Origin: Rhodospirillaceae bacterium
GTDB taxonomy: Bacteria > Pseudomonadota > Alphaproteobacteria > UBA6615
Direction: 5' to 3'
NCBI GenBank assembly: GCA_002724635.1
Contig: PBPM01000107.1
Location: 36,560 to 100,559, forward strand
Length of the DNA: 64,000 bases
A program made the translations under genes and the position numbers. Below the pieces are notes generated by a model. The model had not been told where the DNA came from, did no database searches, and saw only the letters and a list, made by a program, of their open reading frames with translations. Shown here piece by piece: positions 1 to 64,000 of the stretch (positions are counted from its first letter, which is position 1; every line of letters starts with the position of its first letter).

Positions 1-2
1 CT

Positions 3-926
3 GGCGATAACGCCCATTACGGCGCGCCAAAGAACCTGCGCGCGCCGGGTCGAATGCCCGGCGGGTCCTCCTCGGGGTCCGCGGCCGCACTCACGGCAAA
101 CATGTGCGACTTCACGCTTGGCTCCGACACGGGCGGCTCGGTGCGTATCCCGGCCTCGTTCTGCGGCCTTTACGGCATCCGCCCGACCCATGGTCGGGTT
201 GATCTGTCGAACGCCCATCCGATGGCGCCCTCCTTCGACACGGCGGGCTGGTTCGCCAACGATGCCGCACTCTTCCGCGCCATCGGGCCTGTCCTGCTCG
301 ACGACTCGGGCGTGTCCGGCGCAATCACCTGCATGCGGGTTCTCACCGACGCCTTTGATCGAGCGACCCCCGACGTGCGAGCCGCGCTAAAGTCAGTGCT
401 CGATGCCGCCGCCGCTGTGCTGCCGGACGCAGAGGCCGTTGAGGTCGCGGGCGACGAAACGCTGGATGTCTGGTGGGACGCTTTCCGAGTGCTTCAGGCC
501 GGCGAGGTTAAACAGACCAACGTCCCTTGGGCAACCGAACATAACGCCAATCTTGGCCCGGGCATCCGCGAACGCTTCGCCATGGCCGCCGACATCACCG
601 ACGAGGAAACGAACGCCGCCAATGCCGTGCGCGACCGGGTCCGCACACGCCTCGCGACTCTGGCCAAGCCCGGGACGATCCTGTGCCTGCCGACCGCGCC
701 GGTGATTGCGCCGCCGCTCGACGCAGGTGCCGACGATCTGGAGTTCTTCCGGGCTAACACCATGGCGCTGACTTGCATTTCGGGCCACACCAGCCTGCCC
801 CAGGTGACGGTGCCTGCCGCCGAGGTTGATGGCTGTCCGGTGGGCCTATCCTTCATCGGCTGGGCCGGCAGTGACGAGGTCCTGCTCGACCTCGCGGTCG
901 TGCTTCAGCCCCTCTGCACGCGCTAG
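3..926 (+). CDS. amidase signature family protein, 5'-truncated by window edge
   Basis: Frame open from window start; GDNAHYGAPKNLRAPGRMPGGSSSGSA...GSDTGGSVRIPASFCGLYGIRPTHGRV is the amidase signature (Ser-cis-Ser-Lys) region. Confidence 0.9.
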   Translation, partial: GDNAHYGAPKNLRAPGRMPGGSSSGSAAALTANMCDFTLGSDTGGSVRIPASFCGLYGIRPTHGRVDLSNAHPMAPSFDTAGWFANDAALFRAIGPVLLDDSGVSGAITCMRVLTDAFDRATPDVRAALKSVLDAAAAVLPDAEAVEVAGDETLDVWWDAFRVLQAGEVKQTNVPWATEHNANLGPGIRERFAMAADITDEETNAANAVRDRVRTRLATLAKPGTILCLPTAPVIAPPLDAGADDLEFFRANTMALTCISGHTSLPQVTVPAAEVDGCPVGLSFIGWAGSDEVLLDLAVVLQPLCTR

Positions 927-930
927 CTCC

Positions 931-2091
931 ATGACGGTGAACGGCACCATCGAAATCCACGGCGACTGTGAACCGGGCTTCGTCGCCGTCCGCGATTCGT
1001 TAGCGCGCAACTTCTCTGAACATGATGAGATCGGCAGCGCCGTCGCCGTGTATCAGGACGGCGAGAAGGTCGTCGATATCTGGGGCGGACACATGGACAG
1101 CGCGCGCAGCAGGCTTTGGCGCGAGGACACGCTGTGCATTATGTACTCGATCGCTAAAAGCATGTGTGCGACGGCGTTGCACATCCTCGCCGACAGGCGA
1201 CAGGTCGATCTCGATGCGCCGGTCGCGACCTACTGGCCCGAGTTCGCGCAGAACGGTAAGGACGCTGTCCTAGTACGGCACATCATCTCCCACAATTGTG
1301 GGGTCTGCTTTGCCGATGCGACCGCGGCAGGCGATATCTACGACTATGATCGGATGATCGCCGCGCTCGAGGTTCAGGAACCCGCTTGGCCCGCGGGTTC
1401 GAGGGGCGCCTACAACACCGTCAACATCGGGTATCTGGCCGGCGAGGTCGTCCGCCGGGTCACCGGCACACCGATCCGGGACTTCATCCACCAGAACATC
1501 TGCAGGCCGCTTGGCGCTGACTACCAGATCGGTGTCAACGCCGACGACGTGGCGCGTATCGCCGACCTAGAGCCCAACCCGGCAGGCAGCGCCATGGCCG
1601 CTCAAGCCTCGAACGGCGAGACGCCGTTGTCGCGCGCCTGGCGACCCAACCCGAACCCTATGAATACAGACACCCAGAACAGCCTCGAGTTCCGTACGGC
1701 CGGCATCCCCTCTTTCGGCGGCTTTGGCGAGGCCCGCGCGATGGCTCGCATCTATGCCATGCTGGCCAATGGCGGCGAGATCGATGGCACACGCATCCTT
1801 TCCCGCGAGGCAGTCGCACGCGCCACCGAGACCCAGTGGACTGAGGCCGCCGACGGTATGACCGGACGGGCTATGCGTTATGCCATGGGCTATGCCAAGA
1901 ACCCGCCGGGTGGGACGGCCATGGGTCCCAACGAAAATGCCTTCGGTCATCTCGGTTCCGGCGGCGCGCGCGCCATCGCCGACCCCGACCGGAACCGCGC
2001 ATTATGCTTCGTCTCGAACCTCCACAGCGAGGGGTTCGGTGTGGGTGCACGCACCGAGGCGATCGTCGACGCCACATTCTCCGTTGCCTAG
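931..2091 (+). CDS. serine hydrolase, class C beta-lactamase/esterase family
   Basis: SIAKS (SxxK) motif, beta-lactamase-like fold residues; ATG at 931 follows amidase stop. Confidence 0.85.
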   Translation: MTVNGTIEIHGDCEPGFVAVRDSLARNFSEHDEIGSAVAVYQDGEKVVDIWGGHMDSARSRLWREDTLCIMYSIAKSMCATALHILADRRQVDLDAPVATYWPEFAQNGKDAVLVRHIISHNCGVCFADATAAGDIYDYDRMIAALEVQEPAWPAGSRGAYNTVNIGYLAGEVVRRVTGTPIRDFIHQNICRPLGADYQIGVNADDVARIADLEPNPAGSAMAAQASNGETPLSRAWRPNPNPMNTDTQNSLEFRTAGIPSFGGFGEARAMARIYAMLANGGEIDGTRILSREAVARATETQWTEAADGMTGRAMRYAMGYAKNPPGGTAMGPNENAFGHLGSGGARAIADPDRNRALCFVSNLHSEGFGVGARTEAIVDATFSVA

Positions 2092-2288
2092 ATACCGTCT
2101 GTCGCCACCTTGACCGGGAATTTCAGCTCCTGCCGGCGGCGCATCCCGGACACCAGCCTCTTCGCCTACAGCGGCCTCGCGGCGATATCGGTAGCTGCGG
2201 TCGCACTGTCCCTGCCAAAACTCAGCGTGCATTTCGCCGATGATCCGAACATCGAACTACTGGTGCGGCGCTTGAAGCCCAAAGACAG

Positions 2289-3275
2289 TCAGCCGTCGTA
2301 ACAGCCCGCCAGCCGGGCACGCTGGCGCACCAGCCCCAGAACGATGTCGACCGCGGGAGTCGGCACATCCACGATGCGACCCAGCTCCTGAACCGAGGCG
2401 ACCAGAGCATCGATCTCCATTGGCCGGCCCAGTTCGAGGTCCTGCAGCATCGAGGTCTTGTGTTCACCCACATCACGTGCACCAGCGATTCGCTTATCCA
2501 CGTCGATCGCAAACTTGACACCCAGCGCCTCACCGACGGTCTGGGCCTCAACCATCACCGCGCGGACCACCGCACAGACATCCGAGTCGTCGATTATCTC
2601 GACCAGCGTACCCCCGGTCAGCGCCGAGATCGGGTTTAGCGAGACATTGCCCCAGAGCTTAACCCACATCTCATCGCGGATGCGCGGACGCACCGGGACC
2701 CGAAAGCCGGCATTCGAGAGTAGCGCCGCCAGCGCCTGCACCCGCTCGGTCTTCTCGCCCGACGGCTCGCCGAGGGTAAAACGGTTGCCGTATTCGTGAC
2801 GGATGACCCCGGGCTCTACGATCTCGGTGGCCGGGTAGACGACGCAACCGATCGCACGTTCCGGCCCGATCAGATCCCACTGCCGGTTCCCCGGATCGAC
2901 GGAAGCCACCCGTGTGTCCTCGAACGGGCCGCCCAGCTTGTAGAAATACCACCAGGGCACGCCGTTCTGGGCCGTCACCACCGCCGTCTCCGGCCCGAGC
3001 AGCGGCGCCATCCGGTCGGCCACCGCCGCCGCAGAATGGGCCTTGAGGGTAACGATCACGACATCCTGAGGCCCGGCCTTGGCCGGGTCGTCGGTGCAAT
3101 TGACCGTAACCAGCTTGTCGTCGGCATCCTCGCAGATCAGCCGCAAACCACTATCTCGCATCGCCGCAAGGTGCGGGCCCCGCGCGATACAGGTCACCTC
3201 CGCCTCGCCCGCCACCGCAAGCTCGACCGCCATGTAGCCACCGATGGCACCGGCCCCGAAGATGCATACCTTCAT
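2289..3275 (-). CDS. 2-dehydropantoate 2-reductase (ketopantoate reductase family)
   Basis: N-terminal MKVCIFGAGAIGGYMAVELA Rossmann motif, ApbA/PanE-like C-terminal domain. Confidence 0.85.
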   Translation of the reverse strand: MKVCIFGAGAIGGYMAVELAVAGEAEVTCIARGPHLAAMRDSGLRLICEDADDKLVTVNCTDDPAKAGPQDVVIVTLKAHSAAAVADRMAPLLGPETAVVTAQNGVPWWYFYKLGGPFEDTRVASVDPGNRQWDLIGPERAIGCVVYPATEIVEPGVIRHEYGNRFTLGEPSGEKTERVQALAALLSNAGFRVPVRPRIRDEMWVKLWGNVSLNPISALTGGTLVEIIDDSDVCAVVRAVMVEAQTVGEALGVKFAIDVDKRIAGARDVGEHKTSMLQDLELGRPMEIDALVASVQELGRIVDVPTPAVDIVLGLVRQRARLAGCYDG

Positions 3276-3282
3276 CGCGCAC

Positions 3283-4800
3283 CTACAGTCCGAGCTTCTC
3301 GTGCAGGCCGATACGCTGCAGCTTGCCCGTCGCGCCCTTAGGAATCTCTTCCAGAAATATCACCTTGCGCGGCACCTTGAAGTCGGCCAGATGCCCGGCT
3401 GCAAAATCCCGGACCGACGCCTCATCGGCCTCCGCGCCTTCCTTCAGGACGATCGCGGCGCCGACTTCCTCGCCGAGCTTGTCATGAGGATAGGCGAACG
3501 TCACCACTTGGTCGATCGCCGGATGATCCAGCAGGATCTCGTCAACCTCTCGCGGGCTGACCTTCTCGCCCCCACGGTTGATAATCTCCTTCAAGCGGCC
3601 GGTAAGGCTGAGATAGCCCTCGTCGTCGAACTGACCCTGATCGCCAGTGCGGAACCAGCCATCGATGAACGCTTCCACATTGGCCTTGTCGTTGGCCTCG
3701 TAGCCCGACGTCACATTTGGCCCTCGAATCACGATTTCGCCGATCTCGCCCTGAGCTAGGATGTTGCCGCCTTCATCCATTATGGCGACCTCCGGCCCGG
3801 CAGCGATGCCGACCGATCCCGGCTTACGCGCGGCCGGCGGTAGAGGGTTCGACGCCATCTGATGCGCCGCCTCTGTCATGCCGTAGGACTCGATTACCGG
3901 ACAACCGAATGTATCCTCGACCGCAGCCATCACCTGCGGTGGTAACGAGGACGAGGAGGACCGAATAAAACGCAGATTCATCGCCGCCACCGAGGCAGCG
4001 TTCCGGCTCGCCCGCGCGACGATCGCCTGGTGCATAGTAGGTACCGCCGTGTACCAGCTGGGCTGCGCATCCGCAAACCAGCGGAAGACCCGAAGTGCAT
4101 CGAAGCCGGGCGTGCAATATATGCTACCGCCACCGGCGAGGCTCGACAGGACGGCAGCAATCAGGCCGTGAATATGGAACAGCGGCATGATGTTTACGCA
4201 GCGATCGGCGGGCGTCAGAGCTAAGGTGGCGCCAATATGTTGCGCCGAGGCGCAAATATTGGCCTGACTCAGGGGTACGATCTTTGGGCGCGACGTAGTG
4301 CCCGAGGTGTGTAGCACCAGCGCGACGTCATCCGACTCCGTAAGCCTGGCAGAGGTAGACGCGCTTCCCGCCGGTGCGCCACCCTGAATTTCGAACGTCC
4401 CCGCCGGGGCGTCCGCAGGGACGGCAAGCTCCAGAATCGGCACATCCATCGACCGGGCCACCTCGATCGCAGGCGATTCGCTGCCCGCCTCGACGAAAAG
4501 GGCCTTCGCATTCAGATCCTCGAGGTAGAAACGGAACTCTTCGGCCCGGTAGGCCGGATTCAGCGGAGCTGTAGTCGCTCCCGCCGCTACCGCAACGAAG
4601 GCGGTCGCCATCTCAGGCCCGTTGGGCATCACGATGGCCACCCTGTCGTTGCGTGCGACACCCAAGGCGTTCATGTCGGCGACCGTCCTGGTCACCAGCG
4701 CCCGCAGGCCGCCATAGGTCATGGGCTTACGGTCCGGTGCCGCGATCGCGACATCTTCCTCTGCACCCGATTCAATTAGCTCCCTGACAGTCGTCGCCAT
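3283..4800 (-). CDS. AMP-dependent acyl-CoA synthetase/ligase
   Basis: LHTSGTTSRPKIVPLS, YGMTEA, GWFRTGDQG, KGATGKLQR motifs. Confidence 0.9.
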   Translation of the reverse strand: MATTVRELIESGAEEDVAIAAPDRKPMTYGGLRALVTRTVADMNALGVARNDRVAIVMPNGPEMATAFVAVAAGATTAPLNPAYRAEEFRFYLEDLNAKALFVEAGSESPAIEVARSMDVPILELAVPADAPAGTFEIQGGAPAGSASTSARLTESDDVALVLHTSGTTSRPKIVPLSQANICASAQHIGATLALTPADRCVNIMPLFHIHGLIAAVLSSLAGGGSIYCTPGFDALRVFRWFADAQPSWYTAVPTMHQAIVARASRNAASVAAMNLRFIRSSSSSLPPQVMAAVEDTFGCPVIESYGMTEAAHQMASNPLPPAARKPGSVGIAAGPEVAIMDEGGNILAQGEIGEIVIRGPNVTSGYEANDKANVEAFIDGWFRTGDQGQFDDEGYLSLTGRLKEIINRGGEKVSPREVDEILLDHPAIDQVVTFAYPHDKLGEEVGAAIVLKEGAEADEASVRDFAAGHLADFKVPRKVIFLEEIPKGATGKLQRIGLHEKLGL

Positions 4801-5080
4801 CTGCTTCCCCGCGTTCGGACTTCGCGATGCCATGAGCAGCACCGTGCGTCATCTTGAATACGCGATCGTGGGCACCCACCGCAATCCACGGCACAACTCG
4901 GAACAGGTTTTGAAGGACCAAAGCCGCCTAAACAAGGCTATCAACGGTCGACGCATCGACCTTGAAAAGGGTGATTTCGTTCGGCAGGAAGATAACCTGT
5001 TCTGGCACCAAAAAAGAATAGGCCTGCCTTCGCCGCGGCCGGTCGGAGATCGATCCCGACTGGCATAAATACACGCCACG

Positions 5081-5671
5081 TCAGCGTGACATCTCGTCGA
5101 GCTGCTTACGCAGATTTTCGATCTGGGTCTTCAGATCGTCGAGCTTGCCATCATTACTAGCCTTGTCCGGCGTAGCGCCCGAGAAACCCTCGGTCCCCTC
5201 GCCGCCACCCGCCCCATAGGGGGCAAACATCTGAAACGCACGCTCGAACATTGCTATGTTCTGGCGGCCCAGTTCTTCCCATTGCGCAAACGGGTTCATG
5301 GAATGACCGATCGCGCCCTTCATATATTCGCGCATGCGATCCTGGTTCTGCGAGAAGGCGTCCATAGAGGCCTCGAGATAGTTCGGTACCATCGTCTGCA
5401 GGCTGTCACCGTAGAACTGGATCAGCTGGCGGAGGAAGCTAACCGGCAGGAGGTTATGCCCTTTGCTCTCTTCCTCGAAGATGATCTGGGTCAGGACCGA
5501 ACGGGTGATGTTCTCGCCCGACCTCGCATCGACCACCTCAAAATTGGTACCCGCCTTTACCATTTCCGCCAAATCGTCGAGAGTCACATACTTACTCGTC
5601 GCCGTGTTGTAGAGGCGCCGGTTGGCGTACTTCTTAATGATGATTGGATCGGTCTTGTCGGGATCGGCCAT
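5081..5671 (-). CDS. phaR: polyhydroxyalkanoate synthesis repressor PhaR
   Basis: IIKKYANRRLYNTATSKYVTLDDLAEMV...GENITRSVLTQIIFEEE is the PhaR DNA-binding/PHB accumulation domain. Confidence 0.95.
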   Translation of the reverse strand: MADPDKTDPIIIKKYANRRLYNTATSKYVTLDDLAEMVKAGTNFEVVDARSGENITRSVLTQIIFEEESKGHNLLPVSFLRQLIQFYGDSLQTMVPNYLEASMDAFSQNQDRMREYMKGAIGHSMNPFAQWEELGRQNIAMFERAFQMFAPYGAGGGEGTEGFSGATPDKASNDGKLDDLKTQIENLRKQLDEMSR

Positions 5672-5831
5672 GGCTTACGGCACCGCAATGTTTGCATGGG
5701 GAGAATTTTAGTTTAGCAGAAACCGAAATTATATTGCACCGCAGCGTATGACGAATGAAATGCGACTCCGGGGCGGGACGGGCGACGACCGGGTAGCGAT
5801 TCCGGGAAACCCAAGGCTATAGTCCAACATC

Positions 5832-6272
5832 ATGAGCAACCAGCCGGACTTCACCACCCTCGCGCGCCAGTATCTCGACCTGTGGGAGGACCAACTCACG
5901 GCGATGGCGGCTAACCCGGACCTAGCCGAACAAACCGCGCGTTTCTTCGACACGATGCAACAGCTCGGCGCGATTGCGAACCCAATGGCCGTTCCCGGTC
6001 TAGCTGCGATGATGGCGCAGATGACGGGGCCCTTCGGCTCCCCCGCAAGCTCAACAACGGATCAATCCGATGGCCCCTCCGACCAACCCGCCGCCGCGGC
6101 TGGGACCGCGGCCGCTACCGCTACACATACTGACCGCGATCAACAGCTGGTCGAGCTCACGCGACGTCTTGCCGATGTTGAGGAACGACTCCGTCTCTTG
6201 GAATCCGGACATCGCGCCGCGCGCGGAAAGGCTACAAAAAAGCCTGCCGCCACAAAGCGCAAGCGGACTTGA
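5832..6272 (+). CDS. small PHA-synthase-associated protein (PhaE-like candidate)
   Basis: 146 aa, N-terminal LARQYLDLWEDQLTAMAANPDL and C-terminal coiled-coil [18 protein letters not shown]; overlaps phaC. Confidence 0.55.
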   Translation: MSNQPDFTTLARQYLDLWEDQLTAMAANPDLAEQTARFFDTMQQLGAIANPMAVPGLAAMMAQMTGPFGSPASSTTDQSDGPSDQPAAAAGTAAATATHTDRDQQLVELTRRLADVEERLRLLESGHRAARGKATKKPAATKRKRT

Positions 6273-7305
6273 CCCTTTCACCGTTGCCGTGGAAGGCGAG
6301 ATCGCGGCCCGGCTTGCCGCCTTCTCGACCGGCGTCGACATCTATCGCCACCATCCCTATCGAAGACGCCTAGGAGACCCGCCCACGCTTTGGGAGTCGG
6401 GTGCCACGCGCCTGATCGACTATGGCCCCGCGGATGGCCGTTCCGTCCTATTTGTGCCGTCGCTGATTAACCGAGCTTATATCCTCGACCTGTCGGAACG
6501 CCGCAGCCTGATGCGCTGGATGGCCGGCGAGACCGGGCTGCGCCCTCTGCTCGTCGACTGGCGTGCGCCGGGGCCCGACGAACGAAAGTTTGATCTCACG
6601 GCCTATATCTTGGGGCCGCTTGCCGGCGCGCTGGGCGCTGCTCGGGACGCCGCCGGCGGCCCGGTCCCCGTGGTCGGCTACTGTATGGGTGGCTTGCTTG
6701 CGCTGGCGCTTGCTGCCAGCCGCCCCGCGGACGTGTCGGCCCTAGGCCTTCTGGCCACGCCGTGGAACTTCCACGGCGAGCAGGTAGGGCAGGCCCGGGC
6801 GCTGGCGCGTGCAGTCGAGGCCACATCTCCCCTGCTCGAGGCCTATGGCGAGCTGCCGGTCGACGTCATCCAGTCCATGTTCTCGGCGCTCGATCCGTTC
6901 CTCGTGACGCGCAAGTTCATCGGGTTCGCCGCGGCTAAGACCAACAGCAAGGCAGCGGAGGATTTCGTGGCGGTCGAGGATTGGCTAAATGACGGTGTCC
7001 CACTGTCCGGCCCAGTAGCGCGGGAATGCATGGGTGGCTGGTACGGCCGCAACACGCCACATCGCGGCTTATGGGAGATCGCCGGGCAACCCGTCCGGCC
7101 GGAGACGATCGAGATTCCGGCCCGCGTCCTGATACCCGTGAAAGACCGAATTGTCCCGCCCGTCTCGGCGCAAGCACTGGCGGAAAAGCTGCCCAACGCC
7201 GAGGCCGACACCCCACCGCTCGGTCATATTGGCATGGTCGCCGGCTCGCGGGCCAAGTCGCTGGTCTGGGAACCCCTCGCAGACTGGCTGTCGGCTGTTT
7301 CGTGA
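6175..7305 (+). CDS. phaC: PHA synthase/alpha-beta hydrolase, short PhaC type
   Basis: VGYCMGG lipase-like box with Cys nucleophile, [10 protein letters not shown] residues at C-terminus ([15 protein letters not shown]); PHA gene context; start uncertain. Confidence 0.75.
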
Positions 7306-7429
7306 CGGCTGTTGTCTGGACTCCGCCCTCCACGCGGTCTATATCCCACCAAGACTGAAAACAGCGGAAAACGGCGGGGTTGTGCAGTGCGCAACGCCAC
7401 GTGCCGCGGACACAAGGAGGAGAAATAAG

Positions 7430-8605
7430 ATGTCGGATGTCGTAATCGCAGGCGCCGCCCGCACGCCTATCGGCGCATTCAACGGTTCGCTTTCTGCCCT
7501 CAGCGCAGCGGAGCTTGGTACCGTCGCCATCGCGAACGCACTCGAACGCGCCGGCGTTCCAGCCGCGGACGTGGACGAGGTCGTGATGGGTCAGGTCCTG
7601 ACGGCCGCGACGGGCATGAACCCGGCCCGCCAGGCTCTGCTTGCCGCCGACATTCCTGAGGACCGCACAGCCTATCTGGTCAATCAGGTTTGTGGCTCGG
7701 GCCTGCGTGCCGTCGCTCAGGGGTTTCAGGCGATCAAGCTCGGCGAGGCCAACGTGGTCGTAGCAGGCGGCCAGGAGAGCATGAGCCAGTCGCCGCATGC
7801 CTCGCTCATGCGCAACGGCACCAAGATGGGCGACGTCAAGTTCGTCGACACGATGATCAATGACGGCCTCTGGTGTTCGCTGATGGGCTATCATATGGGC
7901 ACCACGGCCGAGAATGTCGCAGAGAAGTGGCAGATCACTCGCGATGAGCAAGACGCGTTCGCCGCCGGTTCCCAGCAGAAGGCTGAGGCGGCTCAGAATG
8001 CCGGCCGCTTTGCCGACGAGATTACACCGGTCGCGATCAAGACTCGCAAGGGCGACATCGTCGTAGACACCGACGAGTATCCGCGTCACGGAACCACCAC
8101 CGAGGCCCTCGGTAAGCTACGTCCCGCCTTCTCCAAGGAGGGCACGGTCACGGCGGGCAACGCTTCGGGCATCAACGACGGCAGCGCCGCGACGGTCCTG
8201 ATGAGTTCCGGCGAGGCCACCAAGCGCGGGATAACGCCGCTCGCACGCATTGCTTCTTGGGCGACGGCGGGCGTCGATCCGGCCGTCATGGGTGCCGGCC
8301 CGATCCCGGCCAGCCGCAAGGCGCTAGAGCGCGCAGGCTGGAGAGTCGACGATGTCGAGCTGGTCGAGGCCAATGAGGCCTTCGCCGCCCAAGCCATCGC
8401 GGTCAACCGCGACATGGGCTGGGATCCGGAGATCGTCAACGTCAACGGCGGCGCTATAGCCATCGGCCACCCGATCGGCGCCTCGGGCGCGCGGGTTCTG
8501 ATTACGCTGCTGCACGAGATGCAGAAACGCGACGCCAAGAAGGGACTTACGACGCTTTGCATCGGCGGCGGTATGGGCATCGCACTCTGCGTAGAGCGCG
8601 ACTAG
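7430..8605 (+). CDS. phaA: acetyl-CoA C-acetyltransferase
   Basis: Thiolase motifs [43 protein letters not shown] aaggagg upstream. Confidence 0.95.
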
Positions 8606-8698
8606 CCGAAGCATTCATCGGGGAACGCATTCTTCATCTCGGAACGCAAAAGAGCACCGTCTCCAAGCGCTGGGGTTCCGCAACACCGGGAGAGTAAG

Positions 8699-9421
8699 AT
8701 GGGTCGAGTAGCACTGGTAACCGGCGGCACGCGAGGCATCGGCGCCGCCATCTCAATCGCACTGAAGAATGCGGGCCGCAATGTCGTGGCAAACTACGCC
8801 GGCAACGATCACGCCGCGCGCGAGTTCGAGGAGAATACCAGAATCGCGGTTATGAAGTTCGACGTCTCGGATTTCGATGCGGTCGCCGCGGCCGCCGCTG
8901 AGATCGAGAAGGAAATGGGGCCGATTGAGATCCTTGTTAACAACGCCGGTATCACTCGTGACACCACCATGCACCGAATGAGCTTCGAGCATTGGAAAGA
9001 GGTTATCGACACCAACCTGTCGGGCGTCTTCAACTGCTCGCGCGCCGTCATTGAGGGCATGCGCGAGCGCAGCTTCGGCCGGATCGTGAACATTGGCTCG
9101 ATCAACGGCCAAGCCGGCCAGTACGGCCAGGTCAACTACGCCGCCACCAAGTCGGGCATCCACGGCTTCACCAAGGCACTGGCCCAAGAGGGTGCGGCCA
9201 AGAACATCACTGTCAACGCTATCGCACCGGGCTATGTGGATACCGACATGGTGCGCGCCGTGCCAACGGACGTGCTCGAGAAGATCGTCGCCCGCATTCC
9301 CGTTGGCCGCCTAGGCAAGGCGGACGACATCGCCCGCGGCGTCCTCTTCCTCACCGCAGACAATGCGGACTTCATCACCGGGTCGACCCTGTCGATCAAC
9401 GGTGGCCAGCATATGTACTAG
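8699..9421 (+). CDS. phaB: acetoacetyl-CoA reductase
   Basis: SDR TGGTRGIG, NNAGITRD, YAATKSG motifs directly downstream of phaA. Confidence 0.95.
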   Translation: MGRVALVTGGTRGIGAAISIALKNAGRNVVANYAGNDHAAREFEENTRIAVMKFDVSDFDAVAAAAAEIEKEMGPIEILVNNAGITRDTTMHRMSFEHWKEVIDTNLSGVFNCSRAVIEGMRERSFGRIVNIGSINGQAGQYGQVNYAATKSGIHGFTKALAQEGAAKNITVNAIAPGYVDTDMVRAVPTDVLEKIVARIPVGRLGKADDIARGVLFLTADNADFITGSTLSINGGQHMY

Positions 9422-9464
9422 ACGAGACCGCTGTTATGCGCCCAATGACAACCCGAGCCGCCCA

Positions 9465-9980
9465 GTGAGCCGGGAGTATCCCGACCGGCCCATCGCGGGG
9501 GTCGGGGTCGTCGTGCTCCGGGACGACCAGGTCCTGATGATCCAGCGGGGCCGCGAACCGCGGATCGGGCAGTGGAGCATCCCGGGCGGCAAGCAGCGGC
9601 TCGGTGAGTCCTGGCGCGAGACCGCGGCCCGCGAGGTGCGCGAGGAAACCGGTGTTGAGATCGAGGTTTTAGGCATCGTCGACGTGGTCGACGCCATCAT
9701 CCGCGACGGCGACCCACCGCGCCCGGGAACGAAGGCGCCAGCAAACGACGACGGCCCCGGCAACGTAACCCCGCTACACGACCGGGTGCGCTACCACTAC
9801 ACGCTGGTCGACTGCGCGGCCCTCTGGACTGCGGGCGAACCCGTAGCGGGCGGCGACGCCGCCCATGCCGAATGGTGGTCGCTCGACCGGCTCGACGAGC
9901 TCTCCCTGTGGACCGAGACAATCCGCATCATCACCGAGGCGGCCGAGCTTGCCGTGGCCAGCCGGCGAGAACCCATTTGA
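9465..9980 (+). CDS. NUDIX hydrolase
   Basis: Nudix box GGKQRLGESWRETAAREVREETGVEI; GTG start. Confidence 0.85.
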   Translation: MSREYPDRPIAGVGVVVLRDDQVLMIQRGREPRIGQWSIPGGKQRLGESWRETAAREVREETGVEIEVLGIVDVVDAIIRDGDPPRPGTKAPANDDGPGNVTPLHDRVRYHYTLVDCAALWTAGEPVAGGDAAHAEWWSLDRLDELSLWTETIRIITEAAELAVASRREPI

Positions 9981-11017
9981 CCGGCGCGACGCGCCGGCGC
10001 AACCGCGCGACCCTGATCGGGCTGTCGGCGGTGGCGATCTGGTCTACGCTTGCCCTGTTCGGCGCACTTGCGGGACCCGTCCCGCCCTTCCAGCTGGTGG
10101 CGATGGCCTTCACAATCGTTTTCGCCCTGACCCTCGCAGCGTGGGCCGCGCGCGGCGAGGATCCGCGCACTCATCTGCGCCAGTCAGCCGCCGTCTGGAT
10201 TCTAGGGATCGCCGGCCTATTCGGTTACCACATGCTCTACTTCATCGGTATCCAGAACGCGCCCGCGGCCGACGCCAACCTGATCAACTATCTCTGGCCA
10301 ATGCTGATCGTACTCTTCTCAGCCTTGCTGCCCACCGATGCCGGGGTTGGGAGGCTGCGCTGGTTCCACCTCTCCGGCGCGACCTTCGGGCTCGCGGGGA
10401 CCGCGCTCATCGTGACCGATGGCAACGCGCTCACCTTCCACACGGAGTTTGTGATCGGCTACCTCGCCGCGATTGGTGCCGCACTCACTTGGTCGGGCTA
10501 CTCAGTCCTGTCGCGTCGCTTCGCCCATATCTCGACCGACGCCGTCGGCGTCTTCTGCGGCGGCACCGCGTTGCTTGCCTGGGTCGCCCACCTGCTGCTC
10601 GAGCCGACGGTTTGGCCAGCGTCAACAGTCGCCTGGCTCGCGGTCGTCGGACTCGGGCTTGGCCCCGTGGGTACCGCCTTCTTCGTCTGGGACCGGGGCG
10701 TGAAACATGGTGACTTGCGCGTACTGGGCGCCGGTGCCTATGCCGCGCCGCTGCTTTCGACAATCCTACTACTCTCGTTCGACCTCGCGGACGCATCCTC
10801 AACCCTCGTTCTCGCCTGTCTCCTGATTGTCGGCGGCGGATTGCTCGCCGGACGCGAATTGCTCGCTGACGCGACTAGGACGCCGACTGGGCGCTGGCGA
10901 AGGCGCGCATGTGGAACCCTGCCTGAGCGGGTTCATAGGCATACTTCCGGCCCACCGGGCAGGCGCGCCGCGCGGCACAGCCACGCGCCATGCAGTCGCC
11001 GCTGTCCGCCGAGGTGA
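9977..11017 (+). CDS. EamA/DMT family transporter (C-terminus possibly frameshifted)
   Basis: 10-TM hydrophobic pattern, EamA-like; TTG start overlapping upstream stop; last about 45 aa look non-native. Confidence 0.75.
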   Translation: MTGATRRRNRATLIGLSAVAIWSTLALFGALAGPVPPFQLVAMAFTIVFALTLAAWAARGEDPRTHLRQSAAVWILGIAGLFGYHMLYFIGIQNAPAADANLINYLWPMLIVLFSALLPTDAGVGRLRWFHLSGATFGLAGTALIVTDGNALTFHTEFVIGYLAAIGAALTWSGYSVLSRRFAHISTDAVGVFCGGTALLAWVAHLLLEPTVWPASTVAWLAVVGLGLGPVGTAFFVWDRGVKHGDLRVLGAGAYAAPLLSTILLLSFDLADASSTLVLACLLIVGGGLLAGRELLADATRTPTGRWRRRACGTLPERVHRHTSGPPGRRAARHSHAPCSRRCPPR

Positions 11018-11555
11018 TATGGTCCACGCAGACTGGCACGTCATAGCCATCGTCTGTGAAGGCATCCACAGGGCAGGCCGAGAGGCAGGGACGATCGACG
11101 CAGCTCTCGCAGGGCGCGGACTGGGTGTCCGGCAGCGACAGTTCGAGCCGTTCGGCAAATGCCAAAGCCCCGCGATAGCCATGCCACAAACCAAACTCTG
11201 GATGGATCAGCATACCCAGCGGGGACGAATGCACCGGCTCGGTACGCCGGGCCCAGCGCTGAAACGGCAAGTAGGGCGGGCCGTCGAACGGGAACAACGC
11301 TGCGGCGCCGAAGGTCTCTGCGACATTGCCCAGCACGTCGACGATCCACGCGTCGAGCGGGTTCGGCCCGTGGGCATATGCGTGACGCGCCGCGTCGAAC
11401 GCCACCCACATGGCGGGCCCCGCATTCCCGACGAGCACGAGCGAGCCCGGCGAGCCTGGCAGGCCGTCTTCAGATGTAGGATGGAATCCACCGCGCGCGA
11501 TCAGACCGTGCGCGGCGAGCTTAACATCAAGCGAATCGTAGGGAGTGGAAGCCAA
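10875..11555 (-). CDS. 4Fe-4S ferredoxin-type iron-sulfur protein
   Basis: CESCVDRPCLSACPVDAF cluster motif. Confidence 0.7.
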   Translation of the reverse strand: MASTPYDSLDVKLAAHGLIARGGFHPTSEDGLPGSPGSLVLVGNAGPAMWVAFDAARHAYAHGPNPLDAWIVDVLGNVAETFGAAALFPFDGPPYLPFQRWARRTEPVHSSPLGMLIHPEFGLWHGYRGALAFAERLELSLPDTQSAPCESCVDRPCLSACPVDAFTDDGYDVPVCVDHITSADSGDCMARGCAARRACPVGRKYAYEPAQAGFHMRAFASAQSAS

Positions 11556-11563
11556 GACGGCGC

Positions 11564-12598
11564 CTACTCCGCTGCGATAGACTTCTTCAGATAATCGCGG
11601 TCGAGCAGCTCGGCAATCTGAACCGCATTCAACGCCGCGCCCTTCCTTAGGTTGTCCGCGACCACCCAGATGTTTAGCCCGTTGTCTATGGTCGCGTCCT
11701 CGCGGATGCGGCTGACATAAACCGCATCCTCGCCAGCGGATTCGTCGGGCGTGACATAGCCCTCATCAGCCCGATGATCGATGACCGAGACCCCCGGCGC
11801 CTCGCGGAGGATGGCCCGAGCCTCCTTAGCCGTGACCCCGCGTGAGAACTGGATGTTCGCCGCCTCGGCGTGGCCGATGAAGACCGGCACGCGCACGCAG
11901 GTCGCGGTCACCTTGATAGCCGGATCGAGGATCTTCTTGGTCTCGACCGTCATCTTCCACTCTTCCTTGGTCGATCCGTCATCCATGAAAACGTCGATAT
12001 GGGGGATCACGTTGAAGGCGATCGGCTTGGTGAACTTCTTCGGCTCGACAGTATCATTCACATAGATGGCTCGGGTCTGGTTGAAGAGCTCGTCCATACC
12101 CTCCTTGCCCGCGCCCGACACCGATTGGTAGGTCGAAACTACCACACGCTCGATGCCGAAGGCGTCATGCAAGGGCTTCAGCGCGACGACCATCTGAATC
12201 GTCGAGCAGTTCGGATTGGCGATGATATTACGCCGGGTGTAGCCGGCCGCCGCCTCAGGGTTCACCTCGGGTACGATCAGCGGCACGTCCGGCTCCATGC
12301 GGAACTGGGACGTGTTGTCGATGACAATGCAGCCGACGGCCGCGGCCTTGGGCGCATAGGTTGCCGACACTCTGGAACCAGGCGAAAACAGGGCGATATC
12401 GGTCTCGGTGAAGTCGAAGGTGGCGAGGTCTTGAACTTTCAGGGTCTTCTCCTCACCGAACGACACTTCGCGCCCGACCGAGCGTTCACTCGCGAGTGCG
12501 ACTACCTCATCCGCTGGGAAAGCACGTTCGTCGAGCGTCTGCAGAATTTCGCGGCCGACATTTCCTGTCGCGCCAACAACCGCAACCTTGTAGCCCAT
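11564..12598 (-). CDS. asd: aspartate-semialdehyde dehydrogenase
   Basis: MGYKVAVVGATGNVGREILQTL, NPNCSTIQMV active-site Cys motif. Confidence 0.95.
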   Translation of the reverse strand: MGYKVAVVGATGNVGREILQTLDERAFPADEVVALASERSVGREVSFGEEKTLKVQDLATFDFTETDIALFSPGSRVSATYAPKAAAVGCIVIDNTSQFRMEPDVPLIVPEVNPEAAAGYTRRNIIANPNCSTIQMVVALKPLHDAFGIERVVVSTYQSVSGAGKEGMDELFNQTRAIYVNDTVEPKKFTKPIAFNVIPHIDVFMDDGSTKEEWKMTVETKKILDPAIKVTATCVRVPVFIGHAEAANIQFSRGVTAKEARAILREAPGVSVIDHRADEGYVTPDESAGEDAVYVSRIREDATIDNGLNIWVVADNLRKGAALNAVQIAELLDRDYLKKSIAAE

Positions 12599-12747
12599 GG
12601 GTCCTATCCTCTGATGCCCAGCCGCCATGGCCGGGTGGGGCGATGACATAAGCCCCAAGCAGCGGATTTGCAAGGATCGCGCACAGGAATCGCAACCCGT
12701 TTGCATCACCTTTGAAACAAGCACAACACCCAAACGGGTCAGCCCGC

Positions 12748-13551
12748 TCAGCGTTTCCGTGCGATGATGCTCACATAATTCATGTAGCCGTAGAAGCTGC
12801 CAGCCTCGATCCGGCGCCGCGCCTCGGACTCCAATGCTTTCGCCGCACCCTCATCGATTGCGCCCGCATCTTTCAGATAATGAGCGCCGCGAAGCGTCCA
12901 CCCGAGGGTGAGTACTGGGTCGTCAGTATCGAGGTGTCCGTGGCTACGGGCCGGTGACGGATCGAAGCCTGCATCGCGCAGCATCCAAGGCAACCGCCGC
13001 ACTAACCAGCGATCATGGACGTTGCCGTCAACAAAGGCGTCGATAGCGGCCTGCAGCGGGTCTTGTTCCAAGGTCGCCACCGACATAGTCGTAAAGTCGC
13101 CGTCGTAGATTGCCACGAACCCGCCGGGCTTGAGTACACGGTGCACCTCATTCAGGACACCCTCGGGGCCGGGCACATGGGTCAGCAGCGTGTGCAACAC
13201 TACGACATCGAAGCTTGCATCGTCGAAGGGCAGATCTCGGGCGTCCGCCTGCTCAAAAGAGACATTAGGCAGGTCTGCCGCCAGTTCCCGGCCGCGTTCC
13301 AGAAAGGGCGCAAGCTGGTCGACCCCGACAACCTCCCCAACCTCGGGGATCACCGCTATCACGCGCGACTGGGGGCCAGTGCCGCAGCCAACGTCGAGCA
13401 CGCGCGCGGCACTTGGGAATTCTATGTCGGCCAGATAGGATTGCAGTGCCGCGCCCTGTTGTGGCGTCGCCGCGCGGCGCTCTAAGCTCTCCTTCATCGC
13501 ATCAAGAACCTCATCCGGGATCGCATCCGGGTCTAAATAGATATCTGGCAC
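12748..13551 (-). CDS. class I SAM-dependent methyltransferase
   Basis: VLDVGCGTGPQSR motif I, DARDLPFDDASFDVVVLH, GGFVAIYDGD; GTG start. Confidence 0.85.
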   Translation of the reverse strand: MPDIYLDPDAIPDEVLDAMKESLERRAATPQQGAALQSYLADIEFPSAARVLDVGCGTGPQSRVIAVIPEVGEVVGVDQLAPFLERGRELAADLPNVSFEQADARDLPFDDASFDVVVLHTLLTHVPGPEGVLNEVHRVLKPGGFVAIYDGDFTTMSVATLEQDPLQAAIDAFVDGNVHDRWLVRRLPWMLRDAGFDPSPARSHGHLDTDDPVLTLGWTLRGAHYLKDAGAIDEGAAKALESEARRRIEAGSFYGYMNYVSIIARKR

Positions 13552-13598
13552 CGTCAACTCCTCGCCTTGTCGGCTTTCTATGTGCCAGAATTCGCGCC

Positions 13599-13964
13599 AT
13601 GACCGAACGGTTTTCGACCTACGCCGACTTCTGGCCCCATTATCTGCGCGAGCATGCACGGCCCCAGACGCGGGCGCTGCACTATGCCGGCAGCCTGACG
13701 GGATTGCTCCTGCTGGCTTTCGCCGTGGTCGTCGGCCCGAGGTGGCTGGCGCTCGTCGCGCTCGTCGTCGGCTACGGACCTGCCTGGGTCGCCCATCGCC
13801 TCATCGAGCGCAATCAGCCCACCACCTTTAGCCACCCGGTCTGGTCGCTGCTAAGCGATTTTCGGATGCTGCACCTTTGGATGACCGGTCGTCTCGGCGC
13901 CGAACTGGCGGGCGCGCTCGGCGCCACCGTCGCCGTGTCACGGGAGCCAACGGCTGAACGATGA
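13599..13964 (+). CDS. DUF962/Mpo1-like membrane protein
   Basis: FSTYADFWPHYLREHARPQTRALHYAGS plus two TM segments and FSHPVWSLLSDFRMLHLWMTG. Confidence 0.75.
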   Translation: MTERFSTYADFWPHYLREHARPQTRALHYAGSLTGLLLLAFAVVVGPRWLALVALVVGYGPAWVAHRLIERNQPTTFSHPVWSLLSDFRMLHLWMTGRLGAELAGALGATVAVSREPTAER

Positions 13965-14359
13965 GGTCCCGTTTGCTATTCGGGCTGTTCCTGCTCGCGG
14001 CCTGCGCCGGCGGCCCGCCAGACAACCCGATAATTGGCGACTGGCATTTGGCGACGCCGTCCGGCCTGCAGTGGCACGGAAATATCATCGGCTTTCGCGA
14101 CGACTGCCTGATCGTTCGCGGCGATCTCGTGAGCGCCTGGGTTGCCCGGCCGGTAATATTCGAGGAGGGGATCGACGGCACCTTCGTCTGGTACGGGCCG
14201 CCGGCCGCCGCCGATCTGCGTTCAAACCACGCAGCCGCGCGAGTGATCTTCATCTCGCCCGACCGCATCCAAGTCTTCTGGCCGCACGGAGATGAAGCAA
14301 ACTATCTGCGCGCACTCGGGCCCGCACGGACCGACAACCGAGATTGCCGGACGCCCTAG
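13961..14359 (+). CDS. hypothetical lipoprotein
   Basis: Signal/lipobox LLFGLFLLAACAGG; overlaps upstream stop. Confidence 0.6.
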   Translation: MRSRLLFGLFLLAACAGGPPDNPIIGDWHLATPSGLQWHGNIIGFRDDCLIVRGDLVSAWVARPVIFEEGIDGTFVWYGPPAAADLRSNHAAARVIFISPDRIQVFWPHGDEANYLRALGPARTDNRDCRTP

Positions 14360-14385
14360 GCTGGGTTCTCGAGAAATCGGGAGCG

Positions 14386-14676
14386 TCAGCTTCCCGAGCG
14401 GGACGGCGGAAACACCACCGGCGACTGGGCTGCTTGCGGGCGGCTCTTCGCACCGGCGAGCGCGTAATCCAGCAGCGCGTTGATCCGGGCCTTCGTCTCG
14501 GCCTTGCGGTCGGCCGCACGCTTCTCTATCGCGGCCAGCAGCGCCTGACTGAATCCGCACTGGTGGTCGACCTGACTGCCATGCGCGCTGCCGGTCGAGG
14601 CCTCGACAACCTGCTGGGCATGCGCGGGCGCCACAATTAGTGTGGCCAGCAAGATCGCCGGAAAAATAGAGCGCAT
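14386..14676 (-). CDS. hypothetical secreted protein
   Basis: Signal peptide MRSIFPAILLATLIVAPAHAQQ. Confidence 0.5.
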   Translation of the reverse strand: MRSIFPAILLATLIVAPAHAQQVVEASTGSAHGSQVDHQCGFSQALLAAIEKRAADRKAETKARINALLDYALAGAKSRPQAAQSPVVFPPSRSGS

Positions 14677-14743
14677 TTAGTCGTCTCCGTATTCAACCAA
14701 GAAAGGCTAGCCCCCGCGCCACGCGGCGTCAATTCGGACCCGC

Positions 14744-15856
14744 TCAGTCCGTCAGCCGGTCGAGTTCGGCCAGCAGATAATTGCCCATCTCCTCGGTTGA
14801 GACCGGGGTGCAGCCATCCTGCATGATATCCGCGGTGCGGACGCCCTCATTCAACACATTCTGCGCCGCCTGCTCGACTAGGTCTGCCTCGCGGCCTAGG
14901 TCGTAGGAGTAGCGCAGCATCATGCCGAACGACAAAAGCATGGCGATCGGGTTCGCTTTGCCCTCGCCGGCGATGTCGGGGGCCGAGCCGTGAACCGGCT
15001 CATACATGGCCTTTCGTGAACCCGTGACCGGGTCCGGCGCGCCTAGGCTCGCCGAGGGCAGCATGCCCAGCGAACCGGTCATCATCGCCGCCTCGTCCGA
15101 CAGGATGTCGCCGAACAGGTTGTCGGTGACGATCACATCGAACTGGTGCGGGTAGCGGATCAGTTGCATGGCGCAGTTGTCGGCCAAGATGTGGTGGAAC
15201 TCGACATCGGGATATTCCTTGGCGACCTCGGCCGAGACCTTGCGCCAGAACACGCCAGTCTCCATGACGTTTGACTTCTCTGCGCAGTGCACCTTGTTTT
15301 TGCGCTTGCGTGCCAGCTCGAAGGCCACCCGGCAGATCCGAACGATCTCCTCCTCGGTATAAGCTTGGGTATCAACCACCCGCACGGTGCCATCATCCAA
15401 GGTCTGCTCGCCCTTGGGCTCGCCAAAATACACGCCGGAGGTCAGCTCGCGCAGGATCATGATGTCGAGCCCCTTCACCACCTCCGGCTTCAGGGTCGAG
15501 GCCTCGACCATGGCGTCCATCACCACCGCAGGGCGGAGGTTCGCAAACAGATCGAGATCCTTGCGCAGGCGCAGCAGTCCGGCCTCGGGCCGGTGCTCGC
15601 GGGGTACGTTGTCCCATTTGGGACCACCGACAGCGCCGAAAAGGACGGCGTCGAGGTTCAGGGCCTTCTCCATGGTCTCGTCCTGAATCGAGACCCCGTG
15701 GGCGTCGTAGCACGCGCCACCGACCGGCGCTTCTTCGACCTCGAAGCGGACCGCTTCCTTCGCCTCAAACCTGCCCATCACGCGGCGGACCTGTTCCATC
15801 ACCTCGGGCCCGATGCCGTCACCCGGCAGGACCAGCACGCTCTTGTTGGCGGCCAT
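14744..15856 (-). CDS. leuB: 3-isopropylmalate dehydrogenase
   Basis: [39 protein letters not shown]. Confidence 0.97.
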
Positions 15857-16005
15857 TTCTATATCCTTTGTGTCGCTTATTCCGAATGTTTCGGGACGGC
15901 CCGCCTTTTTCCGAACCGGCCCTCCTCAGCACGGGGAAGTTGAATAACAAAACCTTATTCTGGGGAGACCGCGCAGCGATCGTCTGGAAGGGTGCATTTG
16001 AATCC

Positions 16006-16626
16006 CTACGACGCGTCCCGGTAGAGCCAAGGCTGCTGGCTGCGCTGTCCGCCCTCGAACCCATCGATTTCCTTGCTACGCTGCATGGTCAGCCCGATAT
16101 CATCGAGCCCCTCGAGCAGGCAGTGCTTGAGGAAGGGGTCGAGGTCAAACGGATAGACGATGCCGTTGGGCGCGTGGATCTCCTGCTTCTCCAGGTCGAC
16201 TGTAATCTCGGGATTTTCCGGGTCGCTCGCCACAGATAACAGGACGTCGATCTGCTCCTGCGTTAGCTTGATCAGCAGCATGCCGTTCTTGAAGCTGTTG
16301 TTGTAGAAGATGTCGGCGAAGGTCGGTGCGATCACGACCTTGATGCCGAAATCCTGTAGGGCCCAGGGCGCGTGCTCGCGCGACGAACCGCAGCCGAAAT
16401 TATCGCCCGCGATCAGGATCTCCGCATTCGTATAGGGCGCCCGGTCGAGGATGAAGTCGTCGCGCGGCGTGCCGTCGTCGTTAGTCCGCATCTCGTAGAA
16501 CAGGCCCTTGCCGAGCCCCGTGCGCGCGATGGTCTTGAGGAACTGTTTCGGAATGATCTTGTCCGTGTCAACATTAACCATCGGCAGGGGTGCGGCCACG
16601 CCGGTCACCTTGTTAAACTTTTTCAT
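16006..16626 (-). CDS. leuD: 3-isopropylmalate dehydratase small subunit
   Basis: [28 protein letters not shown]. Confidence 0.97.
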
Positions 16627-16635
16627 TCCCAACTC

Positions 16636-17091
16636 CTAACGTTTGAGCACGAGGCACCCGGCCAGCATGTCATGCAAGCCTTGGTGCCGAGGCGGAAAGA
16701 TCGCCATGAGATAGCCGACAAAGAAGATCGCCGTCGACAAAAGTTTGAACCAGTGACGCACGCTGGCGCGCAGGAAGCTGACGCGGACACCGCGGAGATC
16801 TGTGACGTAAAGCCCCATGAAGGCCTTGCCCACACTCGCCTGCATGGGGCTCGATTCCATGGCGGCGAAGTAGATCCAAGCCGCGAACATAGTGATCGAG
16901 ATAAGCACATGCGGGATAGTCGTATTGGCAAGATCTTCGGGTGTCGCGGCCAGGAACGAGATACCAAGTAGCGCCGACACCAGCCATGCGAATATCCAGA
17001 CTATGCCCAAGTCGATCAGCGCGGCGACGACCCGCAGAAGAAAGCCCGCGTGCCGCATCGGCATGACATCACTGGCGGATGGATGGGGCAT
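16636..17091 (-). CDS. RDD family membrane protein
   Basis: AGFLLRVVAALIDLGIVWI, ASVGKAFMGLYVTDLRG. Confidence 0.85.
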   Translation of the reverse strand: MPHPSASDVMPMRHAGFLLRVVAALIDLGIVWIFAWLVSALLGISFLAATPEDLANTTIPHVLISITMFAAWIYFAAMESSPMQASVGKAFMGLYVTDLRGVRVSFLRASVRHWFKLLSTAIFFVGYLMAIFPPRHQGLHDMLAGCLVLKR

Positions 17092-17099
17092 ACGTCTTG

Positions 17100-18512
17100 C
17101 TAGGCGTCGAGGTCGCGCACGTCGGTGAGCTTGCCGGTGACCGCGGCGGCGGCGGCCATGGCGGGGCTAACGAGATGCGTGCGCCCGCCGCGGCCCTGGC
17201 GACCCTCGAAGTTGCGGTTTGAGGTCGAGGCGCAGCGCTCTCCCGGCGCCAGCTTGTCGGCGTTCATAGCCAGACACATGGAGCAGCCCGGTTCGCGCCA
17301 GTCAAAGCCCGCCGCGACCAGGATCTTGTCGATCCCCTCGGCCTCGGCCTGTTCCTTAACCAAGCCCGAGCCCGGCACAACCATCGCATGCACGCGGTCG
17401 GAGACCCTGCGGCCCTCAGCGATCTGAGCGACTGCCCGCAGGTCCTCGATCCGGCCATTGGTACACGAACCAATGAACACCTTGTCGACCGCCACGTCGG
17501 CCATCCGGGTGCCCGGCGCGAGCTTCATATATTCTAGCGAGCGCTCCCAGGCCTGACGCTGGTTATCATCGCGCGCATCATTCTCCGGGTCCGGCACCTC
17601 GCCGGTGATCGGCACCACATTCTCCGGGCTTGTACCCCAGGTCACCTGCGGCGGGATATCCGGCGCCGACAGGCGGATTTCCTTGTCATAGACAGCGTCT
17701 AGGTCGCTGGGCAACGTTCGCCAATAGGCCTCGGCCGCCTCCCACGCAGCCCCCTTGGGCGCCATGGGTAGCCCCTTCAGATACGCGTAGGTGGTATCGT
17801 CGGGTGCCACTAGGCCGGCGCGCGCGCCTCCCTCGATCGACATGTTGCACATGGTCATGCGGCCTTCCATCGACAGCGCCTGCACCGCATCACCCGCATA
17901 CTCGATAACGTGTCCTGTGCCGCCGGCCGTGCCGATGGCACCAATGATCGCCAAGATCATGTCCTTGGCCGTCACGCCGAGCGACAACTCACCTCCCACG
18001 GCGACCCGGAAGTTGTCGGCCGGGCGTTGCAACAGTGTCTGGGTGGCGAGCACATGCTCGACCTCGGAGGTGCCGATGCCAAAAGCAAGCGATCCGAAGG
18101 CACCGTGGGTAGCGGTGTGACTGTCGCCGCAAACGATGGTCGTCCCCGGGAGGGTAAAGCCCTGCTCCGGGCCGATGATATGGACGATGCCCTGACGGAT
18201 GTCGTCCATATCGAACAGCTCGATCCCGAACTCCTCGCAATTCTTCGTCAGGGTATCAACTTGGACACGCGAATCCTCATCGTCGATACCGCCGCTGCGG
18301 TCGGTGGTCGGCACATTGTGGTCCGCGACCGCGAGAGTGGCGTCGGGCCGCCGAACCGTCCGGCCGGTCATGCGCAGTCCCTCGAAGGCCTGCGGGCTTG
18401 TCACCTCATGCACCAGGTGCCGGTCGATATAGATCAGGCAGGTCCCGTCGTCCTGGGTCTCCACCAGATGGGAGTCCCAGATTTTGTCGAACAGTGTTTT
18501 TGGCTGAGCCAT
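17100..18512 (-). CDS. leuC: 3-isopropylmalate dehydratase large subunit
   Basis: [49 protein letters not shown]. Confidence 0.97.
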
Positions 18513-18531
18513 GATTCTCGTCTCTCGCTAA

Positions 18532-18566
18532 GAAAAACGCCCCGCGCGCGTATGCTCCGGGGCGTT
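18532..18566 (-). terminator. intrinsic terminator downstream of rplS
   Basis: Minus strand: ACGCCCC-15 nt loop-GGGGCGT followed by TTTTTCTT. Confidence 0.75.
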
Positions 18567-18604
18567 GCCTCGATAACGTCGGTGCATCTGCCCGAGCATG
18601 ACAC

Positions 18605-19096
18605 CTATTCCGTCTTGGCGTCCGCCTCGGGTGATTCGGTGGTGGCAGCCTCAACCGGCGCCGCGACTGGATCGTCCGGACGTTCGGACGTACCAGTCTC
18701 GGGTATGGCGACGTCGCCGCGCCGGGTCATGCCGCGGCCCGTGGTGCGCTCGGAGATACGTGCACGCTTGCCCGTGCGGCCGCGCAGGTAATAGAGCTTC
18801 GCCCGACGAACCTTGCCGCGCCGCACCACGTCGATGGAATCGACCCGCGGACCGTAGAGCGGGAACACGCGCTCGACGCCCTCGCCAAACGAAATCTTGC
18901 GCACCGTGAAGGACGAGTTGATTCCGTCGCTCTTGGTGGCGATGCAGACACCCTCATAGGCTTGGATACGTTCACGCTCACCCTCAACGACGCGCACATT
19001 GACTCGCACGGTGTCACCGGGCCCAAAGTCCGGCACGTCCCGTTCGGCCTGCAGCTTCGTTAACTGGTCGGCTTCGAATTTCTCAAGCGTATTCAT
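18605..19096 (-). CDS. rplS: 50S ribosomal protein L19
   Basis: [30 protein letters not shown]...[42 protein letters not shown]. Confidence 0.98.
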
Positions 19097-19833
19097 CGCC
19101 TCTGTCCTTCATCTTTCTTCGCCACGTAGTGCTGCCAGAGATCCGGCCGCCGTTCGCGGGTTGCCTGTTCTGCCTGCGTCTTCCGCCATTCCGAGATCCG
19201 CCCGTGATGGCCAGATGTCAGAATTTCGGGAACCTTGCGTTCCTGTCCCTGCCGATCAACCCAGTCGGCCGGCCTAGTGTAATGCGGATACTCGAGAAGT
19301 CCGCGTTCAAAACTCTCTTCCGACAGCGATTCCACCGCACCCATTACACCCGGCAACAACCGAATTACCGCATCGAGCAACACAAGCGCCGCCGGCTCGC
19401 CGCCGGAAAGCACATAGTCGCCGACGCTGACTTCCTCGGCCTGCCATGCGTCGAGCACACGCTGATCAACACCTTCGTAGCGGCCACAAAGCAATATTAC
19501 GCCGGGGCCGTCCGCCAAGTCCCGGACACGAGCCTGATCCAGAGGACGACCGCGGGGCGTGAGATAGATGATCGGCCGCTTATCGTCAACTGGATTGACG
19601 GCTATGCGAAGCGCTGAGTCGACGATATCCGGGCGCATCACCATCCCCGCGCCGCCGCCGAAAGGCTCATCGTCGACGCTGCCATGCCGGTCTACCGCCT
19701 CGGCCCGGATATCCTGAACGTCAAGCCGCCAAGTTCCCTCGTCAAGCGCTTTTCCCGCCAAGGACTGCCCGAGCGACCCGGGAAACATCTCGGGAAACAG
19801 GGTTAACAAAGTAGCGGCCCAGGCGTCAGCCAT
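19093..19833 (-). CDS. trmD: tRNA (guanine37-N1)-methyltransferase
   Basis: [48 protein letters not shown]. Confidence 0.98.
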
Positions 19834-20422
19834 CGGTATCCTCGCGCCTGTCCCACGGGCCCGCCTTGTCGTTCGGTCCGCCGGACCACAGCATGGCCGC
19901 AGATTCTACCGTCACGCGCCTTGCCAAAAGGTTAATTTCCGGCACCGCAACCCGGGTAAAGGCTACCGTGCCCAGCCGGCCCGCATCGTCGACAACCTCA
20001 AGCATGTCACCGCCGCCGAAATTGTGCAGCGCCCGCACTGTGCCCAGCGCTTTGCCGTCGCTCGAGACGACATCGAGGCCCAGCAGGTCCGCATTGTAGA
20101 ATTCGTCCGCATCGGGTTCAGGTAGCCTTGCACGCGGCACATAGAAATGCTCGCCCTTGAGCGCCTCGGCAACGTCTCGATTCGCCACGCCCTCGATATG
20201 GACGAGTATCTGCCCCTTGCCCGTGCGGTTCCGCACCTTCAGGTCATACTCCCGCGTCCCGTCCTCGCTCTGCACCGGCCCGTAAGCACCGACGTCTTCC
20301 GGTACCTCCGTGAACGTACGGACGCGCAGCAGTCCATGCAGGCCGTGCGCGCCAGTCACCACGCCAAGGCAGATACGCACAGCCCCCTGATTTTCCGATT
20401 CGTAATCCATATCGGCAACCAT
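19826..20422 (-). CDS. rimM: ribosome maturation factor RimM
   Basis: [26 protein letters not shown]-barrel C-terminus; operon context. Confidence 0.95.
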
Positions 20423-20505
20423 CTCCGGTCCGCTGCCCGGGCCCGTCCTAAAGACGGTCGGGCCGGCACCCGCCGGAGCGGGTGCCAGAAATTCATGCAG
20501 CCCGG

Positions 20506-21009
20506 TCAGGATTTTTCCTCGTCACCCTCTACGTCGCCTGCCTCGGCAGTGGTGTCCTCGACGGGCGCCTCTTCGACAGATGCTTCCTCGGCCGGGGCAT
20601 CTTCGACAGACGTTTCCTCGGCGGCGACCTCCCCCTCGGCCGGCGCCTCGGCAGCAGCCACTGCGGCGGCTTCGACCGCCTCTGCCGCAGCCGCAGCGCG
20701 CTCCTGTGCCTTCGCCTTGGGCAGGTGCTGCTTCAACTGCTCGCGACGTGCCGGCAGCTCCATCAGGCTCTCGCCGGCCAGAAACTTGGCTACACGGTCC
20801 GACGGCTGGGCGCCGACGCTGAGCCAATGCTTGGCACGGTCCACGTCGAAGGCCACCCGGTTCGGGTCGTCCTTAGGCAGCATCGGGTTGTAGTGGCCGA
20901 TGCGCTCGATGAAGCGGCCGTCGCGCGCGCGCCGCGAGTCCGCGACCACGATCCGGTAGAAGGGCCGCTTTTTGGCGCCACCGCGCGCCAGGCGAATACG
21001 TAGAGACAT
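20506..21009 (-). CDS. rpsP: 30S ribosomal protein S16, with Ala/Glu-rich C-terminal extension
   Basis: [42 protein letters not shown]. Confidence 0.97.
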
Positions 21010-21057
21010 GTTCAGGTTTTCCTTTGGGTTTGCGTGTTGTGTTTTTGTTGTCGTGTT

Positions 21058-21441
21058 TCAGTTCCGCGACGCGTGGACGGCCTCGAGCTTGTGCCCGTCG
21101 GGATCCAGCACGAAAGCGCCGCAGTAGGTGTCGCGATATTCCGGGCGGATACCCGGCGGGCCGTCGTCGGTCGCGCCCGCAGCGAGCGCGGCGACATAAA
21201 AGGCATCGACCTGGGCCTGAGAATCGGCCGCCAGCGCGATGTGCCGGCCGTCGTCCGGCACCACCGTCAGCGGATCGCGCAGGTTGATCCACAGGGCCGG
21301 TCCGCCGCCCTTGGGCCACCAGGACATGGTGCCCAGCTTCTCGAGAAACCGCTCGTGACCCAGCGCACCGAGAACGACGTCGTAGAACTTCGCCGAGCGT
21401 TCGAGGTCGGTAACGCCGATCGATACATGATGAAACACCAT
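21058..21441 (-). CDS. VOC family (glyoxalase/bleomycin resistance) protein
   Basis: VFHHVSIGVTDLERSAKFYDVVLGALG; C-terminal DPDGHKLEAV. Confidence 0.85.
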   Translation of the reverse strand: MVFHHVSIGVTDLERSAKFYDVVLGALGHERFLEKLGTMSWWPKGGGPALWINLRDPLTVVPDDGRHIALAADSQAQVDAFYVAALAAGATDDGPPGIRPEYRDTYCGAFVLDPDGHKLEAVHASRN

Positions 21442-21451
21442 TGCTGGTCTC

Positions 21452-22828
<1,377 letters not shown>

Positions 22829-22876
22829 CCTTCCTTGTCGGCGGCCACGCGCACGCGGCCTTGCAAACATCGCGTC

Positions 22877-23164
22877 ATGCCCAACGGCGAACGCGCCAGT
22901 GCGCGAAACTCGCGGGCTGGCGGAGCTCCGGCTCCACGCCGGAGCCGCATCTCTATCGATGCGGAATGGCGCGGAACCTATGCGAAGCCGGATGTGGGGT
23001 CAAGCTTCACTCTGCAGGACAATGATCGGCATCGTGCTAGACTGGCCCTCGCCCCGCACGGACCGCGCCAGGTTCTCGACCTGAAGCAGGCTTTCCAGAA
23101 GATCGAAGACACCCGCGTCCGCCGCCAGGTGGTCCAGCTGGTGAAATCGCTCGACCGCAGCTGA
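22877..23164 (+). CDS. small ORF or gene remnant with XRE-regulator-like C-terminal tail
   Basis: LDLKQAFQKIEDTRVRRQVVQLVKSLDRS resembles the C-terminal tail of alphaproteobacterial XRE-family regulators; N-terminal part unrecognised. Confidence 0.3.
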   Translation: MPNGERASARNSRAGGAPAPRRSRISIDAEWRGTYAKPDVGSSFTLQDNDRHRARLALAPHGPRQVLDLKQAFQKIEDTRVRRQVVQLVKSLDRS

Positions 23165-23238
23165 GCGCCGCACGGCGGCAAACGCCCCAGGCTATTCAGG
23201 GTGGACGCGAGGGGGCCGGCGGCCCTATATCCCCGCCC

Positions 23239-24084
23239 ATGGTCATGCGCAACTTCATAAAGATGCACGGGCTCGGCAATGACTTCGTCATTGTCGATGC
23301 GCGCGACAACCCGCTTCGCGTCAGCGATGCCGGGACCCGCCGCCTGTCCGACCGGCACACCGGGATCGGCTTCGACCAGCTGATCACCCTCGACGCGCCG
23401 GCGGACGACGGCGCGGATGTGGACGTGCGCATCTTCAACGCCGACGGCGGCGAAGTTGCGGCCTGCGGCAACGCCATGCGCTGCGTGGCCTGCCTGCTGT
23501 TGAACGGCGGCGACCAGCCCTTGCGAATCCGCACCGGCGCAGGGCTCCTCGAGGCATGGCGTGACGGGCCGGCGCACTTCGCCGTCGATATGGGTCCGGC
23601 GCGTGACGCATGGCAGGACATCCCAATGGCGCGCGAATGCGACACCGATCACCTGCCGCTCGCGCGCGGCCCGCTGACCGATCCGGTCGGCGTCAACATG
23701 GGGAACCCCCACGCCGTCTTCTTCGTGGACGACATCGCGGCCATCCCGATCGAGACCCTCGGCCCCGCGCTCGAACACGACCCGCTGTTCCCCGAGCGCG
23801 CCAACATCGGCGTCGCCCAGCTCACTGGGCCCGACCGGCTGCGCCTGCGTGTCTGGGAACGCGGGGTCGGGCTGACGCGCGCCTGCGGCTCGGGCGCCTG
23901 CGCGGCCGCCGTCGCCGGCCATCGCCGCGGCCTCACGGGCCGCCACGTCACGATCGACGTGGACGGCGGCACCCTAGCGCTCGAATGGCGCAACGACAAT
24001 CATGTGATCATGTCCGGTCCGGCCGAGGAGAGCTTCCGCGGCGTCGTGGGCGAGGATGTCTTCGCGAGCGGCGATCATGGCTGA
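23239..24084 (+). CDS. dapF: diaminopimelate epimerase
   Basis: KMHGLGNDFVIVDAR, ACGNAMRCVA, ACGSGACAAAVAG. Confidence 0.97.
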   Translation: MVMRNFIKMHGLGNDFVIVDARDNPLRVSDAGTRRLSDRHTGIGFDQLITLDAPADDGADVDVRIFNADGGEVAACGNAMRCVACLLLNGGDQPLRIRTGAGLLEAWRDGPAHFAVDMGPARDAWQDIPMARECDTDHLPLARGPLTDPVGVNMGNPHAVFFVDDIAAIPIETLGPALEHDPLFPERANIGVAQLTGPDRLRLRVWERGVGLTRACGSGACAAAVAGHRRGLTGRHVTIDVDGGTLALEWRNDNHVIMSGPAEESFRGVVGEDVFASGDHG

Positions 24085-25357
24085 GACCGGTGCCGCCGAG
24101 ATCCTTACCTTCGGGTGCCGCCTGAATGCCTACGAATCAGAGGTCATGCGTCAGCATGCCGAGGCGGCCGGCCTCACCGACACCGTCATTGTCAACACCT
24201 GCGCCGTAACCTCCGAAGCCGAGCGGCAGGCACGCCAAGCGATCCGCCGCGCGCGGCGGGCCAACCCGGACGCCCGGATCGTGGTCACCGGCTGCGCCGC
24301 CCAGATCGACCCCGAGGTCTATGCCGCCATGGACGAGGTCGATGTCGTTCTCGGCAACACGGAGAAGCTCGAACCCGCGCGCTTCGCGGCGCTTGGCGAT
24401 ACCCGCGATCATGCGCGGATTCAGGTCAACGACATCATGTCCGCGCGCAAAACCGCCGCCCACCTGGTCGAGGGTTTCGACAGACGCGCCCGGGCCTTCA
24501 TCCAGGTCCAGAACGGCTGCGATCACCGCTGCACCTTCTGCGTCATTCCGTTCGGGCGCGGCAACTCGCGCAGCGTGCCCATCGGCACCATCGTCGAGCA
24601 GGTTCGAACACTGGTCGCGAACGGCATCGCCGAGGTGGTGCTCTCGGGCGTGGACATGACCTCCTACGGCGCGGACCTGCCTGGCCGGCCGCGCGCCGGC
24701 CAGATGATCCGACGGGTGCTTGCGAACGTGCCCGAGCTGCCACGCCTGCGGCTCAGCTCCATCGACGTCGCCGAGATTGATGACGACCTCATGACGCTGA
24801 TCGCCGACGAGCCACGGCTGATGCCGCACCTGCATCTGAGTCTGCAGGCCGGCGATGACATGATCCTCAAGCGGATGAAGCGCCGCCACAGCCGGGCACA
24901 GGCCATCGACTTCTGCGCCGAGGCGCGCCGCTTGCGCCCGGATATCGTCTTCGGCGCGGACCTGATTGCCGGGTTCCCGACCGAGACCGACAACATGTTC
25001 GACCGCTCCCTGGCACTGGTCGAGGAGTGTGGACTGACCCATCTCCACGTCTTCCCCTATTCGCCGCGGCCCGAGACGCCGGCCGCGCGCATGCCCCAGT
25101 TCGACCGGGCGCTCATCAAGGACCGCGCCGCCGCGCTCCGCGCCGCGGGCAACGCCGCGCTGGCAAACTTTCTGGCCGGCGAGGTCGGCCGCGACCGCGA
25201 CGTGCTGATCGAGCGCCCCGGCCTCGGCCGGACCGAGCAGTTCGCCGAGGTCCGGCTGGACGCTAAGGACGGCGATGCCGGCCAGATCGTCACCGCGCGG
25301 ATTACAAGCGCCGACGCGACGGGTCTCACGGGCACAGCCCGGCGGGACGCGGCATGA
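24077..25357 (+). CDS. mtaB: tRNA t6A37 methylthiotransferase MtaB
   Basis: TFGCRLNAYESE, NTCAVTSEAERQ, CDHRCTFCVIPFGRG radical-SAM motif. Confidence 0.95.
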   Translation: MAETGAAEILTFGCRLNAYESEVMRQHAEAAGLTDTVIVNTCAVTSEAERQARQAIRRARRANPDARIVVTGCAAQIDPEVYAAMDEVDVVLGNTEKLEPARFAALGDTRDHARIQVNDIMSARKTAAHLVEGFDRRARAFIQVQNGCDHRCTFCVIPFGRGNSRSVPIGTIVEQVRTLVANGIAEVVLSGVDMTSYGADLPGRPRAGQMIRRVLANVPELPRLRLSSIDVAEIDDDLMTLIADEPRLMPHLHLSLQAGDDMILKRMKRRHSRAQAIDFCAEARRLRPDIVFGADLIAGFPTETDNMFDRSLALVEECGLTHLHVFPYSPRPETPAARMPQFDRALIKDRAAALRAAGNAALANFLAGEVGRDRDVLIERPGLGRTEQFAEVRLDAKDGDAGQIVTARITSADATGLTGTARRDAA

Positions 25358-26301
25358 GCGGCGAAGGCGGCTGGCTGTCGCGGCTGCGCTCGGGCCTGTC
25401 GCGCAGCTCCGAGCGCCTCGCCGGCGACATCGGCGCCATCTTCACCGCGCGGCGCATCGACGCCGACGCGCTCGCCGAACTTGAGGATGCGCTCATCATG
25501 GCCGATCTCGGTGTCGCCACCTCCGCGAAGCTCGCCGCCAATCTCGGCGCAAGGAAATTCTCCGGAGATGCCGATGCGACAGCCGTACGCACCGCGCTCG
25601 CCGAGGACATCGCAGCCCTGCTCGTGCCCGTCGCCCGACCACTCACCGACCTGGCAACCGACGGGGCATCCACCCCGCGCGTGATTCTGGTCGCCGGCGT
25701 GAACGGCACCGGCAAGACCACCACCATCGGCAAACTCGCCGCACGGTTCAAGGAGGACGGGCGGACGGTCATGCTCGCCGCGGCCGACACCTTCCGGGCG
25801 GCGGCGATCGACCAGCTTCGGCTCTGGGGCGAACGGATCGACGTCCCGGTCGTCGCGCAGGACCAGGGGAACGATCCGGCCGCCGTCGCCTTCGACGCCA
25901 TTGGAAAAGCCCGCGACGCGAGCGCGGACCTGCTCCTCATCGACACCGCGGGGCGCCTCCACAACAAGGCCAACCTGATGGCCGAGCTCGAGAAGATCAT
26001 CCGCGTCATCCGCAAGGTCGACGCGGAGGCACCGCACGAGGTGCTCCTCGTGCTCGACGCGACAACGGGCCAGAACGCCCATGCGCAGGTCGAGACCTTC
26101 CGCGATCTGGTGGATGTGAGCGGCCTCGTCGTCACCAAGCTCGACGGCTCGGCGCGCGGCGGCGTGATCGTCGGCCTCGCCGATGCCTTCGCGCTGCCGA
26201 TCTATGCCATCGGCGTGGGCGAGGGCGTCGATGATCTCCGGCCCTTCGACGCCGACGTGTTCGCGCGCAACCTGCTCGATCTCGACGGCCCGGCCGCCTG
26301 A
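25354..26301 (+). CDS. ftsY: signal recognition particle receptor FtsY
   Basis: GVNGTGKTTTIGKLA, DTFRAAAIDQL, DTAGRLHNKANLM, TKLDGSARGG. Confidence 0.97.
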   Translation: MSGEGGWLSRLRSGLSRSSERLAGDIGAIFTARRIDADALAELEDALIMADLGVATSAKLAANLGARKFSGDADATAVRTALAEDIAALLVPVARPLTDLATDGASTPRVILVAGVNGTGKTTTIGKLAARFKEDGRTVMLAAADTFRAAAIDQLRLWGERIDVPVVAQDQGNDPAAVAFDAIGKARDASADLLLIDTAGRLHNKANLMAELEKIIRVIRKVDAEAPHEVLLVLDATTGQNAHAQVETFRDLVDVSGLVVTKLDGSARGGVIVGLADAFALPIYAIGVGEGVDDLRPFDADVFARNLLDLDGPAA

Positions 26302-26308
26302 CCGAGCC

Positions 26309-27172
26309 ATGACCACCCTCGTCGCGCTCGCCGTCCTCCTGTCAGCCTTGTTGCACGCGAGCTGGAACGCGCTTGTCAAGGGCGGCAACGACGGCTGGCT
26401 GACAGGCACGCTAATCTCCTTCTTCGCCGCGGCCGCCGGCGTCGTCGCGGTGATCGCCCTTTCCCTATGGCCCGCGCCGCACCACTGGCCATGGCTGATC
26501 GGGTCGGGTGCCCTGCATGCCGGGTACTTCATTCTTCTGATGTGCGCCTACACCTATGGCGACCTGGGAAAGGTTTATGCGATCGCCCGCGGCACCGCAC
26601 CGCTGGTCATCGTGGCGCTTGCCGGACCGCTGGTCGGCGATGTGCCAAGCTGGAAGGAAGTCGCCGCGATCCTCGTTGTGGTCACCGGCGTGGTCACCCT
26701 GACGTTCGAACCGGGGAAATTCGCGACGGCGGACGCGCGCGCAGTCATCCTCGCGCTCCTGACCGGAAGCATGATCGCGGCCTATTCGCTATTCGACGCC
26801 GTCGGAATCCGCACCATCGGCCCCGAGCTTGAACTCGCCTCGGTCGCCTACGGAAGCTGGCTTATGATTTTCACGGCCATTCCGGTGCTCACCATCTCGG
26901 GGGTTATCCGGCGCGGCAGGATCGTTCCCTACTTGCGCGCCAACGCCTTGCAGGGCGCAGTCGGCGGCGGGATCGGCGTGGCCAGCTACATGCTAATCCT
27001 CTTCGCGTTCGCCAATGCGTCCGTCGCCAGCGTCGCGGCGCTGCGCGAGACGGGGGTCGTGTTCGCGGCCCTGATCGGGACCTTTGTCCTTGGCGAACGC
27101 TTCGGCAAACGCCGCATCCCGGCCGCAATACTGGTAGCACTCGGCGCCGGCGCGGTTCGCTTCGCCGCCTGA
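26309..27172 (+). CDS. EamA/DMT family transporter
   Basis: Multi-TM hydrophobic pattern, EamA-type repeats. Confidence 0.8.
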   Translation: MTTLVALAVLLSALLHASWNALVKGGNDGWLTGTLISFFAAAAGVVAVIALSLWPAPHHWPWLIGSGALHAGYFILLMCAYTYGDLGKVYAIARGTAPLVIVALAGPLVGDVPSWKEVAAILVVVTGVVTLTFEPGKFATADARAVILALLTGSMIAAYSLFDAVGIRTIGPELELASVAYGSWLMIFTAIPVLTISGVIRRGRIVPYLRANALQGAVGGGIGVASYMLILFAFANASVASVAALRETGVVFAALIGTFVLGERFGKRRIPAAILVALGAGAVRFAA

Positions 27173-27246
27173 CGCGACCGATCACGCGCGGCGCGAGTCA
27201 GTTGGGGCTTCCCGACGCATCCCAACAATCGTAGGTTCCCGCCGTC

Positions 27247-27876
27247 ATGCGACCTTGGATCAAACTGGCAATCGAGGCGGGCCCCCTCGTCGTCTTCTTC
27301 ATCGTGAACGGCCGCGATGGGCTGCCGGCTTTCCGGCACCTCTGGCTCGCCGAGGGCAAAGAGCCCATGGCCGAGCAGGGCCTTTTCGAGGCCACGGCGG
27401 CCTTTATGGTCGCGACTCTCATTGCGCTGGCGGCGGGCTGGATGCTCGAGCGCCGTCTGCCGGTGATGCCGCTCGTCAGCGGCATATTCGTGCTCTTCTT
27501 CGGCGGCCTGACGCTGGTGCTCGCAGACGAGACCTTCATCAAGCTCAAACCGACCCTTGTGAACACGCTGTTCGCGGCGATCCTGTTCGGCGGCCTCGCC
27601 ACCGGACGTTCGTTGCTCAAGCCGCTGTTCGGCGCGGCGGTGCAGCTCACCGAGCGTGGCTGGAGTCAGCTCACCCTGCGCTGGGCGGTCTTCTTCGTGG
27701 TGCTGGCGATCCTGAACGAGATCGTCTGGCGCAATTTCTCGACCGACTTCTGGGTCTCGTTCAAGCTGTTCGGGATCATGCCGCTGACCTTCGTCTTCGC
27801 GGCGGCCCAGACCCCGCTCTTCCTGCGCGAGCAGGTACCGGACGATGCGGCGGACAAGACGTCCGACGACGGCTAG
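27247..27876 (+). CDS. yciB: inner membrane-spanning protein YciB/septation protein A
   Basis: LAIEAGPLVVFFIVNGRDG; RWAVFFVVLAILNEIVWRNFSTDFWVSFKLFG. Confidence 0.92.
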   Translation: MRPWIKLAIEAGPLVVFFIVNGRDGLPAFRHLWLAEGKEPMAEQGLFEATAAFMVATLIALAAGWMLERRLPVMPLVSGIFVLFFGGLTLVLADETFIKLKPTLVNTLFAAILFGGLATGRSLLKPLFGAAVQLTERGWSQLTLRWAVFFVVLAILNEIVWRNFSTDFWVSFKLFGIMPLTFVFAAAQTPLFLREQVPDDAADKTSDDG

Positions 27877-28451
27877 CCGATCTCGACGCTTGCACACGGC
27901 GGGTTGCCGAAGGGCGGAAAATCGTCGCGGCCCTCGGTCTCGAAATACTGTTCCAGCGCCCAGCGCACGGTCGGAAATGCGATCTCGTCCCACGGGATCG
28001 ATGCCCGGTCGAACAGACCCACCTCCAGGCTCTCCGCCCCCGCCGCCACGTCACGCGACAATAGCCGCGCGCGGTAGATGGTCTGCACCTGGGAGATCCG
28101 CGCGACGTTGTAAACGGCCAGCAGCCGGTCAATCCCGATTTCCGCGCACGCCTCCTCCCGCGCCTCGCGGACCGCGCCGTCCTCGGTCGTCTCCCCCAGT
28201 TCCAGATAGCCCGCCGGCAGCGTCCAGAAACCAATCCGCGGCGCAATCGCGCGCCGGCACAGAAGTATCCGCGCCGCATCTGCGCCGTCGGGCTGCCAGA
28301 CAACCACCGCGCCGGTCACGACCTTGGGATTCTCGTAGTGAATGAAACCGCATTCGCGGCAGACCTGGCGCGGACGCTCGTCGCCATCCGGCACTTCCGT
28401 GTGAACCGGACCCTGCGGCGCGCCGCCGGGTGGCGGGGAAGTCATTATCAT
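27873..28451 (-). CDS. NUDIX hydrolase with zinc-ribbon-like N-terminus
   Basis: CRECGFIHYENPKVV; Nudix box GYLELGETTEDGAVREAREEACAEI. Confidence 0.88.
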   Translation of the reverse strand: MIMTSPPPGGAPQGPVHTEVPDGDERPRQVCRECGFIHYENPKVVTGAVVVWQPDGADAARILLCRRAIAPRIGFWTLPAGYLELGETTEDGAVREAREEACAEIGIDRLLAVYNVARISQVQTIYRARLLSRDVAAGAESLEVGLFDRASIPWDEIAFPTVRWALEQYFETEGRDDFPPFGNPPCASVEIG

Positions 28452-28641
28452 GCACGGACTCTCGCCCGCGCGACGGCAAAAATCAAAACACTTGTGGGCG
28501 TGACCGGGGCCAAGCGCCGGGAATGGCTGGCCGGCCAGTCGACATCGCCGACCTTGCGGCCCCACAGGCGTTCACAGGCCGCCGCGGCCTGGTCTGCGAA
28601 GGCCCGGGGATCGCGGACCCGACGCGCGGCCACACCGGCTC

Positions 28642-29844
28642 CTAACTCGCGGACGCCGAGAGCGCCGCGACCCCGGGCAGGGTCTTGCCCTCGAGCCACT
28701 CGAGAAACGCGCCGCCCGCCGCGGAGACATAGCTAAGGTCGCCGGCCACGCCGGCATGGTTCATGGCCGCGACCGTATCACCACCGCCCGCGACCGAGAG
28801 GAGCGAACCGGACTTCGTGAGTTCCGCGGCGACATGGGCGACCTGCACCGTTCCCCGGTCGAACGGCACGATCTCGAACGCGCCCAGCGGCCCGTTCCAC
28901 ACGAGGGTGCGCATGTCGGCGATACGCGCGGCAAGCCCAGCCACGCTCTCGGGCCCGACATCGAGGATCATCTGGTCGGCCGGTACCGCGTCCACCGGCA
29001 CCACGCGGTTCTCCGCGCCCGCCTTGAACTCCTCGGCGATCACGGCATCGGACGGCAACACCACCTCGCAGCCGATTTCATCCGCCCGCGCGAGGATACC
29101 GCGCGCCGTCTCCGCCATGTCGTGCTCGCACAGGGATGCGCCCACATCGATGCCCATCGCGTTCAGGAAGGTGTTCGCCATGCCCCCGCCGATCACGAGC
29201 TGGTCGACGCGCTCGATCAGGTTGCCGAGTAGGTCCAGCTTCGTGGCGATCTTCGCGCCGCCGACGACCGCCATCACCGGCCGTTCGGGATTGCCGAGCG
29301 CGCTGTTCAGCGCCTCGAGCTCGGCCCGCATCAGGCGGCCCGCAAAAGCCGGCAGCCGGTGCGCCACGCCCTCGGTCGAGGCATGGGCGCGGTGCGCGGC
29401 GGAGAAGGCGTCATTCACGTATAGCTCGCCGAGCTCCGCCAGCGCGGCGGAAAAGTCGGGATCGTTCGCCTCCTCGCCGATATGGTAGCGGAGGTTTTCG
29501 AGCACGAGGATGTCCCCGTCCACCATCGCCGCGGCGGCGTCCAGCGCCGCATCGCCGACACAGTCGGGCGCAAATGCGACCGGGCGGCCGAGGACAGCGC
29601 CGAGCTCCTTCGCCACCGGCGCCAACGACATCTCCAGCACCCGCTCTCCCCCTGGCCGACCGAAATGGGAGGCGACGAGCACCCGTGCGCCCTTGTCGGC
29701 GAGCTCGAGGATCGTAGGCGCGAGGCGCTCCAGCCGTGTCCGATCGCTCACGGCGTCGCCGCTAATCGGCACGTTCAGGTCGGCCCGCAGGAGGACCCGT
29801 TTTCCGGTGACGTCGATATCGTCGAGGGTGCGAAACGCGCTCAT
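28642..29844 (-). CDS. pgk: phosphoglycerate kinase
   Basis: [42 protein letters not shown]. Confidence 0.97.
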
Positions 29845-30174
29845 GCCAGCTGATATTCCATGCAATCTCTCGGGAGGCACCGCCGCGCGCGCGGCGACTG
29901 CCCCGTTATAGCAGCGCGCAAGGCAACGTAAAGCGGTGCGGTACGCCACCGCACTTACCCGCGTGCGCGCGATGGCGCTATCCTCGCACCATGCCCAGCG
30001 ATTTCTCGCCCCCCGACCGGTTCGCCTACAACGAGCCAGACCGTGAGGTTCGGCTGGTCCTATAGCGAGTACTGAGGCGCCCGGCGACAGGTCGCGCCCG
30101 CGGGGCTTATCATTCGGAACCAAACTAATGCCTTCCTGTCGAATGTGTCGGTCTACGCGAAACCCGCCTAGCGC

Positions 30175-31392
30175 TCAGCGGCTCCGGTGCTCGATGCGCG
30201 CCACCCAGACCATCAGGATGCTGCCTCCAATTGCCGCAGCGACCAAGGTGAACGGCGCGGCATCCCAGGTGCCGGTCCAAGTCACCGCCTTGGCCATAGC
30301 GACCGGCCCGACAAGCTGTCCCAGCTGGGAACCCTGCATCATCAGCCCTGTCGTCGCCCCGACCAACGCCGCTGTCCGCGCGACCACAGCGGCCGTTGCG
30401 AACAAGCAGGCCGGAATCACGCCTGCGATGAAGGACAGAAAGATAGCCGCGGCGAGCCGCACCGCGAAGGTCAGCCCGTCGTCGTACATGAGCGTCGCGC
30501 TTAGCGCGATAAGCACGAACGTGCCAATCACCAGCTTCCAACGCGCCACCCCTTGATGGATCGCGATCCCGCCGAGGATGTTCCCCACCACGTTCACGGC
30601 GGTGACAAAGGCGGTAAGCAGCGCTACGCGCTCGAGACCGAGAGACTCCGCCTCGACGTAGAAGGTCGGCAGCAGCGCTACCACCGAAACGTGTATCGAG
30701 GAGTAGGTCGCGAAGGTGAACGCAAGTACGAGCGGCCCGGAACGGGTGAACGTCCGCAACGCCTCGCCAAACGGGGGCGGCGATACGTTCGCGGTATCCC
30801 GCCCGCGCACGCGGGTGGCGAACGCCACGAGCGCCATCATCACGATCACCAGCACGCCATTCACGGTCCACAGCCCACGCCACCCGACGGCGTCGAGCAT
30901 GAGGGGAGTGACGAGAATCATGACAGCGACGCCGGCCGGCCAGTAGCCGCCGTAGACGCCCAGGATTAATCGTTGATGGCGCGGCAGAGCGAACCGAAGA
31001 AAAAGCGGCGGCGCCACCGCCACCACGACGACGAATCCGAATCCCTCGAGCACCCGGCTTGCCAGTAGCTGCGCGAAGCCATCAGCGCCCGCGCCGAGAA
31101 AGCTCGCGGCAGCCATCGCGACAAAGCCGGAGAGAATCAGCCTGCGATGACCCAGCCGATCGCCCAGCGCGCCCGCAAACATGCCGATCACGATGCCCAT
31201 CAAGTTGAAGATGGAGATGATCCAGACGCTTTCGTTTAGGCTCAGCCCGAGCTCCGCCTGCATCAGCGGAAGGGCTGCGGGTGCCTTGCCGATCTGGAAC
31301 GCCGCGATGACCGACGCCATGACAACCATCGAGACTGCGAACCAATTTGTACGCGCCGTCGGGTCAGCCGCGTGCGCTGTATCCAAAACCAT
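30175..31392 (-). CDS. MFS transporter
   Basis: 12-TM pattern with GALGDRLGHRRLILSG loop 2-3 motif. Confidence 0.88.
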   Translation of the reverse strand: MVLDTAHAADPTARTNWFAVSMVVMASVIAAFQIGKAPAALPLMQAELGLSLNESVWIISIFNLMGIVIGMFAGALGDRLGHRRLILSGFVAMAAASFLGAGADGFAQLLASRVLEGFGFVVVVAVAPPLFLRFALPRHQRLILGVYGGYWPAGVAVMILVTPLMLDAVGWRGLWTVNGVLVIVMMALVAFATRVRGRDTANVSPPPFGEALRTFTRSGPLVLAFTFATYSSIHVSVVALLPTFYVEAESLGLERVALLTAFVTAVNVVGNILGGIAIHQGVARWKLVIGTFVLIALSATLMYDDGLTFAVRLAAAIFLSFIAGVIPACLFATAAVVARTAALVGATTGLMMQGSQLGQLVGPVAMAKAVTWTGTWDAAPFTLVAAAIGGSILMVWVARIEHRSR

Positions 31393-31620
31393 GGCCGCGG
31401 ATCAGGCCTTGAGGGCGATGTGGACGTAGAGACGCGGGCCGCTGGGCAACGCGACCCATGCGGGCGCGGCCGAAAGCCCCGCAACGGAGTCCAGAGCAGC
31501 GAGAAATCCGCGCCGCTCAAGCCGTTTTATATTCCGCCCGACGCCCATGCGGCCGAAGCTATCACCAAGGCGAGTTTGGCCCCAATCACTAAATCGCCCA
31601 TTGGTTAACGGCGCGATCAG

Positions 31621-32817
31621 CTATCTGACGACGGCAGCCGCGAGGTCGAGCAGCATCTCATCGCGCCCGTGCCCGGCGATGACACCAAGGCCGACGGACC
31701 CGGCGGCCGTTTCGCCCAGCGGCAACGAAACCTGGGGCAGCCGCGCCAGCGGGGCGGCGCAGTTGTAGAGTTCGTTCGTCGTCCGTAACCGGTCATAGAC
31801 CGCCTCATCGGCACCGGCCGGGGGCGCCGCCGAAGGGGCGGCGGGGACAAGCAGGATCGCGTCGTCGCCCAACGCACCCGCGAGGAACCCCTCAATCATC
31901 GCTCGCTTTGCCGTCGCATCCGCAACATCCGCCGGGCCGTAGTCGTCACCTGCTTCGAAGCGTTCGCGGAAGTGTGGCCCCATCTCCGGATCGGTCGCTC
32001 TCATCCACGCCAAATGCGACGCCGCCGCCTCGGAACCGCGGGTGACCTGCATTACCTGCTGCCACGCTGGATAGCCGCCATCCACGCCGGCACGATCGCT
32101 CGGACGGATCGGTTTTGCCGCACCGTATATTGCCTCGACCCTGGAGAGCGCCGGCGCGAGCGCGTCACGCACCTCGTCCGCGACCAGCTCGAATGCGTCT
32201 TCCGCGATCAGCACGCGGCCCGGCGGGGGCGTGTCCTGCCAGTCCATGAGGACCTTCGCGATCCAGCGAAATAGCGGAGCCTCGCGGGCGAACCAGCCAC
32301 AGGTGTCGAGGCTCGGCGCGAGCGGCAGGATGCCCTCGGTCGGGACGCGCCCGTGGCTTGGCCGAATACCGTAGAGCCCGCAGAAGGACGCCGGCACCCG
32401 AACGGACCCTCCGGTATCCGTGCCGAGCGCGAAGTCCGCCTGTCCGCAGGCGACCACCGACGCCGAGCCAGACGATGAACCGCCGGGGATGCACCCCTTG
32501 GCGCGCGGATTCACCGGCGTGCCGTAGTGAAAGTTCTCACCAATCAGCCCATAGGCGAATTCCTCGGTGATGGTCTTTCCGACGAGATCGGCACCAGCAT
32601 CGAGAAGCCGCTGCACGGCGGAGGCATGCCGAGGGGCGGGATCGTGGCTCGCAAACCAGTCCGGGTTGCCCGCGCCGGTGACGATGCCCTCTACATCGAT
32701 GATGTCCTTGACGGCGAAGGTCAGGCCCTTAAGCGGACCCTCTTCGGCGCCAGCGACCCCCACAGCGTCGATGTGGCTGCAGAAGCCCGACACGAATGTC
32801 CTGTACAGGTCGCTCAT
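31621..32817 (-). CDS. amidase
   Basis: FAVKDIIDVEG, PGGSSSGSASVVACGQADFALGTDTGGSVRVPASFCGLYGIRPSHGRV. Confidence 0.93.
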   Translation of the reverse strand: MSDLYRTFVSGFCSHIDAVGVAGAEEGPLKGLTFAVKDIIDVEGIVTGAGNPDWFASHDPAPRHASAVQRLLDAGADLVGKTITEEFAYGLIGENFHYGTPVNPRAKGCIPGGSSSGSASVVACGQADFALGTDTGGSVRVPASFCGLYGIRPSHGRVPTEGILPLAPSLDTCGWFAREAPLFRWIAKVLMDWQDTPPPGRVLIAEDAFELVADEVRDALAPALSRVEAIYGAAKPIRPSDRAGVDGGYPAWQQVMQVTRGSEAAASHLAWMRATDPEMGPHFRERFEAGDDYGPADVADATAKRAMIEGFLAGALGDDAILLVPAAPSAAPPAGADEAVYDRLRTTNELYNCAAPLARLPQVSLPLGETAAGSVGLGVIAGHGRDEMLLDLAAAVVR

Positions 32818-32824
32818 GAGCCAA

Positions 32825-34039
32825 TCACTTCGGTATCGGTAACGTTGGCGCCACCCCGGCCGAATGCAGCTCCAGCGCCAGATCCAGCAGCATCTCGTCG
32901 TTGCCACGCGCGGCGGCAAGCCCCAGCCCGAGTGGCAACCCATCGACCTCCGCCAGCGGCAGCACAATTTCCGGTAGTTGCCCCAAACCGGACAGCGCTC
33001 CGATCGGCTCGTTGGCCGCGCGGAAGGGATCGATGTCCGCGTCGCTGCCGCCGATCGGCGGGGCTGTGCCCGGCGCGGCGGGCAGCGCGATAACGTTTCC
33101 GTCGGCGAGCAGATCATCGAGGTAGGCGGAAATGCGATCGCGCCGAACCAGCGCCTCCTCCGCCTCCTCGGCTGTCACGCGTGCGCGCGCCTCGAAACGC
33201 GCCGCGACCCCGCTTCCCAGCTTCGGGCGCTTGGACAACATCCACGCGCCATGTTCCGCCCATGCTTCGCGACCCCAGAGCGTGCGCGCAGTCAGGGCCC
33301 AGGCATCGAGGCCCGCAATAGGCGCATCGTCCGCGACCCGCAAGGGTTCGGGCTCCCCCAACAGGGCTGCCACGCTGTCAATGGCCTCCATGAGCGCACC
33401 CCGGCAGCGTTCGTCGAGCAATTCCATCAGGTCCTCGGCGACAAAAAATCGACCTGGTGACGGCGCAACAACATGATCGTGAAACAGCACGGCACCCACG
33501 GCGGAGAGGAGTTCCGGATCATTTGCAAACCAACCGATGACGTCGAGGCTGCGCGAAAGGGACATGACGCCGTCCGTCGCCACCCGATCGTGAGTCGGCC
33601 GAATCCCGTAAATACCGCAGAAGCTCGCCGGTGAGCGCACCGATCCGCCGGTATCCGAGCCGAGGGCAAAATCCACCAGACCGGCCGTGACCGCAGCGGC
33701 GGAACCGGATGACGATCCACCCGACACGCGGCCAGGCGCGTTCAGGTTCAACGGTGTGCCGTGATGAATATTCTCACCCGTGAGGCCGGTAGCAAACTCT
33801 TCGGTCACCGTCTTGCCGACGAGTGACGCACCGGCATCCAAGCAGCGCAGGATCACCGATGCGGTGGCTTTAGCGGGACCGTGTGTGCGCAGCCAGTCCG
33901 GATTGCCGCAGCTGGTGGTCCGCCCGGCGACATCGATAATGTCCTTGGCCGCGAAGGTCGTACCCGCCAGCGGTCCCTCCGAGGCACCGTCCAACCGGAA
34001 CATCCCGTCCGGCACAAACGCACCAACTGTATCCTTCAT
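32825..34039 (-). CDS. amidase
   Basis: FAAKDIIDVAG, SGGSSSGSAAAVTAGLVDFALGSDTGGSVRSPASFCGIYGIRPTHDRV; tandem with preceding gene. Confidence 0.93.
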   Translation of the reverse strand: MKDTVGAFVPDGMFRLDGASEGPLAGTTFAAKDIIDVAGRTTSCGNPDWLRTHGPAKATASVILRCLDAGASLVGKTVTEEFATGLTGENIHHGTPLNLNAPGRVSGGSSSGSAAAVTAGLVDFALGSDTGGSVRSPASFCGIYGIRPTHDRVATDGVMSLSRSLDVIGWFANDPELLSAVGAVLFHDHVVAPSPGRFFVAEDLMELLDERCRGALMEAIDSVAALLGEPEPLRVADDAPIAGLDAWALTARTLWGREAWAEHGAWMLSKRPKLGSGVAARFEARARVTAEEAEEALVRRDRISAYLDDLLADGNVIALPAAPGTAPPIGGSDADIDPFRAANEPIGALSGLGQLPEIVLPLAEVDGLPLGLGLAAARGNDEMLLDLALELHSAGVAPTLPIPK

Positions 34040-34154
34040 CGATCCCTCCTCGCACCAGACGGGATTCTAGGTTTCGACCGATCCCCCGCCAAGCCTTTCC
34101 CACGTGTATCTTCACCGCTTGCCCGGCGCAAACACCCGCGACTAACGTTGCACG

Positions 34155-34745
34155 ATGTCAGCAGAACCCATGGCACTCTCCGAGGACGAACTCGCGCAGA
34201 CCGCGATCGACTGGCGGAACCTGATCTGGGTCGGGCTCGCACTCGCGGTGATGGTCTTGGCCATCATCGTCAACGACCTGTGGTTGCTGAATTTCGTACA
34301 CGTTTTCACAAGCTTGCTATGGACCGGGATTGACCTGCTGCTCGGCTTCGTGATCGGCCCGATCCTGCGCCGGCTGGAGTTCCAAGTGCGCCGGGCGATC
34401 ACCATGCGCCTCATGCCGCGACTGCTGTTCATACTGCCGACCGTTGCCATCATCACGCCGACCGCCGGCTGGTTCATGGCCGTCGAGACCGGATATCTCG
34501 AGCTCGCATTCCCGGAGGTGTGGTGGCTGATTGCCGCGCTCGCGATCACCGCCGTCCTATCGGTTCAAGGGCTGCTGGTCCTCCTGCCGACAAACGTGAT
34601 GGTCTATCTCGAGATGCGCAAACCGGCCCCCAACGGCGAGCGGATCGGCCGGCTGATGCGACGCTATGTGCGAGTGGTCGCGTTCCAGGGCTCGATGCAA
34701 ATCGTCATCATCGTGATCATGGCCCGTTTCGCCACCGGGCTCTGA
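34155..34745 (+). CDS. hypothetical integral membrane protein
   Basis: Four or more TM segments; 196 aa. Confidence 0.6.
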   Translation: MSAEPMALSEDELAQTAIDWRNLIWVGLALAVMVLAIIVNDLWLLNFVHVFTSLLWTGIDLLLGFVIGPILRRLEFQVRRAITMRLMPRLLFILPTVAIITPTAGWFMAVETGYLELAFPEVWWLIAALAITAVLSVQGLLVLLPTNVMVYLEMRKPAPNGERIGRLMRRYVRVVAFQGSMQIVIIVIMARFATGL

Positions 34746-34763
34746 TCGGTAGGGTCCAAGGCA

Positions 34764-35255
34764 TCACGATCCCGTATCGGCGATGTGCCCGAGCGGCAGC
34801 GCCGTGCGATAACTGACCTGTTTCAGGGCGAAGCTCGATTTGATGCTCGCCACGCCGGGAATCTTCGTCAGATGTTCCAGCAAGAAATGCTGGAAGGAGT
34901 TGAGGTCCGGCGCCACCACCCGCAGCAGATAGTCGCTGTCGCCGGTCATCAAGTAGCACTCCATCACCTCGGGCCGCTCCACGATCCGGCGCTCGAACTG
35001 CTCAAGCGCATTGTCGACCTGACGTTCGAGCGACACCTGCACGAAGACGCTGACCGGCAGACCCAGCGCCGCCGGATCGAGCAGCGCGGTGTAACGACGG
35101 ATATAGCCATCTTTCTCGAGGTTTCGCACCCGGCGCAAACAGGGCGACGGGGACAAGTTCACCTTGCGCGCCAGATCAGCGTTGGCGATCCGTGCATCGT
35201 CCTGAAGCGAATCGAGGATATTACGATCGATCGCGTCGAGGTTCATTATTGGCAT
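34764..35255 (-). CDS. Lrp/AsnC family transcriptional regulator
   Basis: [47 protein letters not shown]. Confidence 0.95.
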
Positions 35256-35382
35256 ATTGCACCTCATTTATTCCCAATTTATTATATTAATTGCGCTAAT
35301 AGACCGTATTAACGCCATTTTCGCAACGCGCGTCGAGCGTCGGAATGGTACGATCCGGGCAACGCCACACTGGATCAGACCG

Positions 35383-37770
35383 ATGCTGCGCACGAAAGCC
35401 GACGCCCGAACGATTCTCTCCAATGTCGACATCGCGACGCTCGAGGCGCTTGAACGGAAGATCCTCTGGCTCTCAACTTGGATGATCCACAACGCCAACC
35501 ATGTGCGCGAGAGCCGGGACAGGCTAAAGGTCGGCGGCCACCAGTCCTCCTGCGCTTCCGCCGCGACGCTGCTGACCGCGCTCTATCTGCACAGCCTGCG
35601 ACCGGAAGACCGGGTGGCGGTGAAGCCCCATGCTGCGCCGGTATTCCACGCGATCCAGTATCTGCTTGGCCGCCAGGACCTGACGAAGCTCCAGAACTTT
35701 CGCGCGCTGGGCGGCGCCCAGTCCTACCCGTCACGGACCAAGGACACCGATGACGTGGACTTCTCGACCGGCTCGGTCGGGTTGGGCGTCGGGGCGACCC
35801 TCTTCGGCGCAATGGTGCGCGACTATGTGTACCATCACGGCCTGGCAGAAGGTAAGCCGAAGGGCCGGCTGGTCGCTCTCATGGGCGACGCGGAGCTCGA
35901 CGAGGGCAATGTGTTCGAGGCACTCCTCGAAGGGTGGAAGCATGACGTGCGGAACCTCTGGTGGGTGATCGACTACAATCGCCAGAGCCTCGACGGGGTG
36001 GTGCACGATTACCTGTTTCAGCGCATCAAGGACTTCTTCGGAACGGTCGGCTGGAACGTGGTCGAGCTCAAGTACGGTAAGCTGCAGGAAGAAGCGTTCC
36101 AGCGGCCCGGCGGCGACGCACTCCGGAAGTGGATCGACGAATGCTCGAACCAGCTCTATTCGGCACTGACTTTTCAGGGCGGCGAGGCTTGGCGGGAACA
36201 CCTCGCGGCGGATATCGGCGACATCGCCGGGATCAAGGCGCTGCTCGACGACCATGATGATGCGGCGCTACACCGGCTGATGACCAACCTGGGCGGCCAC
36301 GACATGGCGGCAACTCTAGAGGCCTTTGCCGCCGTCGGCGACGACGATACGCCACAATGCTTCGTCGCCTACACGATCAAGGGATTCAACACGCCGCTGG
36401 CCGGGCACAAAGACAACCACTCTGGCCTTATGAACATCGAACAGATGACGTCATTCAAGGAGAGCCACGCGATCCGCGACGGCCACGAATGGGATTTCGC
36501 AGAGGGGCTGGACCTGTCCAAGGAAGCACTCAGGGCGTTCCTCACCGACGTACCGTTCGCCCAACGGCCCGCCCGCAACGCGGCCCCGCAGATTCAGGTC
36601 GCAGCACTGCCCGCGCCCGCAGGCGACCGGATGTCGACTCAGGAGGCCTTCGGACAGATTCTGAACGATCTCGGCCGCGGCGACAGCGAGCTCGCAAGCC
36701 GGATCATCACCACGACCCCCGACGTCACGGTTACCACCAACATGGCCGGCTGGGTGAACCAACGCGGGCTGTTCCATCAAGAGGACACCGCCGACGTGTT
36801 CCGAGAGGAAAAGGTACCCTCGGCGTTCAAATGGTCCGCGGGACCGAACGGCCAGCATATCGAGCTGGGCATCGCCGAGAACAACTTGTTCCTGCTGCTG
36901 GCAACGCTCGGCCTGTCGGACAAGCTCTTCGGGGCTCGACTGTTGCCGATCGGCGCGCTTTACGACCCGTTTATCGCGCGCGGGCTCGATAGCCTTAACT
37001 ATGCCTGTTACCAGGACGCGCGGTTCATGGCCGTCGCCACGCCGTCGGGGATCACGCTGGCACCCGAGGGCGGTGCCCACCAGTCGATCAACTCACCCCT
37101 GATAGGCCTGTCCCAGCCCGGCCTTTCATCGTTCGAGCCGGCCTATGCCGACGAGCTTGCACACATCATGGGCTGGGGTTTTGAACATATGCAGGCCGAT
37201 GATGGCGGATCGATCTACCTGCGCCTCTCGACACTCGCGATCGACCAGCCAAAGCGCGACTTCGCGGCCATCGCCGACGACGTGCTGGCGGGTGCCTACT
37301 GGCTCCGCGAGCCTGCGCCCAGCACTGAGCTGGCCATCGCCTATACCGGCGTGATCGCCCCCGAGGCGATCGCCGCGCATGAAGCGCTGCTCGAGGACAT
37401 CCCGGGTGCCGGGCTCCTTGCCGTGACCTCAGCCGACCGGCTCTACCGAAACTGGCAGGCCGCCACCCGCACCCACGTGAACGGCCCCAGCGTCACGCCG
37501 TCGCACATCGAGCGGTTGCTGGGCCGGCTGGCACCCGATGCCGGGTTGGTGACGGTACTCGACGGACACCCGGCGACGCTCGCCTGGCTCGGTGGCGTCG
37601 CCCGCCACGACATCACGGCACTGGGGGTCGAGAATTTCGGCCAGTCGGGCGATCTGCCCGACCTCTATCGCACCCACGGAATCGACGCCGGCGCGATCCT
37701 CGACGGCGCCGCCGCCGTCATCACCCGGCGCATGCGCCGGCGCGGTATGCTCAGGCCGACGGCAGCGTAA
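35383..37770 (+). CDS. transketolase-like/homodimeric pyruvate dehydrogenase E1-type ThDP enzyme
   Basis: GGHQSSCASAATLLTALYLHSL, MGDAELDEGNVFEAL ThDP motif, GIAENNLFLLLATLGLS; divergent from the Lrp-type regulator. Confidence 0.85.
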   Translation: MLRTKADARTILSNVDIATLEALERKILWLSTWMIHNANHVRESRDRLKVGGHQSSCASAATLLTALYLHSLRPEDRVAVKPHAAPVFHAIQYLLGRQDLTKLQNFRALGGAQSYPSRTKDTDDVDFSTGSVGLGVGATLFGAMVRDYVYHHGLAEGKPKGRLVALMGDAELDEGNVFEALLEGWKHDVRNLWWVIDYNRQSLDGVVHDYLFQRIKDFFGTVGWNVVELKYGKLQEEAFQRPGGDALRKWIDECSNQLYSALTFQGGEAWREHLAADIGDIAGIKALLDDHDDAALHRLMTNLGGHDMAATLEAFAAVGDDDTPQCFVAYTIKGFNTPLAGHKDNHSGLMNIEQMTSFKESHAIRDGHEWDFAEGLDLSKEALRAFLTDVPFAQRPARNAAPQIQVAALPAPAGDRMSTQEAFGQILNDLGRGDSELASRIITTTPDVTVTTNMAGWVNQRGLFHQEDTADVFREEKVPSAFKWSAGPNGQHIELGIAENNLFLLLATLGLSDKLFGARLLPIGALYDPFIARGLDSLNYACYQDARFMAVATPSGITLAPEGGAHQSINSPLIGLSQPGLSSFEPAYADELAHIMGWGFEHMQADDGGSIYLRLSTLAIDQPKRDFAAIADDVLAGAYWLREPAPSTELAIAYTGVIAPEAIAAHEALLEDIPGAGLLAVTSADRLYRNWQAATRTHVNGPSVTPSHIERLLGRLAPDAGLVTVLDGHPATLAWLGGVARHDITALGVENFGQSGDLPDLYRTHGIDAGAILDGAAAVITRRMRRRGMLRPTAA

Positions 37771-37774
37771 ACAA

Positions 37775-37835
37775 GCGGGCGGGTTGAAAACCCGCCCCTA
37801 CACCAGAACGCACGCGGGTCTGCGACCCGCCCGCC
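37775..37835. repeat. REP-like palindromic element (two hairpins with alternative outer pairing)
   Basis: GGGCGGGTT-GAA-AACCCGCCC (37777-37797) and GCGGGTC-TGC-GACCCGC (37814-37830); outer GCGGGCGGG/CCCGCCCGC. Confidence 0.7.
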
Positions 37836-37997
37836 TAACGTATACCGATCTAGGTAACCCGGTTTGGTGACGCAGCAAGCCTTATCCTGAGGAGGGCCGT
37901 CTGGCCAGTACTACGGATAGAGACGGCAGCAATATGCTTCGAGACGGATTCCGCGCCTCCTCAGCAGAAGGGGGAGGGCTGCCGGCAGACGGCTCCC

Positions 37998-38873
37998 TCA
38001 AACCGTGCGACGCTCCTGGCGCGAGATATAGACGACGGCGCCGACAATGATTGCACCGCCAATCCAGGTCCAGACCGTCGGCACTTCGGTGAAAAGTAGG
38101 AAGCCGAAGGACGAGGTGACAATCAGGCGCGAATAGTCGTAGGGCAACACAGCAGAGGCCTCGGCCACCGTGAAGGCACGCACCAAGCAGATATGCGCCC
38201 CGAGCCCCGCCGTCCCGAGCATCGCCATCCAGAAGAGCGCCATGGGGGTCGGCCACGCCCAGACGAAAAGTGCCGGCACTAGCGTGAAAGGCACCGCTGC
38301 GATCGCCAGCCAGGCGACGGTCGTGGTCGGCGCATCATCGGCGGCTAGGTAGCGTATCATCAGGTTCGACCCGGCGATGAACAGGGCCGATATCAGCGGC
38401 AGGGCAAACAGGATATTCACGTCGCTCACGCCCGGCCGCAGCACGACCCAGACCCCGGCGAAGCCCACCGCGGTCGCAATCCAACGCCGCGCGCGCACCA
38501 CCTCGCCGAGCAGCAGGACGGCGCCCATGGTACCGAACAGCGGCGCGGCGAAGGTCAGCGCCGAGACCTCCGCCAAGGGCAGGTTGGCCTGGGCCATGAC
38601 CAGCAGGATCAGCCCCGTCATCGAGAAGGCGGCGCGCAAGAGCTGGCCGAGCGGATGCGCCGAGCGGAGCGCGGTGCGCCGGTGCATCACGATCCAAGGC
38701 AGGATCAGCAGAAAGAAGACTAGGGACCGCCAGAACGAGACAATCAGCGGGTCCGAGCCCTCGCCCACGGCGAACCGAACCCAGACCCCGTGGGTACCGA
38801 AGAACAGCGAGGCGGCCAACATCCACACCGCGCCACGGACATTGCCGGGCAACCGGGCAAAGGCGTCAAACAA
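37998..38873 (-). CDS. EamA/DMT family transporter
   Basis: 10-TM pattern; AASLFFGTHGVWVRF; TTG start overlapping upstream gene stop. Confidence 0.8.
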   Translation of the reverse strand: MFDAFARLPGNVRGAVWMLAASLFFGTHGVWVRFAVGEGSDPLIVSFWRSLVFFLLILPWIVMHRRTALRSAHPLGQLLRAAFSMTGLILLVMAQANLPLAEVSALTFAAPLFGTMGAVLLLGEVVRARRWIATAVGFAGVWVVLRPGVSDVNILFALPLISALFIAGSNLMIRYLAADDAPTTTVAWLAIAAVPFTLVPALFVWAWPTPMALFWMAMLGTAGLGAHICLVRAFTVAEASAVLPYDYSRLIVTSSFGFLLFTEVPTVWTWIGGAIIVGAVVYISRQERRTV

Positions 38874-39834
38874 CGCGGTTCGCGACCGGCTCGCCGGCCA
38901 GCAGCAGGTCGAGCCCGTCGAGTAGCATGTCGCCCATGGCCGCGCGCGAGCGCTCTGCACCACTGCCGATATGCGGCGTCATGAAGACATTGGGCAGTTC
39001 CAGATAGGCGGGGTGGATATCGTTCGGCTCACCGTTGAACACGTCTAGCCCGGCCGCTGCAATCTTGCCAGACCGCAGTGCTGCGACCAGCGCCTCGTCA
39101 TCGACCAGTTCACCCCGCGCGATGTTCACGACGACAGCCTCATCGGGCAGAAGCGCAATCCGTTCGGCGTTGAGGAAGCCCCGGGTCTCGGCCGTCGCGG
39201 GCGCGCAGATCATAAAGAATGGGCTCACGGGCAGGAGCGCCTCGATGCTGGTGTAGTAGCTCGCGCTCTTCTCGTCGTCGAAGGAGATCCGCGATCGGTT
39301 GTGGTAGCGGATGGTCATGTCGAAGGCACGGGCTCGATCGGCGACGGTGGAGCCGATCCGGCCCATGCCGAAGATGCCGAGCGCGGAGCCCGTGATTTCC
39401 TTGCCAATCATCTGGCGCGGCGACCAGCTTGTCCACTCACCGGCCCGAATCATCGCCGCTCCCTCGGCCGCGCGCCGCGCCGCGCCGAGCAGGAGAAGCA
39501 TGCCGATTTCGGTCGTCGGCGCAGTCACGGCGTCGGGCGTGTTCAGCACCGCGATCCCGCGGGCCTTCGCCGCGTCGGTATCGATGTGATCAAGGCCGAC
39601 GGACAGTGTCAGGATCGCCTTTACGCTTTCGGGCAATCGCTCGATGAGGGCCGAATCCATGGGCTCGGTCACGCAGATGAGGAGCGCGTCCATACCGTCG
39701 GCCGCCGCGACTAGCTCGTCGGCTGACATGATGTGGTCGTCCTCGTTGATCGCCGCGTCGTAGCCGGCGGCGAGCCGCACCTCGGTCGCCTCGAGATGGC
39801 GCCGGGTCACGTAGATCCTCGGCCTGTCGGTCAT
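38866..39834 (-). CDS. D-isomer specific 2-hydroxyacid dehydrogenase
   Basis: LGIFGMGRIGSTVADRARAFDM, NIARGELVDDEALVAAL, MTPHIGS. Confidence 0.92.
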   Translation of the reverse strand: MTDRPRIYVTRRHLEATEVRLAAGYDAAINEDDHIMSADELVAAADGMDALLICVTEPMDSALIERLPESVKAILTLSVGLDHIDTDAAKARGIAVLNTPDAVTAPTTEIGMLLLLGAARRAAEGAAMIRAGEWTSWSPRQMIGKEITGSALGIFGMGRIGSTVADRARAFDMTIRYHNRSRISFDDEKSASYYTSIEALLPVSPFFMICAPATAETRGFLNAERIALLPDEAVVVNIARGELVDDEALVAALRSGKIAAAGLDVFNGEPNDIHPAYLELPNVFMTPHIGSGAERSRAAMGDMLLDGLDLLLAGEPVANRVV

Positions 39835-39941
39835 CCGCTCCGGCCCCGATGTTTCCCCCGGAACGCTGTTAGCACTTTTCGCTAATATCCGCACCCGCCC
39901 GGTCTCTATAGAGTAAGGGCGTGACACTAGGGAGAACGGGC

Positions 39942-40700
39942 ATGCGTCTCGAGAACAAAACCGCCATCGTGACCGGCGCCGGGTCCGGCTTCGGCGCCGG
40001 CATCGCCGCAAAGCTCGCGCGCGAGGGTGCGGCCGTGATCGTGTGCGACGTGAATGCAGAGGACGGCAATCGGGTCGTCGGCAAAATCACCGCCGCTGGT
40101 GGCCGAGCGTTGTTCGATGGCGCCGACGTGACCCGAGCCGACGCGGTGCAGGCTATGGTAGACCGGGCGGTCGCGGAGTTCGGCGGCCTCGACATTCTGG
40201 TCAATAATGCCGGCGTATCACATCACCGGAAGCCCATGCTCGACGTGACGGAGGCAGAGCTCGACCGGATTCTCGCGGTGAACGTGAAGGGACTATTCCA
40301 CACCGCCAACGCGGCGATCCCGGCGATGCGCGCGAACGACCAAAGCAGCGTCATCGTCAACATCGCCTCGACTGGCGCGGTCCGCCCCCGCCCCGGACTC
40401 ACCTGGTACAACGCCACCAAGGGGGCGGTGACGACGCTCACCAAGTCGATGGCGATCGAGCTCGCCAATTACAGGATCCGGGTTAACGCGGTGAACCCGG
40501 TCGCCGGCGATACGCCCCTGCTCGCGACCTTCATGGGCGAGGACACGCCGGAAAACCGCGAAGCGTTTCGCCAGTCCGTGCCGCTGGGCCGGCTGTCGAC
40601 GCCAGAGGACGTCGCGAGCGCAGTGCTATATCTCGCATCGGACGAGGCAGCGCTGGTAACCGGGGTGTGCCTAGAGGTGGACGGCGGGCGCTGCATTTAG
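39942..40700 (+). CDS. SDR family oxidoreductase
   Basis: TGAGSGFGAGIA, NNAGVSHH, YNATKGAV. Confidence 0.92.
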   Translation: MRLENKTAIVTGAGSGFGAGIAAKLAREGAAVIVCDVNAEDGNRVVGKITAAGGRALFDGADVTRADAVQAMVDRAVAEFGGLDILVNNAGVSHHRKPMLDVTEAELDRILAVNVKGLFHTANAAIPAMRANDQSSVIVNIASTGAVRPRPGLTWYNATKGAVTTLTKSMAIELANYRIRVNAVNPVAGDTPLLATFMGEDTPENREAFRQSVPLGRLSTPEDVASAVLYLASDEAALVTGVCLEVDGGRCI

Positions 40701-40709
40701 TCGTGCGGG

Positions 40710-41261
40710 CTAGCGCGGCGCCTGGTCAAGCATCTGGCGGAGCGTATCGCGCACCCGCCGGTGCATCGCCTCGAAAGGCTTGCGGTCGAAGCGTATCCGC
40801 GCGCCGCAGCGCGAGCGTTCCTTCGCGAGGGCAGCGACGATGCCCTCGGGCATGGTGAACATCACGAAGCGATCGCGCGGCAGAATCTGGGTCTGCGCTC
40901 CCGGGTTGTCGCCGCCGAAGCCGAAGTGGATTGCACTGGACTGGAAATGCTCGAAGCCCGGATGGGGACTCTCCTCGATGTCGGGGTAGGTGGCACGGAT
41001 ATCGCCCACGACGCGATCGGGAATCCGGATGATAAAGGCCTGGGCTGGCCCCGGATCGACCTCGCTCCGCCGCAGCATCACCTCGCGATGCTCGGGCGCG
41101 CGGCCGATCACCTCGAAGCATTCGACAGCGGAGAGATCGATCGTGTAGACGTTGCGCCGCTCCTGAGCCTGCGCGGGCGCCGCAAGTATGCCGACGACGA
41201 GTCCCATGACCGGCAGCGTCAGGATCGGAACGGCACGAAGTCTCATGGGGTCAGCGCGCAT
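40710..41261 (-). CDS. hypothetical secreted protein
   Basis: Signal-like N-terminus LTLPVMGLVVGILAAPAQAQ; 183 aa. Confidence 0.55.
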   Translation of the reverse strand: MRADPMRLRAVPILTLPVMGLVVGILAAPAQAQERRNVYTIDLSAVECFEVIGRAPEHREVMLRRSEVDPGPAQAFIIRIPDRVVGDIRATYPDIEESPHPGFEHFQSSAIHFGFGGDNPGAQTQILPRDRFVMFTMPEGIVAALAKERSRCGARIRFDRKPFEAMHRRVRDTLRQMLDQAPR

Positions 41262-42087
41262 GGACCACGGCGGCGAGCTCCTGATGGGTCGTCATCCAGA
41301 CCCAGTCCACATTCATCACCGCCTCGATAGCCGCGCGGAATTCGATCGCGCCATAGGGCCGACCGAAGACATGGGCATGCGCCGTGATGTCGATCACCGC
41401 TGGCGGTCGGCCGATCGTGTGGTAATTCTCGACGATGCGCTTGAGCACGTCAGAGTAGGCTTGGGGCGGGTTGCCGTAGCGCATATAGAGCGGCAGATCG
41501 TTGATCTCCATGGTGAAGGGAATCGCGGCGAGCGGACCGGCGGGCGTATCGAGCCTGTAGGGCATATCGGCATTGAAATAATCGATGTGCCATTCGAAGC
41601 CGTTCTCGACGAGGAGCTCGGCCGTGTTAGCGCTCGGCGTGCCGCGCGGACTAGCAAAGCCCTTGGGCGCCTTGCCGACTACGTCGGCAAATAGCGCCGC
41701 GCCTTTTTTGAGATCGGCCTCCTCTTCCGCGCGTTCCTGATAGATCGGCAGGTCGTTCTGCATCCACGCGTGAGCGCCTATAAAGTGGCCGTCACCGTCG
41801 ATCCGGCGGAGCAGCTCGGGCCATTTCTCGGCGATGATGCCACTGGCATAGGTGCCGCAGGGAACGCCCAGCTCGCCAACGATATCGAGCAGCCGCGGGG
41901 CGCCGTGGGTCATGCCGTACTCCGCCCAGGAGCGGGACTGGGTGTCGAGAGTACCGGCCTTGAGCGGGTTGCCCATGGGACCGATGCCCGGCGCGGCGTC
42001 GTCGGTCCACGCCTCACACATGATGTTGACAGAGACGGCGAGCGCCTTGCCCTCGGGCCATCCCTTCGGTGTGTCCTGGCCATACAT
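41251..42087 (-). CDS. polysaccharide deacetylase family protein (PuuE/NodB-like)
   Basis: MYGQDTPKGWPEGKALAVSVNIMCEAW; HAWMQND; FASPRGTPSANT. Confidence 0.8.
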   Translation of the reverse strand: MYGQDTPKGWPEGKALAVSVNIMCEAWTDDAAPGIGPMGNPLKAGTLDTQSRSWAEYGMTHGAPRLLDIVGELGVPCGTYASGIIAEKWPELLRRIDGDGHFIGAHAWMQNDLPIYQERAEEEADLKKGAALFADVVGKAPKGFASPRGTPSANTAELLVENGFEWHIDYFNADMPYRLDTPAGPLAAIPFTMEINDLPLYMRYGNPPQAYSDVLKRIVENYHTIGRPPAVIDITAHAHVFGRPYGAIEFRAAIEAVMNVDWVWMTTHQELAAVVHAR

Positions 42088-42229
42088 GCATTTTCTCCTA
42101 ACAGTCCTGTTGCCCATAGCTGCCCCGTGTTGCGGGGGGCGTTGCGTCCTGTGATGATACCGCAACAGAACAATACGCGCCGCCGCGAAACCCGGCGCGA
42201 TTCATAATTGACCGACGGGGGCGAACGCA

Positions 42230-43252
42230 ATGCTCAAGACCACGATCACCGGCAGCCTGCCCAAGCCGTCCTGGCTGGCCCAACCCGAGACCCTTTGGGC
42301 ACCCTGGGCCGCCGAGGACCCGGCGAAGCTGGAGGAGGCCAAGCAGGACGCGGTGCGGCTCGCGATCCGCGACCAGGAACAGGCGGGCATTGACATCGTC
42401 ACCGACGGCGAACAGTCGCGCCAGCACTTCGTGCATGGCATCCTCGAAAAGATCGAGGGGATCGACTTCGAGAAGAAGACCCGGATCGGCATTCGGGACG
42501 ACCGTTACGACGCCGATTGCCCGACCGTGAGATCAGAGCTCAAGCGCATGGGCTCGATCCATGGCGACGAGGTGCGCTTCGCGAGGGCCCAGACCGACCG
42601 GGCGCTTAAGTTCACCATGCCGGGGCCGATGACAATTGTGGACACGCTGGCCGACGAGCATTACGGCGACCGGCCGAAGATGGCGATGGCCTTCGCCGAG
42701 ATCCTGAACGAGGAGGCAAAGGAGCTGGTCGCGGCAGGTGTCGATGTGCTGCAGTTCGACGAGCCGGCCTTCAACGTCTATCTCGACGCGGTCCCAACCT
42801 GGGGCATGGAAGCCCTCAACCGTGCGGTCGAGAACCTCGACTGCACGACGGCGGTGCATATCTGCTACGGCTACGGGATCGAGGCAAACCTGCAGTGGAA
42901 GGCGACGCTGGGCGCCGTTTGGGAGCAGTATGCGGAGATCCTGCCGGCGCTGGCGGAGAGCGACATCGACCAAGTCTCGCTCGAGTTTGCTGGCTCGCGG
43001 GTGCCCATGGAGGTCATCAAGCTGCTCGACGGCAAGAAGGACGTGCTGGTAGGTGCAATCGACGTGACGACGCCCACGGCCGAGAGCCACGAGAAGGTCG
43101 CCGCCGTGATCCGTAGCGCCATGGAATTCGCCACGCCCGAGCGCATCTTCCCCTGCACCAACTGCGGGATGGTGCCCCTGCCCCGTTCGGTATCCCAGAG
43201 CAAACTCAAGGCGCTCAGCGCCGGTGCGGCGCTGGTCCGCGCGGAACTCTAG
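42230..43252 (+). CDS. cobalamin-independent methionine synthase C-terminal-domain (core MetE-like) protein
   Basis: DIVTDGEQSRQHF, FTMPGPMTIVDT, VLQFDEPAF, VHICYGYG, FPCTNCGMVPLPR. Confidence 0.88.
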   Translation: MLKTTITGSLPKPSWLAQPETLWAPWAAEDPAKLEEAKQDAVRLAIRDQEQAGIDIVTDGEQSRQHFVHGILEKIEGIDFEKKTRIGIRDDRYDADCPTVRSELKRMGSIHGDEVRFARAQTDRALKFTMPGPMTIVDTLADEHYGDRPKMAMAFAEILNEEAKELVAAGVDVLQFDEPAFNVYLDAVPTWGMEALNRAVENLDCTTAVHICYGYGIEANLQWKATLGAVWEQYAEILPALAESDIDQVSLEFAGSRVPMEVIKLLDGKKDVLVGAIDVTTPTAESHEKVAAVIRSAMEFATPERIFPCTNCGMVPLPRSVSQSKLKALSAGAALVRAEL

Positions 43253-43259
43253 GCAGGCC

Positions 43260-44150
43260 ATGGCACTTCTCGACATCAACGGCGTCCGGCTCTGGGTCGA
43301 GACGGAGGGCCCCGGCGACGCGCCGGCGCTCGTGTTTGTGCACGAGTTCGGCGGCGACCACCGGTCGTGGCACGGTCAGGTGGATCACTTCAAGAACCGG
43401 TTCCGATGCGTCACCTACAGCGCGCGCGGCTACCCGCCCTCGGATGTGCCATACGACGAGGACGCCTTCGGCCAGGACATCGCTACGGCCGACCTATTGG
43501 GGTTGCTGGATGCGCTTAAAATCGACCAAGCGCACTTGGTCGGGCTGAGCATGGGAGCCTACACATGCCTGCGCTTCGTGATGGCCTATCCGGACCGTGT
43601 GATCAGCGCCGTCGCCGCTAGCGGCGGCTCAGGCTCGTTCCCGGAGACCCGGAACGGATTCCTAGCCGAGACACGTGCGCTCGCCGACCACATCATCGCG
43701 GAAAATTCCCTTGACCTGCCAGGCTTCGCGTCGAGCGCGACCCGCATCCAGCTCAAACTGAAGAACCCTGACGCGTGGCGGGAATTCGCCGATCATTTTG
43801 CGGAACATTCCCCGATGGGCTCAGCCTACACGCTGCGCCGGGTGCAGGCTGGCCGGCCCTCACTCTACGATTTTGCTGACGCGCTGGGCGCAGTCACGAC
43901 GCCGGTGTTGCTGATGATCGGCGACGAGGACGAGCCGTGCATCGACACCAACATTTTCCTCAAGCGTACGATGCCGTCAGCCGGGCTTTTGATGTTCCCT
44001 AAGACCGGGCACCTGATCAATCTCGAGGACCCGGGGGCGTTCAACGCCGCGATCGAGAACTTCCACCGCGACGTCGCGGACGACCGCTGGCCGCTGCGTG
44101 ACGGCGCGACGACCGGCACCAGCGCCTACCTGTCACAAGAGGACACATGA
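43260..44150 (+). CDS. alpha/beta hydrolase
   Basis: LVFVHEFGGDHRSW, LVGLSMGAYTCL nucleophile elbow. Confidence 0.88.
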   Translation: MALLDINGVRLWVETEGPGDAPALVFVHEFGGDHRSWHGQVDHFKNRFRCVTYSARGYPPSDVPYDEDAFGQDIATADLLGLLDALKIDQAHLVGLSMGAYTCLRFVMAYPDRVISAVAASGGSGSFPETRNGFLAETRALADHIIAENSLDLPGFASSATRIQLKLKNPDAWREFADHFAEHSPMGSAYTLRRVQAGRPSLYDFADALGAVTTPVLLMIGDEDEPCIDTNIFLKRTMPSAGLLMFPKTGHLINLEDPGAFNAAIENFHRDVADDRWPLRDGATTGTSAYLSQEDT

Positions 44151-45199
44151 GCAACGACGACCGCATTGTCTCCGCCGACACGCTCAAAGACTTCACCAAG
44201 GCCCTACTGCGCTCCGCCGACGTGTCGGAGGAGCACGCCGGGACTTGGGCCGATATCTTGGTCTGGGCAAACCTGCGGGGCATGGATTCCCATGGCGTGC
44301 TGCGGGTACCGCGCTACCTCGCCTACATGAAGAACGGCAACATCCACGCCAAACCGAACATGAAGCTCGAGAAACGCGCGGGTGCCATCGCGATCCTCGA
44401 TTCCGACTGGGCCCCGGGGCCCGTCGCCATGACCCGGGCGATGGACGAGGCCATCGACCGGGCCCGGGAATGCCATGTCGGGTGGTGCATCGTGCGCAAC
44501 ATCACCCATGGTGGCGCCATCGGCTACTACGCTCTGCAGGCCGCGCGCGCGGGCTTCGCGGGCATAGTGATCACCGCCTCGCGACCGATGATGGCCTATC
44601 ACGGCTCGAAGGTCGCGGGCGCCTCGACCAACCCGCTGGCGATCGCCGTCCCCGGCGGCGAACACCCGCCGCTGGTCCTCGACATGTCCACCGCGACGGT
44701 CTCGATGGGCAAGATCCTCGCGGCCCAGGACATCGGCATCCCCATCCCCGACGGCTGGGGAATCGATGCCGACGGCCACAACACGAACGACGCGAACGCC
44801 GTTGCAACCCTTATGCCGCTAGGCGGCGCGAAGGGCTCGGGTCTGTCGATGATGATCGAGTGCATGGTGAGTCTATTCGCCAACAACCCACTGGTCGAGC
44901 CGAACATACGGCCCGGTGCAAACCCAACCGGCTACCGCCAGAACGGGCTCGCCGCCGCAATCGACATCTCGGCCTTCACCGACCTCAACACCTACCGGTC
45001 GGAGATCGACCAGCTCGCTAAGGGCCTGAAGGCGCTCCCTAAGGCGGACGGCGTCGACGTGATCTATGCGCCCGGCGAACGTGGCGACGCGATCCTGGCA
45101 GACCGCACGAAAAACGGCATCCCCCTACCACCAGGCACCTGGGATCGCCTCAAGGCCGAGGCGGACAAGCTAGGCATCGCGATGCCGGAGAACCTATAA
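44147..45199 (+). CDS. Ldh family oxidoreductase (malate/L-lactate/ureidoglycolate dehydrogenase type)
   Basis: WANLRGMDSHGVLRVPRYL; NPLAIAVPGGEHPPLVLDMSTATVSMGKI. Confidence 0.9.
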   Translation: MSNDDRIVSADTLKDFTKALLRSADVSEEHAGTWADILVWANLRGMDSHGVLRVPRYLAYMKNGNIHAKPNMKLEKRAGAIAILDSDWAPGPVAMTRAMDEAIDRARECHVGWCIVRNITHGGAIGYYALQAARAGFAGIVITASRPMMAYHGSKVAGASTNPLAIAVPGGEHPPLVLDMSTATVSMGKILAAQDIGIPIPDGWGIDADGHNTNDANAVATLMPLGGAKGSGLSMMIECMVSLFANNPLVEPNIRPGANPTGYRQNGLAAAIDISAFTDLNTYRSEIDQLAKGLKALPKADGVDVIYAPGERGDAILADRTKNGIPLPPGTWDRLKAEADKLGIAMPENL

Positions 45200-45506
45200 A
45201 AGTGCCTGCCCGGTTGAACATTAGAGAATGCACACTAGCGATCGATACGGTGAAGGGCACGGCGAGGAATCAGGCCCCATGACAACGATACAGTCGAAAG
45301 GTCTTGGCGAAATCAACCATCTGCTGATCGCCGTCACGATCCTGTACTTGGCCATCAGCGCCGGGATCATCCGGCCCACCAGCCTGATGAGACCCAAGAT
45401 TATCATCAAGTAAGAACCTCCATGCCGAGGCGTTGTTTACCATCCAGCCGTTCCTGTAGGCTCATCAGAACGTCTCTAGCGCGAATTGGGTCAGAAGGGG
45501 TCCGAT

Positions 45507-46556
45507 ATGGCGACGGCTGAAAGCGATTTTGATCCTACATACACGCGTCAGGTTCGTGACATTCCCCGCCAGCCCCTGCCGGTGCTCGACCTAGGCCCGC
45601 TGCACGCCGGCGATACGGTCGGGATCGACGCGCTAGCGGAGCAGCTTCGCGAGGTCGCCGCGGGGCTGGGCTTCATGTGCCTGGTCAACCACAACGTCCC
45701 CGACGCGCTGACGGCCGACATGTTCGTCCGGGCGCACGACTTTTTCGCGCTCGCGCTCGACGAGAAGCTGGCGCTCGAGATCGACCCGCATGAGCGTGGC
45801 TACCAGCCGCTCCGCATGACGGTGGTGCGCGAGTCCCGCTACTACGAGCGGCCCCAGAACGACTTCTACGAATCCTTCAACTTCGGCGTCGACTATGCCG
45901 ACGACGACCCGAATGTCGTCGCCCGTAAGCGCATGTTCGGCCGCAACCGCTGGCCCGACGGCGTTCCGGACCTACCCTCCACAGCGATGGAGTATCTGGA
46001 CCACATGGGACGGCTGGCCACGTCGTTACTGCCGGTCTGGTCACGGGCGCTCGGTCTACCTGATGATTTCTTCGCACCCTATTTCGACCGGGCACATTTC
46101 TACACCCGGATGATCCACTATCCGGTCAAGCCCGGCCTCGCGACCGACGAGACCGGCCACGGCGCTCACTCTGACACGAGCTTTAACACTTTCCTGCCCG
46201 CGGCCACAGAGCCCGGGCTGCAGGTGATGGACACAGACGGGACTTGGATTGACCCCGAGATTCCCGAAGGAAGCATCGTCGTCAATTTCGGCCAGTATCT
46301 GGAGCGCTGGTCAAACGGGGTTGTGCGCGCGACCCCCCACCGGGTGATCCCGCCGACCGAGAACGACCGCTACTCGCTGGCCTTCTTCGTCTGCCCGAAC
46401 CTGAACGCGATCGGCACATGCCTGCCCAGCTGCCAAGGCTCCGACAACCCGCCGAAGTACGCGCCCGAATCGTTCTGGCAGTTCCACACTGAATACATGA
46501 GCCGTGTCTACCCGCACTTCGAGGAGCGCTGGGAGAACGAGGCGCCGCCCGACTAG
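45507..46556 (+). CDS. isopenicillin N synthase-like 2-oxoglutarate/Fe(II) oxygenase family protein
   Basis: GLGFMCLVNHNVP; GHGAHSDTSFNTFL (HxD); NGVVRATPHRVIPP; RYSLAFF. Confidence 0.92.
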   Translation: MATAESDFDPTYTRQVRDIPRQPLPVLDLGPLHAGDTVGIDALAEQLREVAAGLGFMCLVNHNVPDALTADMFVRAHDFFALALDEKLALEIDPHERGYQPLRMTVVRESRYYERPQNDFYESFNFGVDYADDDPNVVARKRMFGRNRWPDGVPDLPSTAMEYLDHMGRLATSLLPVWSRALGLPDDFFAPYFDRAHFYTRMIHYPVKPGLATDETGHGAHSDTSFNTFLPAATEPGLQVMDTDGTWIDPEIPEGSIVVNFGQYLERWSNGVVRATPHRVIPPTENDRYSLAFFVCPNLNAIGTCLPSCQGSDNPPKYAPESFWQFHTEYMSRVYPHFEERWENEAPPD

Positions 46557-46711
46557 AGGGCTGACGGGCGCGAGCGACGGGTTCATGCTTCTATCCACTC
46601 AGGATGAGACCACTTGGAGCGCCGAAGGGCAACAGTGCACATTTCGTCACTGCCGAGAAGGCGGGAGCCCATAAATGGTGGCACTCTAAGCGTAAGCGCC
46701 GGTGATCACGG

Positions 46712-46731
46712 ATGCCCGCCTGCGCGGGCAT
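46712..46731. repeat. REP-like palindrome
   Basis: ATGCCCGC-CTGC-GCGGGCAT followed by GACGATGATGG, intergenic; resembles short palindromes interspersed in alphaproteobacterial genomes. Confidence 0.6.
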
Positions 46732-46742
46732 GACGATGATGG

Positions 46743-47837
46743 CTAGTTGGCGGACGGGACCTCCAAGCCGAGCAACGCCGCGGCGTTCGCACCCATCACC
46801 AGCGCCTTGTCACCGTCGGACAGGCCCCTCACCGAATCCACATGGCCCACCGGGTCGGTCTCGGCCATGTCGTAGGGATAGTCGGTGCCCATGATTATGT
46901 GATCCGCGCCCCAGGTCTCGATCAGATAGCGGAGCTGGTGCTCGGTGAATACGACCGTGTCGAAGTAGAGCTTCTTAACATACTCGGACGGCGGCTTCGA
47001 GATCATGGCACGGCAGTCGTCGCGCAAGTGATACGGATGGTCAAAGCGCCCCGAATAGGCCGGCACATAACCGCCGCCATGGGCAATGCAGATCTTCAGT
47101 CCGGGATAGGTCTCGAGATAGCCATCGAACACTAGGTGGCCGACCGCCAGCGCAGATTCCAGCGGATGACCGATCGTATTTCGGAAATAGTGGTCAGCCA
47201 TGCGCTCCTTGTAGGAGGTGCCGATGGGATGCATGAAGATCACAACCCCCAGCTCCTCTACCCGGGCGAAGAACTTCTCAAGCCCCGCACGCGTCAGGTC
47301 CTGACCGTTTACGTTGGTTGAGATCTCAACGCCGCGCATACCAAGGTTGTTGACGCAGCGGTCGAGCTCGGCGACCGCAATATCGGCGTCCTGCAGCGGC
47401 ACCGTACACATGCCAACAAAGCGGTCGGGATGCTGGGCGCATATCTCAGCAATCCGGTCATTGACCACATGGGCCGTGTCCCGTGCGAAACCCGCCTCGT
47501 ACGCATAGTGATAGTGCGCAGGTGCGGGCGAGATGGCCTGCACGTCGATGCCGCAGGCGTCCATGTCGGCAATTCGGACTGCCGGGTCTGTTAGCTTATC
47601 GAGGATATTCAGATGTTGCTGGCGATTGATCGCCGCGGACGCCGCGTTGTTGTCGATGCTGTAGCTCGACTGGTCGGCAGATTTAAAATCCGCCAACATC
47701 GCGTCAGCCTCAGACACATGCACATGGCAATGGATGTCGACGGTGAAGTGTTTTTTTCCATCGGTGACTGTCTGGCCATGATCAGCCGCCGGCGCATGGG
47801 CGTGCTTATGGGCCGAGTTGGAACAGGTGAAAAGCAT
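46743..47837 (-). CDS. amidohydrolase, ACMSD-like
   Basis: VDIHCHVHV, GICIAHGGG-type segment (LKICIAHGGGYVPAY), IIMGTDYPYDMAE. Confidence 0.88.
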   Translation of the reverse strand: MLFTCSNSAHKHAHAPAADHGQTVTDGKKHFTVDIHCHVHVSEADAMLADFKSADQSSYSIDNNAASAAINRQQHLNILDKLTDPAVRIADMDACGIDVQAISPAPAHYHYAYEAGFARDTAHVVNDRIAEICAQHPDRFVGMCTVPLQDADIAVAELDRCVNNLGMRGVEISTNVNGQDLTRAGLEKFFARVEELGVVIFMHPIGTSYKERMADHYFRNTIGHPLESALAVGHLVFDGYLETYPGLKICIAHGGGYVPAYSGRFDHPYHLRDDCRAMISKPPSEYVKKLYFDTVVFTEHQLRYLIETWGADHIIMGTDYPYDMAETDPVGHVDSVRGLSDGDKALVMGANAAALLGLEVPSAN

Positions 47838-48001
47838 CGTGGTTTCCCTGAAAAACGTGCGTGATTCTTGTCCCGTGTTCTAGCGCAGGCGGCGCGGACA
47901 TCAAACAGGCGCCATTGCGAGAAGTTCGACGGCGTTGACGGTGATGGGCGGGTCTGCGAAACAAAAACCTCAAACTAACAACTCTTTTTGGTGAACCTCT
48001 C

Positions 48002-49114
48002 ATGCCAAGCAATGCCGCCAACATCCGACCGTATCAATCGACCGCAGGAAGGTCGCACCCAGAGACCTACAAGCGCCCCGATTCGCTGATCGTTGATATC
48101 CACGGACACATCATGACTGAGGGAGTCGATGAGGAAGCCTACAAACACGCACCGGCAATCAACGAGGACCCGGTCAAGTACGCATCCGAGCTGACGCGCG
48201 CTGTCAACATCAAGCAGCACGAAGACCGGTACAAAGAGCTTGTGGGGGTCGAGAAGCGGCTCGCCGACATGGACCAGATGTGCATCGACGTGATGGCGAT
48301 CTCGACGGCGCCGCCGCAATTCCACTATGGCACGCCGCCGGCGCTGGGCCAGGAGACAGCCGAGAAGGTCAACAACAATATCGCCCGTGCCGTCGACGAA
48401 GCGCCGGACCGTCTCGTTGGCTTGGCGACTTTGCCCATGCAGGATACCGATCTGGCGCTAAAGGAACTCAACCGTGCGGTCGGCGAACTCGGCATGAAGG
48501 GCATCGAGGTCGGCGCCAAGGTAAACAAGGACGAACTTTCGGCCGAACGTTTCGAACCACTCTGGAGCCGCTGCGAGGAACTGGATGTTCCGGTCCTGAT
48601 TCATCCGACCTCATATGCCAGCGACCGCCTGGTCTCGCACTACATGTCGAACATCGTCGGCAATCCGCTCGATACGACAGTGGCCGTCCACCATCTGATC
48701 TTCGACGGCGTGCTAGCGCGTCATCCCAACTTGAAACTGGTGACCGTTCATGGCGGCGGATTTGTCGCGGCATACGCGGCGCGGATGGACCATGCGTGGG
48801 GGCAGCGCGAGGACTGTTGCCTGCACATCGATCAGCCGCCCACCAGCTACTTGAAAAACATGTGGTTCGACACGATCGTTTTCGCGAACGACCAGCTTGA
48901 GTTCCTTGTCAAAAAGTACGGGTCAGACCGCATCGTTCTTGGCACAGACTACCCCTACGACATGACGGAGATGGACCCGACTGAGCACGTCGTCGGTATC
49001 GATTCCTTCAACCAGTCCGACAAAGAGCGCATTTGCGGCCTAAACTCGGCGGCGTTGCTCAAGATCGACACGAAGGATTTTGCGCGCGCGACATCGCCCG
49101 GAAACTGGAGTTAG
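48002..49114 (+). CDS. amidohydrolase, ACMSD-like
   Basis: VDIHGHIM, LKLVTVHGGGFVAAY, RIVLGTDYPYDMTEMDP; homologous to the divergent neighbour. Confidence 0.9.
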   Translation: MPSNAANIRPYQSTAGRSHPETYKRPDSLIVDIHGHIMTEGVDEEAYKHAPAINEDPVKYASELTRAVNIKQHEDRYKELVGVEKRLADMDQMCIDVMAISTAPPQFHYGTPPALGQETAEKVNNNIARAVDEAPDRLVGLATLPMQDTDLALKELNRAVGELGMKGIEVGAKVNKDELSAERFEPLWSRCEELDVPVLIHPTSYASDRLVSHYMSNIVGNPLDTTVAVHHLIFDGVLARHPNLKLVTVHGGGFVAAYAARMDHAWGQREDCCLHIDQPPTSYLKNMWFDTIVFANDQLEFLVKKYGSDRIVLGTDYPYDMTEMDPTEHVVGIDSFNQSDKERICGLNSAALLKIDTKDFARATSPGNWS

Positions 49115-49125
49115 AGTCGGCAAGC

Positions 49126-49193
49126 GACAGGAGCCCGAAATGGATTCCCTGGCGAAAATTAAACTCGTCCAATTCCATTCCGGCTCCTTCGTC
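49126..49193 (+). promoter_or_regulatory. long imperfect hairpin enclosing an 18-codon micro-ORF upstream of the coxL-like gene
   Basis: Left arm GACAGGAGCCCGAAATGGATT complements right arm ATTCCATTCCGGCTCCTTCGTC imperfectly; the AGGAG Shine-Dalgarno of the micro-ORF lies in the stem. Confidence 0.4.
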
Positions 49194-49196
49194 TAA
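49140..49196 (+). CDS. putative leader micro-ORF MDSLAKIKLVQFHSGSFV
   Basis: ATG preceded by CAGGAG about 6 nt upstream; 18 codons then TAA. Confidence 0.3.
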   Translation: MDSLAKIKLVQFHSGSFV

Positions 49197-49220
49197 AAAC
49201 TTCTCAGGGAGCAGAGCAAG

Positions 49221-51560
49221 ATGGCATCCGGTCAGTTCGGAATTTCGCAACATGTCACGCGGCGCGAGGATTCGCGCTTACTCACTGGTGGCGGCGCCTA
49301 TGCCGACGACACCGGCTTCGAGGCTCAGGTCTTCGCAGCCTTCCTGCGCGCGCCTATCGGCCATGGGGTGATCAATTCGGTCGACACGTCGGCGGCGGAG
49401 AGCGCGCCGGGTGTGATCGCGGTCTACATCGGGCAGGATCTGCGCGACGCGGGCATTAGGGCTATCCCCAACGTAACGCCATTCAAGAACCGGGACGGAT
49501 CCGAGATACTGCGCACCCAGCGCCCGGCGGTTGCGGTCGACAAGATCTACCATGTGGGCGAGATCATCGCGATCGTGATCGCTGACAGTACGGCGCGTGC
49601 TCAGGACGCGGTCGACCTGATTGACCTGGACGTGGACACCCTGCCCGCCCTGACCGATGTGCGTGAAGCAGCCAAACCCGGCGCACCGCAGCTACATGAA
49701 AATATTCCCGGCAACGTTTGCCTCGACTTCCAGGTCGGCGACGAGGCGAAAACGAAGGCAGCGATCGAGGGTGCCGCCCATGTGGTGGAGCTGACCCTGA
49801 CGACCAACCGGCTCGCCGTGGCCGCGATGGAACCGCGTAGCGCGGCGGCGCGCTTCGACCCGACCGCGAATGACGGTGCTGGGCGCTACGACCTGATCAC
49901 GGGGTCCCAAGGCGTGAACGCCATGCGGAACATGCTCGCCGACGTGATCTTCGACGTGCCCCATGAACAGATGCACGTCATGACCAACGATGTAGGCGGC
50001 GGCTTCGGCATGAAGACCCAAGCCTATCCGGAATATGTGGCGATCCTATTCGCCGCGAAGGCCTGCGGCAAACCCGTGAAGTGGCAGGGCACGCGGTCCG
50101 AGGCCTTCCTAGCCGATAATCAGGCCCGCGACGGGGTCATGCAAGGCACCATGGCCTTCGACGAAGACGGAAAAATAAAGGGCTTCCGGGTCGACATGAT
50201 TGCGGCGATGGGCGGATATCTCTCGTCCCACGGACCGGCTGCAGCGACCGGCAACGTCTGCAACTGTCTGACCGGCTGCTACGACAACCCAGCGCTGGAG
50301 TTTCAGGTGAAGTGCCTGATGACCAACAACATCCCCATCGGCCCCTATCGCGGCGCCGGACGGCCCGAGGCGGCCTACATGCTCGAGAGAATGATGGACC
50401 ATGCCGCGCGCCAGCTCGGCATCGATCGGGTGGAGCTGCGCCGGCGGAACTTTATCAAGCCCGACCAAATGCCCTATACGACCTCGCTCGCTCAGGTCTA
50501 CGATTCCGGCGAATTCGAGGCCGAGATGGACAAGGCCCTTGCGCTGGCCGAGTGGGATTCCTTCGAAGAACGCCGCGCGGCGAGTGCGGCCAACGGCAAG
50601 CTGCGCGGCATCGGCATGTCCTGTTTCGTAGAGACCGCGGGGGGCATGTTGCAAGAGGGCGCCAAGCTCGCTATCGGCGAAGACGGCACCGTCGAGGCCC
50701 GGCTGGCAGTCCAGTCCAACGGCCAAGGGCATGTCACCAGCTTTGCGCAGGTCGTATCCGAACTGTTGCAGGTCCCCTACGAGAAGGTGCGCATCATAGA
50801 GGGCGACAGTTTCGAGACCCCGGGCACCGGCTTCGCCTCGGTCGCCTCGCGCTCGATGGCGCTGGCTAGCGGCGCGATTTCGCTGACGACCGACGCCATG
50901 ATCGACAAGGGCCGCAAACTCGCTGGCCATGTTCTAGAGGCCGCGGAGGCGGACCTCGAGTATGCGGATGGCACCTTCAGCGTCGCCGGGACCGACCGTT
51001 CGATCGACATATTCGCGCTTGAAGAGCAGGCTCGGTCCTTGGGCAACCTACCCGAGGGCATCCCGGATAGCCTGGCATCGGAAGAGGATTTCGACTCGCC
51101 GGAACAGACCTACCCCAACGGCTGCCATATCTGCGAGGTGGAGATCGAACCCGAGACCGGTGTCATCGACGTGCTAAACTATATCGCCGTCGATGATTGC
51201 GGCACGGTCATCAACCCGATGATCGTCCACGGCCAAGTACATGGCGGCGTCGCCCAAGGCCTGGGCCAAGTCCTCGGCGAGCATGCCGTCTATGACAAGG
51301 ACGGCCAGCTTCTGGCCGGCTCCTTCATGGACTACATGATACCGCGCGCCGACGACATGCCCGACATGAAACTCGGCTTTCACTCAGTGCTCTGCACCAC
51401 AAACCCGGTGGGCGCTAAGGGCGCGGGCGAAGCCGGCACCACGGGCGCGCTGGCGGCCGGGATGAACGCCATAGTGGATGCCCTGTCGGTGCGGGGAATC
51501 ACGGAGTTCGACATGCCTGCGACACCGCCGCGGATCTGGGCCGCACTGAACCGGAACTAG
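49221..51560 (+). CDS. xanthine dehydrogenase/CoxL-like molybdopterin-binding large subunit
   Basis: TNDVGGGFGMK, GPYRGAGRPEAAYMLERMMD, GAGEAGTTG molybdenum hydroxylase motifs. Confidence 0.93.
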   Translation: MASGQFGISQHVTRREDSRLLTGGGAYADDTGFEAQVFAAFLRAPIGHGVINSVDTSAAESAPGVIAVYIGQDLRDAGIRAIPNVTPFKNRDGSEILRTQRPAVAVDKIYHVGEIIAIVIADSTARAQDAVDLIDLDVDTLPALTDVREAAKPGAPQLHENIPGNVCLDFQVGDEAKTKAAIEGAAHVVELTLTTNRLAVAAMEPRSAAARFDPTANDGAGRYDLITGSQGVNAMRNMLADVIFDVPHEQMHVMTNDVGGGFGMKTQAYPEYVAILFAAKACGKPVKWQGTRSEAFLADNQARDGVMQGTMAFDEDGKIKGFRVDMIAAMGGYLSSHGPAAATGNVCNCLTGCYDNPALEFQVKCLMTNNIPIGPYRGAGRPEAAYMLERMMDHAARQLGIDRVELRRRNFIKPDQMPYTTSLAQVYDSGEFEAEMDKALALAEWDSFEERRAASAANGKLRGIGMSCFVETAGGMLQEGAKLAIGEDGTVEARLAVQSNGQGHVTSFAQVVSELLQVPYEKVRIIEGDSFETPGTGFASVASRSMALASGAISLTTDAMIDKGRKLAGHVLEAAEADLEYADGTFSVAGTDRSIDIFALEEQARSLGNLPEGIPDSLASEEDFDSPEQTYPNGCHICEVEIEPETGVIDVLNYIAVDDCGTVINPMIVHGQVHGGVAQGLGQVLGEHAVYDKDGQLLAGSFMDYMIPRADDMPDMKLGFHSVLCTTNPVGAKGAGEAGTTGALAAGMNAIVDALSVRGITEFDMPATPPRIWAALNRN

Positions 51561-51756
51561 GCCGCGATCGAGGTCGCCCACCTCATCCAGACCCTCTCCT
51601 CCCCTTCGGACTAGAGGGGGACCAAGATGAACCCTTCCCGCCACCTAGGGAAAGAGGATGGTGGTCCTCGGAACGCAGGGGCCGGGAGAAGTGGACAATT
51701 AAAGAAAAGGGGCAGGTCCGAGATCCGCCCTTTCACACTTCTGTTTATGCTCGGCG

Positions 51757-52296
51757 TCAAGCGGCGGCTAGTGGCCGTGCGTCGAGAGTTTTCATGAATA
51801 AATGCGCACCGTGATAGATCGCGAGGAAGGTGCCGATCTCCATGATCTGCGCATCGGTCCAGAATTCGCGCATCTGGTCGTAGAAAATCTTATCAACTTT
51901 GTCGGGATCGAGGAAAAGCTGGTCTGCGAAGCGCAGCGCCATACGCTCAGCCTCGGTAAACAGCTCCGAATCCTCATAATCTCCGCAGCCGGCGTCGATC
52001 CGTTCCTCGGTCAAGCCCTCGGCTATCGCCCGCTTCGAGCGCAGGGCCGAGAAATACGGGTCGTCGACGAAGCGCGCGAGCTGGATGCGAATGATCTCCT
52101 TGAGCTGGTGATCGACAGTACCATTAGTGTGCAGCTCGAGCATCACGCCCAGAAGATTCCTCGCCTGGGCTGGGACTCGCGCGATGATGCGCGGGAACAG
52201 CTCATCCGGCACGCCCAGGTCGACGCACTGCGCCGTGAGATCACGGAGCGCGGGATCCTCTATATGGTCGAGTTCTAGTGGTGCGAGCCGGGACAT
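51757..52296 (-). CDS. carboxymuconolactone decarboxylase/AhpD-like protein lacking CxxC
   Basis: VDHQLKEIIRIQLARFVDDPYFSALRSKRAIAEGL aligns to the upstream selenoprotein, with DDPYF where CxxU would be. Confidence 0.85.
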   Translation of the reverse strand: MSRLAPLELDHIEDPALRDLTAQCVDLGVPDELFPRIIARVPAQARNLLGVMLELHTNGTVDHQLKEIIRIQLARFVDDPYFSALRSKRAIAEGLTEERIDAGCGDYEDSELFTEAERMALRFADQLFLDPDKVDKIFYDQMREFWTDAQIMEIGTFLAIYHGAHLFMKTLDARPLAAA

Positions 52297-52916
52297 TATT
52301 CTGCCGCCTCATCCTGAAGGGATTCCGGCCTGTCGCCGTAAATCGCCGCCGATTCCTCCTGACTCACCAAACGACCGTCCGGCGCAAACATCGGATAGAA
52401 TTTCAGCGATCCGAAGAAGGTGTGAAAGCCGAGATTGCCAACAAGGAACATCCCCAGTTCTGCGATTTCAGCTTCGCTAAGATGGGCGCGCAGATCGCTC
52501 CAGTCTTCGTCACCGAAAGAGTCCGAATCCGTGGAGACCTTCTCCACATAGCGCATAATCGCCTTCTCTTTCTCGGTGAAGACGTCGCTGCCGGCATGGT
52601 TGTTGATGCCGTCGTCGAGTAGTTTCTCGTCAAGTCCTTCCCGCTTCGCCGAAGCAGAACGAACATTGCCTCAATAACTACAATGGGCCATGCGCGACAG
52701 CATCACCCGGATGACTTCCTTGAGCTTGTGGTCGAGCGCCCCAGCGTTGAATACACTCGTCCAGAACAGATAGACCTTCTCGGCAAGGTTGACATTGTGC
52801 CCCATGACGGCATGGAAGCCGGGGTCCGGCGCGCGCAGTTCAAGGGATTTCTCGATATACGGCTTGAGCTTGGTCTTCTTCAGCTCTTCGATATCAAGCA
52901 AGGTAATATTCGGCAT
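52296..52916 (-). CDS. AhpD-like/carboxymuconolactone decarboxylase family selenoprotein (in-frame UGA = Sec at codon 82)
   Basis: ORF-track pieces 52671..52916 and 52296..52556 are in the same frame; only TGA at 52671-52673 interrupts. Read-through: LDHKLKEVIRVMLSRMAHCSYUGNVRSASAKREGLDEKLLDDGINNHAGSDVFTEKEKAIMRYVEK. selA/selB/tRNA-Sec within 12 kb. Confidence 0.9.
52634..52664 (-). promoter_or_regulatory. candidate bacterial SECIS hairpin for AhpD-like selenoprotein
   Basis: Minus strand GTTCGTTCTGCTTC-GGC-GAAGCGGGAAGGAC: 13 of 14 positions pair (three G-U), starts 6 nt after UGA. Confidence 0.75.
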
Positions 52917-52959
52917 ATCGCTCTCTTAATCGTTTGGTGCTGAACCACCTTAGCAAAAA

Positions 52960-53289
52960 TCATGCGTGTCCTTCGATCACCTTCTTCAGGACCTGACGGC
53001 GGTCGACGCCAGTGCGGGTCTCGACGACCTCGCCGTCCCTGAAGAACATCAGGGTCGGGAAGCCGCGCACGCCATAGCGCGACAGGAGGTCGAGATTCTC
53101 GTCACCGTCAACAGTGCCTATCACCACACTATCGGGCAGTTCCCCGTTCACCTGTCCGAGGATCTTCTTAAGCTGCTTGCATGGCACGCATGTCTTAGAC
53201 CAGAAATCCACCACCGTTAGCCCGTCGCGCGCCAGGACTTCTGTGTCAAAGTTGGAATTATCGAATACCGCAAGATCTTCCTGCGCCAT
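52960..53289 (-). CDS. thioredoxin-like protein with CVPC active site
   Basis: LTVVDFWSKTCVPCKQLKKIL...YGVRGFPTLMFFRDGEVV. Confidence 0.92.
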   Translation of the reverse strand: MAQEDLAVFDNSNFDTEVLARDGLTVVDFWSKTCVPCKQLKKILGQVNGELPDSVVIGTVDGDENLDLLSRYGVRGFPTLMFFRDGEVVETRTGVDRRQVLKKVIEGHA

Positions 53290-53597
53290 AACTTTACCCT
53301 TTATCGCGAATGTAGGAACAAGAATATAGCGACGCCCCGTAGAACCGACAAACGCGCAAGCGTCACAAATGATATTCTCCCACGCCGAACTGGATCGGCG
53401 GAATTTGTAGATTTTCCACAAATAGCCTGCGGGGCCCTCGCTGCCCACTAGGCCGGCGCATATATCTCGCCATCCGGGGTTCTCGGATGCCTCACCACAT
53501 CATTCGCGCGTCCTCATTGCTGGGTAATTGGCGGCAAGCTGTCGGCCCACTGCGAGCGTTGGGTCTTCAGTAGCTTGGCCGTCCGCGCTCCCTACCT

Positions 53598-54620
53598 CTA
53601 ATTGGCCGCCGCCCCGTGGCCGGCCATATCGAAGGCCTCTGCCAACAGCTCATAGGAGCGTACCCGCTTGTCAAAGTCGTGGGTGATGGTGAGGACGAGC
53701 AACTCCTCGAGGCCGTGTTCGTTGGCAAATTCCGAGAGCTGGGTGTACAGGCTCTCGGGTGTGCCGGCGAAGCGGTTCGCCTTGTTCGCATCCACCACCT
53801 GCAATTCCTGCGAATTGTAATCGTAGGCCAGCGCCTCTTCTGGATGCGGATAGGGTAGATGCTGGCCGTAATTGAGCTTGAGCCGCCACAGGTCCCGGCT
53901 GGCGGCCAGATAGTCCGCCTCCTGCTGTGTATCGGCGCAGATCACGAAGACACCGGCATTCGCGCGCGGCGCGGACACCTTGCCCGACGGCTTGAACTCC
54001 TCCCGATAATATCTGAGGACCGGCCCCGTCACCTGCGGCGCGATGAAATGCGCAAAAGAATAGGCGAGACCGAAATGGGCGGCATAGGCCGCGCTCTGGT
54101 CACTGGAGCCGAGCAGCCATACCTCCGGCGAATGGCTAACGGCCGGGGTCGCGCGGACGTCCCGGAAAGGCTTGGTCGCGGGTATCTCGTCTTCGAGGAA
54201 GGCGACCATATCGGCGATCTTGGTCGGGAAGTACTCGATTCCGACCTCGCTGCCATAGGCTAGCGCCGCGGCGGTCAGCCCGTCGCTGCCGGGCGCCCGG
54301 CCGATCCCGAGATCGATGCGTCCCGGATAGAGATTTTCCAGCAACTTGAAGTTCTCCGCCACCTTGAGCGGCGAGTAATGGCTGAGCATCACCCCACCCG
54401 ACCCAACCCGAATATGCTGCGTCGCGGCTGCGACCCGGGTGACCATGATCTCGGGCGAGGAACCGGCAAACCCGGCCGTCCCGTGATGTTCAGCCAGCCA
54501 GTAACGGTTGTAGCCAAGCCGCTCGGTCGCTTGAGCCAGTGCAATGGTTTCCGCGAGCGCCGTGCGGGCATCGCCACCGGCGCGCACGGGGGACTGGTCG
54601 AGAACGGAAAGTTTCAACAT
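53598..54620 (-). CDS. LLM class flavin-dependent oxidoreductase (luciferase-like)
   Basis: LSVLDQSPVRAG, RYWLAEHHGTAGFAGSSPEIM, RIDLGIGRAPGSD. Confidence 0.93.
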   Translation of the reverse strand: MLKLSVLDQSPVRAGGDARTALAETIALAQATERLGYNRYWLAEHHGTAGFAGSSPEIMVTRVAAATQHIRVGSGGVMLSHYSPLKVAENFKLLENLYPGRIDLGIGRAPGSDGLTAAALAYGSEVGIEYFPTKIADMVAFLEDEIPATKPFRDVRATPAVSHSPEVWLLGSSDQSAAYAAHFGLAYSFAHFIAPQVTGPVLRYYREEFKPSGKVSAPRANAGVFVICADTQQEADYLAASRDLWRLKLNYGQHLPYPHPEEALAYDYNSQELQVVDANKANRFAGTPESLYTQLSEFANEHGLEELLVLTITHDFDKRVRSYELLAEAFDMAGHGAAAN

Positions 54621-54656
54621 GGCCCTTTTCTAGCATGCCGGCCGGGTGCAGCAACC

Positions 54657-55556
54657 TCATGAAGGTGCACTGTCCGCCGCCTTGCTCGGTTGCAGGAAGA
54701 CCGTCGCGATGATGCCGACGGTCACCACCAACGCGCCGGCGACGTTCACGAGCGTGGGAATCTCGCCCAGGAAGGGGATCGCCACTACCAGCGCCAGCGG
54801 CGGCACCAAGGAGCCCACGGCGGCCTGGCGGATCGGACCGATGGTCTTGACCGCATAAGCGTGGCCGAAGATGCACAGGAAAGCGCCGAACACGCCGTGG
54901 ACCACGGACTGCAGCACGATGTCAGCGAACGGCGCGGTGAGCAGCGTCGAGGGCAGGAACAGCAGCCAGATCGGCACATAGACGAGCATGTTGCCAATCA
55001 GGAGCGCGGCGAGCGACTGCATAACGCCGAGCCGGGCGGCCCGCATGCCGCCGTACCAGATGGCGACCCATAGAGCCGCCCCGAGGAACAGCAGATGGCC
55101 GCGCCACTGACCGTCCGCGCCATCTCCAGCAGTTAAGGCGTCCCAGCCCACTGCTGCAACGCCGGCTACGATCAGCGAAATCCCTGCCCATTGCCCACGT
55201 CCGGGCCGGTCGCTTACCCAGGCCCAAGCGACTAGCGCTGCTACGACGGGTAGCGCGCCATACATGACGACCGAGGCATGGCCCACGGGCGCGAAGGTCA
55301 TGCCGCCGAACAGCAGCAGAATGAAGGGCGCGCCACCGAAGAAGGCGACGATCGCATGGTCGCGCAGCCGGACGCGCCAAGGGAAATACCGGATTAGAAG
55401 CGGGAGCGCGAGGATAGATGCAACCCCCATGCGTAGGCCCGCGAGATCATAGATTGTCAGCGCATCGGTGGTCGCGCCCAGCCGCCCGGCGATCAGCATC
55501 GCCACGACGCAGACGACCGTGCCGAGCCCGGCGGCGATGCCTCCCAAATCATTCAT
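54657..55556 (-). CDS. EamA/DMT family transporter
   Basis: 10-TM pattern; GGAPFILLLFGGMTFAPVGHASV. Confidence 0.8.
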   Translation of the reverse strand: MNDLGGIAAGLGTVVCVVAMLIAGRLGATTDALTIYDLAGLRMGVASILALPLLIRYFPWRVRLRDHAIVAFFGGAPFILLLFGGMTFAPVGHASVVMYGALPVVAALVAWAWVSDRPGRGQWAGISLIVAGVAAVGWDALTAGDGADGQWRGHLLFLGAALWVAIWYGGMRAARLGVMQSLAALLIGNMLVYVPIWLLFLPSTLLTAPFADIVLQSVVHGVFGAFLCIFGHAYAVKTIGPIRQAAVGSLVPPLALVVAIPFLGEIPTLVNVAGALVVTVGIIATVFLQPSKAADSAPS

Positions 55557-55668
55557 ATGCGTACCTATAACCCGTCGGGGGCGGTGTTGTTCGATGTTGT
55601 CGTCCAGCCGATCATCACATCCGAGGACCGCACCATCTGGATGGTCGCCTGCCTGAAGGCCGGTTATT

Positions 55669-55940
55669 AGCTCTCGGTGGCGCCCTCGACAAGCAGGCAT
55701 TCATAGCTGCGGTCGTTTGCTTTACGGATGGCGGTCTGGACACAGACCCCGGTTGTCACACCCGTCATCAACAGTCGGGGCGCACCCATCCCATTCTTCC
55801 TGCGATCCGGTTTTATAGAAAGATCCGTTGCCGGGCTTCTCGATCACGATCCCGTTATCGGCAGGTTCAAGTTTCGGCACGATGTTTCCGCCCGCTTCGC
55901 CGCAGACGAGCGGACGGCCCATGGGGCAGTCTCCAAGAAT
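55669..55940 (-). pseudogene. isochorismatase-family cysteine hydrolase remnant (5'-truncated, frameshifted)
   Basis: Frame A MGRPLVCGEAGGNIVPKLEPADNGIVIEKPGNGSFYKT then frame B GAPRLLMTGVTTGVCVQTAIRKANDRSYECLLVEGATES; together these match the C-terminal half of the family. Confidence 0.75.
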
Positions 55941-55947
55941 CTTCAGC

Positions 55948-56000
55948 GCCTGCCGGCCGCGCCGCAGCGTAGCCGGCAGGCAGCCCGAAAAATTGGGCTT
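55948..56000. repeat. palindromic element (10-bp perfect stem plus adjacent 5-bp stem)
   Basis: GCCTGCCGGC(55948-55957)...GCCGGCAGGC(55972-55981) then AGCCC-GAAAAATT-GGGCT. Confidence 0.6.
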
Positions 56001-56112
56001 ATGACTATGCTTGGTATGGACAGTGGAGATGGCGGATCATCACAGGTGTTGGTCGGCACACGGACTATATCAGCCTTGATTGAAGGCGCCGCGAACGGAA
56101 CAATCACGCCCC

Positions 56113-57519
56113 ATGCCCGACCACGAACCCGATTTCTCAAAGATTCCGTCACTCGACCGCCTGCTGCAAGCAGCGTCGGCGATTTCGCTCGTCGAATCCC
56201 ACGGGCGTGCCGCTACAACCGCGGCGTTGCGTCGGGCCCTCGACAGAGCCCGCGCGGCCATCGCAGCCGGAGACGCGATCGACCTTTCGGAAGACGCCTT
56301 CGTGCAAACCGCGGGTGCCCACCTCGAACGGGCGGACGTACCAGGCCTGCGCCGGGTCTTCAACCTGACCGGTACCGTGCTGCATACCAATCTTGGCCGC
56401 GCACCACTCGCCGAAGACGCGATCGCGGCCATGGCCGAGGCCGCCCGCGGTGCGAGCAACTTGGAGTTCGACCTCGAGACCGGCAAGCGGGGCGACCGTG
56501 ACACACATGTAGAGGAACTGCTGCGCGAACTCACCGGTGCCGAGGCAGCAACCGTCGTCAATAACAATGCCGGCGCCGTGCTGCTACTCCTGAATGCGCT
56601 GGCGCTGCGCAAGGAGGTGCCGGTCTCGCGCGGCGAGCTGGTCGAGATCGGCGGCGCATTCCGCATTCCCGACATCATGGCACGGGCCGGTGCGAAGCTA
56701 ATCGAGGTCGGCACGACCAACCGGACCCACCACAAGGATTTCATCGAAGCCATCGGCGACAGGACAGCGCTGGTGATGAAGGTCCACACTTCGAACTACA
56801 TAGTCCAGGGCTTCACCACCGACGTGCCGGAGGCCGAACTCGCATCCATCGCCCATGGTGCGAACATTCCCTTTGTCGTCGATCTGGGAGCCGGCGCGTT
56901 GGTCGATCTCGAACGCTGGGGCCTACCGCACGAGCCGACCCCGCGTCAGACCCTCGCGGCGGGTGCCGACCTAGTCTCCTTTTCCGGCGACAAGCTGCTG
57001 GGCGGCCCCCAAGCAGGCCTAATCGTCGGTCGCGCCGACCTGATCGCTCGGCTCAAGAAAAACCCGATAAAGCGGGCCCTGCGCTGCGACAAGGCAACCC
57101 TTGCGGCGCTGGCGTCTACCCTAACCCTCTACCGCGACCCCGATCGCTTGGCCGAACGTCTACCCGCACTGCGCCTGCTGTCGCGGACGCCGGCCGACAT
57201 TCGAACGCTCGCCGAGGAACTTTGCACGACCATGGCCGCGGCTCTCAGCGAAAAATTCGCGGTCGCGGTCGAGGATTGCAGCGGTCAGATCGGCTCGGGT
57301 GCCCTACCAGTCGAGACCCTAAACAGCGCGGCGCTAGTCCTGCGCCCGCTAGCCGCACGCGGAAAGGGTGCCAGGCTGAAACGGCTCGCTGTACAGCTGC
57401 GTGGCCTGCCGGTGCCGGTCATAGGGCGCATCCATGACGATGCGCTGTGGCTCGACCTGCGATGCCTCGACGATGTTGACGACTTCCGCGCCCAAATCGA
57501 TCAGTTAACCACGCCATGA
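56113..57519 (+). CDS. selA: L-seryl-tRNA(Sec) selenium transferase
   Basis: [48 protein letters not shown] (PLP lysine). Confidence 0.97.
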
Positions 57520-59432
57520 TCATCGCCACCGCAGGCCACATCGACCACGGCAAGACGCTGCTGGTGAAATCACTCACCGGCACCAACGCGGACCGGTTGC
57601 CCGAGGAGAAGAAGCGCGGAATGACGCTCGACCTCGGCTTCGCCTACACCAATCTCGAGAACGCTACGCGGCTGGGGTTTATCGACGTGCCCGGACATGA
57701 ACGACTCGTGCACAACATGCTCGCTGGCGTGACCGGCATCGATTGCGCGTTGCTGGTGGTCGCGGCCGATGACGGACCGATGCCCCAGACCCTCGAGCAT
57801 CTTGCAATCCTCGATATTCTCGGCGTGCCCCGCGGGATAGTCGCGCTGACCAAGATCGACCGGGTCGACCCGGCGCGCGTGGCCGAGGTACAGGCGGAGA
57901 TCAAGTTGCTGATTGGGCGAACTTCCCTAGCCGACGCTCCAGTCTTTCCCGTGTCGGCAGTGACCGGCGACGGGATCGCCGATCTGCAACAGCGGGTCGC
58001 CGCGATGGCAACCGAGGCTCAGGCGCATTCCGCCACCGGACATTTCCGGCTTGCCGTCGACCGGGTCTTCACCATCGCCGGTGCGGGCCTGGTCGTTACC
58101 GGCACCGGCTTCGCCGGAACCGTCAGCCGCGAGGACCGGCTCTGGATCGCCGGTCATGACGCTCAGGCCCGGGTCCGCGGCATCCACGTCAACAACGAAG
58201 ACAGCGCGACCGGGCAGGCCGGCGACCGGCTGGCCCTGAACCTAGCCGGTCTGAACAAGGACGATATCGCGCGCGGCGACTGGCTGGTGGCCGATCCCGC
58301 TCTTACCCTCTATCGCAAGATGGATGTGCGCCTAAGGGTGGTCGCCGGCACTAAGCGGCCACTGCGCCACTGGACGCCGGTCCATGTCCATCTCGGCGCC
58401 AGCAACGTCACCGGGCGCGTCGTAATTCTAGGCGCCGACAATGCGGCCCCGGGGAGTGAAGTGCTAGCGCAACTGGTGCTCGACGCGCCCCTCGGCGCCT
58501 GCATCGGCGACCGCTTCGTAATCCGCGACCAGTCGGCGCAGATCACACTGGGCGGCGGTCACGTGGTAGATCTGCCCCCGCCGCGTCGCGGGCGCGCCAA
58601 ACCCGAGCGGCTCGACCTGCTAGCCGCGCTCGACACGCCGGACGCAAAGGCGGCGCTGACCGCCGCGCTGGCGCGGTCCCCCACGGGCCTGCGGGTGGCA
58701 GACTTCGCCGCCGCACGAAACCTCACGCAGAACGAGATAGACGCCGCGCTGGCGGCGGCGTCCGCCATGGCCGCCGGGGCGCCGCCGGGTGCGCTGGCAA
58801 TCTCCGCCAACGCTTGGGCCGCCCGGCGGGACGAGCTTCTAGAGACGCTAGATAATTTCCATACGCGCTATCCCGACCGCCTCGGGCCGGCGGCGACGCA
58901 GCTACGCAAGAGCATGGGCAGCTTCATCCCGGAGACGCTGTTCGACGCGATAGCCGCACAACTAGTCGCCGACAGCACCCTGTTCAGCGACGGCATGCTG
59001 TTGTATCGCCCCAATCATCAACCCGGCCTAACCGGCGATGACGCGAAGCGCTGGGACGCGCTGCAATTCTATCTAAACGAGACGCCAGAGAGCCCACCGG
59101 TTGTGCACGACATCGCTCAGGCTGCGGGCATGCCGGTAAACGGGGTGGGCAAGACCCTGCGTCAGGCCGTGCGCATGGGCCTCGCGGTGCAGATCGCGGA
59201 GAACCGGTTCTTCACGCCCGAGGCCCTTCGCGCCCATGCCGAGACCTTCGAGACGATGATCGCGGCGGAAGGCGAGGTCGGCGTTTCGCCGTTCCGCAAG
59301 CAGGCCGGAATCGGCCGCAACCTAGCGGTGGAAGTGCTAGAATATTTCGATAGGATCGGCCTGTCACAGCGCGACGGGAACATTCGCCGCCAGCTCCGGC
59401 CAGTACCTGAGGTGTTCGGCGCACTGGCCTAG
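57516..59432 (+). CDS. selB: selenocysteine-specific translation elongation factor
   Basis: [60 protein letters not shown]-terminal winged-helix region; overlaps selA stop. Confidence 0.97.
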
Positions 59433-59462
59433 CGAGGGGCTTGCAAAACGCTCGTCCGGGCC

Positions 59463-60113
59463 CTAGGGCCGTACGAAGGCGTAACTCACAACCCGCGCCA
59501 CGTTCTCGGTGTTGCGCACGGAGGTGATCGCCTTCTCGAGTTCTTCCTCGGAGCGGGCGCGGCCCATCAGGTAGATCGTGCCGAACGAATCCGCCGCAGT
59601 GCGGAAGTTCACATCGGCGACACCGCGGGTCGAGACCATCTCGATATCCACCTTGGTTTCGAGCACCAAGACATCTTGCCAGCCAAGCAGTTCGGCCTTG
59701 CGCCGCTTGCGCGCCTCGTCGGACAGGACTAGGGCGTGCCAGAACAGCTCCTTCACCCCCTCGACATGCTTCACCTTCTCGTAGAAGGCATCATGAGTTT
59801 CCTGATCGGCGAAGATACCGGTGATCAGGAGCTTCTGCTCGTAGATCTCCGTCGACGCATTGATCGTGCCTACATCGGCCATGATCGCATTGATGTCGAT
59901 GACGATGCGGTTATCCTTGACGATATCAGCGGTGCTACGCGCCTCGATCGCGCGGTCGATCAGCGTCTTCGGCGCCTTGAGAATGTCGCCGAGCTGGGCA
60001 CCCGATGGCTGCACTGTCATTACAAGGGCCAGCGCGGCAAGCAATGCCGCGACTGTGACTTTCTGAAACCGTATGAGCAATCCTTTAGAGCGTTTCCCCA
60101 ATCTGCCCATCAT
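59463..60113 (-). CDS. BON domain-containing secreted protein
   Basis: Signal peptide; DQETHDAFYEKVKHVEGVKELFWH and RSEEELEKAITSVRNTENVARVVSYAFV BON-like repeats. Confidence 0.75.
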   Translation of the reverse strand: MMGRLGKRSKGLLIRFQKVTVAALLAALALVMTVQPSGAQLGDILKAPKTLIDRAIEARSTADIVKDNRIVIDINAIMADVGTINASTEIYEQKLLITGIFADQETHDAFYEKVKHVEGVKELFWHALVLSDEARKRRKAELLGWQDVLVLETKVDIEMVSTRGVADVNFRTAADSFGTIYLMGRARSEEELEKAITSVRNTENVARVVSYAFVRP

Positions 60114-60478
60114 TGGTTTTCTCCTCGAATTTGCTGTCGTCGCTTAGTTCTCGGCCCGTCTCCGGTCCCTTTAGTTCTGCCGTAGCGCGTTCACCGAGAA
60201 CGCGTCAAACTCGGCGCGCGTCCCGGAAGAGCCAAGGCATCACCGCAATCGGCACGCTGCTCTATCTAGTCAAAAAATGTGGCGGAGATGGGGAATTACC
60301 CCATCCATTTGGTGCCATCACCCAGCGCTCAGGCACCGTACACAGGACACCAGTCGGCCATATCAGGCCGGAATGCGCGCATATTGGGCATTGAGCAGGC
60401 GCAGAGGACCCCATGCTTGCGCCGGGAAGTCTAACATCAGACACTCTCGGGAAGCACCAACGGTTTCAGGACTGCAAC

Positions 60479-61360
60479 ATGCAACCTCTGACAATCGGCG
60501 CCTTCTCGGTCCAGTCCGTGTACGAGGCCACGGGTGCCTACATCACCCCCGCAGACCTGTTTCCAGATGCTGCACCCGAGGCCGTTGCCGCGCATTTCGA
60601 CTGTATGGCACCCACCTTCTTCGACACCGGCAGCGGCAAGCTGAAGCTGGTTTTCCAGAGCTTCGTCCTGCAGACCCCAAATCACAATATCCTGACTGAC
60701 ACCTGCGTCGGCGAGGATAAGGAGCGTGCGAATCCGAACTCCCACATGAAGAAGTGGCCCTGGATGGACAATCTAAAGGCGCTGGGGCTCACGCCTGCGG
60801 ATATCGAGATCGTCATGTCCACCCACCTGCACCCCGATCATGTGGGCTGGAATACCCAGCGGCGCGACCGCCGCTGGGTTCCGGCCTTCCCGAATGCGAA
60901 ATATGTCTTCGCACGTGACGTGTATGCCCACTGGGAGACCGATAGCAACGCTGGCACTGAGCAGACCGGCCTCACCTTCATCGACAGCATGCTGCCGGTG
61001 GCAGCGGCCGGCCAGGCAGTGCTCGTCGAACATGATCATCAGATCGAGCACGGCATCTGGATCGAACCCACGCCGGGCCATTCGCCGGGCCATGTGATCG
61101 TAAATGTGAAATCGAACGGCAAGCGCAGCGCGTTCGTTGGCGACCTAATGCATCACCCGATCCAGTTTCCGCATCCCGAATGGAGCACCTGTTTGTACTG
61201 GGATATGGCGATGTCGGCGGCGAGCCGCACCGCATTTGTGGGGGCCCGGACCGACAGCGATACCCTAGTGCTGCCAGTCCACTTCGCGGGGGCGACCGCC
61301 GGCCATATCGTCCGGTCTGGCGACAGCCAGACCTTCAAATTCCTCGACGATAACAACTGA
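60479..61360 (+). CDS. MBL-fold metallo-hydrolase
   Basis: MSTHLHPDHVGWNT (HxHxDH), TPGHSPGHV, GDLMHHPIQF. Confidence 0.93.
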   Translation: MQPLTIGAFSVQSVYEATGAYITPADLFPDAAPEAVAAHFDCMAPTFFDTGSGKLKLVFQSFVLQTPNHNILTDTCVGEDKERANPNSHMKKWPWMDNLKALGLTPADIEIVMSTHLHPDHVGWNTQRRDRRWVPAFPNAKYVFARDVYAHWETDSNAGTEQTGLTFIDSMLPVAAAGQAVLVEHDHQIEHGIWIEPTPGHSPGHVIVNVKSNGKRSAFVGDLMHHPIQFPHPEWSTCLYWDMAMSAASRTAFVGARTDSDTLVLPVHFAGATAGHIVRSGDSQTFKFLDDNN

Positions 61361-61371
61361 GCGAGAAAACC

Positions 61372-62169
61372 ATGAGCATCTCCGTCATCCAGACCCTCGA
61401 TGTGGAACCCGAACGTATGGAGGAGCGCGACGGCTGGGCCATCTCTGAATTCCGCCTGCCGATCACCGGCGAGACAGGTAGCGCGACGACAGTCTTCCAC
61501 TCGATCTTCCGACCGGGCTCGACCCATGCCAAGCACCTGCACGAGGTGAGCGATGAGATCGCGATCTACCTGTCGGGGTGCGGTGTTGTCGGACAGGGTG
61601 AGAGTCGCGCCGTCGTATCGGCCGGACACTGCAGGCTGATGCCGAAGGGTTCGGAGCATTTCTTCTACAATGAGACAACCGACGAGGACGCAAAGGTCAT
61701 CGGCTTCTACATAAACGCGCCGAGCGTGGCCGGAACCGGCTACCGCTTCTGCGGCACGGTGGGCGACGAGGACATCGCGCGCGAACGCGACGGCCTCAAC
61801 GAAGGCATCCTAGTGCGCCTGGGAGAGACATCGTCGCCAGCCGACGGCATTCCCACGGCTTGGGGCAGTGCAGACGTGAGGGCACCTATCGGCGCCCACA
61901 ACGGCGCCGAGAATGCACTGGTCCACGCATCGCTCCCCCCGGGAGCCGAAATCGCGAACCACGCGCTGCAGGGCGCAGAGGCAATCTACTATGTCGTGTC
62001 GGGTGCGGGCGTCGCGTCGGACAGTCAGGACAGTTCCGGAATCCGTCCCGACAGCTTCGTCTTCGTGCCGCGAGGCGAACGCCACGCTATCCGCAACACT
62101 GGGACAGATGCGCTGGAACTGTACGTCTTGCTAACCGGCGCGGACAGTCTTGCAGCAGCAGCCGGATAG
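61372..62169 (+). CDS. bicupin (two cupin domains) protein
   Basis: KHLHEVSDEIAIYLSGCGVVG and second domain HALQGAEAIYYVVSGAG...FVFVPRGERHAIRNTG. Confidence 0.8.
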   Translation: MSISVIQTLDVEPERMEERDGWAISEFRLPITGETGSATTVFHSIFRPGSTHAKHLHEVSDEIAIYLSGCGVVGQGESRAVVSAGHCRLMPKGSEHFFYNETTDEDAKVIGFYINAPSVAGTGYRFCGTVGDEDIARERDGLNEGILVRLGETSSPADGIPTAWGSADVRAPIGAHNGAENALVHASLPPGAEIANHALQGAEAIYYVVSGAGVASDSQDSSGIRPDSFVFVPRGERHAIRNTGTDALELYVLLTGADSLAAAAG

Positions 62170-62173
62170 TTCG

Positions 62174-62521
62174 TCAGGCGTTGCGGGTTATCCCCGACAC
62201 GCCGCCGATAAACAGGGCCACGGCATACCCGAACGGTAGAGTCATCACCGTCGACAGCAGCGGCTTCCAGACTAGAACGAAGGGCTCGGGGCCACCGCGA
62301 ATCCAAAAGGCGACGACCGTGACTGCGGCCGCAATGATCGCTGCGATATAGGCTTCACGGTGGAGGTCATCATAGGCCGCCATCCGGCCGCTCTGGTGCG
62401 AGTTGTCCGCTCGGGGAAGCACAGAGCGCAACGCCAGAGTCGCGACCGTCATAATGACGAACGGCAAGATGAACAGGATCTGTTGTTCGGTAGTGGCTAA
62501 AAACTTCAAGACAATTTCCAT
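62174..62521 (-). CDS. hypothetical membrane protein
   Basis: Three predicted TM stretches; 115 aa. Confidence 0.5.
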   Translation of the reverse strand: MEIVLKFLATTEQQILFILPFVIMTVATLALRSVLPRADNSHQSGRMAAYDDLHREAYIAAIIAAAVTVVAFWIRGGPEPFVLVWKPLLSTVMTLPFGYAVALFIGGVSGITRNA

Positions 62522-62704
62522 TACGGCTCCCCTGCTCAACCCTAGTCGCGATCCTACGAAACGCTTATACATCACTTACAATGCTAGGGTGTGAAGTGAC
62601 AAGACCCCGACGCGATCCCATGATTGCGGCGCAGAGCTTTTAGATGCAACATATTCTGCGTATTCGCGCCGTCCTGGGCGCATGTCTGGAACGAAGGAAA
62701 CAGC

Positions 62705-63175
62705 ATGTCTGAAAAGCTCGGCATCGGCTCGGCCTTCCCCAAGCTGACGGTAGACCTCGTCAGCGGCGGATCGCTCAGCCTTCCCGATGGCCTCGGTGCA
62801 AGATATCGGGTCATCCTGTTCTATCGCGGCCACTGGTGACCCTATTGTCGCCGTCAGTTGGTCGGCTATGCAGAATTGAAGGACGAATTCGATAAGCTCG
62901 GGGTGAAGGTCTTCGCCGCTAGCGTTGATGACGTCGAGAAGGCCCAAGAAGTCGCCGACGAGGTGAATTTCCCGGTGGGGCACAGCGTCTCCCGCGACAT
63001 CGCTGACGCGCTCGGCTCTTGGTGGGAGGACCGACGTCAGATAATTCAGCCGTCGGAGTTCATCGTCGATGCGGACGGCAATGTCGTCGCGTGCAGCTAT
63101 AGCGACGGCCCGCTGGGCCGGATAGATGCGGGCGATGTGGTCAAGATGGTGAATTTCTACGATTCCCGTGAGTAG
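62705..63175 (+). CDS. peroxiredoxin-like (AhpC/TSA superfamily) selenoprotein (in-frame UGA = Sec at codon 45)
   Basis: MSEKLGIGSAFPKLTVDLVSGGSLSLPDGLGARYRVILFYRGHW-U-PYCRRQLVGYAELKDEFDKLGVKVFAASVDDVEKAQEV...; TGA at 62837-62839 replaces Cys of the W-C-P-x-C motif; frame continues to TAG at 63175. Confidence 0.93.
62846..62870 (+). promoter_or_regulatory. candidate bacterial SECIS hairpin for Prx-like selenoprotein
   Basis: TTGTCGCCGTCAGTTGGTCGGCTATG: core GCCG/CGGC stem with flanking UGU/AUG-type pairs and 1x1 internal loops, begins 6 nt after UGA; by-eye fold. Confidence 0.5.
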
Positions 63176-63210
63176 CCGGACGAGATTCCGTCTCAAACCG
63201 TTATGAAATA

Positions 63211-63241
63211 CGCCGCACCGAACCTCTGGTGCGGCGTTTTT
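63211..63241 (+). terminator. intrinsic terminator downstream of Prx-like selenoprotein gene
   Basis: CGCCGCACC-GAACCTCT-GGTGCGGCG followed by TTTTT. Confidence 0.9.
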
Positions 63242-63325
63242 CGTAATTGCATTCATCGCAATATTTACGCGCGGCAGATAGCGAGGCTAAGCTTGAGAAA
63301 TCATGCTCTGGGAGGAGACACAGCA

Positions 63326-63718
63326 ATGATTGCCTACGACCTAAACGTCGAACAGGAATGGAACCCGCAACGCCATGTCGAGAAGATTCTCGACTCTGTG
63401 GAGGACGGCGACGTGACGGTCGCCTGCTGGGAGCCCGGGCAGGTTAGCCCGAACCACTGCCACCCCAACGCGACCGAGATCTATTTCTGTTTCGAGGGCG
63501 GCGGGGTCATGCGCACGCCGGACCAGACCATCGACGTCAAGCCGGGCGCCTTTATCGTCCACCCGCCGGGCGAGCTGCACGAGTATGAGAATGGCTCGCA
63601 GCGCTCGCTCCTATTCCGCGTACGCTACGGCGGCGACTTCTCGACCCGGATCAAGGACTGGCCCAGCCAGCCCGACTACGAACGCAGCGACGACGACCGC
63701 GCCTACTATCCGGACTAG
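63326..63718 (+). CDS. cupin domain-containing protein
   Basis: PGQVSPNHCHPNATEIYFCFEGGGVMRTPDQTIDVKPGAFIVHPPGELHEYEN. Confidence 0.88.
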   Translation: MIAYDLNVEQEWNPQRHVEKILDSVEDGDVTVACWEPGQVSPNHCHPNATEIYFCFEGGGVMRTPDQTIDVKPGAFIVHPPGELHEYENGSQRSLLFRVRYGGDFSTRIKDWPSQPDYERSDDDRAYYPD

Positions 63719-63906
63719 TCGGGACTCCTAAGGGGAAAAACATGGTCAAGCAGGGAAACCAGCGATTGTGAAACTTCAGGTGGGCCTCTCGCTGACCCTC
63801 GACCCCTGAGGGGCGCCGGATTTGAGATTCGTATTCACGGGTCTTCGTACGGCGCATGCGGGTCTGGCAGCTTGCCCCGTCGATCCATCTCGCCGAATAT
63901 AAAGGT

Positions 63907-63999
63907 GGAGGAGGACCGTTCCCCGGTGGGGCGCCCGGTCTTCAAAACCGGTGAGGGGCGTTAGACGTGCCTGGTGGGTTCGACTCCCACCCTCTTCCG
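63907..63999 (+). tRNA. selC: tRNA-Sec (anticodon TCA at 63942-63944); CCA end runs off the window
   Basis: 8-bp acceptor GGAGGAGG/CCTCTTCC, anticodon stem CCGGT-CTTCAAA-ACCGG, long variable arm, T-arm GTGGG-TTCGACT-CCCAC. Confidence 0.95.
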
Positions 64000-64000
64000 C

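Follow-up and report, generated by a model that had tools for sequence, protein, structure and literature searches.

A predicted selenocysteine-containing CMD/AhpD-like protein and its active-site-less sister in an alphaproteobacterial contig

Locus and gene content

The window, that is, the whole stretch of 64,000 nucleotides analysed here (contig PBPM01000107.1 of the Rhodospirillaceae bacterium assembly GCA_002724635.1), harbors a compact minus-strand module composed of a thioredoxin gene, a gene for a CMD/AhpD-like protein that is interrupted by an in-frame TGA (hereafter Sec-CMD) and a gene for a sister protein of the CMD fold (the partner), as well as genes of the selenocysteine (Sec) machinery on the opposite strand (Table 1). 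The initial annotation had proposed that two separately listed minus-strand open reading frames (52671-52916 and 52296-52556) in fact constitute one gene split by a single TGA, and both coordinates and sequence bear this out exactly: reading from 52916 to 52296, the TGA at 52673-52671 is the sole stop encountered until the TAA at 52298-52296. The second listed frame simply begins at an internal ATG (52556), while coding is unbroken from the TGA onward. Read-through yields a product of 206 amino acids with the motif HCSYUGNVRSASAK, and it is this fused protein that passes the Pfam CMD model (PF02627; 26.2 bits vs. a gathering cut-off of 23), whereas neither half does so alone (12.0 bits for the first half, no match for the second).

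Table 1. Features of the Sec-CMD locus and of the Sec machinery in the window.
Feature	Position	Strand	Remarks
Partner, sister CMD-fold protein	51757..52296	-	D/F in place of C79/U82; ATG start overlapping the Sec-CMD terminator (TAATG)
Sec-CMD gene	52296..52916	-	206-codon gene for a predicted CMD/AhpD-like selenoprotein; putative Sec at codon 82; terminator TAA
In-frame TGA, predicted to be read as Sec (U82 of C79-S-Y-U82)	52671..52673	-	TGA in 35/35 distinct orthologues
Apical part of bacterial SECIS hairpin	52641..52657	-	Stem GCUUC 52655-52651, loop GGC 52650-52648, stem GAAGC 52647-52643
Thioredoxin (CVPC motif)	52960..53289	-	PF00085, 2.2e-22; directly upstream of Sec-CMD, same strand
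selA (Sec synthase)	56116..57519, start approximate	+	ORF 56080-57519; sequence recognition, synteny and position beside selB; no family model scan
selB (Sec-specific elongation factor)	57516..59432	+	TIGR00475, 458.5 bits, cut-off 242.25
tRNA-Sec (selC)	63907..64000	+	Very end of contig

Conservation of the in-frame UGA

A single in-frame stop is also what a fresh nonsense mutation in one genome, or an assembly error, would produce, in which case the locus would be nothing but an ordinary CMD gene turned into a pseudogene. Searches of the host's order, of the genomes of 84,980 species and of one Burkholderiales family recovered 35 distinct orthologues from Alphaproteobacteria and Burkholderiales (51-95 % identity where compared). 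Column 82 reads TGA in each of 32 non-redundant orthologues and, after further searches, in 35 of 35; C79 and the reading frame after the TGA are likewise kept in every one of them. These sequences stem from many assemblies and, in one case (L050), from the isolate Rhodoplanes tepidamans DSM 9987. A plasmid collection gave no match. The sequence after the UGA, which had been described as coding-like, indeed evolves under purifying selection, with dN/dS values of 0.06-0.14 in same-genus comparisons, that is, far below 1. Since both the TGA and the frame following it are conserved, the pseudogene explanation is refuted, and we assign it a negligible probability.

The second residue of the CxxC-type motif, at which Sec had been placed, is accordingly TGA-encoded in all orthologues and Cys in all more distant CxxC relatives, the closest of which read CxYCGNQRS; the adjacent partner paralogues are the only homologues found with neither, and none of the homologues found ends at the UGA. 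The expectation of Cys-containing homologues aligned at this column thus holds for more distant CMD proteins, but not for the exact branch: among 385 class-level and 399 phylum-level genomes, no Cys orthologue of Sec-CMD was found, only the more distant CxxC proteins.

In a further alphaproteobacterial family, a distant CMD protein was noted that carries a TGA at the same column (L062 1501-1926, minus strand; NDCNLULSARF).

A SECIS-like hairpin under synonymous constraint

Bacterial SECIS elements are characterized by a small apical loop containing G (PMC1088965). Downstream of the Sec-CMD UGA, codon variation among 29 sequences revealed a structure of this kind. Synonymous variation is present in 72 of the 76 testable codon columns, and the four without any lie side by side (GCT TCG GCG AAG, +6 to +9 after the UGA). 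The four codons form the hairpin GCUUC-GGC-GAAGC, which starts about 14 nt downstream of the UGA and whose loop, with G as its first base, starts 20 nt after it, in agreement with the rule of a small G-containing loop just downstream of the UGA (PMC1088965). The stem is extended by the pairs 52656/52642 and 52657/52641, the former of which occurs across orthologues as U-G (11), C-G (9) or U-A (9), never as C-A. The same codons are intact in newly fetched orthologues outside the discovery alignment, and the aligned codons vary in the Cys relatives and in the partner. Minimum-energy folds of the 51-nt stretch vary among orthologues outside the apical hairpin, and that of one orthologue (L016) is different altogether. 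An Rfam scan for SECIS returned nothing relevant.

Sec machinery and co-occurrence with SelB

As had been stated initially, selA, selB and tRNA-Sec are present in the window (selA by sequence recognition and position), 3-11 kb from the Sec-CMD gene. The window ends with the contig at the tRNA-Sec gene, where a second contig (C64) overlaps by 97 exact bases and continues with a SelD-domain ORF; the sister genome G020 has tRNA-Sec, selD, the Sec gene and selB together on one contig. Within the host's order, Sec-CMD occurs in 18 of 20 SelB-positive and in none of four SelB-negative genomes (Fisher p = 0.0014). SelB was furthermore detected in 11 of the 12 other Sec-CMD hosts, the one host without a match (L057) having a genome of 2.0 Mb that is probably incomplete, its name being suggestive of a single-cell assembly. 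Sec-CMD, located near selA and selB in both Alphaproteobacteria and Burkholderiales, seems to be one of the clients of this machinery. That no Cys orthologue was found and that genomes lacking SelB also lack the gene may help explain why Sec is retained in some marine and groundwater bacteria.

Besides the SelD-domain ORF on C64, another contig of the host assembly (C88; L119 1501-2433, minus strand) encodes a SelD with an in-frame TGA of its own (HGGGUGCKVAP). C88 may represent contamination (6.15 % reported), because the relatives searched within the same order have SelD of the long-ORF type only.

Taken together, the conserved TGA column, the low dN/dS after the TGA and the presence of selA, selB and tRNA-Sec lift the original single-TGA observation far beyond chance, and we conclude with high confidence from these sequence data that UGA-82 is read as selenocysteine and that the gene encodes a selenoprotein of the CMD/AhpD fold. 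What computation alone does not reach is the identity of the inserted amino acid; conceivably, the UGA could be read through without Sec (general read-through, or Trp or Cys insertion), or two polypeptides could cooperate, as termination at the UGA would leave an 81-residue N-terminal product. Several observations speak against these scenarios, which we therefore judge very improbable. TGA terminates other local genes (partner, thioredoxin, selA and MBL) and is thus not generally reassigned here; the aligned residue elsewhere is Cys rather than Trp; the gene is missing where SelB is missing; and synonymous sites of the hairpin are conserved. Code reassignment was consequently rejected along with pseudogene and assembly error.

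The active-site-less partner

The gene following Sec-CMD had been recognized as an adjacent paralogue, and it is indeed a related CMD protein, but the earlier reading missed that it is a conserved partner in which both active-site residues are lost. The partner motif is DxxF, with D in place of C79 and F (sometimes S) in place of U82. Its AlphaFold model (pLDDT 91.5) matches AhpD-like proteins and, as best hit in Foldseek, Bmp8. The TAATG overlap recurs in most of the alphaproteobacterial family, and through it Sec-CMD and partner are translationally coupled. In one orthologous locus (L020), an adjacent partner is absent. In the phylogenetic tree, partner proteins group as sister to the Sec proteins (support 0.90), and CxxC and CxxU proteins branch outside both; loss of the redox pair following a duplication is therefore the simplest reading. 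One locus (G016/L047; L047 8001-9905) displays a tandem arrangement of Sec-CMD, partner and Sec-CMD, and hence two Sec genes.

A coupled partner devoid of an active site poses a testable structural question. Tentatively, and with the odds close to balanced, we suggest that the Sec-only AhpD-like branch may form a hetero-oligomer of a Sec subunit and a coupled DxxF sister subunit, recycled by a dedicated thioredoxin. If true, the pairing of a selenoenzyme with an almost obligatory sister subunit devoid of an active site would, within the limits of the surveyed literature, be new to the AhpD/CMD group.

Thioredoxin and the wider neighborhood

Another element of the module that the initial annotation had overlooked in the gene context is the thioredoxin encoded upstream, which is likely the reductant of Sec-CMD, although it lies immediately before the Sec gene in only 15 of the 24 named loci. 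This thioredoxin carries CVPC (CAPC in some relatives) in place of the common CGPC, and its C-terminal stretch RTGVDR[RK]QV is conserved across hosts. Further neighbors are lineage-specific, comprising SDR, HMGL-like, cupin and MFS genes in one group and LLM, EamA and xanthine-dehydrogenase-like genes in another; no substrate-specific gene is conserved beside Sec-CMD in the loci compared, and the neighbors hint at no substrate.

Predicted fold and proposed mechanism

The AlphaFold model of Sec-CMD (pLDDT 85.8) adopts an all-helical AhpD-like fold, with the AhpD-like protein PA0269 as best PDB match in Foldseek. The relay residues of PA0269, namely Glu36, Cys48, Tyr50, Cys51 and His55 (PMC3141380), correspond by spacing and alignment to E67, C79, Y81, U82 and R86, so that four relay positions are present and the His is replaced by Arg. 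As a consequence of this replacement, plain peroxidase chemistry is not assured.

The following course of events can be envisaged. SelB and tRNA-Sec would decode UGA-82 as Sec, aided by the downstream hairpin, and Cys79 and Sec82 would form a CxxU redox pair beside Glu67 and Tyr81 at the proton-relay positions of AhpD. The selenolate would then probably attack an oxidized or electrophilic substrate, either a hydroperoxide or a molecule with another leaving group as in Bmp8; Cys79 would resolve the intermediate as a Se-S bond, which the thioredoxin encoded just upstream could reduce again. The co-translated sister, having kept the fold and lost the redox pair, would probably join Sec-CMD in a mixed oligomer. 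Observed are the single gene with its conserved Sec codon, the SECIS constraint, the Sec machinery, the predicted fold and the gene module; Sec insertion itself, catalysis, substrate, the role of thioredoxin as reductant and the hetero-oligomer we infer.

Overall, Sec-CMD is most likely a thioredoxin-recycled CxxU peroxidase or reductase, and a peroxidase-type function seems the probable one. The competing idea, which we consider a serious if rather doubtful one, sees in Sec-CMD a Sec-bearing reductase of the thiol-disulfide or dehalogenase type, not a hydroperoxide peroxidase. It draws on Bmp8 topping the sequence matches to solved structures (1e-11) and also being the best fold match of the partner, and on the exchange of the relay His for Arg. 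PA0269 and other AhpD-like proteins, however, come close to Bmp8 in sequence (1.4e-11 to 1e-10) and surpass it in fold similarity to the Sec protein, and no substrate-specific neighbor gene is conserved in the loci compared.

Comparison with known systems

That AhpD-like selenoproteins exist in bacteria, as the initial annotation stated, is well documented: CxxU AhpD-like and CMD selenoproteins were described in a Sargasso Sea survey in 2005 (PMC1088965), both were abundant in GOS (PMC2398784), and both appear in later reviews (PMC9312934; PMC13188914). Given these precedents from 2005 onward, Sec-CMD is not new in kind. Curated family models, in turn, do not capture it. Against TIGR01926 (peroxidase-related enzyme), the window protein scores 45.3 bits, under the curated cut-off of 81.8; NF053654 (GroundWater_YciW, YciW-related (seleno)protein) is matched below cut-off by 29 of 29 members tested as well as by the partner, with 40.6 bits for the Sec protein and 56.3 bits for the partner vs. 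a curated cut-off of 310. We therefore regard Sec-CMD as a new member of an already known kind, on a branch that has no model, the published examples being compared by description, not by sequence. As the best NCBIfam models fall below their cut-offs, automated annotation likely calls the gene truncated or misses it in its carriers.

A second group of CMD-like Sec genes (CHYUG[LQ]MNS), likewise with a downstream hairpin, was observed in Burkholderiales (L112 1501-2031 and L116 1150-1680, both minus strand), one genome (G778) possessing two copies. With 52 bits for L112 against the NF053654 cut-off of 310, this group may be another unmodelled selenoprotein branch.

Among structurally characterized proteins, Pseudomonas aeruginosa PA0269 (AhpD-like, PDB 2o4d) shares with Sec-CMD the fold (TM 0.82 on target) and the spacing of Glu, Cys, Tyr and second Cys; it differs in having Cys51 where Sec-CMD has Sec82 and His55 where it has Arg86, at 22 % identity. 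The debrominase Bmp8 (PDB 6ohi, 6ohj) carries CxxC in the same place and hence Cys for Sec, and a brominated-pyrrole gene cluster was not seen around Sec-CMD. CMD-like selenoproteins (PF02627, CxxU) belong to the same Pfam CMD family and have the same CxxU motif, their published examples being known here by description, not by sequence. What appears to be new is the branch, which is without a curated model, for which no Cys orthologue was found and which is accompanied by an active-site-less partner, again with published examples compared by description rather than by sequence. A close parallel is the marine-metagenome AhpD-like selenoprotein (COG2128/YciW; listed under TIGR01926), likewise a CxxU protein of the CMD/AhpD type from marine bacteria with a SECIS just downstream, from which the Sec-CMD branch is set apart by the absence of any Cys orthologue found, by an often adjoining thioredoxin gene and by its coupled DxxF partner.
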